DNA of 64,000 nucleotides. Source: a virus. Position numbers and translations under genes: made by a program. The DNA lies in the IMG/VR virus record IMGVR_UViG_3300028734_000017, positions 1 through 64,000 of that record. One strand, given 5' to 3'. Under the pieces are notes generated by a model. The model did not search any database. It saw nothing but the letters and a program-made list of their open reading frames with translations, and was not told the DNA's origin. Below are positions 1 to 64,000 of this stretch, in pieces (position 1 is the stretch's first letter; each line of letters opens with the position of its first letter).

Positions 1-233
1 GTCAATTTTAAATTCTCGCTTTCATCATTTTTAAGTTTTGCTGCCCTAACCTCTGCATCGACAGCCTTAGATGCCTTAAGCAAGCCATTTAACAGATGAT
101 TAAACTTTGGAACATTCGTATGTAAACGAGCATCAGCATAAGCCTTTTTCAACTCAACCCTGATTTTGTGTTTCAAAATAAGATCAAGAACATATGTCTT
201 GACCTTGTTATACATTTTCTTAAATAGATTCAT
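1..233 (-). CDS. Hypothetical protein, C-terminus outside the window
   Basis: A minus-strand reading frame starts at the ATG whose complement is at 231-233 and stays open to the window edge, giving at least 77 residues. The visible part begins MNLFKKMYNKVKTYV and is rich in Lys, Leu and Ala, with predicted helical character and no motif I recognise. It overlaps the 3' end of the upstream glycosyltransferase gene by 14 nt, so it is probably translationally coupled to it and shares its host-type promoter. Function unknown. Confidence 0.6.
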   Translation of the reverse strand, partial: MNLFKKMYNKVKTYVLDLILKHKIRVELKKAYADARLHTNVPKFNHLLNGLLKASKAVDAEVRAAKLKNDESENLKL

Positions 234-1596
234 TTTTGTTTAGTAATTTTTTATAGACCTCGACTCTAGCCTTAGTCACTTCTTCAAGATTATAACTAAT
301 TTTAAAATCGTTATGTAATTGTGCGCCCAATCCCTTACGTAATCCTTCATCTAGGATTAGTCTCTTTAAATACTTCGCCCAAAATTTATTTGAATTTGTT
401 TTTGACGGAATGAGAATGCAATTTTCCATATGTCTGCCATCGACATTATAAGGAGCGACATCACTACATATAATTGGTAGGCTTCTAGTCCAACATTCAA
501 CCTGTTTTAAATTGGATTTCATGTTGTTAAAAGTGTTATCAGCTAACGGCGCAATAACAATGTCAGTCTCATTTAAAACATTTGCATAAGTATTAACCTT
601 TTGCGTCCAACGTCTAGCATAATTACCCTCATTTGGATATGTGTGAACTCTGTCATATTTGTTGAGGAATGTCAGATAATTCTTATCTTTAATGATTCTA
701 TGGTTATCAGATAATATATTTTCATATAGATAATATGACGATTCTTTGGGTTCGATAGCCCTTTCTGTTTTGATAAAAACGTTATCCTTATAACGATCAC
801 GTAACTCCTGTGGAAGCTGTGTAATACCGCTAATATCGCCTTTACCTTCATTAATTAATTTAATGATCTTGTTGTTATATAGCTTTTTCTCCTGTAATTC
901 TTTACCAAGTTCTTGATTAAACTTAACCTCGGTTGTATTACCGTTAATATCCCATCCAGCTAAAACCATTTTAAATTTATCCCTTGTTAGAACGTCATTA
1001 TTCAAAATGTTTATAACACCCTCCATTTGAGTTAAATCACCTAAATGCGACGAGCCGCCCATGTAAGTAATTCTAACCCTTCCGTCTGTGCTTGGCGTCC
1101 AATTGTTTTGAAACTGATCCATTGAGTTCGGGTCGATTGAATTTGGCATGACGAACACATTATCCAGACCGCTAACTTTTCTAATTTCGGCGGCGAATAA
1201 TTCGGTTGTGGTTGTGATGTAGTCGGCATTCTTTATAGCTAGCTCAATATGCTGTTGAAGCCTATTATGAATGTAGAATGCATACAAAGGGTGCGACTTT
1301 GGTAATTGCCAGTAGTCATCCATGTCTAAAATAAGTATAGTCCCAGCGTCTCGTAATGCTTTACGGAAACTAGGATACTTTCTAGCATTATATAATTCCT
1401 TGTGATAGTGAATTATATCAAATGATGTAAGATAATTTATAATTTCTGGTTCTTCGAAGTTTATATTCGGATTTATCTCTACGAAGAATTCGTCGCTATG
1501 ATTTTTATCAACCTCCATAGCTGGAGTCAATGTTCTATAGTAATTAACGCCTGCGACGTCGGTGTTATAGAATAATATTCTGATTTTTTTTTCCAT
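220..1596 (-). CDS. Glycosyltransferase, GT-B fold, GT4-like
   Basis: The 458-aa protein has the two-lobed layout of GT-B glycosyltransferases. The N-terminal lobe opens with a beta strand and a loop (RILFYNTDVAGVNYYR, residues 6-21) and contains IIHYHKEL (61-68) and ILDMDDYW (89-96). TTTTELFA and VMPNSIDP (about 128-156) form the interdomain region. The C-terminal lobe has TYMGGSSHLGDL (about 177-188) and, near residues 345-400, a sugar-nucleotide-binding-like stretch with IAPLADNTFNN, KQVECWTRSLPII and VAPYN. The family moves a sugar from an NDP-sugar to an acceptor; the acceptor here (DNA, virion protein or host glycan) cannot be read from sequence. It has its own host-type promoter and no late box, so it is probably expressed early. 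One of four glycosyltransferases in the window. Confidence 0.82.
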   Translation of the reverse strand: MEKKIRILFYNTDVAGVNYYRTLTPAMEVDKNHSDEFFVEINPNINFEEPEIINYLTSFDIIHYHKELYNARKYPSFRKALRDAGTILILDMDDYWQLPKSHPLYAFYIHNRLQQHIELAIKNADYITTTTELFAAEIRKVSGLDNVFVMPNSIDPNSMDQFQNNWTPSTDGRVRITYMGGSSHLGDLTQMEGVINILNNDVLTRDKFKMVLAGWDINGNTTEVKFNQELGKELQEKKLYNNKIIKLINEGKGDISGITQLPQELRDRYKDNVFIKTERAIEPKESSYYLYENILSDNHRIIKDKNYLTFLNKYDRVHTYPNEGNYARRWTQKVNTYANVLNETDIVIAPLADNTFNNMKSNLKQVECWTRSLPIICSDVAPYNVDGRHMENCILIPSKTNSNKFWAKYLKRLILDEGLRKGLGAQLHNDFKISYNLEEVTKARVEVYKKLLNKNESI

Positions 1597-1602
1597 AATT
1601 AA

Positions 1603-1648
1603 AAAATAATACTGTGTCTTTAGAAATGCAAAGTAACAGTATTATTTT
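1603..1648. repeat. Inverted repeat enclosing the glycosyltransferase promoter -7 element
   Basis: Perfect 13-bp arms, AAAATAATACTGT at 1603-1615 and ACAGTATTATTTT at 1636-1648, are separated by 20 nt that contain the -7 box of the putative promoter. It could be an operator, or a hairpin in the leader of the glycosyltransferase transcript. It is not placed as a terminator because the upstream gene would lie outside this intergenic gap. Confidence 0.5.
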
Positions 1649-1659
1649 GTTATATCAAA
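1629..1659 (-). promoter_or_regulatory. Putative Bacteroidota-type promoter for the glycosyltransferase
   Basis: On the minus strand TTTG (complement of 1656-1659), a 19-nt spacer and TTACTTTG (complement of 1629-1636) approximate the primary-sigma consensus of Bacteroidota, TTTG-N19/20-TAnnTTTG, with one mismatch in the -7 box. The predicted transcript start is about 25 nt upstream of the ATG at 1596. Confidence 0.55.
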
Positions 1660-1686
1660 GTGTTTTTATAAAAAAATAAATAATTT

Positions 1687-2019
1687 TTATATTGCCTTAC
1701 TCTTTTTTGTTATAATAGCTTTTTCGACGGCGACTAACTCAGGAATAACTACTTTTGGCTTACTCTTATTTGCCTTTATTGTTGAGTCTGAATTCATCTC
1801 ATTTCTACTGGCTTCTATGACAGATATCAAATTTTTTGCTCTTAGTTTATGAATCGAAACTGGTAATGACACTATATCCATGAATAATACTTCACCTGCA
1901 CGCAGCACGATGTTTTTTTTCTCCATGTTATTCACATACTCGATTTCAACAGAGCTATTATAGCTATTTTGTCTTCTCTCAATTCTGTTTGTTATGTTTG
2001 TTATTTTATATATTCCCAT
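1687..2019 (-). CDS. Hypothetical protein, late operon
   Basis: A 110-aa protein I do not recognise. Its N-terminal two thirds look like a small beta-rich domain (NITNRIERRQNSYNSSVEIE, then ERAGEVLF-like and DIVSLPVSIHKLRAKNLI segments), followed by a Lys/Ser-rich tail ending TKKSKAI. It lies 11 nt after the ParB-like gene and is the last gene of the late operon that begins at 9,832, so it probably is a virion-associated or late protein. A basic tail on a small beta domain would suit a head-decoration or nucleic-acid-contacting protein, but this is a guess. Confidence 0.6.
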   Translation of the reverse strand: MGIYKITNITNRIERRQNSYNSSVEIEYVNNMEKKNIVLRAGEVLFMDIVSLPVSIHKLRAKNLISVIEASRNEMNSDSTIKANKSKPKVVIPELVAVEKAIITKKSKAI

Positions 2020-2030
2020 GATAAATTTTT

Positions 2031-2825
2031 TTAAAATCCCTGAATTAGAGACTCGCCGTATTTGATTCCGTCGAATCCGTATTTTTTAGCCTTTTCAGCT
2101 ATTGCCTTACATTTTAAATTAAATTCGCTAATATTATTTTCTTTAGAAATTGCATTAAAATTCACGTGCGGAAACCATATATTTGCCAGAACATCTATAG
2201 GATTTTGGCTATTCTTATAAGAAATACCCATTTTATCCGTATCCATGATATTATCAAATTCAATTTCATATTTTTTCATACCTTCTTTAGGCTGCAACGA
2301 AAAGAAATTACCGTTACTGGAATTATTTTTAAAATCATCCCTTCTATATCCAATTAGCTTTACAGCATTTCCAGATTCTTCACCATTTTCATTTTCATCT
2401 ACGCCTGACTCAATACTATCCAAGAAATTATTTGGTATAGTATTGCTCTCAGCCTCTTTTTGCTGCTCATAATCATATATGTCTTGAACCTTATTTAAGG
2501 CTCTGCAAGCGTTTTTATGATCGAGATCAACAATTATAGCTCTTATAGTCTTACGTCCCTCATACAGTGCTTTTACAAGCCTATGATGACCATCTAAGAC
2601 GAATAGTTCACTGTTAATCCATATTGGTTTTTGTTCGTCATCAATATCAGCGTTATCAACCTCATGTGAAAATGTAATTCCCTGCAAGACTCTCAATATA
2701 GCTGGATTAATATCTATAACTCTGCTATTAACGCCATCGGCATTGAGTTTATCAACGACAATCTCAAAAGGTGCATTTACTTGTGGTAAATAAGCTGGTC
2801 TATGCTGCATATCTATTGTACTCAT
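2031..2825 (-). CDS. ParB/sulfiredoxin-fold domain protein
   Basis: The 264-aa protein carries a ParB-like N-terminal domain. Residues 72-90 include INSELFVLDGHHRLVKAL, with the DGHHR motif (78-82) typical of ParB/Srx-fold proteins, which use it for nucleotide or nuclease chemistry. An acidic linker (about 120-155) leads to a C-terminal region with YEIEFDNIMDTDKMGI, DVLANIWFPH and KKYGFDGIKYG, which I cannot assign. No helix-turn-helix partition domain is evident and there is no ParA neighbour, so a role in segregation is unlikely. It sits in a late operon between the nucleotidyltransferase fusion and a small hypothetical gene and also has its own late-box variant 3 nt from the ATG. Confidence 0.68.
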   Translation of the reverse strand: MSTIDMQHRPAYLPQVNAPFEIVVDKLNADGVNSRVIDINPAILRVLQGITFSHEVDNADIDDEQKPIWINSELFVLDGHHRLVKALYEGRKTIRAIIVDLDHKNACRALNKVQDIYDYEQQKEAESNTIPNNFLDSIESGVDENENGEESGNAVKLIGYRRDDFKNNSSNGNFFSLQPKEGMKKYEIEFDNIMDTDKMGISYKNSQNPIDVLANIWFPHVNFNAISKENNISEFNLKCKAIAEKAKKYGFDGIKYGESLIQGF

Positions 2826-2828
2826 GCT

Positions 2829-2837
2829 TATAAATAG
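2829..2837 (-). promoter_or_regulatory. Late-box variant (CTATTTATA) before the ParB-like gene
   Basis: The minus strand reads CTATTTATAAGC directly before the ATG at 2825. It matches the late box except for C in place of the leading G. The spacing (4 nt from box to ATG) is much shorter than at other sites, so a transcript from here would be nearly leaderless; it may be chance. Confidence 0.3.
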
Positions 2838-2843
2838 TTTATT

Positions 2844-5800
2844 TTAAATTTTAAATTCAATCTCTTTAACAGAACCTATAAGAAATAATGGTTTTCTGTA
2901 AGTTATCCAATTTTTTAAATTATTAGACATTTTTGCTGTTGCTCCATTTGACTTATTAACACCAATAGTTATATGTCTTTTGTCATTAATCGAACCAAAT
3001 CCAGAAACGCCTACAGCCATAGTGTTATCGTCCATAGCATAACTATCGACCTTCAATCTTACGGTGTATCCTAGATATTTCTTATAAAAATCATCTATTT
3101 CACCAAAATTAATTGTCATATGATCGCCCACAAATTCAAATCCCTCTGGAAGCATACTAGCAAAGCTATCGTATAATTTCTTTTTAGATCTATCATCCAG
3201 CACAATAGCTGAATATGCTATAAATTTTTTACTCATAGGTTTAGTTTGTTCGGGTCTGTTTAGTACTTCATCAATTGGTTTATCTTGCGGCGTTACGTCC
3301 TTGTAAAAATCGAGGTAGTATTTGTATTGAGGACTTTTTGATTTAATTCTTCTAAGATTTGCCATGATTGAGCCATCATTAGCATTTTCATCATTAAGGA
3401 TTTCAACCTGTGCATCGCCAAGTCCAAAAGAGCTAGTGTTCCCGACTCTATGTAATAATGAGAATCTGTTTAAATTTTCTTCCGAATATAGGGCATAATT
3501 GTTGTCAAACATCCCAAGTGCCTCTGACATTCCACCATGAACAAACCATGAGTTCTTACCAGCCACATATAAATCGCCATTAGGATCGCCAATAGCTCTT
3601 ACGTCCGCATCGAAATTATCCAATGATTTTGGATTTTTATAAATTGGTATACCCTTACGTTCAGTATCAACAACATATGCGACAGGTTTTTCCAATTGGG
3701 TCTGTTTGTGTGCCTTAAAATCTCTCTCAAATTCTTTCTCTGGGTCTGGAATGCCAAATCTTTTTTCAGCATACTTATCACCAACGCCTTCATCCGTTAC
3801 TGGCAACAATTTGTTTTTATCAAATGGCTTATTTAAGTCTATTCCGTCGCCGTCATAATATTGCTCATAGTATTTAAATTGTGGATTTTTTGTCGATAAT
3901 TTATCAAACAATTTATCAATATCTGCACGTGCTGCTCTATTAACTCTCATATAGCCTTCGCTTGAATCGCTTAGTCCGAATGAATTTAGCTCACCCATTC
4001 TGTGCAATAAAACATATTTATCATAGTTTCTATATAATTCATAATTGCTATCTGCAAAAAATAATGATTGACCTATATTGCCGTGTACAAAATTACCATT
4101 TTTTTGTGCTACATAAAGATTACCGTCAGCATCAGACACTGCTCTAACATTATACTCAAAATTTGCAAGAGATTTCGGGTTTTTATAGATCGGTACTTTT
4201 TCTATCTTGTCATGACCATCAGCACTATAATCATAAATTGTTGAGTCAACAAACGCAACAGGTGTATTAGTCTGCGCTAACTGATTAGCATTATATTTTC
4301 TGTTGAACTCGCCCTCTGGGTCTGGAATGCCAAATCTTTTTTCGGCATACTTGTCAGCAACGCCCTCGTTTGCAACACTATCGTCTTTAATTGAGGTATC
4401 TTTGTCAATAGAAACATTTGTAAAGAGATTACTATAATATTTAAACTGAGGATTCTTTTTCATCAGATTCTTAAATATTGTTAAGCCTTCAATACGTCTT
4501 TCCTTATATGCATTCATGTAGCTGAAACTAGTATCGCCTAAGCCGAATGAATTAGTATTATCAACCCTATTGAGCAATAAAAACTTATCCATGTGATCAT
4601 AAATGTCATTTCCGCCGATTCTCAACGCTTTTGCCATATTCTCATGAACAAATGATCCATTTTTCTGTGCGACGTATATATTTCCGTCATAATCGGCAAT
4701 TGCTCTTGTAGCTGGTTCAAAGTTACTTAAGGACTTTGGATTTTTATATATTCCGACATTCTCACGAGTGTTGTAAACATGATTAGTGCTTCTAACATAT
4801 GCAGCAGGCTGTTCTAATGTTGATTGTTTATGAGCATTGTATTTACTCTCATATTCGTTATCGGAATTTGGAATACCGAATTTCTTTTCAGCATATTTAT
4901 CGCCGACGCCTTCCTGTTCAAGAGATTCAGATACCTGATGTAAATTAAAATTTTCACTTGTGGCATCTGGAATCGCTTCGCCAGAATTAGGATCAGTCGA
5001 GTTGCCAGCATTGAGATAATTAATAATATCCTCACGATTGTTTTTCAGCTTGTCAGTATATATTTTTAATAAAATTTCCTTAAACTTGTTCTTAATTTGT
5101 TCGCCTTTAAATCCTAGATTCATAAGGTCATTACCATTAACAGGTAAATCGGCATTTGACTTAGGGTATTTACCAGACAATAATTCATCACATGCTATTT
5201 TTACAGGCATTGGAATTATATCCGATTTTAAAGACTCTGGATAAACGGCATACATGTTATAAGCAACTGATCTGGCTTTATATATGTTGGCTGCGTCGTC
5301 CTTTGAGTCGAATGCTAGCTTCAATGCTTTTATTTCCTTATAGGTGTTGATATCGCCACGCAGTTTTGTTTTAAAAAATTCGTCAGGTGTATCGATTGTT
5401 TTGTCTAACAATAAGTAAATAAACTCGCCCATTGTTTTAGCATTTCTAAACAATTCAGCCTCAGAGTTAAAATTAACAACTGGATTAGTTCCAAATAATT
5501 GCTTATAAATGCCTGTTTCTACTAAAAGATTTGCACCGACTAAATGGTCACCCTTTTGAACTATCTTATCGAACTCTGTTAGAATCCTTTCAGACGGAAT
5601 CTCTCTTATTTTCACAGCACTTCCCTGAATAGCTTTCATTGTTTCAGGTTCAATTGTGAACCCGAATCTTGATGCCATTTGAACTGCTCTAAGCATTCTT
5701 AAAGGGTCTTCGGTAAAAGCTGATGGATCAACCATCCTAATTATCTTATTTTTTATATCGTTAACTCCTCCGAAAGGATCGATTATATTTCCTTCGATAT

Positions 5801-6713
5801 CGGTAGCAATTGCGTTAATCGTCAAGTCACGTCTTTTCAAGTCGTCTTCAATTGGCAACGTATGATCGGATTTTGTTTCAATACCTTTATGACCACCAGC
5901 ACCTGTCGCTGTATCTGTTCTTGGAATTGCCACGTCTATATCCTCGGTGCTTCCTTTTGGTTTAAATTTCAATACTCCAAAAGACTTTCCTACAAGGTTT
6001 ACCTGACCGTATTTACCCAAAATTTGTTCAAGCGTATCCATTGGGACGCCTGTAATCATTATGTCAAGGTCTTTAGATTCTTTGCCTAGATATTTATCAC
6101 GCACAGCACCGCCGACAGAGTATATTTTACCACCCAGCTTCTCGATTTCGGCTGTAAAGGGAATCTGATCTAAGCTATAGATTTCGGCTTCATCCAAATG
6201 ATTAAAGTCGTCAGCAGTTCTCGTGTCAACAGGAACATTATTATAATGCTTTTTAATAAAATCGTCTATAGATTTTTTTGAATAGCCAAATATTTCGCCG
6301 ATTTCTCTGGCTTCCTCTGGCGACTTATCAGAAGCATATCCGCCATGACTGTTCATTATGTCACGAAGTCTCAAAGCCTTTTCTTTATTCGTATAAATAA
6401 TATAAGACTTCTGGTCGCCTCTCTGAATTGGGAGAACATTGATATTATTATCGTTCAATTTCTTAATAATGTCTCTATTCATGTCAACGATCAAGCCGAC
6501 TTCCCTTTTACCATTAATAAGAGTATTCAAACTACCGTTTAGATCATAAGCGTCGCTAGCATCTATTTCTTCATTAACAATAGATTTTATAGTAAGATTA
6601 CTGATATCGCCCTGATTACAAGCGGCTGACTTACCATTAAGTTTACCTAATTTACATTTGTCTTTTACTTCAACAGTTGAAGCACCCTTCATCCACGATA
6701 GTATTCTTTTCAT
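2844..6713 (-). CDS. CCA-adding-type nucleotidyltransferase fused to three repeats and a 2H phosphoesterase-like domain
   Basis: A 1,289-aa multidomain protein. Residues 1-180: unassigned, with two Cys in KDKCKLGKLNGKSAACNQGD (17-36). Residues about 185-560: class II nucleotidyltransferase (tRNA CCA-adding enzyme/poly(A) polymerase family) with GGAVRDKYLG (201-210), metal-binding DLD (215-217), RRDLTINAIA (294-303), DPFGG (312-316) and EDPLRMLRA (335-343), all apparently intact. Three copies of a ~165-aa repeat begin at about 601, 783 and 975, each opening EGV(G/A)DKYAEK(K/R)FGIP, with internal IYKNPKSL, a (Y/F)VHxxM-like segment and NSFGL, and closing near P(Q)FKYY. The last ~130 residues carry two HxT motifs (HMT 1198-1200, HIT 1247-1249) as in 2H phosphoesterases, which act on cyclic phosphates or 2'-5' bonds. 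Late-operon position suggests a late or virion protein; tRNA/RNA repair is inferred. Confidence 0.8.
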   Translation of the reverse strand: MKRILSWMKGASTVEVKDKCKLGKLNGKSAACNQGDISNLTIKSIVNEEIDASDAYDLNGSLNTLINGKREVGLIVDMNRDIIKKLNDNNINVLPIQRGDQKSYIIYTNKEKALRLRDIMNSHGGYASDKSPEEAREIGEIFGYSKKSIDDFIKKHYNNVPVDTRTADDFNHLDEAEIYSLDQIPFTAEIEKLGGKIYSVGGAVRDKYLGKESKDLDIMITGVPMDTLEQILGKYGQVNLVGKSFGVLKFKPKGSTEDIDVAIPRTDTATGAGGHKGIETKSDHTLPIEDDLKRRDLTINAIATDIEGNIIDPFGGVNDIKNKIIRMVDPSAFTEDPLRMLRAVQMASRFGFTIEPETMKAIQGSAVKIREIPSERILTEFDKIVQKGDHLVGANLLVETGIYKQLFGTNPVVNFNSEAELFRNAKTMGEFIYLLLDKTIDTPDEFFKTKLRGDINTYKEIKALKLAFDSKDDAANIYKARSVAYNMYAVYPESLKSDIIPMPVKIACDELLSGKYPKSNADLPVNGNDLMNLGFKGEQIKNKFKEILLKIYTDKLKNNREDIINYLNAGNSTDPNSGEAIPDATSENFNLHQVSESLEQEGVGDKYAEKKFGIPNSDNEYESKYNAHKQSTLEQPAAYVRSTNHVYNTRENVGIYKNPKSLSNFEPATRAIADYDGNIYVAQKNGSFVHENMAKALRIGGNDIYDHMDKFLLLNRVDNTNSFGLGDTSFSYMNAYKERRIEGLTIFKNLMKKNPQFKYYSNLFTNVSIDKDTSIKDDSVANEGVADKYAEKRFGIPDPEGEFNRKYNANQLAQTNTPVAFVDSTIYDYSADGHDKIEKVPIYKNPKSLANFEYNVRAVSDADGNLYVAQKNGNFVHGNIGQSLFFADSNYELYRNYDKYVLLHRMGELNSFGLSDSSEGYMRVNRAARADIDKLFDKLSTKNPQFKYYEQYYDGDGIDLNKPFDKNKLLPVTDEGVGDKYAEKRFGIPDPEKEFERDFKAHKQTQLEKPVAYVVDTERKGIPIYKNPKSLDNFDADVRAIGDPNGDLYVAGKNSWFVHGGMSEALGMFDNNYALYSEENLNRFSLLHRVGNTSSFGLGDAQVEILNDENANDGSIMANLRRIKSKSPQYKYYLDFYKDVTPQDKPIDEVLNRPEQTKPMSKKFIAYSAIVLDDRSKKKLYDSFASMLPEGFEFVGDHMTINFGEIDDFYKKYLGYTVRLKVDSYAMDDNTMAVGVSGFGSINDKRHITIGVNKSNGATAKMSNNLKNWITYRKPLFLIGSVKEIEFKI

Positions 6714-6722
6714 GCGATTAAA

Positions 6723-7376
6723 TTATTTCTTTGCCTTCTGATTGTTCTGAATTTCTCTGATAGCCTCTATTACCATTGTGCGAATAGTGTCACGATTTTC
6801 CTGAATACCTTTCTTAATTCTCTCATTACTATACATTTCAAGCAATGTTGAGTTGATAGTATCTTCCATCAAGACTTCAAGATTTTCTGCCAAATATGCC
6901 GCAACTAATTTCTCAATGTTTGCACTGGTTGTACCAGCATTAGGACTATTGACGATCTTTTCCTTTATTTCAGGAGAAGCGAATTCGGTAATACTTTCAG
7001 CTAGAGTTCTATTTGATTTCTTTCCAAAATTTTCAAACAATTTTTCGTCTCTATCTCTATTATCAATGTTGACAGGTGGTCTTGTTGCTGCCCTTGGTGT
7101 AGGTGTCGTATTTGATATAATATCGGGCGATTCGTTTACAATCTTCCTGTAGTCATTTTGCAATTCATTAGGATCTTTTTTCTCAGCCAAAAGTTCAATT
7201 ACTTTGGTTGCATGTGATGGACGACCAGAGTCACGTGATTTCAATAAACTATTTAAAAAGAAGTCTTTAGGTGTCCCTGTTGCTTCCGTTATTCCCAATG
7301 ACGCATTTCTTGCGGCTTGGCTTTCATCGATTGCTTTACGTAAACCGTTTAAATCGATATTACTGTTCTTTGCCAT
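6723..7376 (-). CDS. Hypothetical protein, late operon
   Basis: A 217-aa polar, mostly helical protein that I do not recognise. It has an N-terminal helical segment, a Pro/Thr/Arg-rich middle (TTPTPRAATRPPVNIDNRDR, about 90-110) and a C-terminal half predicted as amphipathic helices (AAYLAENLEVLMEDTINSTL, then ERIKKGIQENRDTIRTMVIE). The start lies 9 nt upstream of the large nucleotidyltransferase fusion in the same late operon. The shape would suit a structural or scaffolding-type virion component, but no motif supports a specific call. Confidence 0.6.
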   Translation of the reverse strand: MAKNSNIDLNGLRKAIDESQAARNASLGITEATGTPKDFFLNSLLKSRDSGRPSHATKVIELLAEKKDPNELQNDYRKIVNESPDIISNTTPTPRAATRPPVNIDNRDRDEKLFENFGKKSNRTLAESITEFASPEIKEKIVNSPNAGTTSANIEKLVAAYLAENLEVLMEDTINSTLLEMYSNERIKKGIQENRDTIRTMVIEAIREIQNNQKAKK

Positions 7377-7402
7377 AAAATATTCTATTAATTATTTTGC
7401 TG

Positions 7403-8272
7403 CTATTTCTTCAAACTATCGAAATAAGTCACAGCTTTATTATGCATGTTGTCACGAAAGCTTTTATCGTTAATTACCTTCGGGGCATTTAATTTAGCGT
7501 AAAGATCAGCGAGATTTCCTATTATGGATTCTTTAGGAACTCTAGTATCGTTAGCATTTCGCAAAGATACACCATTTTTATCATTTACCACTATATAATT
7601 TCTTGCAGGCTTATGTTTTACTTTAGTTACTGCATTATAAAAATCCTTTATATCATTTGGATTTGACGTTGGCTTTTGCATATCCAATGGCTCTTGTGTT
7701 TCAGGTGTAATGGTTGCCGCTGTTGTAGCAGGCTTGACCTTATCTATATTGCTACCATTAGGTGTCTCAGTTTCAGGCGCATTTGTTACGCCGCCTATCT
7801 TAACAGACGCCATTACGCCACCCATCATTTGCTTATCATTCGGGTTATACACGTCAGGGATATCCTCTGGCGCAACGCTAAAATGCTTACCAGTTGGTAA
7901 TGCCGATGTTATATAATCTAATCTGAATAATCTCCATGCTGGTTTTTCACCAGACTTATTCGTTTTTGTGTCTGTATGATTCTGAAATTCGTGATTATTT
8001 CTACGTCTCTTACCTAATCCGCTAAAAGAATCGCTTGATCCACTTTCTTGCCATGCCCTAACAACTAAATCGCCATTCCTTGTCTTTCCTATAACAAAAG
8101 GCTTAATAATTCTATAGCCTTTCAATGTCGTATCTGGCGATGCATAATAAATGTACAGGTATTTATTATTCTCGATAGCATCAATAAATATATTGGCACT
8201 AACGGACTCATTCAGGATACCACGAAAGGTGTGAATGTTTTCGAAAAATATTTTTAGTTCATTAAGAAACAT
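7403..8272 (-). CDS. WYL-like domain protein
   Basis: In this 289-aa protein the N-terminal ~140 residues resemble a WYL domain: AIENNKYLYIYYASPD, then GYRIIKPFVIGKTRNGDLVVRAWQ and later AWRLFRLDYITS, which correspond to the I-Y, R-x-I-x-P and R-F-R-L-D-R-I strands of that beta-rich ligand- or nucleic-acid-sensing fold. WYL domains are usually attached to a helix-turn-helix; none is visible here. The C-terminal half has a low-complexity linker and a basic end (KDFYNAVTKVKHKPARNYIVV). It stops with TAG, lies 3 nt downstream of an 80-aa hypothetical gene and is part of the late operon, which is an unusual place for a transcription regulator. Confidence 0.55.
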   Translation of the reverse strand: MFLNELKIFFENIHTFRGILNESVSANIFIDAIENNKYLYIYYASPDTTLKGYRIIKPFVIGKTRNGDLVVRAWQESGSSDSFSGLGKRRRNNHEFQNHTDTKTNKSGEKPAWRLFRLDYITSALPTGKHFSVAPEDIPDVYNPNDKQMMGGVMASVKIGGVTNAPETETPNGSNIDKVKPATTAATITPETQEPLDMQKPTSNPNDIKDFYNAVTKVKHKPARNYIVVNDKNGVSLRNANDTRVPKESIIGNLADLYAKLNAPKVINDKSFRDNMHNKAVTYFDSLKK

Positions 8273-8274
8273 AA

Positions 8275-8517
8275 TTAAGCGTTCGATTGATTATACTCGT
8301 TTGCGCCTGACTTATACTTACTTCTGGCAAGTAATTTTTTTCTGGTTTCAATATCAGTTTTACTTCCAATTGATCCATTCAATTCACCCTTACCCTTTTC
8401 ATCGCCGTCAGATAATGCATTCTTATTTGTTAAATTGTACTCACTATTCTTAGTGTAGGTACTTTTATTTACGTTTTCGTTTCTAAACGAAGTGCTCATG
8501 TCTTCTAGTCTGCTCAT
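8275..8517 (-). CDS. Small hydrophilic hypothetical protein, late operon
   Basis: An 80-aa protein almost without hydrophobic residues, rich in Asn, Ser, Lys and Gly (MSRLEDMSTSFRNENVNKST, then NLTNKNALSDGDEKGKGELN). A degenerate internal repeat of S/NxYxLTNxNALSxGD type may be present. It is probably unstructured alone. It lies 14 nt from the Nudix gene and 2 nt from the WYL-like gene, so it is co-transcribed late; it may be a small virion protein. I do not recognise a family. Confidence 0.6.
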   Translation of the reverse strand: MSRLEDMSTSFRNENVNKSTYTKNSEYNLTNKNALSDGDEKGKGELNGSIGSKTDIETRKKLLARSKYKSGANEYNQSNA

Positions 8518-8531
8518 AATGTTTTTGTTAT

Positions 8532-9233
8532 TTAATTATAATTTTTAAAGCATATTGTTATGTATTCAATCAAATTTGGAACTGTGTCCAAATGTTTCAT
8601 GCCCTCAATGGTATACCAACCAAAAGTCGAATGTTCATCATTCAGTTTAATTTTGTCAATATCGCCAGTATATCTGCTTGCAAATATGTGTTCACAATTA
8701 ATTGTGTTATCATATATTCTTTCAAGCGTTAATCTTTTTATAAAATTGTCGAGAGCTATACCAGTTTCTTCGAATGTTTCCCTTTTGCATGCCTGCTCAG
8801 GAGTTTCGTCATCTTCAATTTTTCCACCTGCCAATCCATATTTATTAGCTGCCCAACAATTATTCCCACGTTTAAGCAATAGAAATTCATTGTTTTCGTT
8901 AACAATGATTGCCAACGCATTTTCCTGTTTTTGAAAATCATCACTTTCATTTAATGCACCTATTTCAATTTTTCTTGCCGATCCCAATGCTGTATCAACG
9001 AAATTTTTCATATCTTCGCCGCCAGCTAATAGATACTGAACATCGTTTGCGCCCATGCTTGCTAAATCATGTTTCAGTCTTTTTAATGCCTGATATGTTA
9101 ATGATCCATTTTTCAGAATGAACTTAGCTCTACGAATTCCATCACTGTCAGGATATCTTGTAATAGCAGCACTTATAACGTTTAATACATTCTTTGGCAC
9201 TGCAAAATTTTTACCGTATAATTCGCTATTCAT
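8532..9233 (-). CDS. Nudix hydrolase with an extra N-terminal domain
   Basis: The 233-aa protein has a complete Nudix box, G-x5-E-x7-REUxEExGU, from G137 to I159 (GGKIEDDETPEQACK then RETFEETGI), so metal-dependent hydrolysis of a nucleoside diphosphate-linked substrate is expected; the substrate is not deducible. Residues 1-95 form a separate helical domain (YGKNFAVPKNVLNVI, GIRRAKFILKNGSLTYQALK, QYLLAGGEDMKNFVDTAL) that is not part of the Nudix fold. The ATG overlaps the preceding stop as TAATG, indicating translational coupling with the 199-aa gene. Late expression is inferred from the promoter at 9,852-9,860. A Nudix enzyme made late might act on capped RNA, nucleotide pools or virion-delivered targets. 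Confidence 0.85.
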   Translation of the reverse strand: MNSELYGKNFAVPKNVLNVISAAITRYPDSDGIRRAKFILKNGSLTYQALKRLKHDLASMGANDVQYLLAGGEDMKNFVDTALGSARKIEIGALNESDDFQKQENALAIIVNENNEFLLLKRGNNCWAANKYGLAGGKIEDDETPEQACKRETFEETGIALDNFIKRLTLERIYDNTINCEHIFASRYTGDIDKIKLNDEHSTFGWYTIEGMKHLDTVPNLIEYITICFKNYN

Positions 9234-9832
9234 TATTTACTAACCTCTATTAGATTCTTCAATTTATTTTTTGAGCCATTGTCTAGCTTGTTAATCAGAC
9301 CAGCTATCTTTGTAACACTTTTGTCCGTAATATCCCTATCATTAGATTTTGCTGATAGAAAATTATCAATCTTTTTATCGACGATGGTATCTTCATCTAC
9401 AATAGACTCGTCCACACTTGAAGGCTTATCGCCGAATTTTTTTACAATCTCTTTAGCATACACCTCGAAGTACTTAACGACATCCTTTGATATGGTTTCC
9501 TTTTCGGTATAAATTCTAAAATCGTTTTTCAAGCTATTAGGGTTCTTATAGTAATGTTTCATAAGTTCCTCATAGAATTTACGGAGAATTTCAAGCGTAT
9601 CTGTTAAGTCTTTATTCTTCTCGTCAGAGCCTTCGCCCTCAAAAAATGGTAGCATGACAGAACCAAAATATCCCATCATGCTATCACCGAAAGGTTGATG
9701 CCCTACAGCCATATTATAGTCAGTAATTTTTTTAGAAACTGTGCTCATATTTGGGCCAGTTTTTGGTACATTATCGCTGCCAATAAGACCGCCGTCAGCA
9801 TCTATAACTTCATTTATAAGAATAACTTTCAT
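9233..9832 (-). CDS. Hypothetical protein, first gene of a late operon
   Basis: A 199-aa protein of unknown family. The N-terminal third contains small conserved-looking turns (NEVIDADGGLIGSDNVPKTG, GHQPFGDSMMGYFGSVMLPF); the rest is charged and helical with an acidic stretch (SVDESIVDEDTIVDKK). It is the first gene after a near-perfect late box whose edge lies 20 nt upstream of the ATG, and it is coupled (TAATG) to the Nudix gene. A virion or late assembly role is inferred from this position only. Confidence 0.65.
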   Translation of the reverse strand: MKVILINEVIDADGGLIGSDNVPKTGPNMSTVSKKITDYNMAVGHQPFGDSMMGYFGSVMLPFFEGEGSDEKNKDLTDTLEILRKFYEELMKHYYKNPNSLKNDFRIYTEKETISKDVVKYFEVYAKEIVKKFGDKPSSVDESIVDEDTIVDKKIDNFLSAKSNDRDITDKSVTKIAGLINKLDNGSKNKLKNLIEVSK

Positions 9833-9851
9833 GATAATTCGAGTAATTTTA

Positions 9852-9860
9852 TATAAATAC
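9852..9860 (-). promoter_or_regulatory. Late promoter box, operon 9,832 to 1,687
   Basis: The minus strand reads AGTATTTATATAAAA, a full match to the shared late box, with the box edge 20 nt from the ATG at 9,832. It would drive the 199-aa gene, Nudix, 80-aa, WYL-like, 217-aa, nucleotidyltransferase fusion, ParB-like and 110-aa genes. Confidence 0.7.
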
Positions 9861-9881
9861 TCGAATCAAAATAATAATTCA

Positions 9882-12800
9882 TCAAATTGAGTCAACATCA
9901 ATAGCATCTGGATCATCTGGCTGATTGGCTGTTTCAAGACCAGTGATATAGCCGTCTAGCATATCCAAAGATTCTTCGCCAAATTTTGCTACAAATGCAT
10001 CCAAATCCATTTTTGCATCAATATTAAATTCCTTTTTAAACTTTTTAAAATATCGAGTCCTTTTATTCAGTTTATTTTCGAGAAATACCTCTTTATCAGT
10101 CTTTTCCTTCGAAGCCACCTTGAGATTTTCAAGTTTATTTTCGATTGCTTTGCGCTTTTCTTCTATCAGTAATTCAGTCTCGGTTTTAGGTATATCCTTA
10201 ACCTCTTTGATAATTTTTATATATGTGCCATTAAAATGACCGACTAAATATTTGAGACTGTTTTTTATCAGAATGATATCGCCCTTTTCATGTTTCTCAT
10301 TAATCGATTTGATTAACGGTAAATTTGAGGCGATCATTTTATCATTAAGATATTTTAATGCACTCTCATAGACTTCAAAATAAACCTGATTCTCAGGGGT
10401 CATGATGAATCCATCCCATATTAATCGAGGGTCATAGCCTGTTTTATTCCAGAAGATTGCTTCACGATCTTCAAGCTGTAAAGCTTCTTGAACACTATCC
10501 AAATCATATGAGCCTAAAGTCAATTGCTCGTCAGTGAAAACATTTCTACTCAATTCAGTTACGACAACATTTTCGCCAAAACTGTTTTTCATTTTTTTAG
10601 TCACTATTTTCGATAAAATTTGACCAACGATCTCAGGATTGAATCCAGCAAACAGTATTTCAGCTCTTTTATTGAAAGCAGCAAGGTATTTCTGAACATT
10701 ATAAGAACCTGTCATATCTGGATTTAAAGCCAAATCTTTAGCATTGATCAACTTAGAGTATAGTTTGCCTGTAACTTTATCCCTTCCAGAACTGCTATCA
10801 GCGGCTTTCAAACCTGTATTAATTTGATAAACAACGCTATCAATTTCAGGTTCTGGCGGCATATAATTCGAAACAAGTTTCATCTTATCGTCGATAGTAA
10901 GACCTTCTTCCGAAGTTTCTCCCAGCAACTCTGCTTTATGTAGCTCGAATAAATCAGAGGCGATCTTTTCACGTTCTTCAATCAAGAGTTCCATATGCGC
11001 TTGCATACCCTTCTTACCACCGTTCTTATTGCATCCACGATTAATATATTGCTCAAGTTTAACCTTGACCTTATTTTTACTAGCAATCTTCTTCAATGGT
11101 ATGCGTTGATAATAAATCATATCAACGTAATCATAATAATAATTAACAAATTCAGGGCCCTTACCATGTAATACCATGTCCATGCCTTTGTCAATAAAGT
11201 CCTCAATATATTCAGGCATTACCTTTGATTTAATGGTAACTCCAACCATTTTAATCTTTTCCTTTGTCTTACCAGTTTTCTTATCCTTGTATTCGGACAT
11301 GATAGCATAATTGTTTCTCGACAAATTTAAGCATGAAACATATTCGCCGTCATTATCAACGCTGATATGACTCACCTTGTCTCTGGCTTTAGCTGCAAGT
11401 TGTTCTTGATCGTTATATTTATCGATCAAGGCAGTGATACCAGTTTTGCCTTTGAATTTCCACGCTTCCTCAATAGGAATTTCTACCTCTGAAATATAGT
11501 CGGCAACTTCCAAATTATCACCAATAATAATATTGCTTACGTCAGGAATCTGAAAATTGATACCATCAGTGATTGCAAGCAGCGGTACGCACTTATAATC
11601 GCTAAACCATGCCATTGCATGTCTTAAGTGTAATCGTCCAGTACAAGTGATCCTAGCGGCACAAACGTTATCCGACCAATTGAATGAAACACCTGAACCC
11701 AACGCACCGAATAGTGAGTTATTAAGAATCTTGATAGGCAACTGTTTAATCTTAAACATGGCTCTATCATGTTCAGTTAGTGTACCGTCGATGAACTTTT
11801 TATAGGTATCATGGTCAAGTTCACTCAGTAACATAATTTCTTCCTGATTAATTTCGTCGCTATTAGCCAATTTTTTATAAATATTTCTGGTTGTTGTCAT
11901 ATAGAACAACATTTTTTTAATAACGCCAGTAATGTCAAAAATTGGGAATATATCATCTGTCAACTGAATCATCGGGTACAATGAAGCGTAGTCAATCTTA
12001 ACCCATCTTTTTGTAAAGCCTGTTTTAAAACATCTTGATAAACCGCCAGAGAAGCCGTCTTTCTTTTCAGAATACGGAATCGCCACGCCATTATCATTAC
12101 TCCATGCAGTTAGCAATAGATTCCAAATAGAAGCTGTTCCCATCGTACAAACACGTTGATATGTGGTTGGCACGATCTTGGCAAGCATGAACGACGATTG
12201 ATTATACAATTCATCGACTTGCTCCGTTTCCCATAAGTCATCAAGAAGATACTGCTTAATCAAATTTTTACCATTGATTAGCTTAAGCATCTTATTAGGA
12301 ATTGCAGTTGCTCTAAACCACTCAACAAAGGCTTTGTTCTCAACGAACAGTTTTTTCTTTGTTTCATTGTATTGTGTTTCAGAAAACTGATCCTTATATG
12401 CCTGTAATTTATACAGATTCTTTGCAACGTCCTGAAATTCGTCTGGAACTACTTCATATTCGTTTGTTTCGCCAATGATAAATATTTTGTTCTGAAAGTA
12501 AAAATTCGAGATATTGTTACCCTCGCCTTCAACATAAGTTCTATTCGCTTTGGCGATACCCTCATGTTTTGCGATGTATTTCAATTTGGTATTCTTTATT
12601 TCGGTATTCACAGCGGCAGTTCTTTTTGCTGCATGCATAATATCTATTATGGAGAATCCCCACATTTCCGTAGCTGTAAATCTGTCAGACGTGTTACCGT
12701 ATTTAACAGAAACATTTGGTCTTCTTCTGATCGGAACGTTTCTTCTATCAACAGACGTTGGAATCGCCGCTAAATCCATATTCAATATCTCTGCTCTACC

Positions 12801-13580
12801 GATAATAAAGTCAAAGTCAAATTGTTCTGAGTTATATCCGCAAATAATCGCTGGATTCAAATGTACCAACAAGTTAAAGAAATCCTGTAAAACCCTTCTC
12901 TCGGATTCATCGTCATCTTCCAGTTTCACTTCAAGAATAATCTCAAAGCCTCTGTTGTCCCTGACGCCAATTGCAAAAACCCTTTTCAACTGATATTTCA
13001 AACCAGTTGTCTCAATATCGAATACGACCTTATGAACATTTTTGTATTCCTCAAATCCCTTGAAAAGCCTTGATTTTGTTGACATAAAAAATTGCTCAGT
13101 CGTCCTAGGCGAATAGAATAGATCACGATATAAGAAAGTAGGCTCACCTCTTTCGTCTTTAACGATCTTGCCATGAGCGTCTTTAAGTTTTTCGTACGGA
13201 TTAATGTTGCCTTCTTTCAGAAAGTTAACAATATGATTATACGATTTGGAACTGGAAATCTTATAACAATAACCGTCGATAAGCCTTTTCTGATTACCAG
13301 TTTCAAGCTTTTTCATTGTTATGCCATATTGTGCCATTTTGTTTTCAAGCAAATCTGGTATCTGATCGAACAGATGAATACCGTTCTGTTTTAAGTCTTT
13401 ACAGAACATGAAAGGTTCATAATGAATCTTAACTACCTTTGGGGCAGTATCTGGCTCATGTATTACACATTCAGCATAGTTAAAATTAGGATTGGTCTCG
13501 ACATTGACCAAATATTTAATGTCTTGATTATAGCCTTCAAGAAAGCCTTTTATCTCATTTAAGACAGCCGCTTTATCCAT
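9882..13580 (-). CDS. 43: DNA polymerase, family B (T4 gp43-like)
   Basis: This 1,232-aa replicative polymerase is longer than T4/RB69 gp43 (about 900 aa). The 3'-5' exonuclease domain shows Exo I FDIETTG (D188, E190) and Exo II GYNSEQFDFDF (about 248-258). The polymerase domain shows motif A DYASLYP (530-536), motif B KILNNSLFG (617-625) and motif C at 669-675, which reads AITDGIN instead of the usual xDTDS: the second Asp (D672) is kept and the first is Ile. The C-terminal ~550 residues hold the thumb and long charged insertions, ending in an acidic tail. It lies downstream of the QueC-like gene in the replication block; no late box precedes it. Stop is TGA. Confidence 0.93.
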   Translation of the reverse strand: MDKAAVLNEIKGFLEGYNQDIKYLVNVETNPNFNYAECVIHEPDTAPKVVKIHYEPFMFCKDLKQNGIHLFDQIPDLLENKMAQYGITMKKLETGNQKRLIDGYCYKISSSKSYNHIVNFLKEGNINPYEKLKDAHGKIVKDERGEPTFLYRDLFYSPRTTEQFFMSTKSRLFKGFEEYKNVHKVVFDIETTGLKYQLKRVFAIGVRDNRGFEIILEVKLEDDDESERRVLQDFFNLLVHLNPAIICGYNSEQFDFDFIIGRAEILNMDLAAIPTSVDRRNVPIRRRPNVSVKYGNTSDRFTATEMWGFSIIDIMHAAKRTAAVNTEIKNTKLKYIAKHEGIAKANRTYVEGEGNNISNFYFQNKIFIIGETNEYEVVPDEFQDVAKNLYKLQAYKDQFSETQYNETKKKLFVENKAFVEWFRATAIPNKMLKLINGKNLIKQYLLDDLWETEQVDELYNQSSFMLAKIVPTTYQRVCTMGTASIWNLLLTAWSNDNGVAIPYSEKKDGFSGGLSRCFKTGFTKRWVKIDYASLYPMIQLTDDIFPIFDITGVIKKMLFYMTTTRNIYKKLANSDEINQEEIMLLSELDHDTYKKFIDGTLTEHDRAMFKIKQLPIKILNNSLFGALGSGVSFNWSDNVCAARITCTGRLHLRHAMAWFSDYKCVPLLAITDGINFQIPDVSNIIIGDNLEVADYISEVEIPIEEAWKFKGKTGITALIDKYNDQEQLAAKARDKVSHISVDNDGEYVSCLNLSRNNYAIMSEYKDKKTGKTKEKIKMVGVTIKSKVMPEYIEDFIDKGMDMVLHGKGPEFVNYYYDYVDMIYYQRIPLKKIASKNKVKVKLEQYINRGCNKNGGKKGMQAHMELLIEEREKIASDLFELHKAELLGETSEEGLTIDDKMKLVSNYMPPEPEIDSVVYQINTGLKAADSSSGRDKVTGKLYSKLINAKDLALNPDMTGSYNVQKYLAAFNKRAEILFAGFNPEIVGQILSKIVTKKMKNSFGENVVVTELSRNVFTDEQLTLGSYDLDSVQEALQLEDREAIFWNKTGYDPRLIWDGFIMTPENQVYFEVYESALKYLNDKMIASNLPLIKSINEKHEKGDIILIKNSLKYLVGHFNGTYIKIIKEVKDIPKTETELLIEEKRKAIENKLENLKVASKEKTDKEVFLENKLNKRTRYFKKFKKEFNIDAKMDLDAFVAKFGEESLDMLDGYITGLETANQPDDPDAIDVDSI

Positions 13581-13630
13581 TTATATTATTTAATTTATTG
13601 GTTACTAATTAATTCGAAGTACATTTGCAA

Positions 13631-14599
13631 TCATAATTCGTCGTCGCCTTCGTCACTCACAATAGATGAATGAGATTTTGTTATCATCACGCTAAATGGC
13701 TTAACTGACTCAACTGAATTCCATTTACCTATTGATGGTGCTTTAAACTTATCGAATGAAATAATATCGTCACACTTGCTTTTTTCAGGTTTATTAAATT
13801 CCTCAAATGGAATTTCCAACTGTGTACCATCATAAGATTCCCTGTATTTACGATACTCATAAGCATTCTTATTAACGATCTTATTACCATCACGGTCAGT
13901 CATTGAATAGCCTCTGCTGAACATTGCTTCAAGTTGTTTATCAGCTATTTTATCCTGATAAACTTTTGGTAAGTCCATTCCAAAATACTCTGTTGTTATG
14001 ATAGTTTTACATGGTACACATTCGCAACAAGGTGTATATCCCAAAATTCCATCATGTTCACAGTCATCCAGCCTAGGATTTTCGCAAGATACAACTAAAT
14101 CACGATATTTGGAAGGTAATTTATCAGCCATTTGATATTTTTTCATCTTTATAATCGGAAACTTCAATGGTACAAGCGATTCGCATATTGCTCCATATGA
14201 CTTATAAATGTTTTTAATATCCTTAAGGTATGAAATCGCATCGTCGTTTGACACATATCCCACCTGAATTTCCTCGACTCCACGAATACCTTGGCTAAAT
14301 ATCATTGCCATAATCCAAATAGGAACTTGCTTAAAATATAGGCTTCCCTCATTGGCGTCAACATGTGCCGTTAAAACATACTCAATGTGATTTAACTTGG
14401 AAGGGTAATCCTTGTTAAATTCGTTCGAGAATAATTTATACAGCAACTCAATACGGTTCTTTTCCAGCTGTGCCTTATGCCTGTTATTCTCAATTGTCAC
14501 ATAAATCGGCGTAACGGTATTACCGTCCATAAGATTTTTCCATACAAGATAAGTAGAATCAAGTCCACCTGAAAACAAAATAGCAACATTCTTACTCAT
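13631..14599 (-). CDS. queC: QueC-like 7-cyano-7-deazaguanine synthase
   Basis: The 322-aa protein begins with the PP-loop ATP pyrophosphatase signature SGGLDST (10-16) and contains the QueC-type QVGYVSNDD (about 112-120) and a Cys-rich zinc site (C172, C180, C191, C192, C194, C197 in the YTPCCECVPC region). QueC converts 7-carboxy-7-deazaguanine to preQ0, the precursor of queuosine in tRNA and, in several phages, of deazaguanine bases in DNA. The C-terminal ~100 residues extend beyond the usual ~230-aa enzyme. It lies 7 nt after the HARP/SNF2 helicase gene and just upstream of the polymerase gene. No QueD, QueE, FolE or transglycosylase gene is present in this window. Internal spacing differs enough that a diverged relative of QueC is possible. 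Confidence 0.75.
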   Translation of the reverse strand: MSKNVAILFSGGLDSTYLVWKNLMDGNTVTPIYVTIENNRHKAQLEKNRIELLYKLFSNEFNKDYPSKLNHIEYVLTAHVDANEGSLYFKQVPIWIMAMIFSQGIRGVEEIQVGYVSNDDAISYLKDIKNIYKSYGAICESLVPLKFPIIKMKKYQMADKLPSKYRDLVVSCENPRLDDCEHDGILGYTPCCECVPCKTIITTEYFGMDLPKVYQDKIADKQLEAMFSRGYSMTDRDGNKIVNKNAYEYRKYRESYDGTQLEIPFEEFNKPEKSKCDDIISFDKFKAPSIGKWNSVESVKPFSVMITKSHSSIVSDEGDDEL

Positions 14600-14605
14600 T
14601 GGTTA

Positions 14606-16396
14606 TTATTTATATTTGTTTTTAATCCTATTGATAACATCTGATATAACTGCTTCCGACGTTGTTGATACGTAATCCTCATTATCCATTACCTTTGTAA
14701 TCTCTCTACGCTTACCTTCAATCGCATCGTAAACATATTCGTCAATACTGTCCTTAACAATCGTCGGGTAGATGTTTACAGCATCTTTCTGTCCGATTCG
14801 GTGGCATCTGTCAGCAACCTGATCATATTCTCCAACAGAATATGGTAATGTCATAATAATCATTTTGCTTGCCGCAGTTAACGTAAGTCCGTAGTTTGCA
14901 GTTTGTATTGAAGCCAAAAATATCTTAATCTCGCTATTAGGGTCTTGAAAAGTCTTTACCAACTCTGCCCTTTCCTCTACTGACTGATCGCCTGTATGAA
15001 GGGCTGCAATATTACCAAAAATTTTCTTAAATTCATACAAACTTTCTTTAAAATTGTCAACAATAATTACCTTTTCACCTGTTTCAAGTATATTCTCGAT
15101 GATCTCAACAACAGATTCAATCTTAAATTTGGCGGTTAATTGCCTAAGCCTAAGCATTGTTGTTAATGCATTTTGTGCCAGTCCAGAAAACAAATCGTTA
15201 GCAACATTTTTCTCAACATCGTCATATATCTTCTGATCAGCATCACTCAATTCGAATATAATTTTCTGATATGTCTTATCAGGAAGATCAGTTAAAACCT
15301 CAGCCTTTCTTTTTCTGTGCGTGTATGGCGATATTTTGAAGTAAAGTTCTTCAAGCCTTTTCTCGCCATCTTCGTCAACCTTCCAACCGAATCCGTCTAT
15401 CTCGTAAACCATGCCACAATAATACTCGTAAAAGTATTTTTTGGTTGCAAAGTCTAAAGGAGATATCTGATTAAGCACTGAATATAATTCGAATGCTCTA
15501 TTAGGTGCTGGCGTTCCTGATAAATATATTTTACTAGGCTTACCGTCGATAAAAATATCTTCGTTAAATAGCTTTTTATAATTCTTATAAGTATTTGAGT
15601 CAGTATTCTTTAACTTTTGACATTCGTCACATATAACAGCGTTTATGTTTCCAACCTTAAGTTTTTCCCATTTTTTCGCCATTTTTGCCTTGTCGCTGGG
15701 ATTGAAATAATCGTAATTAACGATAATGTATTTAGCCTCGGCAATTGTACATGTATTCTTTTTCCAATTGATAATATATGCCTTACTGTTGGTGAACGTC
15801 GAAACCTCATTATAATAATTGAATTTTAATGAGTTTGGCGTCACCACGATAACTTTTTTGAAGTTATTCATTTCAACATAAAGAATTGAACTCAACGTTT
15901 TTCCTAAACCCATTTCATGCGAAATTAATGCACTTCTGGTTTCATTCATAAACATTGCTGCGATTATCTGGTGAGGATATAGTTTGATAGGAATCTTTAT
16001 CAACGCATGAAGGCGTTGAGAGTAATCGATATACGTTGTTTCGAGTTCGAGTTTATATTTGTCCCATTTTAGCTTTTTCTCATTAAGTTCTTTGAGTAAA
16101 TTTACCTTATCGGTTTCAGCTTTCTCATGTTTTTTAAAAAGATCGACAAAAAGCTTTCGACTATCAATAGTGCCAAAGTCAAAGTGTATGTACTCAGAGC
16201 CTTTAAAACTTTTGATAAGTTCTATTAAGCCTGATACACTCACTTCCCAACATATTTTTGAGGCATTCCATTTTCTATTGGTCTGATCTAATGATTTGAT
16301 CTTATCCTTTAGCTCCTCATTATATATGAATTTTGTGTAGTACCACGCTCTACGTGGAATTCTCTCACAGAATACTATTAGTTTAAAATCACTCAT
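14606..16396 (-). CDS. SNF2-family helicase with HARP-like N-terminus
   Basis: A 596-aa superfamily 2 ATPase. Motif I HEMGLGKT (160-167), motif Ia VVTPNSL, motif II DECQ (257-260), motif III SGTPAPNR (294-301), and in lobe 2 LHTGDQS, ASIQTANYGLTL and the SNF2 signature VADRCHRIGQ are all visible. Residues 10-65 (RIPRRAWYYTKFIYN, then RKWNASKICWEV) resemble the HARP domain of SMARCAL1, a strand-annealing helicase, so this protein may remodel forks or anneal strands as T4 UvsW does. The usual DEAH/DEGH of SNF2 proteins is DECQ here. It is followed 7 nt later by the QueC-like gene. Confidence 0.85.
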   Translation of the reverse strand: MSDFKLIVFCERIPRRAWYYTKFIYNEELKDKIKSLDQTNRKWNASKICWEVSVSGLIELIKSFKGSEYIHFDFGTIDSRKLFVDLFKKHEKAETDKVNLLKELNEKKLKWDKYKLELETTYIDYSQRLHALIKIPIKLYPHQIIAAMFMNETRSALISHEMGLGKTLSSILYVEMNNFKKVIVVTPNSLKFNYYNEVSTFTNSKAYIINWKKNTCTIAEAKYIIVNYDYFNPSDKAKMAKKWEKLKVGNINAVICDECQKLKNTDSNTYKNYKKLFNEDIFIDGKPSKIYLSGTPAPNRAFELYSVLNQISPLDFATKKYFYEYYCGMVYEIDGFGWKVDEDGEKRLEELYFKISPYTHRKRKAEVLTDLPDKTYQKIIFELSDADQKIYDDVEKNVANDLFSGLAQNALTTMLRLRQLTAKFKIESVVEIIENILETGEKVIIVDNFKESLYEFKKIFGNIAALHTGDQSVEERAELVKTFQDPNSEIKIFLASIQTANYGLTLTAASKMIIMTLPYSVGEYDQVADRCHRIGQKDAVNIYPTIVKDSIDEYVYDAIEGKRREITKVMDNEDYVSTTSEAVISDVINRIKNKYK

Positions 16397-16430
16397 TATT
16401 GTATAGAAATGTAAAGTACAAAGAAACGAA

Positions 16431-16465
16431 AAAAAAACGTAAGCTGCAAGAGTTTACGTTTTTTT
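16431..16465 (-). terminator. Bidirectional-looking rho-independent terminator
   Basis: AAAAAAACGTAA (16431-16442) and TTACGTTTTTTT (16454-16465) form a 12-bp stem with an 11-nt loop, ending in a T run on either strand. It lies just past the stop of the 129-aa gene and upstream of the helicase gene, so it probably ends the 129-aa transcript. Confidence 0.75.
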
Positions 16466-16487
16466 AGTTCGATTTAATTCGATATAC

Positions 16488-16877
16488 TTAATAAAGTGAT
16501 GTTTTTGTTAAAGAATCAAAAACAGTCATATCAATGTATCCGCTATTGGGAATGCTAATCTTCATCGGAAAATTTACATTAAGAAAATCCAGCTTGAATT
16601 CGCCATAATAGTTGCCGACAACAGCTGTATCGCCCAATTTAAATTCATACTCGATTGAGTACTTTGGAACAGCTAAATAATCATTGTCATTTCGATATTT
16701 GATCTGACCACTCACATTAGCAATGTGATATTCTTCCGTATCCACATTATACATGGAAAATGTTACAGCTGCATCATTCATATCTTCGTCAGCCAAGCCG
16801 TATTTGTCCAAGAACTCTTGATCCAATGAATACTTTAGTGTTGGCAAAGTACTGTCCTTCTTTATATAAAAATTCAT
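16488..16877 (-). CDS. Probable baseplate/tail protein, BppU-N-terminus-like
   Basis: A 129-aa beta-rich protein. The pattern PTLKYSLDQEF, AAVTFSMYNVDTEEYHIANVSG, the GNYYGEFKLDF segment and the final SLTKTSLY is like the small N-terminal domain of BppU-type baseplate upper proteins, which anchor receptor-binding modules. It is transcribed alone: a late box lies 17 nt before its ATG and a strong terminator 23 nt after its stop. Single-gene late transcription fits a virion protein needed in many copies. The family call rests on pattern only. Confidence 0.55.
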   Translation of the reverse strand: MNFYIKKDSTLPTLKYSLDQEFLDKYGLADEDMNDAAVTFSMYNVDTEEYHIANVSGQIKYRNDNDYLAVPKYSIEYEFKLGDTAVVGNYYGEFKLDFLNVNFPMKISIPNSGYIDMTVFDSLTKTSLY

Positions 16878-16893
16878 ATTAAATTATCTTTTA

Positions 16894-16902
16894 TATAAAT
16901 AC
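16894..16902 (-). promoter_or_regulatory. Late promoter box for the 129-aa tail gene
   Basis: The minus strand reads CGTATTTATATAAAAG, 17 nt before the ATG at 16,877. The box lies inside the gap after the gp41-like stop at 16,907, so it serves only the 129-aa gene. Confidence 0.7.
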
Positions 16903-16906
16903 GTCG

Positions 16907-18682
16907 CTATACGTTTGTAGGATCAATATTTTTTACGATATTTTGCCTTTCTCTATCAGCCATTAACAAACTGATCATGTCCTTATTATTGCTATTAGTA
17001 TCTGGGTCACCAAGACTGTCAAAATCAATTGTTTGACAAATATTTGCATGAATTTCATTTACTATAGACCTATCGATAGGCTCATTATCAGTCGATTCAG
17101 GATTAACATAAACTATATCTGGCGTAACTTTATCAAGTTCAGCAAATTCGTCTGGAATAACAGGTTCTAAGACAGGTGCTATGTCTTCAACAACTTTCTC
17201 CAAAGCATCGACAAACTCATTATGTTCAAAGTCATTCCCTCTCTGGTTTTCGCCGTCGAATGTCGTGCCTTCCAATTTTTTATTGAATCTCTCAATACTA
17301 CTATCTGTTACTTTGAGAGATTTACTGTATTTGTACATGTAGTCCTCGTCATTAATAACAATTTGCATTTTATCATTATCAAAAATACAGTCTTTAAAAG
17401 TCTGACCATCTTTAGCAAACCTTGCCTTAATAATACGAATATTTGCCAAGTTAGCGTCTTTAGATGCTGGCGGTTTAGCTACAGACATGAAGAAGTGAGC
17501 TTTCTGCAATCTCTTAATACTACCACCAGCCTGACTAGCTTCAACAAATTCGCTATCTAATCCAGCACGTGAACTCTGAATCGCCGACCATGCAGGTATA
17601 TCTAAATCCGCAGATATAGCAAGAAAAGATTTAACAATCTGTAATTCAGCCTCTGTCCTATCTGGCGACTTTTTATTCGGTTCAAGACAGTCTAAATAGT
17701 CTAGTACGAGCAATTCGAATTTGATACCATTTTTCTTTTCATATCGTGATATGAAATTCTTCACATCATTCATTGTGGTATTTTCCTGACTCATTCGTTT
17801 TATAACGATTTTACCGTCATGTTTATCTTTTACAAAATCATAACACTTTCGCTTAACCTCGTCACTCCTATCGTCCATTTCACTTAAAGGGATGCCAGAC
17901 CAAATAGCATAATGCTTTCGCTTTATTTGCGCCTCAGTATCTTCGAAAATTATTTGTAATACCTTTTTACCCTCAGCATATCCAGTACTAGCAATTTTTG
18001 TGAGCAATGTACTTTTACCAACGCCTGACGGTGTTAATATAAGACCTATTTCGCCCTTTCCAAGTCCGCCGCCAGTCAAAGCATCCAATACAACTACGCC
18101 TGTTGGAATTACCTCTCTAAACTCTTTGCTAAGAACACTGTCAATGTCATCCATTGCCTCAGTCCCATAATCTTCAACATCACCGATCTCAGATATGTCT
18201 CTGATTTTGTCTTCAATATTTACTAATGCTTGCTTTTGGCGTATTTCGCCGTTCTTCGTCATGTTAATGATGAATTCACCAAGCTTTCTATACTCCTGTT
18301 GTTTTATAAAAAACGTTGTTTCTAACTGAATAGCTTCGCCATTGTGATCAATATTTCTATTAATAACCCGATCATTCCAATTAAGAATTCTTTTTACTAT
18401 GGCAAAAAGTAATTCTTCTTCGATTAAATTGTTTGGTGTTTTGAATTTGTTAATAGCTAATATTATGCTATCATTTTGAAGATTTGGTGGCTTGGCAAAT
18501 TCATTGAAGTAATTAGTCATTATGATGAACAACCTTTTCATTGTAGGGTCATCAAAATACATTGCGCTTAGTCTTGGGAGAGTTCTTACGGCAAACTCAG
18601 GTTCTACGAGTAATTGCCACATTAAATGCTGCTGAAATTCAGACCCCAAGTATTTGCTCAGGGTATTTTCTACTTGTTCCAT
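16907..18682 (-). CDS. 41: Replicative DNA helicase (T4 gp41-like, DnaB family)
   Basis: A 591-aa RecA-fold helicase. Walker A is TPSGVGKST (217-225), Walker B LLVLDYLD (324-331), followed by a DnaB-like PDRTEAELQIVKSF segment and a probable sensor helix with SSRAGLDSEF and QAGGSIKRLQKAHF. The N-terminal ~150 residues are the helical domain used for ring assembly. A C-terminal tail of over 100 residues is acidic and probably flexible (DIAPVLEPVIPDEFAELDK). It unwinds the fork 5'-3' with the phage polymerase. The stop is TAG. It sits in the replication block with UvsX, gp32, the 5' nuclease and the polymerase. Confidence 0.88.
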   Translation of the reverse strand: MEQVENTLSKYLGSEFQQHLMWQLLVEPEFAVRTLPRLSAMYFDDPTMKRLFIIMTNYFNEFAKPPNLQNDSIILAINKFKTPNNLIEEELLFAIVKRILNWNDRVINRNIDHNGEAIQLETTFFIKQQEYRKLGEFIINMTKNGEIRQKQALVNIEDKIRDISEIGDVEDYGTEAMDDIDSVLSKEFREVIPTGVVVLDALTGGGLGKGEIGLILTPSGVGKSTLLTKIASTGYAEGKKVLQIIFEDTEAQIKRKHYAIWSGIPLSEMDDRSDEVKRKCYDFVKDKHDGKIVIKRMSQENTTMNDVKNFISRYEKKNGIKFELLVLDYLDCLEPNKKSPDRTEAELQIVKSFLAISADLDIPAWSAIQSSRAGLDSEFVEASQAGGSIKRLQKAHFFMSVAKPPASKDANLANIRIIKARFAKDGQTFKDCIFDNDKMQIVINDEDYMYKYSKSLKVTDSSIERFNKKLEGTTFDGENQRGNDFEHNEFVDALEKVVEDIAPVLEPVIPDEFAELDKVTPDIVYVNPESTDNEPIDRSIVNEIHANICQTIDFDSLGDPDTNSNNKDMISLLMADRERQNIVKNIDPTNV

Positions 18683-18718
18683 TATAAATTTTTGTGAAAG
18701 TTAGAAATAAAAGGTAAC

Positions 18719-18758
18719 AATTCTAGCAACTGTTATTTTATAAACAATTGCTAGAATT
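18719..18758 (-). terminator. Long hairpin between the 183-aa gene and gp41
   Basis: AATTCTAGCAACTGTT (18719-18734) and AACAATTGCTAGAATT (18743-18758) form a 16-bp stem with one wobble position on the minus-strand RNA and an 8-nt loop. The U-tract after the stem is weak, so it may end the upstream transcript only partly, or protect the gp41 mRNA 5' end. Confidence 0.5.
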
Positions 18759-18777
18759 ATCATAATATAACTTTCGA

Positions 18778-19329
18778 TTAATTAACAGCAGCGTATGACT
18801 GCGACTCAAAACTTTTCGAAATGAACTCCAAATCGCATCGTTTAATGTGATTATAAATTTCATTTGTCACTGATTTTACAGCGTCAACAACATCTACAGA
18901 ATATCTGCAAGTCGGGTTGAAACCATTCACGTAGAATGTTCTTTCAACAATGGTTTTTCCATTGACATAAAAACCTATTGAACATGGAACGCCTTTTATA
19001 ACTTTGTCCTCAATCTGATAAGACACAATTGAAGGGTCATAAATAAGGTCATTACGAATGTCGTCCTCATACGAGTCGATTATGTCATTAGCATAATTAA
19101 ACAGTTCATAATGTTTTTCCTCACCCACATATGCAAATGTTTCATAATACCTTTTGGATAAGGTCTTTTGAAACATACCAATCGCCTTGGGTAGAATATG
19201 ACGAATGTTAATAGGATACCTAACTTCTGGGCTAAAATCCGATGAATCTATCATCTTTTCACAAAGCAGAACATCGCCCTGATGAAGCGAGAATTTGAAG
19301 ATTTTACCAAACTCGTTATCGTTACTCAT
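18778..19329 (-). CDS. Hypothetical protein, early-type expression
   Basis: A 183-aa protein that I do not recognise. It starts MSNDNEFGKIFKFSLHQGDV and includes PINIRHILPKAIGMFQKTLS and a central YNYANDIIDSYEDDI-type acidic helix, then beta strands (VPCSIGFYVNGKTIVERTFY). It is flanked by a Bacteroidota-type promoter upstream and a long hairpin downstream, so it forms its own transcription unit inside the replication block. An early host-directed or replication-accessory role is possible but not shown. Confidence 0.6.
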   Translation of the reverse strand: MSNDNEFGKIFKFSLHQGDVLLCEKMIDSSDFSPEVRYPINIRHILPKAIGMFQKTLSKRYYETFAYVGEEKHYELFNYANDIIDSYEDDIRNDLIYDPSIVSYQIEDKVIKGVPCSIGFYVNGKTIVERTFYVNGFNPTCRYSVDVVDAVKSVTNEIYNHIKRCDLEFISKSFESQSYAAVN

Positions 19330-19358
19330 TTTTTCTTATGTTTAAAATTATTACACTG

Positions 19359-19389
19359 CAAAACTACATATTTTTTTCTGATAATGAAA
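19359..19389 (-). promoter_or_regulatory. Putative Bacteroidota-type promoter
   Basis: The minus strand carries TAGTTTTG (complement of 19359-19366), an exact TAnnTTTG -7 box, and TTTC (complement of 19386-19389) 19 nt upstream in place of TTTG. The predicted transcript starts about 25 nt before the ATG at 19,329. Confidence 0.6.
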
Positions 19390-19401
19390 GCCTTTTTAGA
19401 T

Positions 19402-20448
19402 TTATTTTCTAACTTTATTATAATTGTCTAAAAGCTGCTTCTCAAACATAACCACTGTATAGAAAGGTTCGAGATAATTGACGAAATTACCGCCATTGAA
19501 TATAGTTAGAAATCCGTCTTCGATCATTAGCTTATATAGGTTCTTACTACCCCTATTTTCAGGTGATAAAGGCATTTCCAACTGAGCTAATTCCTCCACA
19601 GCCTGTGCATTAAGAAAGGGTCTTGAAAGGTCTGTCAACTCATAATTAAGCTTTAATCTGGGGATGTTTGCCAATAAACTCTCGAATATTTTTAAAGGTT
19701 TTTTCTTCTCAAGTATTCTATTTTTATTGATTTCATCAGCACGTCCACATATCTCTCTAACAGTTAGCTTTCTAAATTTAATATCAGGAAAATGTTTTAT
19801 TAGAACGTCTTCTTTTATACCTGCAATACCCTTAATGTTATCCGAAACATCACCGCCAATTATTTTTACAATTAAGCCATTAGAATAATGATACTTGAAG
19901 TCATAGAAAAATGTGGCTTTAGTCACAGGATGATCAATATTGCCAAATAATATTGTTATGTCAAGTTCGAGCAATTGAATGAAGTCCCTATCGTTAGTAA
20001 ACAAAAAGATTATTTCCTTCTTTGAATTCGATTTGCAATACGACGCAATCAGGTCATCTGCTTCAATTTCATCAACTTCTATCTGGCGAATAAACAATTC
20101 TTCGATGTATTGCTGAATACGTTTCTTATTTTTTAAAATGGACTCGTCTTTAGCTTGTTCACGTCTTATTTCGGCATCAGTCATTTCAATTTTACTGTGC
20201 CACGACTTATCCTTTCGATTTGCTTTATACTCAGGATCGAGTTTATGCCTATCAATTCCGCCGTTCTCACCATCCCAACACACCACAACCTTATTGATCT
20301 GATGTTCTTTAATTAGCTTTCTAATGGTCGTTAGAAAGCCATATAGACCACCGATCGATCCGAAAGACGCTGTATAAGCATCTTTCGCACCGAAGAATGA
20401 TCTTTTTAGAAGATAGTTTCCGTCAACTAATAGGGTTCTGATTTCCAT
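19402..20448 (-). CDS. rnh: 5'-3' exonuclease / RNase H-like flap nuclease
   Basis: A 348-aa FEN-family nuclease. Acidic metal-site segments are visible in order: LLVDGNYLLKRSFF (N-terminus), KVVVCWDGENGG followed by DPEYKANRKDKSW, the EADDLIASY motif, FLFTNDRDFIQLL, and GGDVSDNIKGIAGIKEDVLI, the helix-hairpin-helix-like H3TH region. T4 RNase H of this family removes RNA primers and flaps during lagging-strand synthesis. The ATG overlaps the UvsX stop as TAATG, so the two are translationally coupled. Confidence 0.88.
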   Translation of the reverse strand: MEIRTLLVDGNYLLKRSFFGAKDAYTASFGSIGGLYGFLTTIRKLIKEHQINKVVVCWDGENGGIDRHKLDPEYKANRKDKSWHSKIEMTDAEIRREQAKDESILKNKKRIQQYIEELFIRQIEVDEIEADDLIASYCKSNSKKEIIFLFTNDRDFIQLLELDITILFGNIDHPVTKATFFYDFKYHYSNGLIVKIIGGDVSDNIKGIAGIKEDVLIKHFPDIKFRKLTVREICGRADEINKNRILEKKKPLKIFESLLANIPRLKLNYELTDLSRPFLNAQAVEELAQLEMPLSPENRGSKNLYKLMIEDGFLTIFNGGNFVNYLEPFYTVVMFEKQLLDNYNKVRK

Positions 20449-21530
20449 TAGCTTTCTTCGCTAAATTCTACGTCATGAGCCTCAAATGTTAAATCATCGG
20501 AAGTCATTGTATCGTCATTGAAGATATTCCTAAAGAATAGAATATATTTCTTCTTATAGATTTCAAGATCGTCAGGATAAACAAAACCATGAGGCGTTGA
20601 GATAATTTTCCCCTCCATTGAGATACCTCCAAGTGGGCCGTCAATATGGTTCTTAGCTACATTGATTCGAGCCTCAATTCCGTAGTTCACATCACGTTTC
20701 TTGCTGGTTGCCATAATCTTTTTAGTTCCATGAGCAATAATACCACCGAAATGATAAATAAGCCTTGAACCGAAATAGAATGTTTCACCACCTTTATGTT
20801 TTACTCCTCCGCCGTTCATATTGTCAATCCATATTTTCTGAACAGCGATAACAGTATTAATATATGGCTTATCAATCTTTCTACTGTTTGGAATGGTATT
20901 GTTTAGCATTGATAGAAAACATGTTTCGTAAGCTTTTGCATTCCACATGTTATTCGCAGTTGTTTCTTTAACCTGTGCATTAATTGTGGCAATACAGTTT
21001 AGTGTACCAATCGAGTCAATAGCAAACGTAATATTACGATCAAGATTACCATCATTCTGTTCATCCATAAAATAGTACATACATTTAGCTAAATCTTCAA
21101 TAGACGCTTCGTTTCGATCCTTATCCTGTTTTTTACCAAAATTTGTTAACAAGTATTCGTTATCAATCAGAATATATTCGCCGTTTATGTCAAAACCCAT
21201 TTTTACAAGCCTTTCCATACCCATATTGTTTTCAGTATCAATAATGATTACTAAGTCGCCATCTTTCTGTGCTGCAACAATGCCTTCACATACAGCTGTC
21301 GATTTTCCTGTGTTAGAGAAACCTCTACATAGATTTACATAACCTTTAGCAAAACCTGGAAGTCCTGTTGCCTTTTCCATTGCCGCTGAGGTTCTTAGCC
21401 ATGTTAAAGGCTTATCAGGAACGTCTTCACAGCCAGCTTTTTTCTTAAAATCTGCTAAAGAAAATGTTTTTTTTGCCGTAGCTTTTCTTACCACCACGTT
21501 TGGCGGTACTATATTTGTATTATCTTTCAT
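20448..21530 (-). CDS. uvsX: UvsX-like RecA-family recombinase
   Basis: Start chosen at the ATG whose complement is 21528-21530 (MKDNTNIVPPN), giving 360 aa. An upstream in-frame ATG at 21,578 lies inside the terminator that follows gp32 and would add 16 unlikely residues. Walker A is GFSNTGKST (70-78), and IIIDTENNMGMERL (a catalytic-Glu-containing strand and loop) and TFAIDSIGTL (Walker B) follow. The family forms filaments on ssDNA and drives strand exchange and recombination-dependent replication together with gp32. Coupled by TAATG to the 5' nuclease gene. Confidence 0.9.
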   Translation of the reverse strand: MKDNTNIVPPNVVVRKATAKKTFSLADFKKKAGCEDVPDKPLTWLRTSAAMEKATGLPGFAKGYVNLCRGFSNTGKSTAVCEGIVAAQKDGDLVIIIDTENNMGMERLVKMGFDINGEYILIDNEYLLTNFGKKQDKDRNEASIEDLAKCMYYFMDEQNDGNLDRNITFAIDSIGTLNCIATINAQVKETTANNMWNAKAYETCFLSMLNNTIPNSRKIDKPYINTVIAVQKIWIDNMNGGGVKHKGGETFYFGSRLIYHFGGIIAHGTKKIMATSKKRDVNYGIEARINVAKNHIDGPLGGISMEGKIISTPHGFVYPDDLEIYKKKYILFFRNIFNDDTMTSDDLTFEAHDVEFSEES

Positions 21531-21551
21531 ATTTAATTTGTTATTGAAAAT

Positions 21552-21581
21552 AATATGGGATACCTTACAGCATCCCATATT
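21552..21581 (-). terminator. Rho-independent terminator after gp32
   Basis: AATATGGGAT (21552-21561) and ATCCCATATT (21572-21581) form a perfect 10-bp stem with a 10-nt loop; on the minus strand the stem is followed by ATTTTCAATAA. It lies 11 nt past the gp32 stop and ahead of the UvsX start. Confidence 0.7.
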
Positions 21582-21591
21582 TTATTTTGAA

Positions 21592-22845
21592 TTAGAACGG
21601 TAAGTCCTTGTATTCTTCTTCATCTGAATCTGGTTCGGCATCTGGTTCGTTAGAATCAGCTTCCTGTGTAGTTTCAGTAACTACTGGCTCATTTGAGGGA
21701 ATAACAGAGGTATTAACTTCGGTAGGTTTCTCAGCATCATGCTGTTGAATCAAAGCTGCTGCAACGTCAAGAGAGTTGTCGGTATATGTTCCGACGTCAC
21801 TTTTAGTAACATTAGTAATATTTACGTTACTATTGTCTTCAAGGTCAGAAGCATATTCAAAGTTTTCATCCTCTGTATCTGCATTAACCTTTCTTGTGTT
21901 AGCCAATGCTTCAAGATCAGGATGATTAGGAAATACCCAATGTTTGCTACTTGGGTCAGAATCTTCCCAATATGGACTGTTACCTTCAACAATCAATTCT
22001 AGGAATTGTAATGCTGTGATAGCTGGCGCATTTTTTGGTTTGAATACTTGTCTCCAAGTGATTGTGTCATCAAGCCATTGCTGTGCAACGATTGGGTCTT
22101 GGTGTAAAGCCGATTTACCCTTTGTTGTGATAGCTGATACAGCTTTGTAGGTTTTGCCTTTGAATTCGCTATCGCCCATAGTGATAGAGATATCTGTCCC
22201 AACGATAGGATCAGCAAAATTGACTTTGTTCTGGTCGTAAAAGTCTTCAAGTGGTGGCATTAATTTGTCGAACACACCCTGACGTTTGTAATTGAATTTA
22301 AATCTCCAAAACTTAACGCCATCTTTTTCCTGACCTTTGTCTATACCACGAACGATATAGAATTTCTTAGCTTCCCATGAAGTAGCTTCTTTGTAGATCA
22401 AGTCATTGCTTTCTTTAACCTTAAGCTGAGCAGGTGTCATGTTATCCTTTTTTACATACTTGATAGAAGGGTCTTGCTTATCAGCATATTTCTTAGCTTG
22501 CACACATAAAGGACATGGTGCTGGAATCATAACTTGTTTACCATTAAGGTCTTTTACAAGATCGCCATTTTTGTCTACCTTTGGTACGGGTGGATCATTG
22601 TGGGCTGGACAGTAAACAATTGTATTAAATTTTTTGGTGTTGCCAACGGCATTTGTGGTAACCACGTGGAAATACGCTTCGTCATAGAAGTTCTTACCTT
22701 TATAAGGTAGAATACGAAATATTTCTTTAGGTTTTCTGGGAACGAAATACTTGGCTAGTATTTCTTCGGCTGTTTTCTTTTTGTTTAGATTCTGACTTTT
22801 TTGGTAGTCAGCGAACATTGCCTTTAAATCATTTGAGTTTTCCAT
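21592..22845 (-). CDS. 32: Single-stranded DNA-binding protein (T4 gp32-like)
   Basis: A 417-aa protein, larger than T4 gp32 (301 aa). The core includes RILPYKGKNFYDEAYFHVV and a zinc-like site C79-x2-H82 ... C111-x2-C114 (YCPAH and PCPLC). The C-terminal ~90 residues are strongly acidic and end in DSDEEEYKDLPF, as in gp32 and other phage SSBs, where this tail recruits replication partners. It is flanked by the strongest host-type promoter in the window and by its own terminator, which fits a protein needed early in large amounts. Confidence 0.88.
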   Translation of the reverse strand: MENSNDLKAMFADYQKSQNLNKKKTAEEILAKYFVPRKPKEIFRILPYKGKNFYDEAYFHVVTTNAVGNTKKFNTIVYCPAHNDPPVPKVDKNGDLVKDLNGKQVMIPAPCPLCVQAKKYADKQDPSIKYVKKDNMTPAQLKVKESNDLIYKEATSWEAKKFYIVRGIDKGQEKDGVKFWRFKFNYKRQGVFDKLMPPLEDFYDQNKVNFADPIVGTDISITMGDSEFKGKTYKAVSAITTKGKSALHQDPIVAQQWLDDTITWRQVFKPKNAPAITALQFLELIVEGNSPYWEDSDPSSKHWVFPNHPDLEALANTRKVNADTEDENFEYASDLEDNSNVNITNVTKSDVGTYTDNSLDVAAALIQQHDAEKPTEVNTSVIPSNEPVVTETTQEADSNEPDAEPDSDEEEYKDLPF

Positions 22846-22949
22846 TTTCTGTGTTATTACAATTTATTTATTTATTTCAATTAATGTTTCAATTCTTGTT
22901 CCAGTAATTTGTTTACTTTAACCAAAAAATAAACTTATTTGAATTGATA

Positions 22950-22979
22950 CAAAGGTAATGCTTTTTTATCAATTCGCAA
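22950..22979 (-). promoter_or_regulatory. Bacteroidota-type promoter for gp32
   Basis: On the minus strand TTG (complement of 22977-22979), exactly 19 nt, and TACCTTTG (complement of 22950-22957): a full match to TTG-N19-TAnnTTTG. The predicted leader is about 100 nt long, long enough for gp32-type translational autoregulation, as in T4. Confidence 0.75.
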
Positions 22980-22991
22980 GCAATTTATTTT

Positions 22992-24347
22992 TTATTTTGC
23001 TATAATCCTGAATTTAATAACATCTTTTATAACGCTATTATTTCCAGATATTTGTCTAATTTTCAAATAATAGTCTTGAGGTATTAACCATATTGTATTC
23101 AAGTCAATAGAGTATTCACTACCGATTTTGTTTACCTTTGTGAATGGCAATATTTCAAGTTGAGCATCTACCCCGATCTGCGTAAACACGCCGTATTCGT
23201 AAATCAGATTACTATTCTTTGCCTTGTAAAGCTCTCTCGATCTTACAGCAATTTTTTTAATGTCTCCCTGAGTAATGACCTCATTTTCAAATAAGCCATC
23301 AACAGTTACATGGTAGTTATCAAGATTTATATAACTCGTATATAAATACTCAGAAAAAGATTTTAAATAGAATTTATTCAAAATTTTATTGCTATTTCCG
23401 TTAATATTTACGTCCCATTCATCATGAAAAATAACTGCATCTGGATACGTTGAAGAGCTAATAATAATTGGGATACTAAACAGTCCCTTTGTTATGGTTG
23501 TGACAGTTGCGCCAGAAATGTACTCTATAACATTATTCTCATAGTCATATATTTTTACGCTATTAATAGTTATATCGCTAGGCACATTTCTAAGGTCTAA
23601 AAATAGCTTATTATTCTTATCCAAATAAAAATTGCTTCTATCATCATCGACATCATAAACAAATTGCGTTTCGATATATGGTTCATAATATGTATTAGTA
23701 TCCTTAGCATGAAATGCCACTGACTGCATATTTGTGGTCGTACCTGTTTCAATGATTTCGGAATATTTTATGCCTATACCATAAAAGTCCTCGATACCAT
23801 CGATTATTAAATTAATGTATTCTGTGATATCTAAATTAATATCCTCAGTGCCATTATTAAAATCCTGATAGCCTAGAACATCGCCACTATTGCCGCTAAA
23901 TGATCCACTGTAATTCCAAGACTCTCCATTTTTTGCATTATTCCAATTACTAACTTCGTCATCTGGTTTCAAGTATTTTAAAATGTCGAGATTGAAATTG
24001 TATTTAGAACCGTTCGACCAATCCTGTTTTATCTTGAAAAATTCCAATCTAAAGCCAGATGCTCGTTCCATGTTCTCTATATATGTTCCTTTCCCAGCAT
24101 ATTGTGTAGCATTCCTAATTGTATTTGTCATATGTAAAACATGACTAGTAATGTTACTTCTTATGTATGTGCCGCCACTCATTGCAGATTGTAAATTTGT
24201 AAGGTCAACACTAAATATATATCTGGTAACAATATTATCAAATCCCCCATGAATTAATTCAGTGACAGGGTTTAATGAATTATTGGAACTGTTCATGCTT
24301 ATTAACGTGTTATTCTTATTAAAATATGATCTGAAATTTATAGACAT
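22992..24347 (-). CDS. Probable virion structural protein
   Basis: A 451-aa beta-rich protein, Asn/Ser/Thr/Tyr-rich, with few charged helices. Segments such as THVIRNAT-type TNTIRNATQYAGKGTYIENM, GFRLEFFKIKQDWSNGSKYN and INLDITEYINLIIDGI resemble DNRLRE-like beta domains of secreted or virion proteins. The C-terminal ~150 residues look like Ig-like strands (ITINSVKIYDYENNVIEY, IPIIISSS). It is the last gene of the late operon starting at 26,110. Its position and composition suggest a tail or baseplate-surface protein; no catalytic motif is seen. Confidence 0.6.
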   Translation of the reverse strand: MSINFRSYFNKNNTLISMNSSNNSLNPVTELIHGGFDNIVTRYIFSVDLTNLQSAMSGGTYIRSNITSHVLHMTNTIRNATQYAGKGTYIENMERASGFRLEFFKIKQDWSNGSKYNFNLDILKYLKPDDEVSNWNNAKNGESWNYSGSFSGNSGDVLGYQDFNNGTEDINLDITEYINLIIDGIEDFYGIGIKYSEIIETGTTTNMQSVAFHAKDTNTYYEPYIETQFVYDVDDDRSNFYLDKNNKLFLDLRNVPSDITINSVKIYDYENNVIEYISGATVTTITKGLFSIPIIISSSTYPDAVIFHDEWDVNINGNSNKILNKFYLKSFSEYLYTSYINLDNYHVTVDGLFENEVITQGDIKKIAVRSRELYKAKNSNLIYEYGVFTQIGVDAQLEILPFTKVNKIGSEYSIDLNTIWLIPQDYYLKIRQISGNNSVIKDVIKFRIIAK

Positions 24348-24370
24348 TCCTTTTATATTTAATTAAATGC

Positions 24371-24802
24371 TTATTTTAGCGGAAAGTCACTTCCGAGTTT
24401 GTTTGACTTAAATCCTAACAGTACGTCTGTTAATTGATCGTCTTCGGATTTAGGTTCTTCCTCAACCTTATTGGCATCAACCATTGCTTGGCATTGTGCC
24501 ATTTTTTCAGGATTAGCATTTGTGCCATAATATTCAGGGTCTTCGGTTAAATGATCGAAAACAATATCTAATGCTACCATCGGGTCATCGCTATGTTCCC
24601 TTTCAACTTCTAAACCCTTTTTTATCTGTTCCTTACTAAATTTTGATATATTAGCATTATCACCAAGTCCGCCTTGAAGTTCGTCGCCAACTTCTTCTTT
24701 ATCGGCAACAACTGAATCAACGTCGTCATTAAATGAAACGTTATTTACCTTACCCATCATTTCGAGCAATAGTTCTTTAGTTCCTTTATTAATTTTACTC
24801 AT
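24371..24802 (-). CDS. DUF5661-like small protein, late operon
   Basis: The start MSKINKGTKELLLEMM (complement of ATG at 24800-24802) is preferred; an upstream ATG at 24,814 adds four residues. Both starts overlap the end of the zinc peptidase gene. The central segment, SKEQIKKGLEVEREHSDDP followed by ALDIVFDHLTEDPEYYG, matches the pattern of DUF5661 (x-GxxxExEHTxDxxxAxxIAxxHLxExPxYY), a small domain common in phages. The remainder is acidic and low in complexity. Late expression is inferred; function unknown. Confidence 0.65.
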   Translation of the reverse strand: MSKINKGTKELLLEMMGKVNNVSFNDDVDSVVADKEEVGDELQGGLGDNANISKFSKEQIKKGLEVEREHSDDPMVALDIVFDHLTEDPEYYGTNANPEKMAQCQAMVDANKVEEEPKSEDDQLTDVLLGFKSNKLGSDFPLK

Positions 24803-25214
24803 AGATATTGTCATTTATTTTGCCAAAATTCCTTAATAATATGCCTGCCTTGGCATTTGCCTCATTTTCTTCGTCGCTGCCTGTCTCACCAGACTGTGCG
24901 TTTATTTTGCCTTCAAGATTCTGTTTATGATGAACTAATTCATGACCTAGAGTCCTCAATATATCTGCAAGATTTCTGTTTGCGCCAATGATATCAATTA
25001 TCATATCGTTTGGGACATAACCGCCGAACGATTTTGATTTCTTAGCCTCGTCATCATTATATGAAATATTAATCTTAGGTATATTTCCGCCTAGATTAAG
25101 TTCAGTGTCGGCAAAGGTAATAAATTGTTTTATTATTTCGTCTCTTTTATCCTGATCATTATCCAAACTAATATGATTAACCTTTTCGAATATTTCAAAC
25201 AGTTTATTCTTCAT
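24795..25214 (-). CDS. Zinc metallopeptidase-like protein
   Basis: A 139-aa protein with HELVH at 91-95 in ILRTLGHELVHHKQNLEG and an acidic follow-on EENEANAKAG (about 115-124), matching a zincin HExxH plus downstream Glu ligand. Proteins of this size with this motif occur in T4-type phages, but their substrate is not established. It overlaps the next gene by 8 nt (20 nt if the longer start is used) and follows the 229-aa acidic gene by 1 nt. Late expression suggests processing of a virion component. Confidence 0.7.
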   Translation of the reverse strand: MKNKLFEIFEKVNHISLDNDQDKRDEIIKQFITFADTELNLGGNIPKINISYNDDEAKKSKSFGGYVPNDMIIDIIGANRNLADILRTLGHELVHHKQNLEGKINAQSGETGSDEENEANAKAGILLRNFGKINDNIYE

Positions 25215-25215
25215 G

Positions 25216-25905
25216 TTATGTTAGTCTATTAAAACTATCCTTTATATCATCGTTCTCAGGTAAATCATCGAAATTTGCAACATATGTGCCATCTTCCAAT
25301 TGTTTAATACCCTTGTCCTGATTATTTTTATCAAACCATGAATCCGACCAGAAATCGTTAAGATTGAAGTAATATGGATATGAAACTTTTGACTTGCTCA
25401 TTAATTTCTCCGAATTCGTAGGCTCTCTGACTTCGGCAACGTCGGTATCAAGCACATTCAGCTTTCCAGTAATCTTACTAACCTCATTATTTAAGCTTTC
25501 CATTTGATCATGAATAGCCTTCATTGCAATGATGTTGCTTTTGATAACCTCATTCTGCAAACTATTAATATCAGGTTCAGGCTCAGCCATTGGAGCATCA
25601 ACTGGTGGCATTCCACCCATGTCAGGTTCTATCTGGTCTTCTGGTGCGACTTGTTCTGGTTCAGGCTCTACCTGATCCTCTGGAGCAACCTGTTCTGGTT
25701 CTTCAATCGGCGGAACATTTGCATTTGGTTTTAAACCTTTTTGTGCTTCGTCGCCTTCCTCATTCGATTCCTCATATAATTCATCTGGAAAATTGTCAAA
25801 GTCGTCGTCTTCACCCATTACTGCCGTATATTTGGGTGATTCGTTTACAACATAAGTCATCTTGTGGATAATTTTATCCAAATTAATAATATTTTCTTTT
25901 TTCAT
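25216..25905 (-). CDS. Acidic Pro/Glu-repeat hypothetical protein
   Basis: A 229-aa protein whose middle (about residues 50-110) is a tandem low-complexity repeat of the type EPEQVAPEDQ(V/I)EP, acidic and probably extended. The flanking parts are helical (NEVIKSNIIAMKAIHDQMES). The C-terminus holds a YPYYFNLNDFW segment and an acidic end. In late phage operons such proteins can act as scaffold or tether, but no family is recognised. It sits between a 64-aa protein and the zinc peptidase. Confidence 0.6.
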   Translation of the reverse strand: MKKENIINLDKIIHKMTYVVNESPKYTAVMGEDDDFDNFPDELYEESNEEGDEAQKGLKPNANVPPIEEPEQVAPEDQVEPEPEQVAPEDQIEPDMGGMPPVDAPMAEPEPDINSLQNEVIKSNIIAMKAIHDQMESLNNEVSKITGKLNVLDTDVAEVREPTNSEKLMSKSKVSYPYYFNLNDFWSDSWFDKNNQDKGIKQLEDGTYVANFDDLPENDDIKDSFNRLT

Positions 25906-25915
25906 ATCTCGAATA

Positions 25916-26110
25916 TTAATATTGTTCTCTCTCTTGTTCTCTCAATAATTGACGTCCGTCTTCTGTAACGAAAACCTTATCAACTCTTTCGATAAGCGAA
26001 TGGTTTTGAAGTACTACTTCTTTCCTTTTCTTTCCGTTCTTTTCAGAGCTAGTCAACATGCTGTCGCCTCCCATGAAGTCGTCTAAAGCATTTTCTAAAT
26101 TGTTGTCCAT
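25916..26110 (-). CDS. Small hypothetical protein, first gene of a late operon
   Basis: A 64-aa protein: an acidic N-terminus (MDNNLENALDDFMGGD) and a basic, helical C-terminal half (KKRKEVVLQNHSLIERVDKV, then EDGRQLLREQEREQY). No family recognised. It directly follows a near-perfect late box (17 nt to the ATG) and is followed 10 nt later by the acidic-repeat gene. Confidence 0.6.
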   Translation of the reverse strand: MDNNLENALDDFMGGDSMLTSSEKNGKKRKEVVLQNHSLIERVDKVFVTEDGRQLLREQEREQY

Positions 26111-26126
26111 AGCATTATATTTTTAT

Positions 26127-26135
26127 ATAAATACT
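26127..26135 (-). promoter_or_regulatory. Late promoter box, operon 26,110 to 22,992
   Basis: The minus strand reads AGTATTTATATAAAAA, 17 nt before the ATG at 26,110. It lies in the short gap between two minus-strand genes, which fixes the box orientation without ambiguity. Confidence 0.75.
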
Positions 26136-26144
26136 ATCAGATAT

Positions 26145-26774
26145 TTATTTAGCAATCATGGTAACAACAAATCTTTTAAGTGATTCGAATCTATCATAGA
26201 TTTTATAATACTTCATGTATTCGTCGCCATTAAGATCGTCGATATAATTGGGGCATCTGGATGATAATTCTTTAAAGAAAATTTCCTGATCAAAGTTTAG
26301 AAACTTGATCAATCTTAAATTAATACCTATTATCTCATTATCATGTAATAGGTAAATACACTCATTTTTATACTTGTAAATCCTATCAATACTTTTTGGG
26401 AGAACATCGAGAAAATCAATCGATGTTCTTATATTTAGGAACGTCGGGTCAATATTAACATAATTATATCTTGATCGAAAATATAGATCGGGTGCTTTCG
26501 CAACAAAGCTATAAACGCCAATAATATTTAAAGACTTATACTCATTAAAGGAAAATTCCCAATACAATTTATTGGGAATAATACACTTAGTCAGAATATC
26601 TGCATCCATGATCTTTTCATTATTATTACATGATTTCATAAAACGCCACCCCACATATAATGTGGGAAGCGTATTATCAATTTCATTGTAGTTTACAGAT
26701 TTATTAATATAATTAATATAATCCGATTCGATGTGGTTTACCAATTCTTCGTATACCACGTTTGCGATTTTCAT
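26145..26774 (-). CDS. Hypothetical protein linked to the GT2 gene
   Basis: A 209-aa protein, aromatic-rich (many Tyr, Phe, Asn and Ile), with no motif that I recognise. Notable stretches are NTLPTLYVGWRFMKSCN, FVAKAPDLYFRSRYNYVNID and SRCPNYIDDLNGDEYMKYY. It begins 10 nt downstream of the GT2 gene and is probably co-transcribed with it from the host-type promoter at 28,301-28,331. A sugar-related partner role is possible from this linkage only. Confidence 0.6.
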   Translation of the reverse strand: MKIANVVYEELVNHIESDYINYINKSVNYNEIDNTLPTLYVGWRFMKSCNNNEKIMDADILTKCIIPNKLYWEFSFNEYKSLNIIGVYSFVAKAPDLYFRSRYNYVNIDPTFLNIRTSIDFLDVLPKSIDRIYKYKNECIYLLHDNEIIGINLRLIKFLNFDQEIFFKELSSRCPNYIDDLNGDEYMKYYKIYDRFESLKRFVVTMIAK

Positions 26775-26784
26775 CTATGTTTTT

Positions 26785-28281
26785 TTATTGATTAATAAAT
26801 GTATCCAGTATCAGCTTATTTTTTTCGTAAAATGGCATCAATTGATTGAAATAGTCTTTATTAAGATTCTTAAGCTTGTTTTCGCTCTTATTTCTCGTGA
26901 TAGATTCCAAATGATAAGCAACCGCATCGTTTACGGTAACATTTTTCTTATCATTTAATAGACAGGTAAAATTCAACTCAACGTCTTCAAAACATTCAAT
27001 ATAATTCTCATTAAACTGCCCCAGAACTGTAAACAGATTTTTGTTTATCATCAAAAATGCGCCTGTATTACCAATGGAATTGTAGTTGACGTGTATCGAA
27101 TAATCGTTGGTCTTTTTCAAGTCAACATGCGATAAATGTAATTTGTTGTCTGTAATATGCGCCTCAATTCCACAGTGCTGTACCGAAGAATTTTCGTAAT
27201 GTAGTCTTATACCAATTGTGCCTATATTAAGCCTATCGCTTCTGTATATCTCAACACATCGGCTTAAAGCATCATTCATCAACTCAATATCGTCATTACA
27301 AAAAAGAACTATTTCAGTATCAGCATTAACGTGGTTATTAACCACATCATTGTTGATTTTTGCAAAGTTATAATAATCGTATTTAACAACGCTAACTTTA
27401 TCTGATAATAGTTGATCATATTTAGCTAAAACATCTGAATCGCTACCTGTATCGGCAATGATAATATTATAGTTTTTATATTTAACATATTCATTCCAAG
27501 ATGTTATATTATCTAACAATATATCGAAATTGTTTTTTGTTGGTATGATTACCGTTACCTTTGGGTCGTTTCCTTTTGGAACGATCTTAATTTCGTCGCA
27601 AATAGGCGGAATCGACATTGGCAAGTATTCCTTATATTTCTCGACGAATAACTGTCTATTACGTTCCCAATCGGGACTTGTCTGTCCGACTGATTTATGC
27701 AGTATTCTGATCGTCGTGATAACACCAATATTAACGCCGTCCAAATAATTGTCCAAACTAAATGAAATATCATAAAAATGAAAGCCATCAAATTCTTCAT
27801 TGAAGTTCGACACTAAATCAGGGTCTGCCGCCATAAATACGCCATCAACAATTACAACTTCCTTAATGTCTTTAATTGGTGCTGAAAAATTACTAACCCA
27901 TGTATTAATATCGTCAGTGTGTTCGACGATACCAAACATCGTATTTTTCGCTTCCCACCATATTGCGGACTCTGAAATACTGGTTGTGCCAGCTAATCCA
28001 ATTATACCATAATTATGACTGTTGAATTTGGCAAGCAATATTCTACCCCAATTCATTGTTTTGAAAATGATATCATTATGTATAAAACAAAATATGGCAT
28101 TAGTAGAATTGGTCTCAGCTAATGCCCTATTATATAGTGACGTTAATGAATATTCATTGTTATTCTCATAACAAATTATTTCACATTTTGCACCTATAGT
28201 ACTTCGTATATGTAGGTCAAATGCCTTATTATCAATGTCACTATTTTGTGACGAATACACTACTATAATTCTATTTTTCAT
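26785..28281 (-). CDS. Glycosyltransferase, GT2-like, two-domain
   Basis: A 498-aa protein with two GT-A-like halves. The first (about 1-230) has RIIVVYSSQN and AIFCFIHNDIIFK (His-Asn-Asp in the DxD position). The second has VTVIIPTKNNFDILLDNI, IIIADTGSDSD and TEIVLFCNDDIELMNDALS, the nucleotide and metal-binding NDD signature of GT2, then SVQHCGIEAHI and NTGAFLMINKNLF, as in rhamnosyl-type GT2 enzymes. Acceptor unknown. It carries a host-type promoter, with no late box, so early or constitutive expression is likely. Confidence 0.82.
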   Translation of the reverse strand: MKNRIIVVYSSQNSDIDNKAFDLHIRSTIGAKCEIICYENNNEYSLTSLYNRALAETNSTNAIFCFIHNDIIFKTMNWGRILLAKFNSHNYGIIGLAGTTSISESAIWWEAKNTMFGIVEHTDDINTWVSNFSAPIKDIKEVVIVDGVFMAADPDLVSNFNEEFDGFHFYDISFSLDNYLDGVNIGVITTIRILHKSVGQTSPDWERNRQLFVEKYKEYLPMSIPPICDEIKIVPKGNDPKVTVIIPTKNNFDILLDNITSWNEYVKYKNYNIIIADTGSDSDVLAKYDQLLSDKVSVVKYDYYNFAKINNDVVNNHVNADTEIVLFCNDDIELMNDALSRCVEIYRSDRLNIGTIGIRLHYENSSVQHCGIEAHITDNKLHLSHVDLKKTNDYSIHVNYNSIGNTGAFLMINKNLFTVLGQFNENYIECFEDVELNFTCLLNDKKNVTVNDAVAYHLESITRNKSENKLKNLNKDYFNQLMPFYEKNKLILDTFINQ

Positions 28282-28300
28282 ATTACAACTATTGGAAATA

Positions 28301-28331
28301 CAAAATTAGAATAATTTATTGTAACGAACAA
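28301..28331 (-). promoter_or_regulatory. Bacteroidota-type promoter for the GT2 glycosyltransferase
   Basis: The minus strand carries TTG (complement of 28329-28331), 20 nt, and TAATTTTG (complement of 28301-28308), a full match. The predicted start is about 15 nt before the ATG at 28,281. Confidence 0.65.
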
Positions 28332-28337
28332 GTAAAT

Positions 28338-28646
28338 TTAGGCATTATTAATAATAAACTGTTCGTAATCGCTTTTAGCCTTTGCAAATGGAAATGGAAT
28401 TCTGATCAATTCGCCATCTGGTATATCATATTCGCTTGCAAATAAAGGATTTGCATATAGTATGAGGAAATCGTAAAAAGGATTGCCGTAATATTTCTGA
28501 GCAAGTTTATCGTATCTATTAATCATGGGATTCCAATATTCATACTTGTCAGTCGAATTCTTTGGCATTGTGACGAAAGGCAACATTTCAGTCACCTCAT
28601 TCACAACATTTAATAAAGCATATCTATCGTAATCTTGTCTACTCAT
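28338..28646 (-). CDS. 53: Baseplate wedge protein, T4 gp53-like (LysM-like)
   Basis: A 102-aa protein. Residues 40-90 (NRYDKLAQKYYGNPFYDFLI, then ANPLF, then IPDGELIRIPFPF) match the LysM-like pattern 'D-x-LA-x-KYYGxPxYx-I-x-xN ... G-x-x-x-IP' that T4 gp53 and related phage baseplate or tail proteins use. The ATG overlaps the stop of the 1,001-aa baseplate gene as TAATG, so the two are coupled. The gp53 identity rests on size, motif and neighbour. Confidence 0.6.
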   Translation of the reverse strand: MSRQDYDRYALLNVVNEVTEMLPFVTMPKNSTDKYEYWNPMINRYDKLAQKYYGNPFYDFLILYANPLFASEYDIPDGELIRIPFPFAKAKSDYEQFIINNA

Positions 28647-31600
28647 TATTTCAATTTATTATCAAGAGGTGTGTTTATTTTTGATGACGCAACTAATTGA
28701 CCATTCTTGCTCGCCATAGGTTTTATACTATATTGATCATGTTCAACTTGTGACGGCTTTATGTAAATATCTTTATCGGTGAACGTTGAATTTGCATAGT
28801 AATTCATAGATAAAGCATTTTGTAGTACATCGATAGGCCCTTTTAATGATTGACCACCAATGATTTTAATTTGTAGTGTGACCTTACACATTAAATATTG
28901 CATACCCATTCCTTCTGGATTCATATCCCAAGGCATATCATTATAGTCAATTGTTAAATTCTCTGGAATTATTTTACTGTTAATAAAATCACCAAGTCTT
29001 AAAATAAGAATAGGCTGTCTTCCGAATATAGAATTTCTGATATCATTACCAGATTGTGTGTGCTGCGGTTCTCCCTGTCTCATACATTGCTGTAAGAATG
29101 TTAATCGTCTATGAAAATCTTCTGGTGTCTGAGAATGAAAGCAAGGGCTATAATAATTATCGCTAATAGTTTTTGATCCAGTTGATATTTTACCATCTGT
29201 TCTATTTTCGACAGGCTTTCTTTCAGTATACACTTTTGAATATTTGTCATCGGCAGTGCTTTTTTTATTTTGAAGAAGAACATATCGATCTAAATCGGCT
29301 TGCAATATTGCTAAACGTCTTTTTTCGTCTGAATTTAATGTTCGTGTCTTACGTGGCTCAGTAATAGCATTCTTTATTAAAGTTACCACAACCTGTCTTT
29401 CCAATTTAGCACCAAGCTCATTAATTGTGGCTGGTGTGTTATATAGATCATCTACAATACCTTTAGCATTTAGTTTATAAGTTACTTTAGCATCTGTTCC
29501 GAATAAAGCCAACATTCTAGCATCTATAAATGCTTTGGCTGCATCGACCCTTCTCTGGCTTAATGCTTTATTATATATTAAGCCTTCTTTAGCTAAATAT
29601 AAAGCCGTTGTTGTGCCTACCAAATTAATGCTATAGTATTTACGATTTTCAACATTTGAAAAATTGTTAATCAGAAACGTGTTTAAAGCACATGAGCCTG
29701 TAAAACTATACATATTATCGTATAGTTTTGTATTCATAAAGCCACCACTTTCATAATTAGGGACAATACCACTAACATCATATATACCTGTATTAAGTCC
29801 ATCACTACCATTTTCATCAGCAGTATTCATTCCTTGAAATACCTCGTAACCCTTTGTGTACATGTCTTGAAATACAGACTGAACATTACCTGTATTTGGG
29901 TAATTATTCATAAAGGACATTGATATAGTATCCGTAGATGAAATCTCTGGTGGATACTGTATAGGAAGTTTAAAGGAATCTATTTCGAGTTGTAACTCAT
30001 TAATTTTTGCCTGATAGTCTTTTTGTATAACGGAATCTGGATTTGTGTCATTCATTCCAAATGCAAAAAATTCGGCAATTGCTTTATGCTTATCAGCACC
30101 TCTAAATTTTTTATCGTTTAGTTGCTGTGGATAATCGACCAATAATGTAAATGTGAGAGTTCCACTTCTTTCAGAACCTGTGTATGAATATATTGGTTCA
30201 TTTCTACCAAGCATTTGCGTTGACACGAATTTTGAAGCAGTCGTTTCATTAAACTGAATATCATAAGGCGGAAACCACATAAGTCTGCCATAGTATGGAT
30301 ACGAACCTATTTCAGATTTTGGAATCCAGCTACCGTCTTCGCATAATCCGCTTTCGGGTATTACCTTATATGCCAAATTCTCCAATGAAAACATTAAATT
30401 CTTATTATTTACAGATCCGTCATCGTCATTTATTGGATGAATCTTTGGCATAACCGTTTTATAGATGGTTGAATTAGGATTTCCGTTATATTTAACATTA
30501 CCATTATAACGGATAGCTTTTGCATATCGATCATATTGGTCAAGCATCGTATGCTGTCTTAAACCAGATGAAACACCTATAATTGAATCGGATGATGATT
30601 CATATACTCCTGATCCATTAAACATAGATTTACCCTTATTATCTACAAATATTTTACGATTAATATTAATTATATCTCCATTGGCAACATTCATTAAATT
30701 TTTAGTGTAATCCAATAAGCCTGTTTGAACACCAAAGTCACCGAGATAGCCTTTAGAGGTGTTATCATCACCCCATACAATTGAAGTATTCTTATTGAAG
30801 CCATCATCAGTGTTAATCCAAGGGTTTATACCCTCATTATCAGGTATAGTCTTAATAGTGTCTCCAAAATATTCTATTTTTTCACCATATTCATGACTAA
30901 CATTTTTATCCCTCTCATTATTAACTGCTTCAAGACCAGTATTAATACTTGCCTCAATAGCAGAATTTGTTTGAAAACTTGGATACCTGTTGAAATACTT
31001 ATCCGAAAAATTATATTGATTATGCTTTGCTAGCTGTGTTTTAGTATTTTCGTCTTTAGCGTTTTGAAATAATTTATCATTTATATAAATGTTCTTATTC
31101 AAATTTTTATAAAGCAAATTAATTTGCCCTGAGCCTGTATTGGCTATATAATCGTCTAATGTTGAAGATTTACTGAACGGACTTTCTTTAACAGAATAAG
31201 AACCTGTTAAATCATTAACAAAATTTATAAAACTAGAAGGACTTTCTTTCTTTGTAATACTATAATTGAATTTCTTGGTGACGAATTTAGTGTCCTTATT
31301 TCCGTCAAATAAATTCATTACACTGATCTTTGGAATTTCCTTTAATACCATTAAAGAAGCATTTGCTTGAAAGTTATATGCAAGCTGTTTGCCGAGCATA
31401 GCTAGTCCTATTTCGACGATTGGAGTCTTAGTTGATATAAGTCTTCCAATTACAGTATTGGATAGGTCAAATGAGCTGTAAGGCATTAATGTGCTTACTA
31501 CACTGTCTATTGAATTAACTATTTTGGTTATGCTTGAAGCATTATCTAATGGATATTGATTGTTAGGGGAATACAGACTTCTTGTTTGAAGTGTAGTTCT

Positions 31601-31651
31601 TAATTCCTCTGTTGAAGTCAATAACCTTGATTTATTTAAATCATTTTCCAT
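28646..31651 (-). CDS. Large baseplate-type protein with OmpA-like domain
   Basis: A 1,001-aa protein, Asn/Ser/Tyr-rich over the first ~440 residues. Residues 450-510 (YYGRLMWFPPYDIQFNE, YSYTGSERSGTLTFTLLVDYP) look like a tail/baseplate structural domain. Residues about 670-760 resemble an OmpA C-terminal (peptidoglycan-binding-like) domain: YYSINLVGTTTALYLA, IYNKALSQRRVDAAKAFI and KLERQVVVTLIK match G-x-T, YNxxLSxRRA and ERRVxxxL. A late box lies 16 nt upstream and gp53-like follows in a coupled frame. The late part ends with a strand-rich stretch PILILRLGDFINSKIIPENL that recurs in tail LysM/gp53-adjacent proteins. A baseplate wedge or hub role is inferred. Confidence 0.65.
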   Translation of the reverse strand: MENDLNKSRLLTSTEELRTTLQTRSLYSPNNQYPLDNASSITKIVNSIDSVVSTLMPYSSFDLSNTVIGRLISTKTPIVEIGLAMLGKQLAYNFQANASLMVLKEIPKISVMNLFDGNKDTKFVTKKFNYSITKKESPSSFINFVNDLTGSYSVKESPFSKSSTLDDYIANTGSGQINLLYKNLNKNIYINDKLFQNAKDENTKTQLAKHNQYNFSDKYFNRYPSFQTNSAIEASINTGLEAVNNERDKNVSHEYGEKIEYFGDTIKTIPDNEGINPWINTDDGFNKNTSIVWGDDNTSKGYLGDFGVQTGLLDYTKNLMNVANGDIININRKIFVDNKGKSMFNGSGVYESSSDSIIGVSSGLRQHTMLDQYDRYAKAIRYNGNVKYNGNPNSTIYKTVMPKIHPINDDDGSVNNKNLMFSLENLAYKVIPESGLCEDGSWIPKSEIGSYPYYGRLMWFPPYDIQFNETTASKFVSTQMLGRNEPIYSYTGSERSGTLTFTLLVDYPQQLNDKKFRGADKHKAIAEFFAFGMNDTNPDSVIQKDYQAKINELQLEIDSFKLPIQYPPEISSTDTISMSFMNNYPNTGNVQSVFQDMYTKGYEVFQGMNTADENGSDGLNTGIYDVSGIVPNYESGGFMNTKLYDNMYSFTGSCALNTFLINNFSNVENRKYYSINLVGTTTALYLAKEGLIYNKALSQRRVDAAKAFIDARMLALFGTDAKVTYKLNAKGIVDDLYNTPATINELGAKLERQVVVTLIKNAITEPRKTRTLNSDEKRRLAILQADLDRYVLLQNKKSTADDKYSKVYTERKPVENRTDGKISTGSKTISDNYYSPCFHSQTPEDFHRRLTFLQQCMRQGEPQHTQSGNDIRNSIFGRQPILILRLGDFINSKIIPENLTIDYNDMPWDMNPEGMGMQYLMCKVTLQIKIIGGQSLKGPIDVLQNALSMNYYANSTFTDKDIYIKPSQVEHDQYSIKPMASKNGQLVASSKINTPLDNKLK

Positions 31652-31666
31652 TAATCATTTATTTTA

Positions 31667-31675
31667 TATAAATAC
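31667..31675 (-). promoter_or_regulatory. Late promoter box for the 1,001-aa baseplate gene
   Basis: The minus strand reads AGTATTTATATAAAAT, 16 nt before the ATG at 31,651. The gene before it ends at 32,064, so this box is the only late signal in the gap. Confidence 0.75.
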
Positions 31676-31965
31676 TAATTGAAAATTATTTCAACCCAAT
31701 TGAAATCATTGTTTCGGAGAAACAGATGATGACATAACTAACCCAACATTTAAATGTTTCTTTTTAATTTGAAAAGTTAAAAAAACAAATATTTGGAAGT
31801 TTGTTTTCACGGTTGAAAATCTGAAAAAGAGGATTTTGTTTTTTCGTTTGTCTTATCGATGAGGATAAAAATGAAAGACTCGGCAAAGTTACAAAGAATT
31901 TTTGACATTATCATCATAAATTTTTCAAATATTATATAATTATTTTCAAGCATCAATAAATAAAC
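31676..31965. other. Long AT-rich intergenic stretch upstream of the late box
   Basis: No coding frame stands out. The only signal is TAACTTTG on the minus strand (complement of 31884-31891), a -7-like match without a clear TTG 19-20 nt upstream. The stretch is unusually long for this compact genome, which otherwise leaves gaps below 150 nt. It may hold an early promoter, a processing site, or a replication or packaging element, but none is demonstrable. Confidence 0.35.
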
Positions 31966-32023
31966 TTTTAAATTCACTTGCGAAGGTACTAATAATAATC
32001 TATATTAGCAAGTGAATTTAAAA
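31966..32023. repeat. Perfect 16-bp inverted repeat
   Basis: TTTTAAATTCACTTGC (31966-31981) and GCAAGTGAATTTAAAA (32008-32023) are exact reverse complements separated by 26 nt. It abuts the terminator hairpin at 32,022-32,061. The loop is long for a terminator and no strong T run follows, so it may be an operator-like site or a second mRNA hairpin. Confidence 0.65.
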
Positions 32024-32061
32024 ATAAAATGCTTATAAATCTAATTATAAGCATTTTATTT
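32022..32061 (-). terminator. Terminator of the tail-fibre operon
   Basis: AAATAAAATGCTTATAA (32022-32038) and TTATAAGCATTTTATTT (32045-32061) form a perfect 17-bp stem with a 6-nt loop immediately after the stop of the 402-aa gene. Confidence 0.75.
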
Positions 32062-32063
32062 AT

Positions 32064-33272
32064 TTATGGACATCCATAAAATCCTGTCGAAGTTATTCCG
32101 TCTAAAACGGTTATAGGATCAACATATGTAGTTGTTGTAACTGTATAAAATACTCCAGTAGCACCCTCAACACGATATCCCGCACCAAATACCTGAATTC
32201 CAGTATAAGGGCCTGCGTAATATGTTGAGCCATCACTACAACGATCCAATTCATACCAATAATTTATTAAATTTGTAGTTGTTAAAGGTTCACCGCAGGC
32301 TAATGTTGTGAACTTATAGCATGTGGGTGTTCCAGAAGGATTACCTAAGACATATCCAGTACTACAAGTGTATCCCTGACCATGATCACCAATTAAAACT
32401 GGTTGACCAACCTCGTCTTTACTGCTAAATATAAGATTTGTACCCATGTCGGCATAGCTTGTACAATTCATTAAATCATGTTCAGTCATATCATAAATGT
32501 CTAATCCCACAGCAGCAGCACTAACAGTATTATGTCCAATTAGTTCAATTATATGATTACCTGCCGACATTAATACTGGATATATATACCATAGTCTAAA
32601 ACTACTTTCGCCTGCATTTGGTATAGTCCATCCATTAGCTGTAAACATCGCATAAAGAGCTGCGGTATCTTGCATTAATATAGATACGCCATCTAATTTA
32701 ATTTCAGCAATATTATCGCATCCTACCCCAACATAATATGTTTTCTCAACAACTGTTGTGAAATATATTGGAAATCCAATATATTGATTGTCTAATGTTA
32801 ATGAAGACCATACAGCGTTTGTATTCATTATACCATGAATTGTATCGCCGTTTCCGCCGCTTATAATAGGATTTATCCAAAATGATCCGCTTGTATAATG
32901 ATTGAAAGCTGTACCTGTACCATTATAATTCCATCCGCCACTAAAAACGACTGTTCCAGTTGTGCCATATCTTATGTTAGTACTTTTAACCAAATTTCTA
33001 GGGTCTGTGGGATTAGTTGGCGCAATAGTTTCCGTCTTTTCACATCCGCCAACAACAGAAGTATAACCATCTGGACAACTTACACATTTAGTAACATCTA
33101 TGGATTTAACACATCCTTCATTATCTGTTATCAACAATGTATTTGCCATTGTTATACCTGTAAAGGCATATTGACCGTATGAGGCATGCACCTGATCAGG
33201 TGCTCCACTCCCAATTAAACTAACTGTCATTGGTAAATATCCGTCTACTAATTCGTATCTAATTATTCCCAT
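32064..33272 (-). CDS. Probable tail-fibre or receptor-binding virion protein
   Basis: A 402-aa Gly/Thr/Tyr/Asn-rich protein. It has a Cys-containing EGF-like short segment (KCVSCPDGYTSVVGGCEK, about 62-79) and later CSTGYVLG and SDGSTYYAG repeats, with VFSGGWNYNGTGTAFNHYTS and IELIGHNTVSAAAVGLDIYD suggesting a carbohydrate-binding or PA14-like beta domain. Two Cys-Gly turns recur near the C-terminus. It is the last gene of a late operon with the S74-type fibre protein and is followed by a strong terminator. This fits a host-recognition protein; the exact fold is not shown. Confidence 0.6.
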   Translation of the reverse strand: MGIIRYELVDGYLPMTVSLIGSGAPDQVHASYGQYAFTGITMANTLLITDNEGCVKSIDVTKCVSCPDGYTSVVGGCEKTETIAPTNPTDPRNLVKSTNIRYGTTGTVVFSGGWNYNGTGTAFNHYTSGSFWINPIISGGNGDTIHGIMNTNAVWSSLTLDNQYIGFPIYFTTVVEKTYYVGVGCDNIAEIKLDGVSILMQDTAALYAMFTANGWTIPNAGESSFRLWYIYPVLMSAGNHIIELIGHNTVSAAAVGLDIYDMTEHDLMNCTSYADMGTNLIFSSKDEVGQPVLIGDHGQGYTCSTGYVLGNPSGTPTCYKFTTLACGEPLTTTNLINYWYELDRCSDGSTYYAGPYTGIQVFGAGYRVEGATGVFYTVTTTTYVDPITVLDGITSTGFYGCP

Positions 33273-33274
33273 TT

Positions 33275-33535
33275 TTAATATGTTATTTCAAGCACATTTA
33301 CAATTACATTACAAATAATTGATCCGCCGCCACTAGAAATGATCGAATTTTTTACAACCCATTGATTTAAAGCATAAGTTGCTAAAAACGAAGCATCTAT
33401 ATTTAAATAATCAATACAATTCTGTTTCGTCATAAATTGATTTGAAGTAGGTAATGCTATTAATTGCGTAATACCACTACCCTGTGCATTTGTAAATGAT
33501 ACAAATTGATTATCAGCTAAGCTTCCCCAAGTCAT
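33275..33535 (-). CDS. Small tail-associated hypothetical protein
   Basis: An 86-aa protein with NQFVSFTNAQGSGITQLIAL followed by SNQFMTKQNCIDYLNIDASF, a pattern of small beta modules seen near Bacteroidota phage tail fibres. It lies 2 nt from each neighbour between the S74-type fibre gene and the 402-aa protein, so it is co-translated with them. Function unknown; likely a fibre accessory. Confidence 0.6.
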   Translation of the reverse strand: MTWGSLADNQFVSFTNAQGSGITQLIALPTSNQFMTKQNCIDYLNIDASFLATYALNQWVVKNSIISSGGGSIICNVIVNVLEITY

Positions 33536-33537
33536 AA

Positions 33538-35553
33538 TTATTTATTTATAATTGCTTCTAATGCTATAATTCTTAATTTTAATGCATTAATTTCAATTTT
33601 TTCTTCCTGATGCGCTTTAAAACTCATACCCATCATAGTATATTGATTAATAGCATCATTATTTTCGCCCATTAAGAAATATTCTCTAACACTCTCAGGC
33701 ACTTCATCAATAATAAATCCTAATGTTCTATCAGTTGTAGGTCTTGATTTATAATAAAAATCCCTTAATTTAAATTGACTTATAGCATCGCTAGCAGACC
33801 CATTCCAGTCATCATTTAAATTTTTCATTAATCTTAATGAGTTAAAGCCACCACCTGCAAATGTTCCTGAACCTGCTGTCCATAAATCACCGTTATGTGC
33901 CAATGTCATTCTTTCAATAATTGAGCCAGCACTTCTTAAAGAAAATGAATATTTAGATGATTCAGCACCTAATGTCACATCTGAGAGCATATTAGCAATG
34001 TTACCAGAATTAATACCTAATCCAGATGTGCCTAAATAAGGCATTCTCCATTCTATAGAAAGTCCATATCCAGCGGTTACACCTAATATGTGAGCATGAT
34101 CAGAATCTATTATAATGGTTCTTTTTACACCTGTTGTGTTTAGATTTAAATTAATACCTATAAGTGGTATATTATCAGACATACCAGCAACACCATAACT
34201 ATCTACGCCCATAGAATATGCTGAAACAGCAACTCCGCCACCTGACGTAATATTTAATGATGTCATATTACCAGTTGTAATAGATACAGGCCCTGATACG
34301 TTACCGCCAGTTAATAATAAATATAACCCAGCATGATTTCCCCATCCATAAGCTGTTTGACCATTTGCTATATTTGCATGATTATATGTTGATGTGTGCG
34401 ACGACATAATACCAGCGGCTGTTCCAGCGACTTCACCACCTAAGCCTACTAATGTATAATTTGGAACATTTAAAGCACCTGATGACGTATTATACGTAGA
34501 AGCACCAGAGTTACCAGTTGTTGTTAAACTAATTGCCGATCTAGCAGAAGTATCCGTATATTGAGTTATAGTACAATTAATTACACCTGTTGATGATACA
34601 TAATTAATTCCAGTACCAGATGAGAAAACACCTCTTGCTAAACTAGTTGAAAAATATTTATTAACGCCTTCTGGTATATTATCAGTTGTTAGTGAAACTG
34701 CACCCATAAAACCATTAACAGAAGCAACTGCATCAGTATTATCAACTTTTCTCCAAGATGCTCCGTCAAAAATTACCCAGTCGCTTATTTTCCAATCGAA
34801 TATACCATCTAAATTTGTTACGCCTGATGCTGAAACAATATAATAATATCCTTTAGTACCAACACCGCTAGCTAAAGTAGGTGAATTCGTATTAGCATTC
34901 CAAGTACCTTGAAACGAAACTCCTCCAAGTAAAGCCGTTAATTGATTCTGAACTTTACCGAATGCCGATAAAATTGAATCTGATGATGATATTGATCCGC
35001 CGCCAACAGTGTTTAATCCTGTTAAGTATTTACCTATTACTGCTGAATTATCTAATGTAACTGATATTGAGGTTGCGCCAGTTCCAGTCGCTTCACCAGA
35101 TAATGATATTGATTGATTACCAGTTAAATAAGTTGCTGTATCAATTGTCCATGTGTCAGTTGCCGTCTTTTTTAAAAAACCTGCTGTTCCTGTTGATGAT
35201 GCTACTAATATAGATGTTAATCCTGTTGTAATATCTTGTTTTAGACTTAAACCATATCTTAACAGATTAACTGTCGGATATTTTATTGTGGATGTGTCGA
35301 TTGTGGCATTTTCCTTGTTAGAGACATTTTCAGGAACATATCCTAAACCTCCTATTTCAATCCATGCTGATCTTGCAGCATTTAATGTATATATTCTTGA
35401 TTCTGTTTCGGTACACGCCACTATTTGACCAGCATATCTTAACGGATTTGTTAAATATGTAGTTAATGCACTTGCAGTGTCAAATACAGAATCTGGATCA
35501 AGAGAATCTGAGTACTGTCTTTTAAATTGTAATGGAAATATTAATTCTGCCAT
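33538..35553 (-). CDS. Tail fibre protein with C-terminal intramolecular chaperone (S74-like)
   Basis: A 671-aa fibre. The N-terminal ~60 residues (LIFPLQFKRQYSDSLDPDSV, then the IYTLNAARSAWIEIGGLGYV segment) look like an attachment domain. The long middle is Gly/Ser/Thr-rich and repetitive, typical of fibre shafts. The C-terminal ~110 residues match the endosialidase-type chaperone (peptidase S74): SDAISQFKLRDFYYKSRPTT, TLGFIIDEVPESVREYF, then KAHQEEKIEINALKLRIIAL ending in a coiled coil. In this family the domain trimerises the fibre and is often self-cleaved. Confidence 0.8.
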   Translation of the reverse strand: MAELIFPLQFKRQYSDSLDPDSVFDTASALTTYLTNPLRYAGQIVACTETESRIYTLNAARSAWIEIGGLGYVPENVSNKENATIDTSTIKYPTVNLLRYGLSLKQDITTGLTSILVASSTGTAGFLKKTATDTWTIDTATYLTGNQSISLSGEATGTGATSISVTLDNSAVIGKYLTGLNTVGGGSISSSDSILSAFGKVQNQLTALLGGVSFQGTWNANTNSPTLASGVGTKGYYYIVSASGVTNLDGIFDWKISDWVIFDGASWRKVDNTDAVASVNGFMGAVSLTTDNIPEGVNKYFSTSLARGVFSSGTGINYVSSTGVINCTITQYTDTSARSAISLTTTGNSGASTYNTSSGALNVPNYTLVGLGGEVAGTAAGIMSSHTSTYNHANIANGQTAYGWGNHAGLYLLLTGGNVSGPVSITTGNMTSLNITSGGGVAVSAYSMGVDSYGVAGMSDNIPLIGINLNLNTTGVKRTIIIDSDHAHILGVTAGYGLSIEWRMPYLGTSGLGINSGNIANMLSDVTLGAESSKYSFSLRSAGSIIERMTLAHNGDLWTAGSGTFAGGGFNSLRLMKNLNDDWNGSASDAISQFKLRDFYYKSRPTTDRTLGFIIDEVPESVREYFLMGENNDAINQYTMMGMSFKAHQEEKIEINALKLRIIALEAIINK

Positions 35554-35557
35554 AATT

Positions 35558-36646
35558 TTATATTGTTACGTTATATGTTGCCGTAGCTGAAAATGGAACT
35601 GCTGGCGTATACATGTATAATTTATAATTTGTTGTTGCATAGCCTTCAGCACCTTCAACAGCTATATCCGCTAATTTTGTAAAAATTCCCTTTACCTCTG
35701 CATTAAGACCTTCAACATATTTAACACTTGTAACATCAGTTAATGTATTTTTATATGCAAAGACAACATTTGTTGCGCCAATAGGAATATTTATAGTAAA
35801 TGTTGTCGTACTGAAACTGCTTGTTAATGATCTGATTGCAGCACTTGTGTTAGCTGGACTCGATACGCCGTAGAATGTTTTTCTTCTCCCAACTATTGTC
35901 GTTGATTTTGAATCTGTTCCAGCTGGGTATGGTACATCTGGAATATTATCATGATTTGGGTCAGAAGGCTGTCCATATGAATCTAAAGGTTGTGCGCCAA
36001 TATCATATGTAACAGAAGCATTAAAATTGTTCGATCCGTCATCTATAAGTCTAGCTGTTCTAGTTAAAGTATTTGCTGTTCCGTTTGCTGTTCCGTCAAT
36101 AGTATATAGTATTGCAGCACCGCCTCTAGGATTTTGTGATAATGATGGATTCCAAATGCCTCCAGATAAGTTTCCGTTGATAGTGCCTCTATTATATGTA
36201 TATATTAATACGGTATCCAAATGTGTGCCAGACTCAACATTATTACCATTATAATTAGACGTAAATGAAAATGTTGGGTCTGAGTATGTTGGGTAAAATG
36301 TTGTTACAAGTAATTTCTTAACAAATTGTGTTAAACTTGTTCCGCCACTAATTAATCTTTGTGCCCATATTCCACCGACCTCAATATTTGCCGTAACATC
36401 TTCGGTTAACAGGGGTAATTCATCTGGAGTTAAAGCTACTATTTTTATAGCCCCATCCTGATATTTTAAAGTATCACCGTTAGTCCCACCTGTTAATATT
36501 ATTGGAATATCCACACCGTCGCCATGTGTTATAGATACACCGCCGACTTTATCAAAATGAGTTGATCCTGATAGTCTTAAGTCATCATTGGTATCTTGTC
36601 TAAATTGTATATCTGATAATATTGGTCTCGAATTAAAATTTGTCAT
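35558..36646 (-). CDS. Tail structural protein, head of the fibre operon
   Basis: A 362-aa beta-rich protein, few charged residues, with repeats of Ig-like patterns (TFSFTSNYNGNNVESGTHLD, FTINIPIGATNVVFAYKN). The N-terminal MTNFNSRPILSDIQFRQDTN and the DPTFSFT, TVLIYTYNRG segments resemble proteins next to the fibres in Bacteroidota phages, but no named family is recognised. A late box lies 14 nt before the ATG and the S74-type fibre gene follows 4 nt after its stop, so it starts the fibre operon. Confidence 0.55.
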   Translation of the reverse strand: MTNFNSRPILSDIQFRQDTNDDLRLSGSTHFDKVGGVSITHGDGVDIPIILTGGTNGDTLKYQDGAIKIVALTPDELPLLTEDVTANIEVGGIWAQRLISGGTSLTQFVKKLLVTTFYPTYSDPTFSFTSNYNGNNVESGTHLDTVLIYTYNRGTINGNLSGGIWNPSLSQNPRGGAAILYTIDGTANGTANTLTRTARLIDDGSNNFNASVTYDIGAQPLDSYGQPSDPNHDNIPDVPYPAGTDSKSTTIVGRRKTFYGVSSPANTSAAIRSLTSSFSTTTFTINIPIGATNVVFAYKNTLTDVTSVKYVEGLNAEVKGIFTKLADIAVEGAEGYATTNYKLYMYTPAVPFSATATYNVTI

Positions 36647-36659
36647 GTTACGTTTATTA

Positions 36660-36668
36660 TATAAATAC
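36660..36668 (-). promoter_or_regulatory. Late promoter box for the tail-fibre operon
   Basis: The minus strand reads AGTATTTATATAATAA, 14 nt before the ATG at 36,646. Confidence 0.75.
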
Positions 36669-36679
36669 TTTTATTAATA

Positions 36680-39253
36680 TTATTGTCCGATCATTCCGCC
36701 ACTATAACTCTTCATTCTATTAACTAATATAGGTATATTGATAGCTTTAGCTGTGAATCTTTCTCCGTCAATATCCAACGTTATGTTTGCTTTCATAGAA
36801 ACTTCTTTATCGGCAAATTCCACTTTTAGAGGGGTTTTTAATAATGTTACCAATTCAGCGAATGCTGATCCACTCTTAGTATTCATTTTAGAGATTGCAT
36901 CAACAGTTGTTGCAATTGCTGTGTAATCGTCTGCACTACCTCTCATAGCTGTGTTTATTTCTCTAAATGCTGCCCCAACTCTTTCAAGTGCAGGCGCAGA
37001 ATCTGATAATAATTTTACTTTATCTAGGCTTATATTTCCACCTGAACCAGCGTTCATCACATCGGCAATTCCTTTAGCTAAATAGCCAATTCCAGCAGAG
37101 GCTGCGCCAATTCCACCTCCAATCATAGCAAATGTAGCACCTAAAGCTAGAAGGCCTGGCATTGTGGCAGCACTAGCAGCACCGATAGCAGCTATACTTA
37201 TAGAAAATGCTGTGCCCATTGCAGTTATAGCTGGAGACATCATTAAAGCAGCACCGCCTATAGCTAATACCGTTGCAGGTAATGCCCATATTTTTGTGGA
37301 ATCTAGTTTAGCCATTGAATCAGCTAACTTAGAAATTCCAAATGCAGCTAATCCAATTCCAGCACCTACGCCCACAGCGGCTGCACCAAATCCAGCACCA
37401 GCCATCATCTTACCTTTACCAGCCATTTGAGAAGCTTTTCCAGCATTTAAAACGCTAGCACCTCTACCTTTCGGAAGAGACGGTTTATTTGAATTACCAA
37501 TTGTACCTGCAAATCCAGCACCAGCTCCTCCAAATAATTGCTTGCCAGATGCATAGTAAACCACTTTAGATAATGCAGTTGCACCACCATTAATTAAAAC
37601 AGCAGCAGCAGTTAAAACACCAGCTATTTTTAAAGCAGCCATACCAATTGGATTATTAAGAATGCTTTTTATAACGTGTGATATGTCTTGAAAAACAGGT
37701 ATAACTATTTTCATTACCTCATTAACACCTCTTAACATTGGTAATAGTAATGTTTTAAAGGAAGCCAATGTAGCTTGTAATGCTTCTTCGAATGTTAAAG
37801 CATCTTTGGCTCTTTGCTCCAAAGCTGCTTTCTGTTGTATGAACGCATTTGCTTCACTTTCGGTTAAATTTGCTATATTTTTAGCAGTTGTCCCAACCAT
37901 AACCTGAAATTGTCCAGTTTTTGAATTAAATATGGCAGCACCTTCAATAGCTGATTTATCATCTTTAGATAATCCTGAACCAATCATGTTCTTACGCATT
38001 TTCATGATATCAGCCATTCTAAGAGCCTGCTGTGTTAATTCGCCATTTTGTAAGCCTAATGATTTCTCAACAGATGCCATACGATCTCTATCAGCAGGCG
38101 ATATAAATTTTGTAAATGTTCCATCAGCTTGTTTTTGAAATGTTACAACGCCTTTAGTCATATCATTAATCTTTTCTGTGAATTTTGCAGGATCATTACG
38201 AGAAAGGAATAACATTTCAAAAGGATCAGATTTAGCAAATTCGCCACCCATAATCTGTAGATTCGATGCTAGTTCAATAGCACCTTCCAAAGTTTTTGCT
38301 GTGTCAATTGCATTAAAAGCCTGACTAAAATCGATATTCATTTTTGTAGCATAGGCTGACATTTCCATCATACCTTTTACACCACCTTTAAAATTATATA
38401 GGTTTAATTTCTTAAAATTATCTGATACGTTTTTTAATGCTTTTGTTGTGTTGATACCATATTTCTCACTTGAATGAACGAATTCATCAGTCATTTCATA
38501 TGTTTTTTGTGCATCAATACCCATTAGCTCAAACTGTGAAGCCATTTTTGTGGCATTGTCAACACCTAAACCAGTTCCTTTACCTATTGCAACGATATTA
38601 ACGAGCATCTTTTCAGACATTACTCTGGAACGTCCTGTTTCATCAGCAAATCCTTGCATTACGGACTGTAAGTCCTCCAATCCGCCACCCATTTCGGCAA
38701 CAGACATTGCAGAGTTTTCGAAAGAAGTTCTAATCATATCAGCCTTTAAACCAGACATGCCGAGGTTTAATGTGGTTTGTCTAATGATCTTATCTGACTG
38801 CATCAAGCCTTGTATCCAAGCTGCTTCAAGTTTAGTGTTATCTATGAGAAGCTTTTTACGGGCTTCGTATAATTCATTACTTTTCTTCTGCTTTTCTATT
38901 AAAGCATCTTGTTCCTTATTTTCTTCTTTTAAACTTTGTACTTTTTTTAATTGATTGGTATATGCAACACTGCTTTTATTAGTAATAGCATCAAGTTTTT
39001 TTAACTCAAGATCTAAAGCAGCATTTCTAGCATCTTGTGCTTTTTGAGCAATTTCAGCTTGTTTTGCGTTTCGATCCCTACTATTAAATATACCATTAAG
39101 CAGACTTAATTCATTTTGCAGCAATGCTAAGTCTTGATTTTGTAGATCAAGAGCTTGTTTAGCATCTTTTACAGCCTGTTTTTGCTGGGTTGCTAACTGT
39201 GCTCTAGCTGCTGCCGCTGCTTGTGCTTGTGCCGACTGTGTTGGTGCTGCCAT
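36680..39253 (-). CDS. Probable tail tape-measure protein
   Basis: An 857-aa protein. Residues 1-140 are Ala/Gln-rich coiled coil (QAQAAAAARAQLATQQKQAV). Around residues 530-750 hydrophobic, Ala/Gly-rich segments occur (AALKIAGVLTAAAVLING, AMAGAGFGAAAVGVGAG, ALMMSPAITAMGTAFSISIA), followed by further Gly/Ala helices. Coiled coil plus membrane-like segments in a late tail gene is the profile of a tape-measure protein, which sets tail length and enters the host envelope. It lies downstream of the gp26-like/52-aa pair and has a late box 18 nt before the ATG. Its modest length for a long-tailed myovirus is worth noting. Confidence 0.68.
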   Translation of the reverse strand: MAAPTQSAQAQAAAAARAQLATQQKQAVKDAKQALDLQNQDLALLQNELSLLNGIFNSRDRNAKQAEIAQKAQDARNAALDLELKKLDAITNKSSVAYTNQLKKVQSLKEENKEQDALIEKQKKSNELYEARKKLLIDNTKLEAAWIQGLMQSDKIIRQTTLNLGMSGLKADMIRTSFENSAMSVAEMGGGLEDLQSVMQGFADETGRSRVMSEKMLVNIVAIGKGTGLGVDNATKMASQFELMGIDAQKTYEMTDEFVHSSEKYGINTTKALKNVSDNFKKLNLYNFKGGVKGMMEMSAYATKMNIDFSQAFNAIDTAKTLEGAIELASNLQIMGGEFAKSDPFEMLFLSRNDPAKFTEKINDMTKGVVTFQKQADGTFTKFISPADRDRMASVEKSLGLQNGELTQQALRMADIMKMRKNMIGSGLSKDDKSAIEGAAIFNSKTGQFQVMVGTTAKNIANLTESEANAFIQQKAALEQRAKDALTFEEALQATLASFKTLLLPMLRGVNEVMKIVIPVFQDISHVIKSILNNPIGMAALKIAGVLTAAAVLINGGATALSKVVYYASGKQLFGGAGAGFAGTIGNSNKPSLPKGRGASVLNAGKASQMAGKGKMMAGAGFGAAAVGVGAGIGLAAFGISKLADSMAKLDSTKIWALPATVLAIGGAALMMSPAITAMGTAFSISIAAIGAASAATMPGLLALGATFAMIGGGIGAASAGIGYLAKGIADVMNAGSGGNISLDKVKLLSDSAPALERVGAAFREINTAMRGSADDYTAIATTVDAISKMNTKSGSAFAELVTLLKTPLKVEFADKEVSMKANITLDIDGERFTAKAINIPILVNRMKSYSGGMIGQ

Positions 39254-39270
39254 AATTCATTACTATTTCA

Positions 39271-39279
39271 TATAAATAC
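39271..39279 (-). promoter_or_regulatory. Late promoter box for the tape-measure gene
   Basis: The minus strand reads TGTATTTATATGAAAT, 18 nt before the ATG at 39,253, directly after the hairpin that ends the upstream unit. Confidence 0.7.
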
Positions 39280-39283
39280 AAAA

Positions 39284-39310
39284 GGAACTAAATTATAATA
39301 ACTTAGTTCC
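39284..39310 (-). terminator. Terminator between the 52-aa gene and the tape measure
   Basis: GGAACTAA (39284-39291) and TTAGTTCC (39303-39310) pair with an 11-nt loop, and a T run flanks the stem. It ends the gp26-like/52-aa unit and is followed at once by the tape-measure late box. Confidence 0.65.
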
Positions 39311-39316
39311 CTTTTT

Positions 39317-39475
39317 TTATCTATGTCTAGCAGCTTCTTGCTGCTTTTCCATTTCCTCGTTTTCTTTTTGCATTAAATGTAAGAAATATCTCCTTTTGTA
39401 AACTGGTATACCTTCCACATAATCAGCTTGAAACCTGCCATGTTTAGTTAGAATGTAGATTTCGTCATTTACCAT
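39317..39475 (-). CDS. Small protein between hub and tape measure (52 aa)
   Basis: A 52-aa gene read by eye: MVNDEIYILTKHGRFQADYV, then EGIPVYKRRYFLHLMQKENE and a charged Lys/Gln/Glu end. Small proteins at this position, between hub and tape-measure genes, recur in contractile-tail phages and may act as tape-measure assembly chaperones, but direct function is not known. It begins 17 nt after the gp26-like stop and is closed by the following terminator. Confidence 0.75.
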   Translation of the reverse strand: MVNDEIYILTKHGRFQADYVEGIPVYKRRYFLHLMQKENEEMEKQQEAARHR

Positions 39476-39492
39476 TTTTTTATAATCACCTG

Positions 39493-40362
39493 CTAGGTGT
39501 TTGGGAAAAAAAAATCTATACCGAGCGTTAAATTGGACTTAAATTCAAATCCATCGTCAGTGGTAAATGTATAGCTAAGGTCAACATCTGGAGATACTTC
39601 AACAATTTTTTTACGAATTGTGAAAGCATCTAAGGCAGGCATCGCATCAACAAATTTATCAATGTATCCACGATCGGTATTCCCTTCAATTGAGATAATA
39701 CTTGCTTTAAGCCTAATGGTGCTGTATGAGCTATATGTTTTGCTATACGCCAATTTAATAGCCTCAGCTTTTTTAGAAATGTTATCGTCTTCACCATATG
39801 TTAATATTCTGAAAACAACATTCTTTTTTCTCATAGGAATAAACACTGTAAAATGACCATTAGCGTCTGGTATTTCTTTTACTTCCTTATATGTCAGGTT
39901 AAGTAAATTAACAACTGTTTTAAATGCTTGACCATTTCTAGGGTCTGTGGCGACAACTGAATAATCTGCGCCATATGATGTAGTTCTTAAAAATAATATT
40001 AAAGCATTTCTATCACCTTGCAATAGATCGAACGTGTTTACATTTGGCGTTTTGACTTTCTTTTTTAACAATAAGTCTAAAACAGTACCATTTTCAATTA
40101 ACGATGGCGTTGTTAAAAGGTCTTCGTCTTTAGAAGTCATGTATTCAATACTAATTTCCGATAAATGATTTTCATAGAATAAACCTTTTGATGGTAACTG
40201 AACTATCTCACATACCGTAATTAGGTCAGGGTCAGTTTCTTTGCTCATGACGTCATTATAGCCTGTTGTCATGGATGATACGCCAGTGCTCTGTGCCCCA
40301 GCATTTTTATTGTATCCTTGTATTGCATTCTTGATTGCTTGTGCTCCTGTTTCCTTTGCCAT
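39493..40362 (-). CDS. 26: Baseplate hub protein, T4 gp26-like
   Basis: A 289-aa protein that matches the gp26-type baseplate family: LPSKGLFYENHLSEISIEYM, TSKDEDLLTTPSLIENGTVL, LLQGDRNALILFLRTTSYG and a C-terminal GIDFFFP ending. The middle contains YLTYKEVKEI-like LNLTYKEVKEIPD. It stops with TAG. Two late-box variants precede it, and the 52-aa gene follows. In T4 gp26 is a hub component or assembly factor. Confidence 0.75.
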   Translation of the reverse strand: MAKETGAQAIKNAIQGYNKNAGAQSTGVSSMTTGYNDVMSKETDPDLITVCEIVQLPSKGLFYENHLSEISIEYMTSKDEDLLTTPSLIENGTVLDLLLKKKVKTPNVNTFDLLQGDRNALILFLRTTSYGADYSVVATDPRNGQAFKTVVNLLNLTYKEVKEIPDANGHFTVFIPMRKKNVVFRILTYGEDDNISKKAEAIKLAYSKTYSSYSTIRLKASIISIEGNTDRGYIDKFVDAMPALDAFTIRKKIVEVSPDVDLSYTFTTDDGFEFKSNLTLGIDFFFPNT

Positions 40363-40366
40363 TTTC

Positions 40367-40407
40367 TATAAATATTTATAATATTTTATTATTTTGATTA
40401 TAAATAG
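40367..40407 (-). promoter_or_regulatory. Two late-box variants before the gp26-like gene
   Basis: The minus strand has ATATTTATA (complement of 40367-40375, 5 nt from the ATG) and CTATTTATA (complement of 40399-40407, 37 nt from the ATG). Neither is a full GTATTTATA; the distal one has the better spacing for a leader. Confidence 0.45.
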
Positions 40408-40475
40408 TGTTTTTTTTAAAAAGAATTCAAGATTTTTGCTTTTCAGTTGTATAATGTAATAAAATAATATCTCAG

Positions 40476-41252
40476 ATGGGAAAAACTAATAAAAAGCTTG
40501 AAGCTGTTAAGCTCGAAGAAAAAGAATTTATTAATATTGTTAACGGTGCTGAAAAGAACTTAGCAACTATGAAAAATGAGATCGGAAAGATTATAACTAC
40601 CGATATAAAGGTTTCTGCTAAGAATGATAGCCAGAAGAAAATTTTTGAGTCTATCAAAAATAATGAGATTACCATTTGTTCTGGGTTTGCAGGGTCTGGT
40701 AAAACATATGTGGCACTAGCTGCCGCACTCAACCTGTTAAAAAAAGGAGGCAATTCATATAAAAAGATTTATTTAATTAAATCCGTGACGCCGCTTAAGG
40801 AAGAATCAATCGGGTATCTTAAAGGTACTATGGAAGAAAAAATGGAACCTTTCATGTGGAGTTTTAACTTTAACATTGCTAAATTAGTTAGCGAAAATAC
40901 ATTTAAGATTCTATCTGAAAAAGGATACATAAAAATATTACCTCTAGCTTATTTGAGAGGAACAACATTAGACGACTGTATCATCATATTGGATGAATGC
41001 CAAAACGTAACAGTTGATAATGCACACACCGCCATGACAAGGGTCGGTAATAATTGTAAATTGATTATCTTGGGAGACGTTGATCAGGTTGACCTAAAAT
41101 TTAAAAAGGATAGCTCTTTACACGTATTAATTAATTTATTTGAAGACGTTGAAGAAATTGGAACAATAAAAATGAATGAGACGGATGTAAATGTTAGAAA
41201 TCCTATTATCGCAAAAATTGAGGCAAAATTTAAAGAACATTATAAGAAATGA
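40476..41252 (+). CDS. phoH: PhoH-like P-loop ATPase
   Basis: A 258-aa protein. Walker A GFAGSGKT (70-77), the PhoH-type KSVTPLKEESIGYLKGTMEEK, LAYLRGTTLDD and Walker B ILDECQN, then GDVDQVDL, fit the PhoH family. Phage PhoH proteins are very common and their role is unsettled (RNA metabolism has been proposed). It opens the plus-strand block; no late box was found upstream. The stop overlaps the next gene's start by 4 nt. Confidence 0.88.
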   Translation: MGKTNKKLEAVKLEEKEFINIVNGAEKNLATMKNEIGKIITTDIKVSAKNDSQKKIFESIKNNEITICSGFAGSGKTYVALAAALNLLKKGGNSYKKIYLIKSVTPLKEESIGYLKGTMEEKMEPFMWSFNFNIAKLVSENTFKILSEKGYIKILPLAYLRGTTLDDCIIILDECQNVTVDNAHTAMTRVGNNCKLIILGDVDQVDLKFKKDSSLHVLINLFEDVEEIGTIKMNETDVNVRNPIIAKIEAKFKEHYKK

Positions 41253-41986
41253 CAGAAAAAATAAAAATCGGAATCGATATTAACGAAATCTTGCGAGCCA
41301 AATGGCTTCAGTTTGATCGTTATTATTTCAATGAGTTTGGCGCAGATGGTGTGCCAACAAATATACCCTATGTATATGACTATTTTAACACATATAAATG
41401 GGAAGCAGTTAGCGAACAAATAAAAGTACTTAAGGACAAATTTGTTGACGATATTAGCCCTCTAAGCTACGTTACAGACGAGAATGGTGATGCGCCAGTC
41501 GATGCATACATTTCAAATGTTGAAACAGTTAATCAAACTGGACTTGAAGTGTATAATAAATTCATGCATCTTGATTATGTCTTTGAAATATCTGGCTCTG
41601 CGCCGTTTATGTATAAAGGACTTGACTTAGACCTTAAGAATTTCTTATACAAATATGGTAAGAATATTGAGGTGACAATTTTCTCCGTAGAGAATGTTCA
41701 CACTATTCCGCCAACATTATTCTTCCTGAGTAGGGTAATGTCACGCTTTAGTAATTATAAATTTGTTGAGAAGTCAACAGATATTATTAAAGACGTTGAT
41801 ATTATAATTACAACAGACCCAGAGTTGCTTGATACAAAGCTTCAAGAAGGTAAAACAATTATTAAAATTGATAGACCATATAATGTTGAAAATGGTAAAC
41901 AATATACATCAGTCCTACAATTAGTGGAATTGGTCGATAACGACGAGTTCGAAAAAATGATAGGATACACAAAAACAATCGAATAA
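41249..41986 (+). CDS. HAD-like fold protein with altered catalytic motif
   Basis: A 245-aa protein. N-terminal IGIDINEILRAKWLQFDRYY recalls HAD motif I (DxDxT/V) but has DIN; the first Asp is kept and the second replaced. FEISGSAPF and later VDIIITTDPELL could be motifs II and III/IV, the latter as DIIITTDP. The C-terminus resembles an editing or cap region. It is coupled to PhoH and followed by two glycosyltransferases, so a sugar-phosphate or nucleotidase-derived role is possible. The altered motif suggests a non-catalytic or divergent enzyme. Confidence 0.45.
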   Translation: MTEKIKIGIDINEILRAKWLQFDRYYFNEFGADGVPTNIPYVYDYFNTYKWEAVSEQIKVLKDKFVDDISPLSYVTDENGDAPVDAYISNVETVNQTGLEVYNKFMHLDYVFEISGSAPFMYKGLDLDLKNFLYKYGKNIEVTIFSVENVHTIPPTLFFLSRVMSRFSNYKFVEKSTDIIKDVDIIITTDPELLDTKLQEGKTIIKIDRPYNVENGKQYTSVLQLVELVDNDEFEKMIGYTKTIE

Positions 41987-41994
41987 TTACAAAA

Positions 41995-43089
41995 ATGCTA
42001 GAAAATAACGATTTAAACAAAGAAAAGATCACTGTTTTAACAAAAGCAGTCGCAAGATTGGAAGCAAAGGAATCTAAGTTCATATTCTGTGTTCCAGACT
42101 CTGCAGGCCCTTCCGCATCAGTATATGAGCTATATACACATGCAAATGTTTTAAAGAATATGGGATATAACGTCACAATGATGACCGAAAGTTCTGATCT
42201 GAAAGCTCCTGAGTGGATTGAACCATCATTGACAGACATTAAACATGTATTAATTACTGATTCAAAAATAAATGTATCGCCAGATGACTTTATGATCATT
42301 CCAGAGGTGTTTACGAATATTATGGAACAAACAAAGAACTTACCATGTAAGAAAATATGTTTGTTACAGTCTTTTGATTACATGTTAAATGGCTTAATTC
42401 CAGGCACTGACTTCGAATTGTTCGGTATTAATGATGTTATTACAACATCTGAAACACTTAGAACAATGCTTAACACATTTTATGGTGAAAAGTATAAAGT
42501 GGAAACATATGATATTGGTATTCCAGACTACTTCAAGCCATCTGAAATGCCTCAGAAACCAGTTATCTCTATCGTAGGCAGAAATAGTAATGACATTTCA
42601 AAGGTTATTAAACTATTTTTCAGTAAGTATCCTCATTTGAAATGGGTGACATTTGATCCATTGCTAACGAACACTAAACCGCCGACACAATTGGATAGAA
42701 TTGACTTCGCCGAAAGACTTAGAAATAACTTTGCGGCTGTGTGGATTGATAGAATAGCATCTTTCGGAACATTCCCAATTGAGTGTATGAAAAGTGGTGT
42801 AATTCCGATCTTTATTGTCCCAGACATTGAGCCAGAATATTTGCAAGACGCCAGCAAGAAATATGTTGAGGCAGGCATGTATACCAGCAATATTTATGAT
42901 ATTCCTGTTATGATCGGCGATTTATTAACTAAATTCATCGATGACAGTATTCCAGATCAAATCTATGAAACAATGTCAGCAATTGCCGACAGATATACAA
43001 TGGATAAATCTGAAAAACAGCTTACAGAGATTTACTCTAAATATGTTGAAGAAAGAATAAGCTTTTTGAAAAATGCATTAAACAATTAA
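41995..43089 (+). CDS. Glycosyltransferase, GT-B-like
   Basis: A 364-aa protein with GT-B hallmarks: FIFCVPDSAGPSASVYELYT at the start, HANVLKNMGYNVTMMTES, then VIPEVFTNIM, SEDFMI-type strand, and a C-terminal lobe with PVISIVGRNSND, and ASFGTFPIECMKSGVIPIFI, a GT4-like EX7E-region analogue. The donor and acceptor are unknown. It lies between the HAD-like gene and a GT2 gene in one plus-strand operon that ends with the late sigma factor. Confidence 0.72.
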   Translation: MLENNDLNKEKITVLTKAVARLEAKESKFIFCVPDSAGPSASVYELYTHANVLKNMGYNVTMMTESSDLKAPEWIEPSLTDIKHVLITDSKINVSPDDFMIIPEVFTNIMEQTKNLPCKKICLLQSFDYMLNGLIPGTDFELFGINDVITTSETLRTMLNTFYGEKYKVETYDIGIPDYFKPSEMPQKPVISIVGRNSNDISKVIKLFFSKYPHLKWVTFDPLLTNTKPPTQLDRIDFAERLRNNFAAVWIDRIASFGTFPIECMKSGVIPIFIVPDIEPEYLQDASKKYVEAGMYTSNIYDIPVMIGDLLTKFIDDSIPDQIYETMSAIADRYTMDKSEKQLTEIYSKYVEERISFLKNALNN

Positions 43090-43095
43090 TAGAAA

Positions 43096-43896
43096 ATGAC
43101 ACAATTAAGTATAATAATTCCAGTATCAGAATTCAATGACACTGTTAAAGAATATCTAGCTAAGGCGATTAAATCTGTTGCAGATCAGGACAATGCTCCT
43201 GATAAGCCACAGTTAGTAGTGGTATTTCCACCAAAAGCCGCACAGGTAATATTCTTTGTGAAAGAGCTAAATCTTGAAAACGTTGTAAAATTTATAACGA
43301 CTACAGATGCAGCTGCCGACTATCAGTCACAAATCAATTGGGCTGTAAATGAAATTGATACTGAATATTTTTCAGTTTTAGAATTTGATGATGAACTAGG
43401 CAAAACATACGTGAAAAACGCTACACAGTACGCAGCAGCTTATCCGCTTGTAGATATTTTCATTCTAATGATGCTTGAAGTTGATACTGAAAACAAACCA
43501 GTAAAAATTTCGAACGAAATTGCTTGGTCGCAGCATTTCGCAGGCGACATTGAAAACCTTGGGTATCTTAGCGTTGAAACCGTTAAATCTTATTCAGACT
43601 TCAAGCTTTCGGGTGCTGTGATTAAAAAATCAGACTTTGTAAAGAATGGTGGATATAAAGTTAATATAAAGTTAACATTTATGTTTGAATACTTGCTAAG
43701 GTCATTGAATAATAACAGCAAGGCTTTCATCATTCCAAAGATCATCTACAAGCATTTGGTAGATCGCCCAGACAGCATGTTCGAAGTATATTCTAAAACA
43801 ATGCCAAAACTGGAACGTAAGTTTTGGTTCGACATTGCAATGAAGGAGTACTTCTTCAATAAAGATAGAGAGTTAAATCTATCTAGCATTAGTTAA
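43096..43896 (+). CDS. Glycosyltransferase, GT2-like
   Basis: A 266-aa protein with LSIIIPVSEFNDTVKEYLAK at the start, a nucleotide-binding GT-A-like core and SVLEFDDELGKTYV, where FDDE is in the DxD position. The C-terminal part includes ILKHLVDRPDSMF-like KIIYKHLVDRPDSMFE. Short for GT2. It is 6 nt after the GT-B gene and 14 nt before the sigma factor gene. Sugar and acceptor unknown. Confidence 0.68.
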   Translation: MTQLSIIIPVSEFNDTVKEYLAKAIKSVADQDNAPDKPQLVVVFPPKAAQVIFFVKELNLENVVKFITTTDAAADYQSQINWAVNEIDTEYFSVLEFDDELGKTYVKNATQYAAAYPLVDIFILMMLEVDTENKPVKISNEIAWSQHFAGDIENLGYLSVETVKSYSDFKLSGAVIKKSDFVKNGGYKVNIKLTFMFEYLLRSLNNNSKAFIIPKIIYKHLVDRPDSMFEVYSKTMPKLERKFWFDIAMKEYFFNKDRELNLSSIS

Positions 43897-43910
43897 AAAC
43901 GAATATTTAA

Positions 43911-44657
43911 ATGAAAAAAAAGAAATATGAGTTATACTTTGCCGAAAAAGAGGAACAAGCCATAATCGACTATATTGCGACAGATTCCGCCGAAGTTAAA
44001 AACAAAATTTATAATGAAATATTGATTGTACCATTTCGTAAAATGATACAATCAATATTACGAAAATATCCGATTTATATCGGATGCTACGACATTGCAG
44101 AGGTTGAATCCAATGCTTTGAGTCATCTTATTGAGCAAATGGTTAAGTATAAACCAGATACAATTACAAAATCTGGTAACAAGACCAAAGCTTTCAGTTA
44201 TTGTCAAACAATTGTTCGTAACTATTATAAGGATCATGGTAGAAAAAGCTACACCGAAAAGAAGACTAACTTATCTTATGAGGATTATACCGATGATTTC
44301 GATAATAATTCTTCGTATGCATATGAACTTGATGGCGAAAACAGCGTTGACATACTTGATAAATTAATTCAATCTATTATAGATGAGATTAATGATAAAA
44401 TATCTCAGCCAACTATTAAGAAAAATGAACTTGTCGTTGGCGATGCCATTATAAACATTCTTAAAAATTGGGAATTACTGTTCAAAGAAGATAGCCCCGA
44501 TGGTAAGTATAATAAAAAGGTTAGCAATATTTTTGCAAAGAATAAGATTTTGCTATATCTAAAGGAAATAACAAATCTGTCAACAAAGGAAATTCGTGTG
44601 GCTATTAAGCCTTTCAAGGATTTATACTACATGAAGAAACAGAGCTTTTTCCAATAA
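43911..44657 (+). CDS. 55: Late-transcription sigma factor, T4 gp55-like
   Basis: A 248-aa protein. Residues 60-112 carry a sigma region 2-like core: YDIAEVESNALSHLIEQMVK followed by KTKAFSYCQTIVRNYYKDHG, close to the gp55 pattern of a helix ending in AF-x-F/Y-x-x-x-I-x-R-x-Y. There is no evident region 4, as in gp55, which relies on the sliding clamp-linked coactivator. A basic C-terminal part (KNKILLYLKEITNLSTKEIRV) follows. Its likely target is the GTATTTATA box in front of virion genes. The first late box after it, at 44,671, lies 14 nt past its stop. Confidence 0.72.
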   Translation: MKKKKYELYFAEKEEQAIIDYIATDSAEVKNKIYNEILIVPFRKMIQSILRKYPIYIGCYDIAEVESNALSHLIEQMVKYKPDTITKSGNKTKAFSYCQTIVRNYYKDHGRKSYTEKKTNLSYEDYTDDFDNNSSYAYELDGENSVDILDKLIQSIIDEINDKISQPTIKKNELVVGDAIINILKNWELLFKEDSPDGKYNKKVSNIFAKNKILLYLKEITNLSTKEIRVAIKPFKDLYYMKKQSFFQ

Positions 44658-44670
44658 ATCATATTTTTTA

Positions 44671-44679
44671 GTATTTATA
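44671..44679 (+). promoter_or_regulatory. Late promoter box for the baseplate operon
   Basis: The plus strand reads TAGTATTTATATGTAAAA, 16 nt before the ATG at 44,695. This is one of the plus-strand instances that show the box is read in the same sense as the gene. Confidence 0.75.
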
Positions 44680-44694
44680 TGTAAAAACTATAAT

Positions 44695-45069
44695 ATGCCA
44701 AGACCAGCAAGAAAAAGATTGAGATTCGATGAAGAAAGTATGAACGATCTTCTACAGGAAATTTATGACGATTCGCTCAATATCAAGCAAAAAGCTATAC
44801 GTCTGTTTAATAAATGGGAAGTAAAGATTAAAGAAACTGGCGAAGTTGCCGCTATCGGCGATCAGCTTATCAAGCTTATTGCAGCAGAAGCCAAAAATGC
44901 TGACCAGAAATTGTTAATGTTAAAATATCTTAAAGAAGTTGTATATGACTCTAAGACAAAGACTAACGGCGATGACGAAAAGGCTGATGACATTAGCAGC
45001 GATAGCAGACAGGCTTTAATTGACATGGTTCATGACGAAATGGATAAAGAAAAAGAAAAGACGCAGTAA
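44695..45069 (+). CDS. Hypothetical virion or packaging-type protein
   Basis: A 124-aa basic-then-acidic protein: MPRPARKRLRFDEESMNDLL, long helices (IYDDSLNIKQKAIRLFNKWE), and an acidic end (DDEKADDISSDSRQALIDMV). The basic start and helical body resemble a small DNA- or RNA-contacting protein; a small-terminase role is possible, since head genes lie outside the window, but no motif proves it. It opens the late baseplate operon and is followed 2 nt later by the 437-aa gene. Confidence 0.55.
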   Translation: MPRPARKRLRFDEESMNDLLQEIYDDSLNIKQKAIRLFNKWEVKIKETGEVAAIGDQLIKLIAAEAKNADQKLLMLKYLKEVVYDSKTKTNGDDEKADDISSDSRQALIDMVHDEMDKEKEKTQ

Positions 45070-45071
45070 AT

Positions 45072-46385
45072 ATGAGTATTAGCGAGAGAAAACAAAGTAT
45101 ATTTGCTACAATTGGGTCATTGTCTTCTTTACATGATGAAAAGGAAATTACTAAATTGAAAAGTACTTATAAATCCGTAAAGACTAAATCCAATGACGAG
45201 ATAGCATTTTTGCTCGATGTGTTAAAACAGGTCGTTGGCGGTGCTTTGTTAAAGGAAATGATCGGCGGACTTTTAACAGACTTTTTTACAAAGGTAGAAT
45301 CTGAAATGAAAGAACCTTTGAAAAAACAGTTTACACAGGGTAACAGCGGCGATCAGATACCTGCGTCTTTTAAGAATGGAATCCAAGTGCCTATTAAAAG
45401 CATTGATTCGCAGTCTAAGTTTAAGATCAAATCTGGGACTATTTCGGAAGACCTTAAATTTAATAATGTTATTCCAGATTTTGATACAAAGGTACGGTCA
45501 GCTTATTTAAATCAAGTGCCACAAGAATACTGTGGTTTGTCAATGAGTTTTGATCAGGTGACGCAATCATTAACCTTTAAACCGACTACGGCTACTGAAA
45601 ATTTTAGTATAGGTAAATGGTTTTCAGATTATATTGATGCAGCCGCTATCATAAATAAAAAAGAGGTTGTTACGAACATTTTGGATGCCATTTTTGGCAC
45701 TATGGCTAAGACAGAGGATAAGAGCATAGATCAGATTATAAACGAGCTTAAATTACAGGAAACCATAAACAATATGCTCGACGATGATAACAATCCGTTA
45801 AATCTGAATGATATCATTGATGCAGCAAATGCTTTAAAAAATGGTACTGTTGAGTATAATTTAGGATGCGGATATATCTATAACAGTTTAACGCCAGAAT
45901 TTTTCTCTGGCGCAACTACAACAATATCATCATCCAATGATCCTACTCTTGTTGGCAATGCCGTTGAATCCTGTATTACCAATGGTGAGAATCCAGATAC
46001 AATAGCTATTATTGACGAGAATTCTGCCGCCGCAAGAGATGGATATTTCGCTAGGATTATTAATATGATTAAAGAGAAAATCATAAACGCTTTAGTTATG
46101 TCGCCTCAAATAGTTACGCTTAGGGCAATTATGGGAACATTAACATCTGGAAATCAGCCAAGCCCAAGCACAACAATTCTTGAGGAGGTCGGCGATGCAA
46201 AACAATTCATTAAATGCTTAGCACCTGTATTTGTTAATATGATGGTTGATTATATTTTGGCTATAGTGGTTTCAGAGTTATCTAAGTTATTATCGCCAAT
46301 AATACAAAAGCTCGTTAAGGAAAAGACAAATCAGGTTAAAAGAATTATTCAGAGTCTTATACCAACAAAATTAGTAAAAATATGA
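45072..46385 (+). CDS. Probable baseplate structural protein
   Basis: A 437-aa protein with no recognised family. It has a helical, Lys-rich N-terminus, then ADLLKEMIGGLLTDFF-like amphipathic helices (KEMIGGLLTDFFTKVE), beta stretches, and a C-terminal helix-rich end with hydrophobic helices (APVFVNMMVDYILAIVVSEL) that could pack in the baseplate or contact membrane. The gene is in the gp5-like operon; its stop TGA overlaps the next start as ATGA. Confidence 0.5.
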   Translation: MSISERKQSIFATIGSLSSLHDEKEITKLKSTYKSVKTKSNDEIAFLLDVLKQVVGGALLKEMIGGLLTDFFTKVESEMKEPLKKQFTQGNSGDQIPASFKNGIQVPIKSIDSQSKFKIKSGTISEDLKFNNVIPDFDTKVRSAYLNQVPQEYCGLSMSFDQVTQSLTFKPTTATENFSIGKWFSDYIDAAAIINKKEVVTNILDAIFGTMAKTEDKSIDQIINELKLQETINNMLDDDNNPLNLNDIIDAANALKNGTVEYNLGCGYIYNSLTPEFFSGATTTISSSNDPTLVGNAVESCITNGENPDTIAIIDENSAAARDGYFARIINMIKEKIINALVMSPQIVTLRAIMGTLTSGNQPSPSTTILEEVGDAKQFIKCLAPVFVNMMVDYILAIVVSELSKLLSPIIQKLVKEKTNQVKRIIQSLIPTKLVKI

Positions 46386-46771
46386 GCATAGAATCTTTAA
46401 TGGACTACATATCCAAACTGTTAAACATAAATGTGAGTTCAGCTCCAACTATTCCAACGCCACTAATACTTACAGGCGTTGCTAATAGATCGGGTTTATC
46501 GCCAATAAAAATAGCATCGAGAATTATTGCTAGGAAAAGTGAGGCAGGTCTGTCTGTTGGAGTATTATCAACAGGCGAAGTCGCACCTGATGAAATCATG
46601 GAAAGAATTCGTGTTGAAGAGATAATTAGAGCATTGCAAGAGGAGGCTATCATACTGGTAGCCATACCCCCAGGAATTTTGGTGCAAGCAGCTGGAACGT
46701 CACCATCAGGCCCTGTAACAGTACTTGGGTCAACAACAAATTTATCAGGTGGTAAAGGAATAATATTATAA
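46382..46771 (+). CDS. Small baseplate-associated hypothetical protein
   Basis: A 129-aa protein: SLMDYISKLLNINVSSAPTI, then SPIKIASRIIARKSEAGLSV and a Gly/Pro-rich hydrophobic end. No recognised family. Coupled by ATGA to the 437-aa gene and 2 nt before a coiled-coil gene; late expression with the gp5-like protein suggests an accessory baseplate part. Confidence 0.5.
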   Translation: MSIESLMDYISKLLNINVSSAPTIPTPLILTGVANRSGLSPIKIASRIIARKSEAGLSVGVLSTGEVAPDEIMERIRVEEIIRALQEEAIILVAIPPGILVQAAGTSPSGPVTVLGSTTNLSGGKGIIL

Positions 46772-46773
46772 GC

Positions 46774-46992
46774 ATGACAGATATAAAAGAATTTACGCCA
46801 ACTGAATTATTGCATGAGATTAACATTGTAAAAGTGTCCCATGATAATCTGAAAGACAATGTCATTGATTTAACACACATAATTGACGATACAACGGCAC
46901 TTATTAATGAGAAGCTGGATTACATAAGAGAACTTGAAAAGAAGTATATCGAATTGATTGAAGAACTTGATAACCGAAAATTAATAGAATAA
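46774..46992 (+). CDS. Small coiled-coil protein
   Basis: A 72-aa helical protein with heptad-like hydrophobics (HEINIVKVSHDNLKDNVIDL, then LIELEKKYIELIEELDN-like repeats). It lies 1 nt before the gp5-like gene and may be a trimerisation or spacer element of the baseplate hub. Confidence 0.5.
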   Translation: MTDIKEFTPTELLHEINIVKVSHDNLKDNVIDLTHIIDDTTALINEKLDYIRELEKKYIELIEELDNRKLIE

Positions 46993-46993
46993 A

Positions 46994-47881
46994 ATGTACG
47001 ATAGAAAAACATTACAAACGCACAGGATATTTGAAAGCGAAAGCACTGGTGGTAACACCACTCGAACCATATATTATGGCGAGGTTATATCTATAACCGA
47101 TTCTACCGATGGCGGAAGAATAAGGGTAAAGATATTGGAACTTGATAATAAGAAGGACGAGAATGATTTGCCTTATTGTAGCCCAATGCTTCCAAAATAT
47201 TATCACATTTACCCTAAAGTGGGCGAAGTAGTGCGTGTATTTATAATGGATACTAAATACCCTAACAGAAATAGATTTTGGATGGGTAGCGTGATTTCAC
47301 AACCCCAGAAGATTGAGTTCGATTCAGTTTATACAGCATTATCAACAACTGAGATGGGTGCAGTTCAGCCTTTAAAATCGGTGAAAACAAATCCGAACAC
47401 TACTGGTGTATTTCCAGAGATTGATGATGTCGGCATTATTGGTAGAGTGAATACCGATATAATTTTAAAAAAGAATCAGGTTATTATTCGTGCTGGCAAG
47501 CATATGAATGGCGATATTAATACGCTTAATACAAAAAATCCATCGTCATTAACAATGACATTTGAACCCATTATTAATAGCTCAGATTATTATAGTAACT
47601 CAATCCTTGTTTCAGATAAAATAGCACTACTATCGCATAATGGTAATCCTAATTTTAAATCGACAATACTTACGCCACAGGACAGGATAAATATCTTTGA
47701 AAATGGTCACCCAATAGGTCGTGGGGACATTATTGTTTACGTTTTAAATATGTTTAGAAAAGCATTGTTGTCGCATAAACATGGATACTCTAACACGCCG
47801 CCTTTACTCGAAACAATTTTAACTGATATCGAAAAATTCGACTTCGATAGTATTTTACAAAAGAATATTGTTACAAATTAA
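46994..47881 (+). CDS. 5: Baseplate hub/spike protein, T4 gp5 OB-domain-like
   Basis: A 295-aa protein. The N-terminal ~120 residues have OB-fold-like strands: IYYGEVISITDSTDGGRIRV, KILELDNKKDENDLPYCSPM, and FWMGSVISQPQKIEFD, as in gp5 of T4-type baseplates. The rest has no lysozyme motif, so it may be the spike base without the cell-wall enzyme. A terminator follows at once. Late operon member. Confidence 0.65.
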   Translation: MYDRKTLQTHRIFESESTGGNTTRTIYYGEVISITDSTDGGRIRVKILELDNKKDENDLPYCSPMLPKYYHIYPKVGEVVRVFIMDTKYPNRNRFWMGSVISQPQKIEFDSVYTALSTTEMGAVQPLKSVKTNPNTTGVFPEIDDVGIIGRVNTDIILKKNQVIIRAGKHMNGDINTLNTKNPSSLTMTFEPIINSSDYYSNSILVSDKIALLSHNGNPNFKSTILTPQDRINIFENGHPIGRGDIIVYVLNMFRKALLSHKHGYSNTPPLLETILTDIEKFDFDSILQKNIVTN

Positions 47882-47909
47882 AAAACCGTATATCTCTATA
47901 CGGTTTTTT
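47881..47909. terminator. Bidirectional terminator between gp5-like and gp19 genes
   Basis: CCGTATA (47886-47892) and TATACGG (47897-47903) form a tight stem with a TCTC loop, flanked by A and T runs on both sides. It closes the plus-strand gp5-like operon and the minus-strand tube gene that ends at 47,927. Confidence 0.85.
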
Positions 47910-47926
47910 AATTTTGTGTAATGCTG

Positions 47927-48415
47927 TTAAACATTCAAAATACATCTCCAAGGTTGGATTTTTACATTTACGGTAGCAAGTCCATCATCGTCATAGCTGT
48001 TTTCGCCAAAATCGATAGATGTTATCATACATTGCTCCAAGAACCATTTCTCAACCTCAACACCGACTGGATCGAGTGCCTTAAGATAAATGTTCTTTTT
48101 GTAACCAGCAGCATAACCCATACGTCCTGTTAGTGATTCGACATGCAATCTTACCCATTCCATAAGTTGCTGTGATGTTGAAGGCCCGATCACGTCAAGA
48201 AAGGTAAGGTCGAGTTCTTGCCAAGCATATGCACCTGCGACATAATTAGTCTCATTCATATACTTAATATCAACCTTATTTATATTCAGTGATGGTCTCT
48301 TGAATTTTTGTATAGCCCATACTTCAATGCCAAGTTCGTCTGGAAATTCGGCGAAGAAACGATTAATACGTTTTGGTTCATATGCGAATGGAATACCCCT
48401 AATTAAATCTGCCAT
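47927..48415 (-). CDS. 19: Tail tube protein, T4 gp19-like
   Basis: A 162-aa protein whose length matches gp19. INRFFAEFPDELGIEVWAIQ, FKRPSLNINKVDIKYMNETN, LDLTFLDVIGPSTSQQLMEW and SIDFGENSYDDDGLATVNVK reproduce the gp19/Hcp-like tube pattern. It is a single-gene late unit between a late box and a bidirectional terminator, as expected for the most abundant tail protein, and lies next to the sheath gene. Confidence 0.85.
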   Translation of the reverse strand: MADLIRGIPFAYEPKRINRFFAEFPDELGIEVWAIQKFKRPSLNINKVDIKYMNETNYVAGAYAWQELDLTFLDVIGPSTSQQLMEWVRLHVESLTGRMGYAAGYKKNIYLKALDPVGVEVEKWFLEQCMITSIDFGENSYDDDGLATVNVKIQPWRCILNV

Positions 48416-48429
48416 GTTGTCTTTTTTAT

Positions 48430-48438
48430 TATAAATAC
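48430..48438 (-). promoter_or_regulatory. Late promoter box for the tail tube gene
   Basis: The minus strand reads TAGTATTTATAATAAAA, 15 nt before the ATG at 48,415. Both neighbours are minus-strand genes, so its direction is certain. Confidence 0.75.
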
Positions 48439-48489
48439 TAATTTTTTTAAAAATTGAGCTTACATAATTTATAAGCTCAATTTATATAT

Positions 48490-51258
48490 TTAAATTTCTG
48501 AAAATGATGCTCCAGATGGTGCAATGGTAAAACCGATACCAATCTTTTCTAGTGAACGAGTCGGTTTAAGATAAATTTCACCGTATAATTCGTTTCTGTC
48601 TAAGGTTTCTGGCGTGTTGATCGTATCATCCATAACAACCTTGAATTCAAGCAAGCCTCTGTCTCTCTTAATACCGTCAAGGATAGGATTAGTTTTTTGT
48701 TTGAACTGGTCAATTGTTGCTTGATCATTTTGTTCGAAAATCAATCTCATTGCGATATTAGAAATCAATACCTTGATTTGAAGTAACAATCTTCTTACGT
48801 TAATTCTATCAAGTGCGCTTTCTCTAACTTGTAAGGTTTTCTGACCAAATATAGCTGTTCCAGTGTTTGAAAAGTCAACCATTGGGTTAATTCTACCTTT
48901 GTATAAAACGTCACGTGCTTCCTGACTCAATTTATATTTTGATCTTCTTGCATCGGTTACACCACGTTCAAGACCAGCAGGTGCATACCAAGGGAATTTC
49001 TTCGTATCAGTATAAGCAATTGCTTTAGCAACCTCGCCTGTGGGCGGTATATAAACATTCACATTGTTCTGAGTGTCTTTAACCTGAATGAAAGGAAAAT
49101 AAGTACAAGCGTAGCTACTGTCAATATCTGTGCTGTTTAACAAGTCAACAATATCGTTTGAAGCAACCACATCAGTATTATTATTATCACCTATTGACAT
49201 TGCTATGTCGATATTTGGTGCATCAATAATATATAAGCTATCAGTTCTTTGTTCTTCGATCATTTCAATTGTCTTTGTTACCAAAGTAGTATTGTCTGAC
49301 CAGTTAATTGCTGGCGTCGCAAATAAATTGATGGTAATCTTTTCAGGATTTGAGAAAGTGTTTATAGCAGTTTCCCATGCCTGATAGTCATTAGCTGGCG
49401 TTACACCTGCGCCAACTCCGTCATAGATACCACCTTCACGATAAAGGTCGGTGTGAGTTCTGTTTGTTCTATTGATATCCCATCCGTCGAATCCGCCAGA
49501 AAATGCTATAGTGAATTTTCTAGTTTTAATAGAATTATAAGCATTTGATGGTAATAAAACGTCCTGAATAGATTTAAAGCTACTGATACCAACTTCAAAT
49601 TCAAGTGGGTCAAGATTATCTGCAAGTACGATTGATGCGTCCACGTCCATATGAAAGCCCTTTGTTTTTGTAAATCCAGTAGGATTGCTTTCGCTATTCT
49701 TCCAGCCATTATAGTTGAAGAAATTTTGATTAACACCTATACCAACTGAATTAGCTGTATTATATGCAGTATTTGAAATACCTAAAGAGGTTTTCGCAAT
49801 TTTATCTGTATAAGCGTAGCTTGTTTTGTAGAAAATCTTTGGCGTTACAGCTGTTTTAAATGTGTTAAACCAATATCCTTCAAAACCTGCTGGAAATGAT
49901 TCTGGTTTAATATCTGCAGCTAGCTCAACCATAACATATTTACTTAACAGTTCATAGTTATCGTCGGTAGTACCAATTCGTTGTCCGATAAAATTTGTTT
50001 TTGACTGAATTAGAGAGCATCTTGTGAATGATTCCAAAATGTTCATATTAGCGTCAGTATCATAAAATGATCTGATAATTACGTCAAATTCAAGCGTTTC
50101 AGGATTAATATTAACGATACTCACCTTGATTTCTTGGTTGGCATCATCACCGTCAGAAATTGATACAAATTTAAATAACCTGTCAACAATATTACCTTTT
50201 AGCTGAGATACAACCCAAGGTGTTTCAGGTGTTTTGAATTTTTCCTTACGATTAACAAAAATACCGTCGGTATTTTTAATAATGTTATTGGAAATACCGA
50301 AAGCATATGAAGCAATACCTGATAGCATTGTTTCTGGCGTAAATGCGTCGCCATCAACGTCGAGTTTACTAATTAGATCAGGATAAACCGCTTCAACCCA
50401 AATATGCGACTGTTTGGCTGTTGGAGTAGTGCCTAATACATTAGCTATAAAATTACTAGCATTTGGATTCATTGATACATTGTATGTAGCAGTTCCGCCA
50501 TCTGATAACGAAACATATAAGGTAAATTCTCTGAAAAGATCACCAGTGCCATCATTTGTTAAATTTGAATCAAAATCAATAGCATTAACAGTGAATGTCG
50601 TTACGGAAGGAGCATCAACATTGTCAGTTACAGTTGCTTTGCTTCTCAATACAGCTAATACCATATCCTGATATTGAACATAAGGCGTACCTGTTAACGG
50701 AGTCTCTACGTAGTCAACATTTCCAGTACCACCAGAAATTGATGTTACTGTAAATGTGTAATAACTTCCAATAAAACTAACGCCATCTTCATTTTTAATA
50801 AAACCACTAAAAGCAGCACCTTCTTGACCAACAGTATAAACAGGTGTACCAAAGAAAGTATTATCAGTGAATTCACGACTACCATCACTGGTTGTGCCAC
50901 TTACAATTGTAGATGGATCAACGCCAGCATTAAGACTAATAGTCCAAGCCGAACCTGCATCATATCCTGATAAACCCAATACTCTGGTGACCCACAGTTG
51001 ATCAGACTCCTGTAAATATGCGTTAGCAACATAAGGCAATTGATATCTTAGGTTTCCATTGCTATATTTGCTTGTGTCTTGTGCTCCAAATTTATCCAAA
51101 AATTGTGGTCTGTCTTTAATATAAAATGGCTCAAATGCTGGGCCTTTAAGTGTTTCCCCAGCAAGTCCTAACGTTGTGATTCCAACATTACGTGTAACAT
51201 AAGTTAAGTCACGTTCTTTAAATTTAACACCTGGCGAGGTGAATACAAATTCAGTCAT
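48490..51258 (-). CDS. 18: Tail sheath protein, T4 gp18-like
   Basis: A 922-aa protein, longer than T4 gp18 (659 aa). N-terminal TSPGVKFKERDLTYVTRNVG, ETLKGPAFEPFYIKD and LPYVANAYLQESDQLWVTRV match the sheath family. The C-terminal third carries the conserved sheath core (PWYAPAGLERGVTDARRSKY, LSQEARDVLYKGRINPMVDF, VRRLLLQIKVLISNIAMRLI and LRFE-like FEQNDQATIDQFK), ending with GEIYLKPTRSLEKIGIGFTI. The extra length lies in the variable middle domains, which face outward in sheath structures. Late box 35 nt upstream. Confidence 0.9.
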   Translation of the reverse strand: MTEFVFTSPGVKFKERDLTYVTRNVGITTLGLAGETLKGPAFEPFYIKDRPQFLDKFGAQDTSKYSNGNLRYQLPYVANAYLQESDQLWVTRVLGLSGYDAGSAWTISLNAGVDPSTIVSGTTSDGSREFTDNTFFGTPVYTVGQEGAAFSGFIKNEDGVSFIGSYYTFTVTSISGGTGNVDYVETPLTGTPYVQYQDMVLAVLRSKATVTDNVDAPSVTTFTVNAIDFDSNLTNDGTGDLFREFTLYVSLSDGGTATYNVSMNPNASNFIANVLGTTPTAKQSHIWVEAVYPDLISKLDVDGDAFTPETMLSGIASYAFGISNNIIKNTDGIFVNRKEKFKTPETPWVVSQLKGNIVDRLFKFVSISDGDDANQEIKVSIVNINPETLEFDVIIRSFYDTDANMNILESFTRCSLIQSKTNFIGQRIGTTDDNYELLSKYVMVELAADIKPESFPAGFEGYWFNTFKTAVTPKIFYKTSYAYTDKIAKTSLGISNTAYNTANSVGIGVNQNFFNYNGWKNSESNPTGFTKTKGFHMDVDASIVLADNLDPLEFEVGISSFKSIQDVLLPSNAYNSIKTRKFTIAFSGGFDGWDINRTNRTHTDLYREGGIYDGVGAGVTPANDYQAWETAINTFSNPEKITINLFATPAINWSDNTTLVTKTIEMIEEQRTDSLYIIDAPNIDIAMSIGDNNNTDVVASNDIVDLLNSTDIDSSYACTYFPFIQVKDTQNNVNVYIPPTGEVAKAIAYTDTKKFPWYAPAGLERGVTDARRSKYKLSQEARDVLYKGRINPMVDFSNTGTAIFGQKTLQVRESALDRINVRRLLLQIKVLISNIAMRLIFEQNDQATIDQFKQKTNPILDGIKRDRGLLEFKVVMDDTINTPETLDRNELYGEIYLKPTRSLEKIGIGFTIAPSGASFSEI

Positions 51259-51292
51259 ATCTTGTTGTTTTATTTTTTATAATTATTTTATA

Positions 51293-51301
51293 TATAAATA
51301 C
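51293..51301 (-). promoter_or_regulatory. Late promoter box for the tail sheath gene
   Basis: The minus strand reads AGTATTTATATATAAAA, 35 nt before the ATG at 51,258, the longest leader among the clear late boxes. On the plus strand the same bases read TATAAATAC, but no clear plus-strand late box exists for the divergent 733-aa gene. Confidence 0.65.
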
Positions 51302-51347
51302 TATTTTTTATCCCAAAAGATTCGATTAAGCAAAAATTGTTAACGAT

Positions 51348-53549
51348 TTGAGCCAAAATATTATAAACCCGATTTATAAAAAAACAAAAACAAGTATTTA
51401 TTCTTGTATATCACATAATATGAATAAAACGTTAGTAATTACTACAGGTACAACCAGTGAGGATAAGTATATTAAGCTTAAATTAGAACAAGATATTGAA
51501 ACATTAAACATTTTAAGCTTAAACATATCGACCAGTGACGTATATCAGGACTTCAATTCTGACTACGGTATTCTGATCGGTAGAGTTAATGGAAACGATA
51601 GTGTTGGAATACCTAATGCAAAGATTTCTATATTTATACCTCTAAGTGACGCTGATTCTCTTGATAGTGAAATCAGTGGAATCTACCCATATACCACGCC
51701 AAGAATAAAAAATGCTGATGGTAAAAGATATAATTTATTGCCACGTATAGGTAAGAGCGATCCAATTACTGGAATTATTGCGCCAACACAGCCGTTTGGT
51801 TCATTTCCGATAAAGGAGGAAATAGTCACAAATATAGCTTTAATGAATGTTTATAAAAAATATTACAAATATACAGCTGTTACCAATGATTCTGGCGATT
51901 ATATGATATTTGGCGTGCCAATCGGTACGCAAACAGTACATATGAGCGTAGATATTACCGACATTGGAAAGTACTCAATGACGCCTGCCGCAATGGTTGT
52001 CAATCTAGGATATTCGCCAAATTTATTTAACGCAAATAAAACAAGAATAAAAAAAAGTAATGATTTGGCGGACTTACCAAATATTGAAACACAAGATATT
52101 AGTGTAAATATAATATCGTTTTGGGGTGATACTGCAAATTATGAAATAGGTATAACGAGACAAGATTTTAGAATACGATCAGTGCTGGCAAATACTGTTA
52201 CAATATTCGGCTCAGTATTTACTGACGGCGAATTGTCTATGTGGGGTCGTAATAGCGATAATGACAGAGCTATACGTGAATTATATTCGCTAAAAGCATA
52301 TCAAAATAATTTTGGACTGGATGCAAGTAGAATTAATGTTGGGATATCTTCAAAAAGAAGCGTAAATGTTACTGAAAAAATATATTATTATCCCTCAAGT
52401 GTGACAGATGAATATATACTCGCTAATAATGCTATTGATATATCCGATGAAATGATATTATTAGATAAGAATGAATATTCCGTTTACAATAATAATGGCT
52501 CATTTGCCTTTATTATTAACTGTAATAGAAATAAAATTATAACAGATAAATCTGGAAATTCTATTTCTGTGCCAGATGATTATAATGGCGGAATATATAC
52601 AGAATTTAGAGGATTTGCCACATTCGAAATAAATGATGTCGATGCACCACTAAATATCGATGATTTTATTGGTGATAATACTTGGATAAAGGCATTTAGA
52701 TATAAGTTAAAAGTTCCACAATTTGCTGTTGGCAATAATTCGTTTACAATGCCCGTTGGTGGCACGGAATCGCCTCAAACAATCGCATGGAGAAAACAGG
52801 ATCAAATATTTAAAGGCGGATCATATTACAGTGTTGCAAAATTTCATGGACTTGTTTATAATAACGAAGGCGATGACAATAATCAGACCGATGAACCTAG
52901 TACAGGATATATTGCTCATGATGACGTTAATATTGGAATTCGTCAATATACAAATAATGTTGGGATCATTCAAACTGATGATTCATTCTTTAATGACGTA
53001 ACAGGACTAACAACTATTGAGAATAGTAAATATTTTCTACCTTCGAATATTGGAGCTGACACTAGTAGATATTTTGGTGGAAACTGGCTAAATTTTTCGC
53101 TACATATGCCTCAAGTAGGATATTGTCACATTGGCTCTGGATATATTAAACATATGAAATCTACGACGAATTTTTCCAGAAACTATCGAGACCCTTATTT
53201 TTATGAGAATAATGACCAACAAATAGCCGCTACAGATACCAATACAAAAGGGTTTGCGAGATCAGATTTACATTATACATCATTTATTGAGGTTAATAAA
53301 GAGGATTTAAAAAAAATAGTAAGCCTAAACAACGGCTTTAAAATGTCTGATTTAACTGCTACAGGGATAACACTAACAACAACCGATTTTAAAAATGGCT
53401 TAGCACAATGTCCATTAGATCGAAATGGTGTAAGCGGTGGTAGGATTAATTCAGATCCTTCTCAATCAATAGATACTGATACATATTTTTTTAAAGGATT
53501 GGGGTCATCTGATTGTTTTAAACTTCTAAGAGATATTGGCATAATTTAA
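51348..53549 (+). CDS. Large virion protein with a carboxypeptidase-regulatory-like segment
   Basis: A 733-aa, Tyr/Asn/Ser-rich protein. Residues 180-220 (KYTAVTNDSGDYMIFGVPIG, TQTVHMSVDITD) look like a carboxypeptidase-regulatory/CNA-B Ig-like domain, often used on virion surfaces. The rest is beta-rich. TTG is the first codon of this frame (51,348); an ATG at 51,420 is an alternative that would drop 24 residues. A late box is not clear for this unit. It is followed 4 nt later by a 409-aa gene. Confidence 0.55.
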   Translation: MSQNIINPIYKKTKTSIYSCISHNMNKTLVITTGTTSEDKYIKLKLEQDIETLNILSLNISTSDVYQDFNSDYGILIGRVNGNDSVGIPNAKISIFIPLSDADSLDSEISGIYPYTTPRIKNADGKRYNLLPRIGKSDPITGIIAPTQPFGSFPIKEEIVTNIALMNVYKKYYKYTAVTNDSGDYMIFGVPIGTQTVHMSVDITDIGKYSMTPAAMVVNLGYSPNLFNANKTRIKKSNDLADLPNIETQDISVNIISFWGDTANYEIGITRQDFRIRSVLANTVTIFGSVFTDGELSMWGRNSDNDRAIRELYSLKAYQNNFGLDASRINVGISSKRSVNVTEKIYYYPSSVTDEYILANNAIDISDEMILLDKNEYSVYNNNGSFAFIINCNRNKIITDKSGNSISVPDDYNGGIYTEFRGFATFEINDVDAPLNIDDFIGDNTWIKAFRYKLKVPQFAVGNNSFTMPVGGTESPQTIAWRKQDQIFKGGSYYSVAKFHGLVYNNEGDDNNQTDEPSTGYIAHDDVNIGIRQYTNNVGIIQTDDSFFNDVTGLTTIENSKYFLPSNIGADTSRYFGGNWLNFSLHMPQVGYCHIGSGYIKHMKSTTNFSRNYRDPYFYENNDQQIAATDTNTKGFARSDLHYTSFIEVNKEDLKKIVSLNNGFKMSDLTATGITLTTTDFKNGLAQCPLDRNGVSGGRINSDPSQSIDTDTYFFKGLGSSDCFKLLRDIGII

Positions 53550-53553
53550 CGAC

Positions 53554-54783
53554 ATGGATAACAAATATAAAATATTACTAAATAGCACTAAGAATATAGA
53601 TTCTGTTAATTCAGACGTTAATATAAAAATTGAATTGGTTCGAAAAGACAATGGACTAAACGAATCAGAGCAAGACGAATTTGTTAGCTCTACCGACGTT
53701 TTTAACTCTGAGAGAGAGTCTCATAATAATTATAGAATTTATGGTTCGATAGAATACATGTCGATGCTAAATGGAATTAAAAACGATTTAAGTGACGCTA
53801 GCAGGGATGATTATTTTATAACGGTTACTGGCGATACAAAAAGTTTATTAAATTCGTTTGAATTTTATTTATTAAGACCAAAGAATAATGACAGCTACAC
53901 TGGCGTTACAACTAATAGCTATATTCGAACATTTGATATTATTGCTTATCCGTCAGATTTCGATATTTATAATGCTGGCTTTTCTAGGAATATATACGGT
54001 GACCAGAAATACTCATTTGTAATTAATAAAGACATTGATAATAATGGCTATTATGAGAGAAATAATATGCCAATTACTGATCTGTATATGTATGCTAATT
54101 ATAAGCCAAACGTTGGCGAAACCATTTCTGGCATAACATGGAATTTCACTGGTGAAACAGTAACGGGTGCTACAAATATGTCGGATTATTGTACAATGGA
54201 CATGACGACATATACGCAGATTGTGACGGCTTCTCAGGTTAATTATATTGATACACCATATGTTACAACAGGGGGTACTAAATACTTCTCATGGAAGTAC
54301 TTGCCAATGATACCAATAAAGATTAATTTACTAAGCGACGAGTTATTCAAGATTGGCTCTAGTCTGCAAATGTCCACAGGAGTTATTACAGGTATTACAG
54401 GACTTACAAGCTATGAATTCAATCCATTACAGCCAATTGAGTTGGGGGTTATATCTGGAAGCACTTCAGACGTTTATTCTGGCAGCACTTCTTACGATTT
54501 AGTGAACTCAATTCCAGAGTATGCTTATGATCTTGGCGATGGAAGATATATATGGCGAAACATATTACCTCAAGACTATATTAATCCGATAACAAGCGTT
54601 ACTCTTAGCAATCCGTTTATGAATGGTAGCAGGTATGTTTTCACAAGCATTATTCTTGATGTGAGTGCCAATAAAGAAGTTCTTAATACTGCAAATGAAT
54701 TTAGAAATATCGACTTTAGCTTCACAGTTATAAATAATAAGCCAGTTTCAGACCTTAATGATATAGGAAAGCCATGCAAATAA
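53554..54783 (+). CDS. Virion protein, same operon as the 733-aa protein
   Basis: A 409-aa Asn/Thr/Ser/Tyr-rich protein (NSFEFYLLRPKNNDSYTGVT, SEDFDIYNAGFSRNIYGDQK, TGVITGITGLTSYEFNPL). Charged helices are few. No motif is recognised; composition and place suggest a tail or baseplate surface protein. A very strong hairpin follows 7 nt after its stop. Confidence 0.55.
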   Translation: MDNKYKILLNSTKNIDSVNSDVNIKIELVRKDNGLNESEQDEFVSSTDVFNSERESHNNYRIYGSIEYMSMLNGIKNDLSDASRDDYFITVTGDTKSLLNSFEFYLLRPKNNDSYTGVTTNSYIRTFDIIAYPSDFDIYNAGFSRNIYGDQKYSFVINKDIDNNGYYERNNMPITDLYMYANYKPNVGETISGITWNFTGETVTGATNMSDYCTMDMTTYTQIVTASQVNYIDTPYVTTGGTKYFSWKYLPMIPIKINLLSDELFKIGSSLQMSTGVITGITGLTSYEFNPLQPIELGVISGSTSDVYSGSTSYDLVNSIPEYAYDLGDGRYIWRNILPQDYINPITSVTLSNPFMNGSRYVFTSIILDVSANKEVLNTANEFRNIDFSFTVINNKPVSDLNDIGKPCK

Positions 54784-54790
54784 TGCATAA

Positions 54791-54836
54791 TTGCGGCATG
54801 CATGTGTATAGTATATAATACACATGCATGCCGCAA
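54791..54836. repeat. 19-bp perfect inverted repeat after the 409-aa gene
   Basis: TTGCGGCATGCATGTGTAT (54791-54809) and ATACACATGCATGCCGCAA (54818-54836) are exact reverse complements with an 8-nt loop. It is far more GC-rich than its surroundings and has no T run after it on the plus strand, so it is not a standard rho-independent terminator. It could still stop transcription, block exonucleases at the mRNA 3' end, or be a protein site. Confidence 0.75.
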
Positions 54837-54850
54837 ATATCACCTAACGT

Positions 54851-54859
54851 GTATTTATA
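54851..54859 (+). promoter_or_regulatory. Late promoter box for the 259-aa gene
   Basis: The plus strand reads TGTATTTATATGATAT, 21 nt before the ATG at 54,880. Confidence 0.7.
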
Positions 54860-54879
54860 TGATATTAATAATGTAAACA

Positions 54880-55659
54880 ATGCAAATAAAAAAAACGATA
54901 ATACTTAACGGCAACGATACGATGTTTCAAATCCCTTTGTCATCCAATTGTGATACCATTGGTTCTGATAACGATGTTAAGAAAATATCGTCAAGTATTT
55001 CGAATGATTTGATTAATCCCATTGTGGATAATGAAGTTAAGCGAATAACTTATGCGACTGGCGTCACTAACACAATTGTCTTCAATTACTATAACTATAC
55101 TGGTACAACCTACAGTACATCACTTATTTATAGTAACAATTTTACGCAAGCAGAGTATGATTCGTATGACCCTAAATTGCTAAATAGCTTTTATATTTTC
55201 GATGTTTTTGATAGTCCCAATGTATTGAATCAGAATAGGATTTATCGAACATATTTATCAAAAATACATGCAGATAATGCCTTTGTTATATCCAATAGAA
55301 CTAATCAGTTTAACTCGATTTTTATACCTTCTTATCTTTTAAACGCTTCTGGCAGCACGACATACTATGGCAGGTTTATGTTTTATAATGCTAAGTTGAA
55401 TAAGGTTCTAACATTTAATAATCAGTTATATGTAGCCGATACTATTACCACTAGAAAAATGACTTTCGAGATCATCGTGAACAATTTAACAAAAACATGG
55501 TATTTCGCAGATGGTAGTGCTATAAATGCTATAGAAATTGTTCAAACAAATAATAACTTTACCACAAAGGTAAACAACAGTGTAACTGGCTTCGAGGTGA
55601 AGAAACCTGAATACACTGCTGGAACTGCTTTTGATTATAAGAATATAAATTATTATTGA
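54880..55659 (+). CDS. Hypothetical virion-type protein
   Basis: A 259-aa protein, rich in Asn, Thr, Tyr and Ile (IILNGNDTMFQIPLSSNCDT, VFNYYNYTGTTYSTSLIYS, SFYIFDVFDSPNVLNQNRI). No motif recognised. It has its own late box. Its 3' end overlaps the convergent 253-aa gene by 7 nt with no terminator between them. Confidence 0.55.
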   Translation: MQIKKTIILNGNDTMFQIPLSSNCDTIGSDNDVKKISSSISNDLINPIVDNEVKRITYATGVTNTIVFNYYNYTGTTYSTSLIYSNNFTQAEYDSYDPKLLNSFYIFDVFDSPNVLNQNRIYRTYLSKIHADNAFVISNRTNQFNSIFIPSYLLNASGSTTYYGRFMFYNAKLNKVLTFNNQLYVADTITTRKMTFEIIVNNLTKTWYFADGSAINAIEIVQTNNNFTTKVNNSVTGFEVKKPEYTAGTAFDYKNINYY

Positions 55660-56414
55660 AAACTGACGCCAATTCTCGTAGTTCTTTTAGACTTAGTTAT
55701 CTCAAAATCCTTTTCATCCTGAATAAAGCCCATTAGCTTTACAGTATATTTTGTGACAAATAATCTGTCGCCATCAATATTCTCAATGGGATTGTTTTCG
55801 GCAACGTCTTCAAATACCAGTGGCATCGGGTAATTCTTCACGAATACGAATGCCTGACTAGATGCAAATGCTTTCAATGTTTGTTCATCGAATAAATTTA
55901 TGTCAACACGATATTTGGTAAATAACGAAATCTCAAATTTTAAATCGACGTTAATAGGCTCAGGTGTTTTAAATATCAGATGCACTAATTCGCCAGCGTC
56001 CATTATAGGTACTTCATAATATCTAAATTTCTTCAATTGGGGTATTAAGTATTTTACTGCGCCAAGTCTTGTTCCCTTACTCTTTTCTGTACGTCTTACG
56101 GTAATATATGGCGTTGCGACATTTTTATCAGCATCACTAAACTTCCATGTTTTTGAAAACTCGCCCCATCTATCATTATCAAGATAAAACGTAGGCACAA
56201 TTACGCCATCAATAACAAGTTTCATTTTCTCACTATTGACAAAGTCAAAAATGGCTTGATCCAAGTCCTCAATCTGAATTGTTCGTGGTAAATATTTCGT
56301 ATTTAACTTTGTATCATTCATTAATTTTTCGATTCTTTCCATGCCATAATGCATATAATCGTTTCCAACTATTGGCGGATTTGTATCGATAATTATTTTT
56401 TTTGGTAATGACAT
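55653..56414 (-). CDS. Virion or tail-completion-type hypothetical protein
   Basis: A 253-aa protein: KKIIIDTNPPIVGNDYMHYG at the start, IEDLDQAIFDFVNSEKMKLV, then TPYITVRRTEKSKGTRLGAV and beta strands to the end. The overall feel is of a tail or neck structural protein, but I do not recognise a named family. Single-gene late unit: a late box lies 11 nt before its ATG. Confidence 0.55.
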   Translation of the reverse strand: MSLPKKIIIDTNPPIVGNDYMHYGMERIEKLMNDTKLNTKYLPRTIQIEDLDQAIFDFVNSEKMKLVIDGVIVPTFYLDNDRWGEFSKTWKFSDADKNVATPYITVRRTEKSKGTRLGAVKYLIPQLKKFRYYEVPIMDAGELVHLIFKTPEPINVDLKFEISLFTKYRVDINLFDEQTLKAFASSQAFVFVKNYPMPLVFEDVAENNPIENIDGDRLFVTKYTVKLMGFIQDEKDFEITKSKRTTRIGVSFQ

Positions 56415-56424
56415 ACTTTTTTAA

Positions 56425-56433
56425 TATAAATAC
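56425..56433 (-). promoter_or_regulatory. Late promoter box for the 253-aa gene
   Basis: The minus strand reads AAGTATTTATATTAAAA, 11 nt before the ATG at 56,414. It is directly adjacent to the plus-strand host-type promoter, whose -33 starts at 56,434. Confidence 0.7.
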
Positions 56434-56464
56434 TTGCATTTTATTATAGATATTAATACCTTTG
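56434..56464 (+). promoter_or_regulatory. Bacteroidota-type promoter for the KTSC-dUTPase operon
   Basis: TTG (56434-56436), 20 nt, TACCTTTG (56457-56464): a full match. The predicted start is about 6-8 nt before the ATG at 56,477, a nearly leaderless mRNA. Confidence 0.7.
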
Positions 56465-56476
56465 CAAGAAAAATAT

Positions 56477-56827
56477 ATGCTAATTACTAGAAAGGAAAAA
56501 TTAAACGATGACGGTTCAATAGGATATATTGAATCCGTCTTCAATTCGGGAAATGTAATGAAGACAACATACTTTCCAGCTATGGATAAGCTCTATATAG
56601 CGTTCAATCGTGGCGAAACATACAGTTATGCCAATGTGACGACGGAACTCTATAATACATTCGAAAAGGCTGACTCGCAAGGCGTATTCTTCTTCAAGAC
56701 GTTTAATAAAAATTCAAAATACCCTGCTAGGAAGGAATTCACCCTTTACCCAACAGAAGTAAAGGAGATTAAGGACAGCATAAAAGACGGCATGAAACTT
56801 ATTGAGAATGAAGATGGAGGAGAATAA
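56477..56827 (+). CDS. KTSC-domain protein
   Basis: ATG 56,477 (MLITRKEKLNDDG) is chosen; an in-frame TTG at 56,462 lies inside the -7 box. The 116-aa product has IESVFNSGNVMKTTYFPAMD, KLYIAFNRGETYSYANVTTE and SQGVFFFKTFNKNSKYPARK, which fit the KTSC fold (beta strands with an F-x-x-G-x-x-Y-x-Y turn and an A-x-S-x-G-x-FF helix), a small domain of unknown biochemical role common in phages and seen fused to nucleic-acid-related proteins. First gene of an early-type operon. Confidence 0.68.
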   Translation: MLITRKEKLNDDGSIGYIESVFNSGNVMKTTYFPAMDKLYIAFNRGETYSYANVTTELYNTFEKADSQGVFFFKTFNKNSKYPARKEFTLYPTEVKEIKDSIKDGMKLIENEDGGE

Positions 56828-57146
56828 ATTGGACTGGAAAGCGTTGGGTTTATTGAACGGGGTTGCTCCTGAAATGGAGAAATATACCATTAATGTCTTT
56901 GAATTTGCCTTAGATTATATGAACATCCGTTTTGGCTATGCATCAAATGGATTGATATTTTCAGTGATTCTACAAATTATTAAGAATTATGCGCCGATTA
57001 AGAGTGAGATTATCGATATTATTGAAGAAGTGTCAGCGGAAGGCTGTTATGATCGTTCAAAATATACATGCTATAACGAAATTGATTGTGAAGCACAATT
57101 CGTTAGCGAATACTGCGAAAATAAACTTAAACAATTAAACAATTAA
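56814..57146 (+). CDS. Hypothetical protein, early-type operon
   Basis: Start placed at the third in-frame ATG (MEENKLDWKALGLLNGVAPE), preceded by a purine-rich AGATGGAGGAG-like leader; ATGs at 56,802 and 56,808 would add four or two residues. It overlaps the KTSC gene. The ~110-aa product is helical (YTINVFEFALDYMNIRFGYA, SVILQIIKNYAPIKSEI) with Cys pairs near the end (YDRSKYTCYNEIDCE). No family recognised. Confidence 0.55.
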   Translation: MEENKLDWKALGLLNGVAPEMEKYTINVFEFALDYMNIRFGYASNGLIFSVILQIIKNYAPIKSEIIDIIEEVSAEGCYDRSKYTCYNEIDCEAQFVSEYCENKLKQLNN

Positions 57147-57156
57147 AAAACATAAA

Positions 57157-57486
57157 ATGATAAACTATTTAAAACAAATCGATTACGAGGATATAACCGA
57201 AAACAATATTGTTGACAAGCAATATGTTTTTAGAAAGAGTAATTCCGAGAAATGTAAACGAGTTCTTTTCGGCGAATTACCTGCCGAACTTTTAGACATT
57301 ATTAATCATAATGATACACACATCGTAACATTGCCGTTTTGTCAATATAATGGTATTGGCTACACTGTTGACGACATTTCATTAAATGACATGAAATTAG
57401 CTTTATATGAAAATAAGCGTATATTTCTTTACGACTGTTACGACACCCAATTTAAAAATTTTAGAGGACTAATTTTCAGTAAATAA
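57157..57486 (+). CDS. Hypothetical protein, early-type operon
   Basis: A 109-aa protein, mixed alpha/beta (INYLKQIDYEDITENNIVDK, CKRVLFGELPAELLDIINHN, GIGYTVDDISLNDMKLALYE). It lies 10 nt after the previous gene and 3 nt before dUTPase. No motif recognised. Confidence 0.55.
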   Translation: MINYLKQIDYEDITENNIVDKQYVFRKSNSEKCKRVLFGELPAELLDIINHNDTHIVTLPFCQYNGIGYTVDDISLNDMKLALYENKRIFLYDCYDTQFKNFRGLIFSK

Positions 57487-57489
57487 CAT

Positions 57490-57969
57490 ATGAAAGCAAA
57501 AATTTATATCAAGTACCACAATCCAAATTGTAAACTGGAATCTCATGGCAATTGGATTGATTTAAAATCAGCTGAAACAGTCGTCATGCCAAAGGCATCA
57601 CACCGACTAATTGATTTAGGCTTCTCGTGTCAGTTGCCAAAGTATTATCAGGCGAATATAGTTCCAAGGTCTTCAACATATAATAAATTTGGCTTAATAC
57701 AAGCTAATCATTATGGAGTGGTTGATGGCCCTGATGCAAACGGCGACGGATATTCTGGAAATGACGATCATTGGAAATTCAGTGCAATATCGTTGGGAAC
57801 TGCAAAGGTCGATGAAGGTGATAGAATCTGCCAATTTGAAATCAAGCCAACAATGTTTGCGCCTTGGTATGTAAAGCTTAAGTGGCTATTTACCAACGAT
57901 ATTGAATTCATTGAAGTTAATGATTTAAAATCTGAAAATAGAGGCGGTCATGGATCAACAGGTAAATAG
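57490..57969 (+). CDS. dut: dUTPase
   Basis: A 159-aa protein with the dUTPase motifs: motif 1 DLKSAETVVMPK, motif 2 PRSSTYNKFGLI, motif 3 YGVVDGPDANGDGYSGND (with an insertion compared with the usual GVIDxxYRG), motif 4 KVDEGDRICQFEI and C-terminal motif 5 ENRGGHGSTGK. It hydrolyses dUTP to dUMP, the substrate of the ThyA enzyme downstream. Stop is TAG, right after motif 5 as expected. Confidence 0.85.
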   Translation: MKAKIYIKYHNPNCKLESHGNWIDLKSAETVVMPKASHRLIDLGFSCQLPKYYQANIVPRSSTYNKFGLIQANHYGVVDGPDANGDGYSGNDDHWKFSAISLGTAKVDEGDRICQFEIKPTMFAPWYVKLKWLFTNDIEFIEVNDLKSENRGGHGSTGK

Positions 57970-58120
57970 TACCCAGTTAATTGAAACTAAGGAAGAAGCC
58001 ATAAAAAGATGGGAAGCTTCGGGTCTTTTGGAAGGTCTTACTGGACTTATTACCGATGGATCGATGGATATGTATAAATGCTGTCCAGAATCATATATAA
58101 TTGACGAAAATAATGAATAA
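57950..58120 (+). CDS. Small hypothetical protein (56 aa)
   Basis: Starts in the overlapping end of dUTPase (MDQQVNSTQLIETKEEAIKR, then WEASGLLEGLTGLITDGSMD, MYKCCPESYIIDENNE). Charged helix plus a Cys-Cys end. Conserved-looking Gly turns suggest a real small gene of the early block. No family recognised. Confidence 0.6.
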   Translation: MDQQVNSTQLIETKEEAIKRWEASGLLEGLTGLITDGSMDMYKCCPESYIIDENNE

Positions 58121-58271
58121 AATTATGTATACATGGGATTATAGAAGACCTGATAATTTTAGTGCCGACATGCAAAATGATTGGAATCAAACAATAATGG
58201 TTGCATTCAATCATTTTGCTGTTAAACATGCTAAACATCTTAAGACGAATGTTAAGATGTATGTGCCTTAG
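58113..58271 (+). CDS. Small ORF ending in an in-frame amber (upstream half)
   Basis: Starts by overlapping the 56-aa gene (ATGAATAA) and reads MNKIMYTWDYRRPDNFSADM, then AFNHFAVKHAKHLKTNVKMY, VP, ending in TAG at 58269-58271. The frame stays open beyond the TAG: 18 further sense codons lead without a break to the ATG at 58,329 and on to a TAA at 58,520. The sequence around the TAG looks continuous (KMYVP, stop, KYRDIIESLYF). It may be a nonsense-broken gene or a readthrough gene, or a real 52-aa gene. Confidence 0.5.
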   Translation: MNKIMYTWDYRRPDNFSADMQNDWNQTIMVAFNHFAVKHAKHLKTNVKMYVP

Positions 58272-58328
58272 AAATATAGAGATATTATCGAATCGCTGTA
58301 TTTTTACAGTCCTAAAGAGTCTGAGCTA

Positions 58329-58520
58329 ATGAGTTCGTTTCTTAAAGGAGTATACCTTGTCGAATTTTATGATGGTAGTGTTGACCCGAAATGTCATCAA
58401 AAGGACGCTATTTTATTTGAAACAACACGTGACTGCTCAAAACGTTGTACAAGTGCTTGTAAGTGTAACGAGATCAAGACATTTCCAGTCGAATTATTAA
58501 TTTTTAATCATAACAAGTAA
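58329..58520 (+). CDS. Cys-rich hypothetical protein (downstream half of an amber-split frame)
   Basis: 63 aa from this ATG: SSFLKGVYLVEFYDGSVDPK, then FETTRDCSKRCTSACKCNEI. Four to six Cys suggest a small zinc-binding or disulfide fold. It is in the same frame as the preceding small ORF, separated only by a TAG, so the true product could be longer. No family recognised. Confidence 0.55.
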   Translation: MSSFLKGVYLVEFYDGSVDPKCHQKDAILFETTRDCSKRCTSACKCNEIKTFPVELLIFNHNK

Positions 58521-58527
58521 TAAATAT

Positions 58528-59067
58528 ATGAGAATTGAATTAGGTAAAATAACAGAATACCAAGATAAACAATGTGAGTTGTTTTCTAATTATAGCGTTT
58601 CATCTTCTTTGGATGAATATGAAAAAAGAAATCAATTTAATAAAGATAAAATAATAAACGATATTTATAACGGCAAAAAGGCGGAGTTTTTAGTTTACAA
58701 CTTATTAATATCAAGAAAAAAAGAACTAAATTCCCCTGATTTAAATATATACGAAAAATACAATAAATCTTATGATGCTGATTTAGTATTAAATTCTTAT
58801 GATGCTGAATCAGTATTAAAGGCTTTAAATATACACGTTAAAAGTCATAATGTAAATGGTATATTTCCTATTTCTTGGGTGTTCCAAAAAAATGACCCTT
58901 TATTGACTGAACAAAAAGATAATAATTTTTTAGCTTTAGTTGTTATGAATGAAGAAATAAACTATATGTATATGAAAAAAATATCAGAAGTAGATTTTAA
59001 GCCACCATTAAAAGAAAGTCTAAGAATGACAAAGGTTTGTGTATACGAAGCTGATTTAAAGGATTAA
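58528..59067 (+). CDS. Putative PD-(D/E)XK nuclease-like protein
   Basis: A 179-aa protein. The putative core is GKKAEFLVYNLLISRKKEL (E53), then SYDADLVLNSYD (D83, D85), and LNIHVKSHN (V-x-K with K105), an E-D-x-x-x-V-K layout like restriction endonuclease-fold proteins. The rest is short helices. It lies 7 nt after the amber-split frame and before thyA. Could be a free-standing nuclease, DNA repair or defence/anti-defence factor; the fold assignment is by pattern only. It uses many AAA/GAT/TTA codons. Confidence 0.45.
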   Translation: MRIELGKITEYQDKQCELFSNYSVSSSLDEYEKRNQFNKDKIINDIYNGKKAEFLVYNLLISRKKELNSPDLNIYEKYNKSYDADLVLNSYDAESVLKALNIHVKSHNVNGIFPISWVFQKNDPLLTEQKDNNFLALVVMNEEINYMYMKKISEVDFKPPLKESLRMTKVCVYEADLKD

Positions 59068-59109
59068 TTACATGAGCAGTGGCTATATAACAATTAATAA
59101 TTACAATAA

Positions 59110-60264
59110 ATGAAAAGTTATCAAAAGGTTTTGAAAAAGATCATCGCTAAGGGCGTTGAAAAAGAAAGTGGCAGAGCCAATATGCCTAATACAATTGGCA
59201 TATCGCATGCGGTTATAAAAATGGACTTGCAAAAGGGCTTTCCATTGCTAACGACAAAGAAAATGCATTGGAAAGGCATTATTCATGAATTGCTATGGTT
59301 TCTACGTGGCGAAACAAACATTAAATATCTTATTGATAACAATTGCAATATCTGGAATAGTGATGCATATCGTTGGTATTTAAAGTATGTCGGCACAATG
59401 GTTGAGCCTGATTACGACTATTTGATGGACGACCCAATTGAAAATAAGACCAGACCATTCACATCCGAAGAATTCGTTGAGAGAATTAAATTAAATCAGC
59501 TTGGTGATGATTTATCATATAAATTAGGCGATCTTGGTAAAGTTTATGGTTATCAATGGAGAAATCAAAATGGTGTTGATCAGGTTGCCGAGGTATTAGA
59601 CGGCTTGAAAAATAATCCATACTCACGCTATCATATTATTGATGCATGGAACAAAGCCGAGTTCAAAGAAATGGCCCTTCCACCATGTCATTTGTTATAT
59701 CAGTTTATCGTCAGACCTATAAGTATTGAGAAAAGGGTGAAAATGTATTATGACAATGGTGAAATGGTTCATGTTATATTGGGCAATGCTGTTTACGATA
59801 TTGATAGTACGTATACAAGCGAAAATGATATACATGGCGACAATTGTCCCGATCCGATTGGTATAGAATACTCAAAAGAAAATATTGAATATCTTGATAA
59901 ACAGAACATACCAAAGTTCTATCTTGACCTAAACATGTATCAAAGATCGGCAGATTCTGCGCTTGGAATTCCATTTAATTTAGCGTCAATGTCTTTATTA
60001 TTGATGTTGTTTGCAAAAGCAAATAATATGATAGCTGGAATATCAACATGGATTGGTGGAGATACACATCTATATGTTAATCATGTTGAAACAGCTAAAG
60101 AACAGCTTACTAGAACTCCGTTAGGCTTGCCTGAAATGAAAATTAACAAAGAATTGAATAATCTTGATGATATTTTATCATTAGATATAAATGATTTTGA
60201 GTTGGTTGGATACGAGTCATACCCAAAAATAAACTATGAATTATTTGTGGGACTTGCGAAATAA
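59110..60264 (+). CDS. thyA: Thymidylate synthase
   Basis: A 384-aa ThyA. KMDLQKGFPLLTTKKMHWKG, HELLWFLRGETNIKYL, catalytic LPPCHLLYQF (C193) and GIPFNLASMSLLLMLFA (N290, the dUMP-selecting Asn; dCMP hydroxymethylases have Asp) show a thymidylate synthase. WIGGDTHLYVNHVETAKEQL completes the active site. It is longer than the usual ~264-280 aa because of insertions near residues 100-145 and 203-268. Converts dUMP (from dUTPase) to dTMP. A GIY-YIG nuclease follows. Confidence 0.92.
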   Translation: MKSYQKVLKKIIAKGVEKESGRANMPNTIGISHAVIKMDLQKGFPLLTTKKMHWKGIIHELLWFLRGETNIKYLIDNNCNIWNSDAYRWYLKYVGTMVEPDYDYLMDDPIENKTRPFTSEEFVERIKLNQLGDDLSYKLGDLGKVYGYQWRNQNGVDQVAEVLDGLKNNPYSRYHIIDAWNKAEFKEMALPPCHLLYQFIVRPISIEKRVKMYYDNGEMVHVILGNAVYDIDSTYTSENDIHGDNCPDPIGIEYSKENIEYLDKQNIPKFYLDLNMYQRSADSALGIPFNLASMSLLLMLFAKANNMIAGISTWIGGDTHLYVNHVETAKEQLTRTPLGLPEMKINKELNNLDDILSLDINDFELVGYESYPKINYELFVGLAK

Positions 60265-60298
60265 TTTTCGGTGTGCCTTTTAAGTTTTGGTTTTCATA

Positions 60299-60307
60299 GT
60301 ATTTATA
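60299..60307 (+). promoter_or_regulatory. Late promoter box for the GIY-YIG nuclease
   Basis: The plus strand reads TAGTATTTATAAGAAATAG, 14 nt before the ATG at 60,321. Confidence 0.7.
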
Positions 60308-60320
60308 AGAAATAGATACT

Positions 60321-61055
60321 ATGAAAACTGGAATTTATCGAATTCGAAATACCATTACCAATGACAGCTATATTGGCTCTGCTAAGAATATCATAAGAAG
60401 ATGGCAAAGACATAAAAGCGGATTGATACATAATAAGCATGAAAATGCTCATTTACAAAGAGCGTGGAATAAATATGGCGGCGATAACTTTGTTTTTGAA
60501 ATTGTTAAAGAATGTATGTTCGATGATTTGCTTGAGATTGAGCAAAAATATTTAGACTTGAAGCCTGAATATAATATTGGCATAATATCTAGTGGTGGAG
60601 ATAATTTAACGAACAATCCGAATAGAGACGATATTATTCGACGAATGAAAATTAGCTTGCGTGAGACAATTCTTAATATGAGCGATGACTGTCGTAAAAC
60701 AAAATATTCGAGACCGATGGAGTTAAACCCTAATTGGAAGGGTGGTATAAATATTAAGTATTGTAAATGTGGTAACGTTATGAGTTATTCAGCTAAAACT
60801 TGTAGAAAATGTTCGGATAAGTCTGGCGATGGAAATTCATTTTTTGGAAAACATCACAGTAATGTTACAAGAGAGGCTTTATCTAATAGCATGACTGGAA
60901 AATATAATGGCGAACAAAACATTTCAATTATAGTTAATGATATTGAATATCGATCAGCTGGTGAGGCTTCAAAAGTATTATGTATTCCAATGGCTACCAT
61001 AAGGTGGCGAGTTATGAGTAAAAATAATAAATTTAGCAATTATAAATACAAATGA
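60321..61055 (+). CDS. GIY-YIG homing endonuclease
   Basis: A 244-aa protein. The catalytic domain has TGIYRIRN (GIY, 4-6), NDSYIGSAKNIIRRWQRH (YIG), LQRAWNKYGGDNFVFEIV and the E-containing LLEIEQKYLDLKPEYN. A zinc-finger-like CKCGNVMSYSAKTCRKC (about 148-164), a NUMOD3-like SGDGNSFFGKHHS region and a C-terminal NUMOD1-like HTH (IIVNDIEYRSAGEASKVLCI) follow. It is a free-standing mobile nuclease, not within an intron, placed directly after thyA. Its stop overlaps the next start by 4 nt. Confidence 0.88.
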   Translation: MKTGIYRIRNTITNDSYIGSAKNIIRRWQRHKSGLIHNKHENAHLQRAWNKYGGDNFVFEIVKECMFDDLLEIEQKYLDLKPEYNIGIISSGGDNLTNNPNRDDIIRRMKISLRETILNMSDDCRKTKYSRPMELNPNWKGGINIKYCKCGNVMSYSAKTCRKCSDKSGDGNSFFGKHHSNVTREALSNSMTGKYNGEQNISIIVNDIEYRSAGEASKVLCIPMATIRWRVMSKNNKFSNYKYK

Positions 61056-61306
61056 GAAGACGAAGAAAACTAGAAGTAGGAACAGAAGTGATTATTATTA
61101 AAATTGGTCTTGAGGTTGCTAAGGATATGATATTCCTAGCAACCAAATATAGCGATGATACTTTAATTCAAGCTATGGATAGTTTTATTAATGAACTTAA
61201 AGGCAAGAATGTTGAGATATTTCTCAGAGAGAAGAACATAATTATAACTGAAAATGGATATTACATATCAGTGTATCCCAAAGATTTAGTTGAGGTAAAA
61301 GAATGA
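61052..61306 (+). CDS. Small hypothetical protein
   Basis: 84 aa: RRRRKLEVGTEVIIIKIGLE, then KDMIFLATKYSDDTLIQAMD and VEIFLREKNIIITENGYYIS. Basic start, mixed alpha/beta. Coupled by ATGA to the GIY-YIG gene and overlapping the next gene start by 4 nt. No family recognised. Confidence 0.55.
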   Translation: MRRRRKLEVGTEVIIIKIGLEVAKDMIFLATKYSDDTLIQAMDSFINELKGKNVEIFLREKNIIITENGYYISVYPKDLVEVKE

Positions 61307-61542
61307 TAAACATTATAATATTAATATTAGCGATAATAATATTATTCCTAGTATTAATATTATTTGTATTATCGAAAAGATTCTTAATACTATCCAGCAA
61401 AGAAAAGGATTTCATTAAATTTGCTTTCGATATATTCATAGACTACGGCGATACGCTGGGAATCCAGTCCGAAGACCAACGAAAACTGATTACATCCGAA
61501 CTCGAAAAGATAAAAAGGAAATTAGACAAAAATGTCCAGTGA
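61303..61542 (+). CDS. Small single-pass membrane protein
   Basis: 79 aa. Residues 2-26 are strongly hydrophobic (INIIILILAIIILFLVLILF), followed by a charged helical part ending LEKIKRKLDKNVQ. One transmembrane helix with a soluble C-terminus is the likely topology. The size and shape could suit a spanin-, holin- or superinfection-type protein but no motif decides. The last codons form the left arm of the terminator. Confidence 0.6.
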   Translation: MINIIILILAIIILFLVLILFVLSKRFLILSSKEKDFIKFAFDIFIDYGDTLGIQSEDQRKLITSELEKIKRKLDKNVQ

Positions 61543-61570
61543 ATACGATTATTTGCTGGACATTTTTTGC
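61531..61570 (+). terminator. Terminator of the thyA/GIY-YIG unit
   Basis: AATGTCCAG (61531-61539) and CTGGACATT (61556-61564) form a perfect 9-bp stem followed by a T run. The left arm overlaps the last codons of the 79-aa gene. Confidence 0.85.
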
Positions 61571-61646
61571 TGCTATAGCGGTAAAGATTAGTATTTTACA
61601 GCCATCCACCTATGGCGATCAGTCGATATAGGTGCTATAGCGGTAA
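61571..61646. repeat. Direct repeat in the intergenic gap
   Basis: TGCTATAGCGGTAA occurs at 61571-61584 and again at 61633-61646, 62 nt apart start to start. Between them is a hairpin-capable CACCTAT (61607-61613) / ATAGGTG (61628-61634). The second copy abuts the stop of the minus-strand 177-aa gene. Possible regulator site or remnant of duplication; not a tRNA. Confidence 0.6.
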
Positions 61647-62180
61647 TTACTCAATGTTTATTACATCACCCTTGACAGGTACACACTTCACAGTTTTGAA
61701 GTAGGGTTTGAATCCGCCTATACTTTTCTTGGTTGTGTCAGTTACATTATTTGCGTTTTCAACCTCGTAGAATCGGCTCTTTTCGCCACTAAAGTTATAT
61801 TCAATGATGTCGCCTCTAGCTATATCGGCGTTCTTTTCTTCAAGTTCTTGAAGATACACTCCGAAGCTTAAAATACCTGAATCATCACGAGCAATTCCGC
61901 CTGAACCATCACCATAATTTACCTGTGTTCCATCTTCAACGCCAACCATAACATTTAGTCTGATCGGTGGAAAAAATTTCTTATCAATGCTTTTTGCTTG
62001 ACCGTATAAACTATGGGTTTTTGTTTCAATGATATTAATTTTATGGAATGTTACAAATTGAACGTTATCGGTTTTCAGATATTGTCTACCATAAAATATG
62101 TCAAGATCAAACGAACTGTCCGTCATGAACAATCCGTATCTCTCGTCTTCCAAATTAATTCTATTTGCTTTCTTTTTCAT
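61647..62180 (-). CDS. Probable neck or head-completion protein, gp14-like
   Basis: A 177-aa protein (KANRINLEDERYGLFMTDSS, DLDIFYGRQYLKTDNVQFVT, HKINIIETKTHSLYGQAKSI, then FSFGVYLQELEEKN-type strands and FKPYFKTVKCVPVKGDVINI). The pattern of beta strands with ETKTHSLYGQ and the coupled place next to the gp13-like gene suggest a neck (gp14) or head-tail joining protein. No diagnostic motif. Confidence 0.5.
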   Translation of the reverse strand: MKKKANRINLEDERYGLFMTDSSFDLDIFYGRQYLKTDNVQFVTFHKINIIETKTHSLYGQAKSIDKKFFPPIRLNVMVGVEDGTQVNYGDGSGGIARDDSGILSFGVYLQELEEKNADIARGDIIEYNFSGEKSRFYEVENANNVTDTTKKSIGGFKPYFKTVKCVPVKGDVINIE

Positions 62181-62181
62181 A

Positions 62182-63309
62182 TTAAATAGCGATTATTGGG
62201 AACATAATAGGTTGAAAACCTCTTTCCTTGTTAATATTCTCTGCAATTGTTGCTCTTTCCAATGTTAAATTAGCCTGAGACATTTTTTCCAATGCGTCGA
62301 TAATGACTTTTTCAGTGTCTTCTTTTAATTTTATGCCTTCATCAAGTAAATGACGATAGTCCATAACAAGTGCCTTTTCAGCCACGCCTAGTTCACCAGT
62401 AAAGAAACCTCTAATACCGCCGACAACCATTTTCACCTTTGCAATTAAGAGATTTCTTATTTGCTGCTTTGCAACATCATTAAGATTATCCCATTGTAAA
62501 ACTTCTGTCGGCGCATCTGATGGTAATCTAACGATATCCGAATTCTTTTTTAAGCATTTCTTAACGTCTTTTGAAGACGAGAACATTGTATCGTAATACC
62601 AATACCAAACCTTTCTACCAGCATAATGTTTACCCCAACCATAGGCAATTTCATGGCGACCCCCAGGAATTGGGTATAAATGAAGCATCTTTTCGCCTGT
62701 CTCTAAGCCAGTTATGCGATAAGTCAAAATCGATTGAAGTACCCTTTGTTTCATACTTCTGTCCTGTGCTGATAATATTGCAGAATATGTTGGCTGCACA
62801 TACATAGACGGACGACCAAGATATGACCACCCTGCCATGCCTGGCGTAAACGTGTTAAGTGCCATAGGATCAATGAGTCCAGCGTCTACTTCTGGAGGAG
62901 TTTCCCACAAAACTTCATTAACTTCTCTGCCAGCAGGTATTAAATAATGTTGTGTATTTTCGGTAGTTAGAATGAAGTCACGTTTAAGTTCCCAGCCTGC
63001 TCCAGCTGGTGCATTTGTACCCAACCCAACTTGTTTTGAATAAGCATAGGTGAATGACTTCATGTAGTTGTTAGACTTGGTTGTAAAAGCCGAAAGAAAG
63101 TCACCGCCAGTCTTATCCATGCCCTCTAAGTTAATCCAGTTCTGATGTATCAACCATGCGTTGACAAACGATGAATAGTCCTCTATAACCATTTCAAGGT
63201 ATGACATCATCATATCATCTTTGATTTCAAAAGGTCTTAATGGATAACCCATTTCATGCTTAACATGAAGAAATAATTTATTTTTATTTGTGCTTGTTAT
63301 TATCGCCAT
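62182..63309 (-). CDS. Probable neck protein, gp13-like
   Basis: A 375-aa protein. The start (FLHVKHEMGYPLRPFEIKDD, MMMSYLEMVIEDYSSFVNAW) and the C-terminal helices (QIRNLLIAKVKMVVGGIRGF, FTGELGVAEKALVMDYRHLL) match the layout of T4-type neck/head-completion proteins such as gp13. A late box precedes it, and the 177-aa gene follows 1 nt after. The identification is by layout; sequence identity to T4 gp13 would be low. Confidence 0.55.
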   Translation of the reverse strand: MAIITSTNKNKLFLHVKHEMGYPLRPFEIKDDMMMSYLEMVIEDYSSFVNAWLIHQNWINLEGMDKTGGDFLSAFTTKSNNYMKSFTYAYSKQVGLGTNAPAGAGWELKRDFILTTENTQHYLIPAGREVNEVLWETPPEVDAGLIDPMALNTFTPGMAGWSYLGRPSMYVQPTYSAILSAQDRSMKQRVLQSILTYRITGLETGEKMLHLYPIPGGRHEIAYGWGKHYAGRKVWYWYYDTMFSSSKDVKKCLKKNSDIVRLPSDAPTEVLQWDNLNDVAKQQIRNLLIAKVKMVVGGIRGFFTGELGVAEKALVMDYRHLLDEGIKLKEDTEKVIIDALEKMSQANLTLERATIAENINKERGFQPIMFPIIAI

Positions 63310-63324
63310 AATTTAGTATTTTTG
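63294..63324 (+). promoter_or_regulatory. Bacteroidota-type promoter for the 158-aa gene
   Basis: TTG (63294-63296), 20 nt, TATTTTTG (63317-63324) on the plus strand: a full match overlapping the start of the divergent neck gene. The predicted leader to the ATG at 63,356 is about 25 nt. Confidence 0.6.
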
Positions 63325-63332
63325 TACCTAAA

Positions 63333-63341
63333 TATAAATAC
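63333..63341 (-). promoter_or_regulatory. Late promoter box for the neck operon
   Basis: The minus strand reads TAGTATTTATATTTAGG, 24 nt before the ATG at 63,309. It overlaps the leader of the divergent plus-strand transcript. Confidence 0.7.
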
Positions 63342-63355
63342 TAAAAAATTGGAAT

Positions 63356-63832
63356 ATGATAAAGATTGAATACGACATTAAATTGAATGATGAAACTGGT
63401 ATGCCGTACATAGATTTACCTGTAGACTATGTGATGAAGCCAGAGGATAAATTCTTCGCTTTTGAGATTGTGAGGTATATTTTGAATGGAATGATCGCTA
63501 GTAAGAATTATAGTGTAAATCCAGTTTTACAACAGTTGCTTGAAGATAATTATGCATTTATTAGCGATATATCAGCAGAAGTTGGCGAATTAATACTAGG
63601 TCAAATGAAAACAAATGCTGAAATAAGCAGAGCATTTGACTTGTTTTACAATTTCAAGGTTGATACGATTGACGATTTATTAAACAAGGATAAATTTCAA
63701 TATGACGATAAGCTTTTTTTACTTGATGATGGTTTGCTCGTATATGTGATCGACGAAAAGGAAGTTTACGAGTATAAAGTAGACGAAGTTACAAACCTTT
63801 CATCTTGGGTAAGAAAGGACGGGGTTTTTTAA
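63356..63832 (+). CDS. Hypothetical protein, early-type
   Basis: A 158-aa protein (IKIEYDIKLNDETGMPYIDL, VMKPEDKFFAFEIVRYILNG, LGQMKTNAEISRAFDLFYNF). Mixed fold, acidic. No family recognised. Its stop overlaps the start of the helicase gene as TAATG, and a host-type promoter precedes it, so both are probably early. Confidence 0.6.
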   Translation: MIKIEYDIKLNDETGMPYIDLPVDYVMKPEDKFFAFEIVRYILNGMIASKNYSVNPVLQQLLEDNYAFISDISAEVGELILGQMKTNAEISRAFDLFYNFKVDTIDDLLNKDKFQYDDKLFLLDDGLLVYVIDEKEVYEYKVDEVTNLSSWVRKDGVF

Positions 63833-64000
63833 TGAAAATGATACCCACAGCAGAACAGAAAACAATTTTTAAATTTGTTAAAGATAGATCAGAGAATATT
63901 CTAATTGAAGCATTTGCTGGCGCAGGTAAAACCACCACAATTGTCGAGGCAGTTAAATTATTACCTTCATCATTAGCTATAACATTTTTAGCATTTAATA
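63832..64000 (+). CDS. SF1 helicase (UvrD/Dda-like), C-terminus outside window
   Basis: The first 56 residues: MKMIPTAEQKTIFKFVKDRS, then LIEAFAGAGKTTTIVEAVKL and AITFLAFN. The Q-motif-like EQ, Walker A AGAGKTTT and FLAFN (motif Ia) match UvrD/Rep/Dda-type superfamily 1 helicases. Coupled (TAATG) to the 158-aa gene. Confidence 0.78.
   Translation, partial: MKMIPTAEQKTIFKFVKDRSENILIEAFAGAGKTTTIVEAVKLLPSSLAITFLAFN

Follow-up and report, generated by a model that had tools for sequence, protein, structure and literature searches.

Polyvalent proteins, known from phages and conjugative elements, carry several unrelated enzyme modules on one polypeptide, shuffle them between relatives, and are expected to be packaged and injected (Iyer et al. 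2017, PMC5512222). For the release of their parts, the only explanation suggested so far is embedded metallopeptidases, which were proposed in the same study and of which zincins are frequent but not universal. The virion RNA polymerase of N4 is packaged uncut (PMC5512222), and IPI, IPIII and Alt of T4 are head-packaged with propeptides removed by gp21 at the motif L/I-x-E; Alt, which is cleaved at each of its two ends, is an enzyme that enters the host by injection (PMC9026906). The N-termini of IPIII (MKTYQEF) and IPI (MKTFKEF) represent the capsid-targeting sequence of T4. We analysed a window of 64,000 nucleotides (the whole stretch of viral DNA, IMG/VR record IMGVR_UViG_3300028734_000017) encoding a protein that shares properties with both groups. 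Like polyvalent proteins, it joins unrelated modules that are shuffled between relatives, including types already described there (2H in the window protein itself; ART, PF18760, and GNAT in relatives), but its core has the complete architecture of class II CCA enzymes instead of being a minimal Pol-beta NTase, and its modules are apparently released in trans by the prohead protease, as predicted from the motifs between them. Compared with IPI, IPIII and Alt, several enzymes reside on one chain, with one predicted cut site per junction. The features are as follows (minus strand throughout; a slash within a sequence marks a junction or a predicted cut).

2844-6713 (-): polyprotein gene, 1,289 aa; header, N-terminal domain, CCA nucleotidyltransferase, three repeat units, 2H phosphoesterase
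6570-6713 (-): header, residues 1-48 (TVEVKDKCKLGKLNGKSAACNQGDISNL..SIVNE), predicted propeptide or targeting element, defined by a header HMM
6570-6578 (-): predicted prohead-protease site after E48 (IVNE/EIDA), conserved junction
6189-6569 (-): N-terminal domain, residues 49-175, shared with 19 relatives (alignment A5)
6189-6197 (-): predicted prohead-protease site after E175 (HLDE/AEIY; LNE in the nearest relatives), conserved junction
4926-6188 (-): tRNA nucleotidyltransferase of the class II, CCA-adding type, residues 176-596 (PF01743, PF12627, 1miv, NF009814, PHROG 2244)
4926-4934 (-): predicted prohead-protease site after E596 (QVSE/SLEQE/GVGDK), junction motif
4368-4913 (-): repeat unit 1, residues 601-782 (conserved core 655-759), model pLDDT 95.2
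3792-4367 (-): repeat unit 2, residues 783-974 (core 842-948), non-canonical junction VANE/GVADK
3267-3791 (-): repeat unit 3, residues 975-1149 (core 1024-1132), non-canonical junction VTDE/GVGDK
3267-3275 (-): predicted prohead-protease site after E1149 (KPIDE/VLNR), conserved junction
2847-3266 (-): 2H phosphoesterase of tRNA-ligase CPD/CNPase type, residues 1150-1289 (HMT 1198-1200, HIT 1247-1249)
6723-7376 (-): small neighbouring protein, head-core-like, containing several [ILVM][NTK]E motifs (LGITE/A, IVNE, SITE)
7403-8272 (-): neighbour, WYL-like protein, N-terminal ..FRGILNE/S
8532-9233 (-): neighbour in the polyprotein operon, Nudix hydrolase (Pfam NUDIX, 1.2e-16)
9233-9832 (-): first gene of the operon, N-terminus MKVILINE/V with the site at residue 8
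9852-9859 (-): promoter-like element TATTTATA, sense, 19 nt before the first ATG of the operon, common to structural genes

The gene is a single, uninterrupted frame starting with ATG. Identical copies occur in two further assembled contigs, and two more contigs carry versions with 57-59% identity; because the frame is present in several contigs, it is not a join from one assembly. The domain HMMs also match 40 related proteins. The sequence-only reading had recognized the CCA core, the repeats and the terminal domain, but overlooked the header and the domain 49-175, both of which are conserved (the header HMM matched 34 of 40-41 related proteins), as well as the shuffling of modules among relatives and the protease motifs that separate them. 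The N-terminal domain showed only short, weak resemblances to Pfam families; an NleE-like methyltransferase was considered and rejected, the match spanning ~23 residues and lying under the cut-off. For the repeats, the count of three stood, whereas the unit length of ~165 aa had to be revised, the starts at 601, 783 and 975 placing the units 175-192 aa apart. The repeat domain is confidently modelled, yet had no fold match in PDB or the viral library and no Pfam match; a joint alignment of repeat and 2H sequences (A4) was discarded, because the repeat ends were misaligned.

The motifs of the CCA core are all in place (GGAVRD 201-206, DLD 215-217, RRDLTINAIA 294-303, DPFGG 312-316, EDPLRMLRA 335-343), as had been read from the sequence. 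The module matches PolyA_pol (PF01743, 3.9e-25), PolyA_pol_RNAbd (PF12627, 8e-14), the CCA-adding enzyme 1miv in PDB (1.3e-28) and PHROG 2244 (2e-64). Its best and full-length NCBIfam match is NF009814, 'CCA tRNA nucleotidyltransferase' (profile positions 13-392 of 396, E 3e-48), pcnB being weaker and partial, although every score, including that to NF009814, lies under the equivalog cut-off. With a catalytic head, neck and tail, and with the DxD, RRDxTINA and EDPxR motifs, the module is, as judged from its sequence, a complete class II CCA-type nucleotidyltransferase with intact active sites. Its division into head, neck, body and tail, like its catalytic motifs, is that of class II CCA-adding enzymes (PDB 1miv, 6ibp; PHROG 2244), but it is embedded in a multi-module chain, whereas other phages have a free-standing version.

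The C-terminal domain was likewise correctly recognized. Its two HxT motifs lie 49 residues apart (H1198 and H1247), the first histidine being invariant and the second conserved in at least 90% of 41 2H sequences, and 35 of the 41 members of the 2H-module family matched Pfam tRNA_lig_CPD, the cyclic phosphodiesterase domain (CPD) of fungal tRNA ligase (best 9.5e-8). A PDB sequence-profile search with the family returned chance matches only, and the assignment was settled by the fold search: the structure model (pLDDT 95.7) retrieved mammalian CNPase with Foldseek (E 6e-4, probability 1.00). Sequence and model thus identify the domain as a 2H phosphoesterase closest to CNPase and the tRNA-ligase CPD, which share its fold and both HxT motifs, although at ~130 aa it is shorter than these (~210 aa), has ~11% identity to CNPase, and sits in a chain that lacks a kinase or ligase partner.

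About 40 distinct relatives of 708-3,104 aa were found in contigs of T4-like and jumbo phages. They keep the CCA module and vary the rest, which includes a polyvalent-type ADP-ribosyltransferase, an acetyltransferase, other 2H domains and a SAM lyase. ART-PolyVal (PF18760) is above the cut-off in the nearest relatives (P0002, 6.2e-8; P0003, 8e-11; P0004, 3.9e-9), and no ART was found in the window protein. When the N-terminal, repeat and 2H regions themselves were used as tblastn queries on 50,697 phage records, nothing was retrieved; relatives were detected only with a diverged 2H query, and belonged to crAss-like and Agrobacterium phages. The 2H family also had no hit in a single scan of the species genome collection, and no modules were seen in the 41 kb read of Flavobacterium phage immuto (nearest cultured relatives by capsid protein).

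CCA enzymes and tRNA-ligase-type 2H domains both act on RNA 3' ends, and the two occur together in about half of the ~40 relatives, which would suit an intact single chain coupling CCA addition to the opening of cyclic phosphates for tRNA repair. This is essentially the single-chain tRNA or RNA repair factor proposed earlier, perhaps as an answer to host anticodon nucleases; an anticodon break is not mended by a CCA enzyme. About half of the relatives, however, lack this 2H or have different modules in its place, some add ART, GNAT or SAM lyase, which are unrelated to tRNA, and protease motifs predicting separate proteins lie between CCA and 2H in every fused case tested. Nor was a ligase partner seen in a search for PF09414 RNA ligases, which gave no match in the two contigs carrying this phage; these contigs showed no tRNA gene either. 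Compared with the T4-type pathway (kinase-phosphatase and RNA ligase), the PF09414 ligase was absent from G000, G001 and G002, although records may be incomplete, and was found in 8 of 14 records. We therefore consider a coupled single-chain enzyme quite improbable, and class the window protein, on its sequence, as a polyvalent protein and not as a dedicated repair enzyme.

The cleavage motif of T4 gp21, L/I-x-E (PMC9026906), coincides with the module junctions, and this is the new point of the analysis. In its relaxed form, [ILVM]xE, it precedes the fused CCA modules in 39/39 cases (13.8 expected), the N-terminal domain in 19/19 (4.8 expected) and the repeat units in 18/26 (5.2 expected), lies shortly upstream of the fused 2H modules in 19/19 (6.7 expected), and follows the header in 33/35 copies (7.7 expected; P<1e-5 for each), bearing in mind that these counts compare motif position across homologous, non-independent relatives, in junction windows and with domain seeds chosen once the pattern had been noticed. 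The strict form [IL]xE is found at 27/39 CCA, 16/19 2H, 14/19 N-terminal-domain and 26/35 header junctions; in the window protein the junctions read VNE, LDE, VSE and IDE, and just two of these, LDE and IDE, satisfy it. The density of [ILVM]NE is 32 times higher at junctions than in domain interiors, with N at P2 in 58/110, and at the place where fused modules have the site, 2H and CCA genes that stand alone have their initial Met. The motif is three residues long, and since it shows no overall excess in the window protein (14 against 17.5 expected), position alone was used; nor is it depleted within domains (24 against 26.2; e.g., ILTE 377-380 in CCA).

These motifs might be accidental linker features of a polyvalent protein that is delivered uncut, as is the N4 polymerase (PMC5512222), or that is cut by an embedded metallopeptidase; the relative L038 has a weak M78-like peptidase match. 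We regard this as unlikely, because no peptidase domain, zincin or other, was found in the window protein or in most relatives scanned, and because the motif stands at nearly all junction types and matches the capsid site of the same phage. The phage encodes a gp21-type prohead protease (PF03420, 3.4e-18; record G000, 70791-71255) and a gp23-type capsid protein (1.6e-70) whose maturation position reads MINE/S; almost all of the relatives read retain [ML]INE/[SA] there. Among the contigs tested for both genes, a strong gp23 match was accompanied by gp21, with one exception in which gp23 lies at the very end of the contig. Across the genome, the motif excess is strongest in the gp22-like scaffold, and the 47 genes that rank below the top 16 together match the chance expectation (19 against 20.7); the small head-core-like neighbour has four motifs against 1.2 expected (P 0.03). 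The relatives, though not the window protein itself, often start with an MxTYxEF similar to that of IPI and IPIII, and 24 of 30 ORFs beginning M..[YF]x[EDN][FY] belong to the long class (740-2,688 aa).

The late promoter assumed for the gene was only partly upheld: TATAAATA near the gene sits on the opposite strand, but the sense TATTTATA at the head of the operon could serve it, an element that occurs within 45 nt upstream of 12/49 genes (0.5 expected).

Junction motifs, head-protein neighbourhood and the capsid-targeting-like N-termini of relatives together suggest that the chain is probably packaged and delivered, as the sequence-only reading had guessed. We consider it likely that this polyvalent protein of a T4-like phage is a head-packaged polyprotein, which would be made late alongside the head proteins, recruited to the core of the prohead and cleaved there by the gp21-type protease at L/I/V/M-x-E junctions, the separate folded enzymes staying inside the capsid and entering the host with the DNA. 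The predicted pieces would be the header propeptide (1-48), the domain 49-175, CCA (176-596), a three-repeat piece (~597-1149) and 2H (1150-1289). The release of polyvalent-protein parts might thus depend on the head-maturation protease. If so, junction motifs would allow module boundaries to be located in a sequence and more injected enzymes to be recognized, the N-terminal and repeat domains among them.

Less certain than the polyprotein, but plausible, is a role in tRNA maintenance: the CCA and 2H enzymes would most likely keep the 3' ends of tRNAs usable, or make them so again, as infection begins (its first minutes), the former rebuilding CCA and the latter opening 2',3'-cyclic phosphates or cleaving a nucleotide signal. 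Alternatively, an unpackaged, intracellular cluster of late enzymes might mature the phage's own tRNAs. Large relatives have 34-53 tRNA genes each, and only 16 of 110 tRNA genes inspected encode CCA, so that a CCA enzyme should be useful to them; this phage has no tRNA gene in its two contigs, however, and protease motifs, head-gene neighbours and ART/GNAT modules would be left unexplained, which makes such a cluster very unlikely. A bolder reading of the polyprotein, to which we give slightly less than even odds, extends it to the phages of this clade, T4-like and jumbo alike: cut in the capsid by their prohead protease into separate injected enzymes, it would centre on a tRNA 3'-end kit (CCA addition and opening of cyclic phosphates) and carry interchangeable counter-defence modules, one gene thus supplying a pre-made arsenal that can change, ahead of all phage gene expression. 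Compatible with a polyprotein, and possible though doubtful, is that the 2H module degrades the cyclic-oligonucleotide signals of CBASS or type III CRISPR, CCA being an independent passenger. Such a role was proposed for the 2H domains of polyvalent proteins in 2017 (PMC5512222); for the 2H module of the window, the matches are tRNA_lig_CPD and CNPase rather than Acb1 (anti-CBASS), to which other 2H modules of relatives show weak to moderate similarity (2e-6 to 1e-3).

The frame at 2844-6713 (-) is intact over 1,289 codons, and the window that holds it belongs to a virus record of 88,157 bases. The sequence-only reading was confirmed in its observation, having correctly placed the CCA motifs, the openings of the three repeats and both HxT motifs. 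Its interpretation as a single repair enzyme has been replaced: the product, judged from its sequence and that of its relatives, is probably a cleavable polyvalent protein packaged in the phage head, a mechanism that is directly testable. Two more contigs carry the polyprotein at 100% identity, and relatives are found in the related contigs L004 and L005 (57-59% identity in the best segment) and L006 (50%).

Searching with alignments of the 2H and CCA modules yielded some 40 long proteins (708-3,104 aa, redundancy removed), nearly all with a CCA module, among which header, N-terminal domain, repeats and 2H module vary in presence and order; this shuffling is the pattern published as polyvalent proteins (PMC5512222). 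Among the further modules found in them are ART-PolyVal, which scores above its cut-off, GNAT, 2H domains of a second class that match 2'-5' RNA ligase and Acb1 and, in the related contig L038, a SAM lyase. Two long relatives have modules (SAM lyase, ART-PolyVal, M78-like peptidase in L038, Acb1-like 2H) that are possible candidates for injected counter-defence enzymes:
L038:1131-8381, 2,417 aa
L105:3186-10295, 2,370 aa

In our reading of the junctions, one short motif (LNE/, INE/, LKE/, LDE/; the slash marks the predicted cut after Glu) precedes unrelated modules, and the T4 prohead protease gp21 cleaves after the Glu of L/I-x-E (PMC9026906).

Table. Motif at module junctions in all relatives, observed vs expected; background from windows of equal size moved along the same proteins (P<1e-5 for each [ILVM]xE count).
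Junction: [ILVM]xE; strict T4 form [IL]xE
Before CCA: 39/39 vs 13.8; 27/39 vs 9.6
Before 2H module: 19/19 vs 6.7; 16/19 vs 4.4
Before N-terminal domain: 19/19 vs 4.8; 14/19 vs 3.4
After header: 33/35 vs 7.7; 26/35 vs 5.3
Before repeat units: 18/26 vs 5.2; 9/26 vs 3.4

These P values apply to a short motif, to junctions of homologous modules that are not independent and to windows set after the pattern had been seen; the agreement between five junction types, the controls from free-standing genes and the capsid protein argues against chance. In free-standing 2H and CCA genes the motif is mostly absent, with a Met start in its place. A first junction test that used different anchors gave a concordant result (CCA 30/30; 2H 25/28, all three misses coming from another protein family). 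[ILVM]NE is 32 times as dense at junctions as in domain interiors, and P2 is N in 58 of 110 junction sites. The polyprotein itself reads IVNE48/, HLDE175/, QVSE596/ and KPIDE1149/; repeats 2 and 3 have non-canonical junctions (VANE/, VTDE/), and therefore the three repeats may remain one piece after the predicted cleavage.

Both a gp21-type protease and a gp23-type major capsid protein are encoded in the record, and the latter reads ..LSYMINE/STDSASSGQFETVAFPVIRRVF. Relatives keep [ML]INE/[SA] at this site, apart from one diverged copy (LLKE/T), and gp21 is present in contigs with a strong gp23 match, with one exception where gp23 lies at the contig end. Across the record, motif excess is largest in the gp22-like scaffold and in a head-gene-cluster protein of 783 aa, while the genes ranked below the top 16, 47 in all, hold 19 [ILVM]NE vs 20.7 expected. 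Neighbours in the same operon open with short stretches ending in the motif (MKVILINE/V, ..FRGILNE/S, ..LGITE/A). Many long relatives start with MTYxEF, comparable to the MKTYQEF and MKTFKEF of T4 internal proteins, whose N-terminus is the T4 capsid-targeting sequence; the polyprotein starts differently, and its header may do this job instead. In three relatives (records of L108, L142 and L018) the gp21 match falls in two parts within one frame of 615-653 aa, as if the gene were interrupted by an intein or other insert:
G009:63143-64738, split gp21 frame
G016:295747-297414, split gp21 frame
G018:214260-215930, split gp21 frame

In Pfam, the CCA module hits PolyA_pol and the RNA-binding domain next to it; it also matches CCA-adding enzymes of known structure and PHROG 2244. 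The NCBIfam CCA enzyme model is matched over the full module length, and the poly(A) polymerase model scores below it. The fungal tRNA-ligase cyclic phosphodiesterase domain is matched by 35 of 41 2H family members. Among solved structures, the 2H model (mean pLDDT 95.7) is matched best by the mouse CNPase catalytic domain (E 6e-4, probability 1.00), and its best nine fold matches have a query TM of about 0.65-0.74. Conservation of the N-terminal domain (49-175) extends to 19 relatives. The repeat domain has a confident predicted fold, with no resembling fold in the PDB and the viral library and no match in Pfam.

Large relatives carry 34-53 tRNA genes, some also tmRNA, and a 3'-end CCA is encoded in only 16 of 110 of these tRNA genes, so a CCA enzyme would be useful to them. 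Neither tRNA genes nor a PF09414 ligase was found in the two contigs that represent this phage; its targets would therefore be host tRNAs, unless tRNA genes lie in the part of the genome that these contigs lack. Maintenance of tRNA 3' ends early in infection is the likeliest role of the two enzymes, with roughly even chances of being right, and the main alternative for the 2H module is cleavage of signal nucleotides. In the tRNA arrays of the related contigs L170-L174, many amino acids are served by at least two gene copies; a tmRNA is also present, and the tRNA 3' ends mostly stop at the discriminator plus C, with CCA not encoded.

Of the 49 window genes, 12, mostly structural, have a sense-strand TATTTATA in the 45 nt upstream (0.5 expected); this promoter-like element corresponds to T4's TATAAATA reverse-complemented. 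Further features of the record are:
9852, 31667, 36660, 39271, 51293, 56425, 63333 (sense strand), examples of TATTTATA
2031-2825 (-), weak ParB-like match followed by a C-terminal part; adjoins the polyprotein gene, after a TATTTATA element
13631-14599 (-), protein resembling ATP-pyrophosphatases (FSGGLDSTYLVWKN), perhaps QueC-like and acting in deazaguanine modification of DNA
60321-61055 (+), GIY-YIG homing-endonuclease-like ORF directly 3' of a thymidylate synthase-like gene (by eye)
L010:3429-5924 (-), same record outside the window, 831-aa terminase large subunit that contains an intein-like insert (start CVGKDSIV.., end ..NISNHNC)
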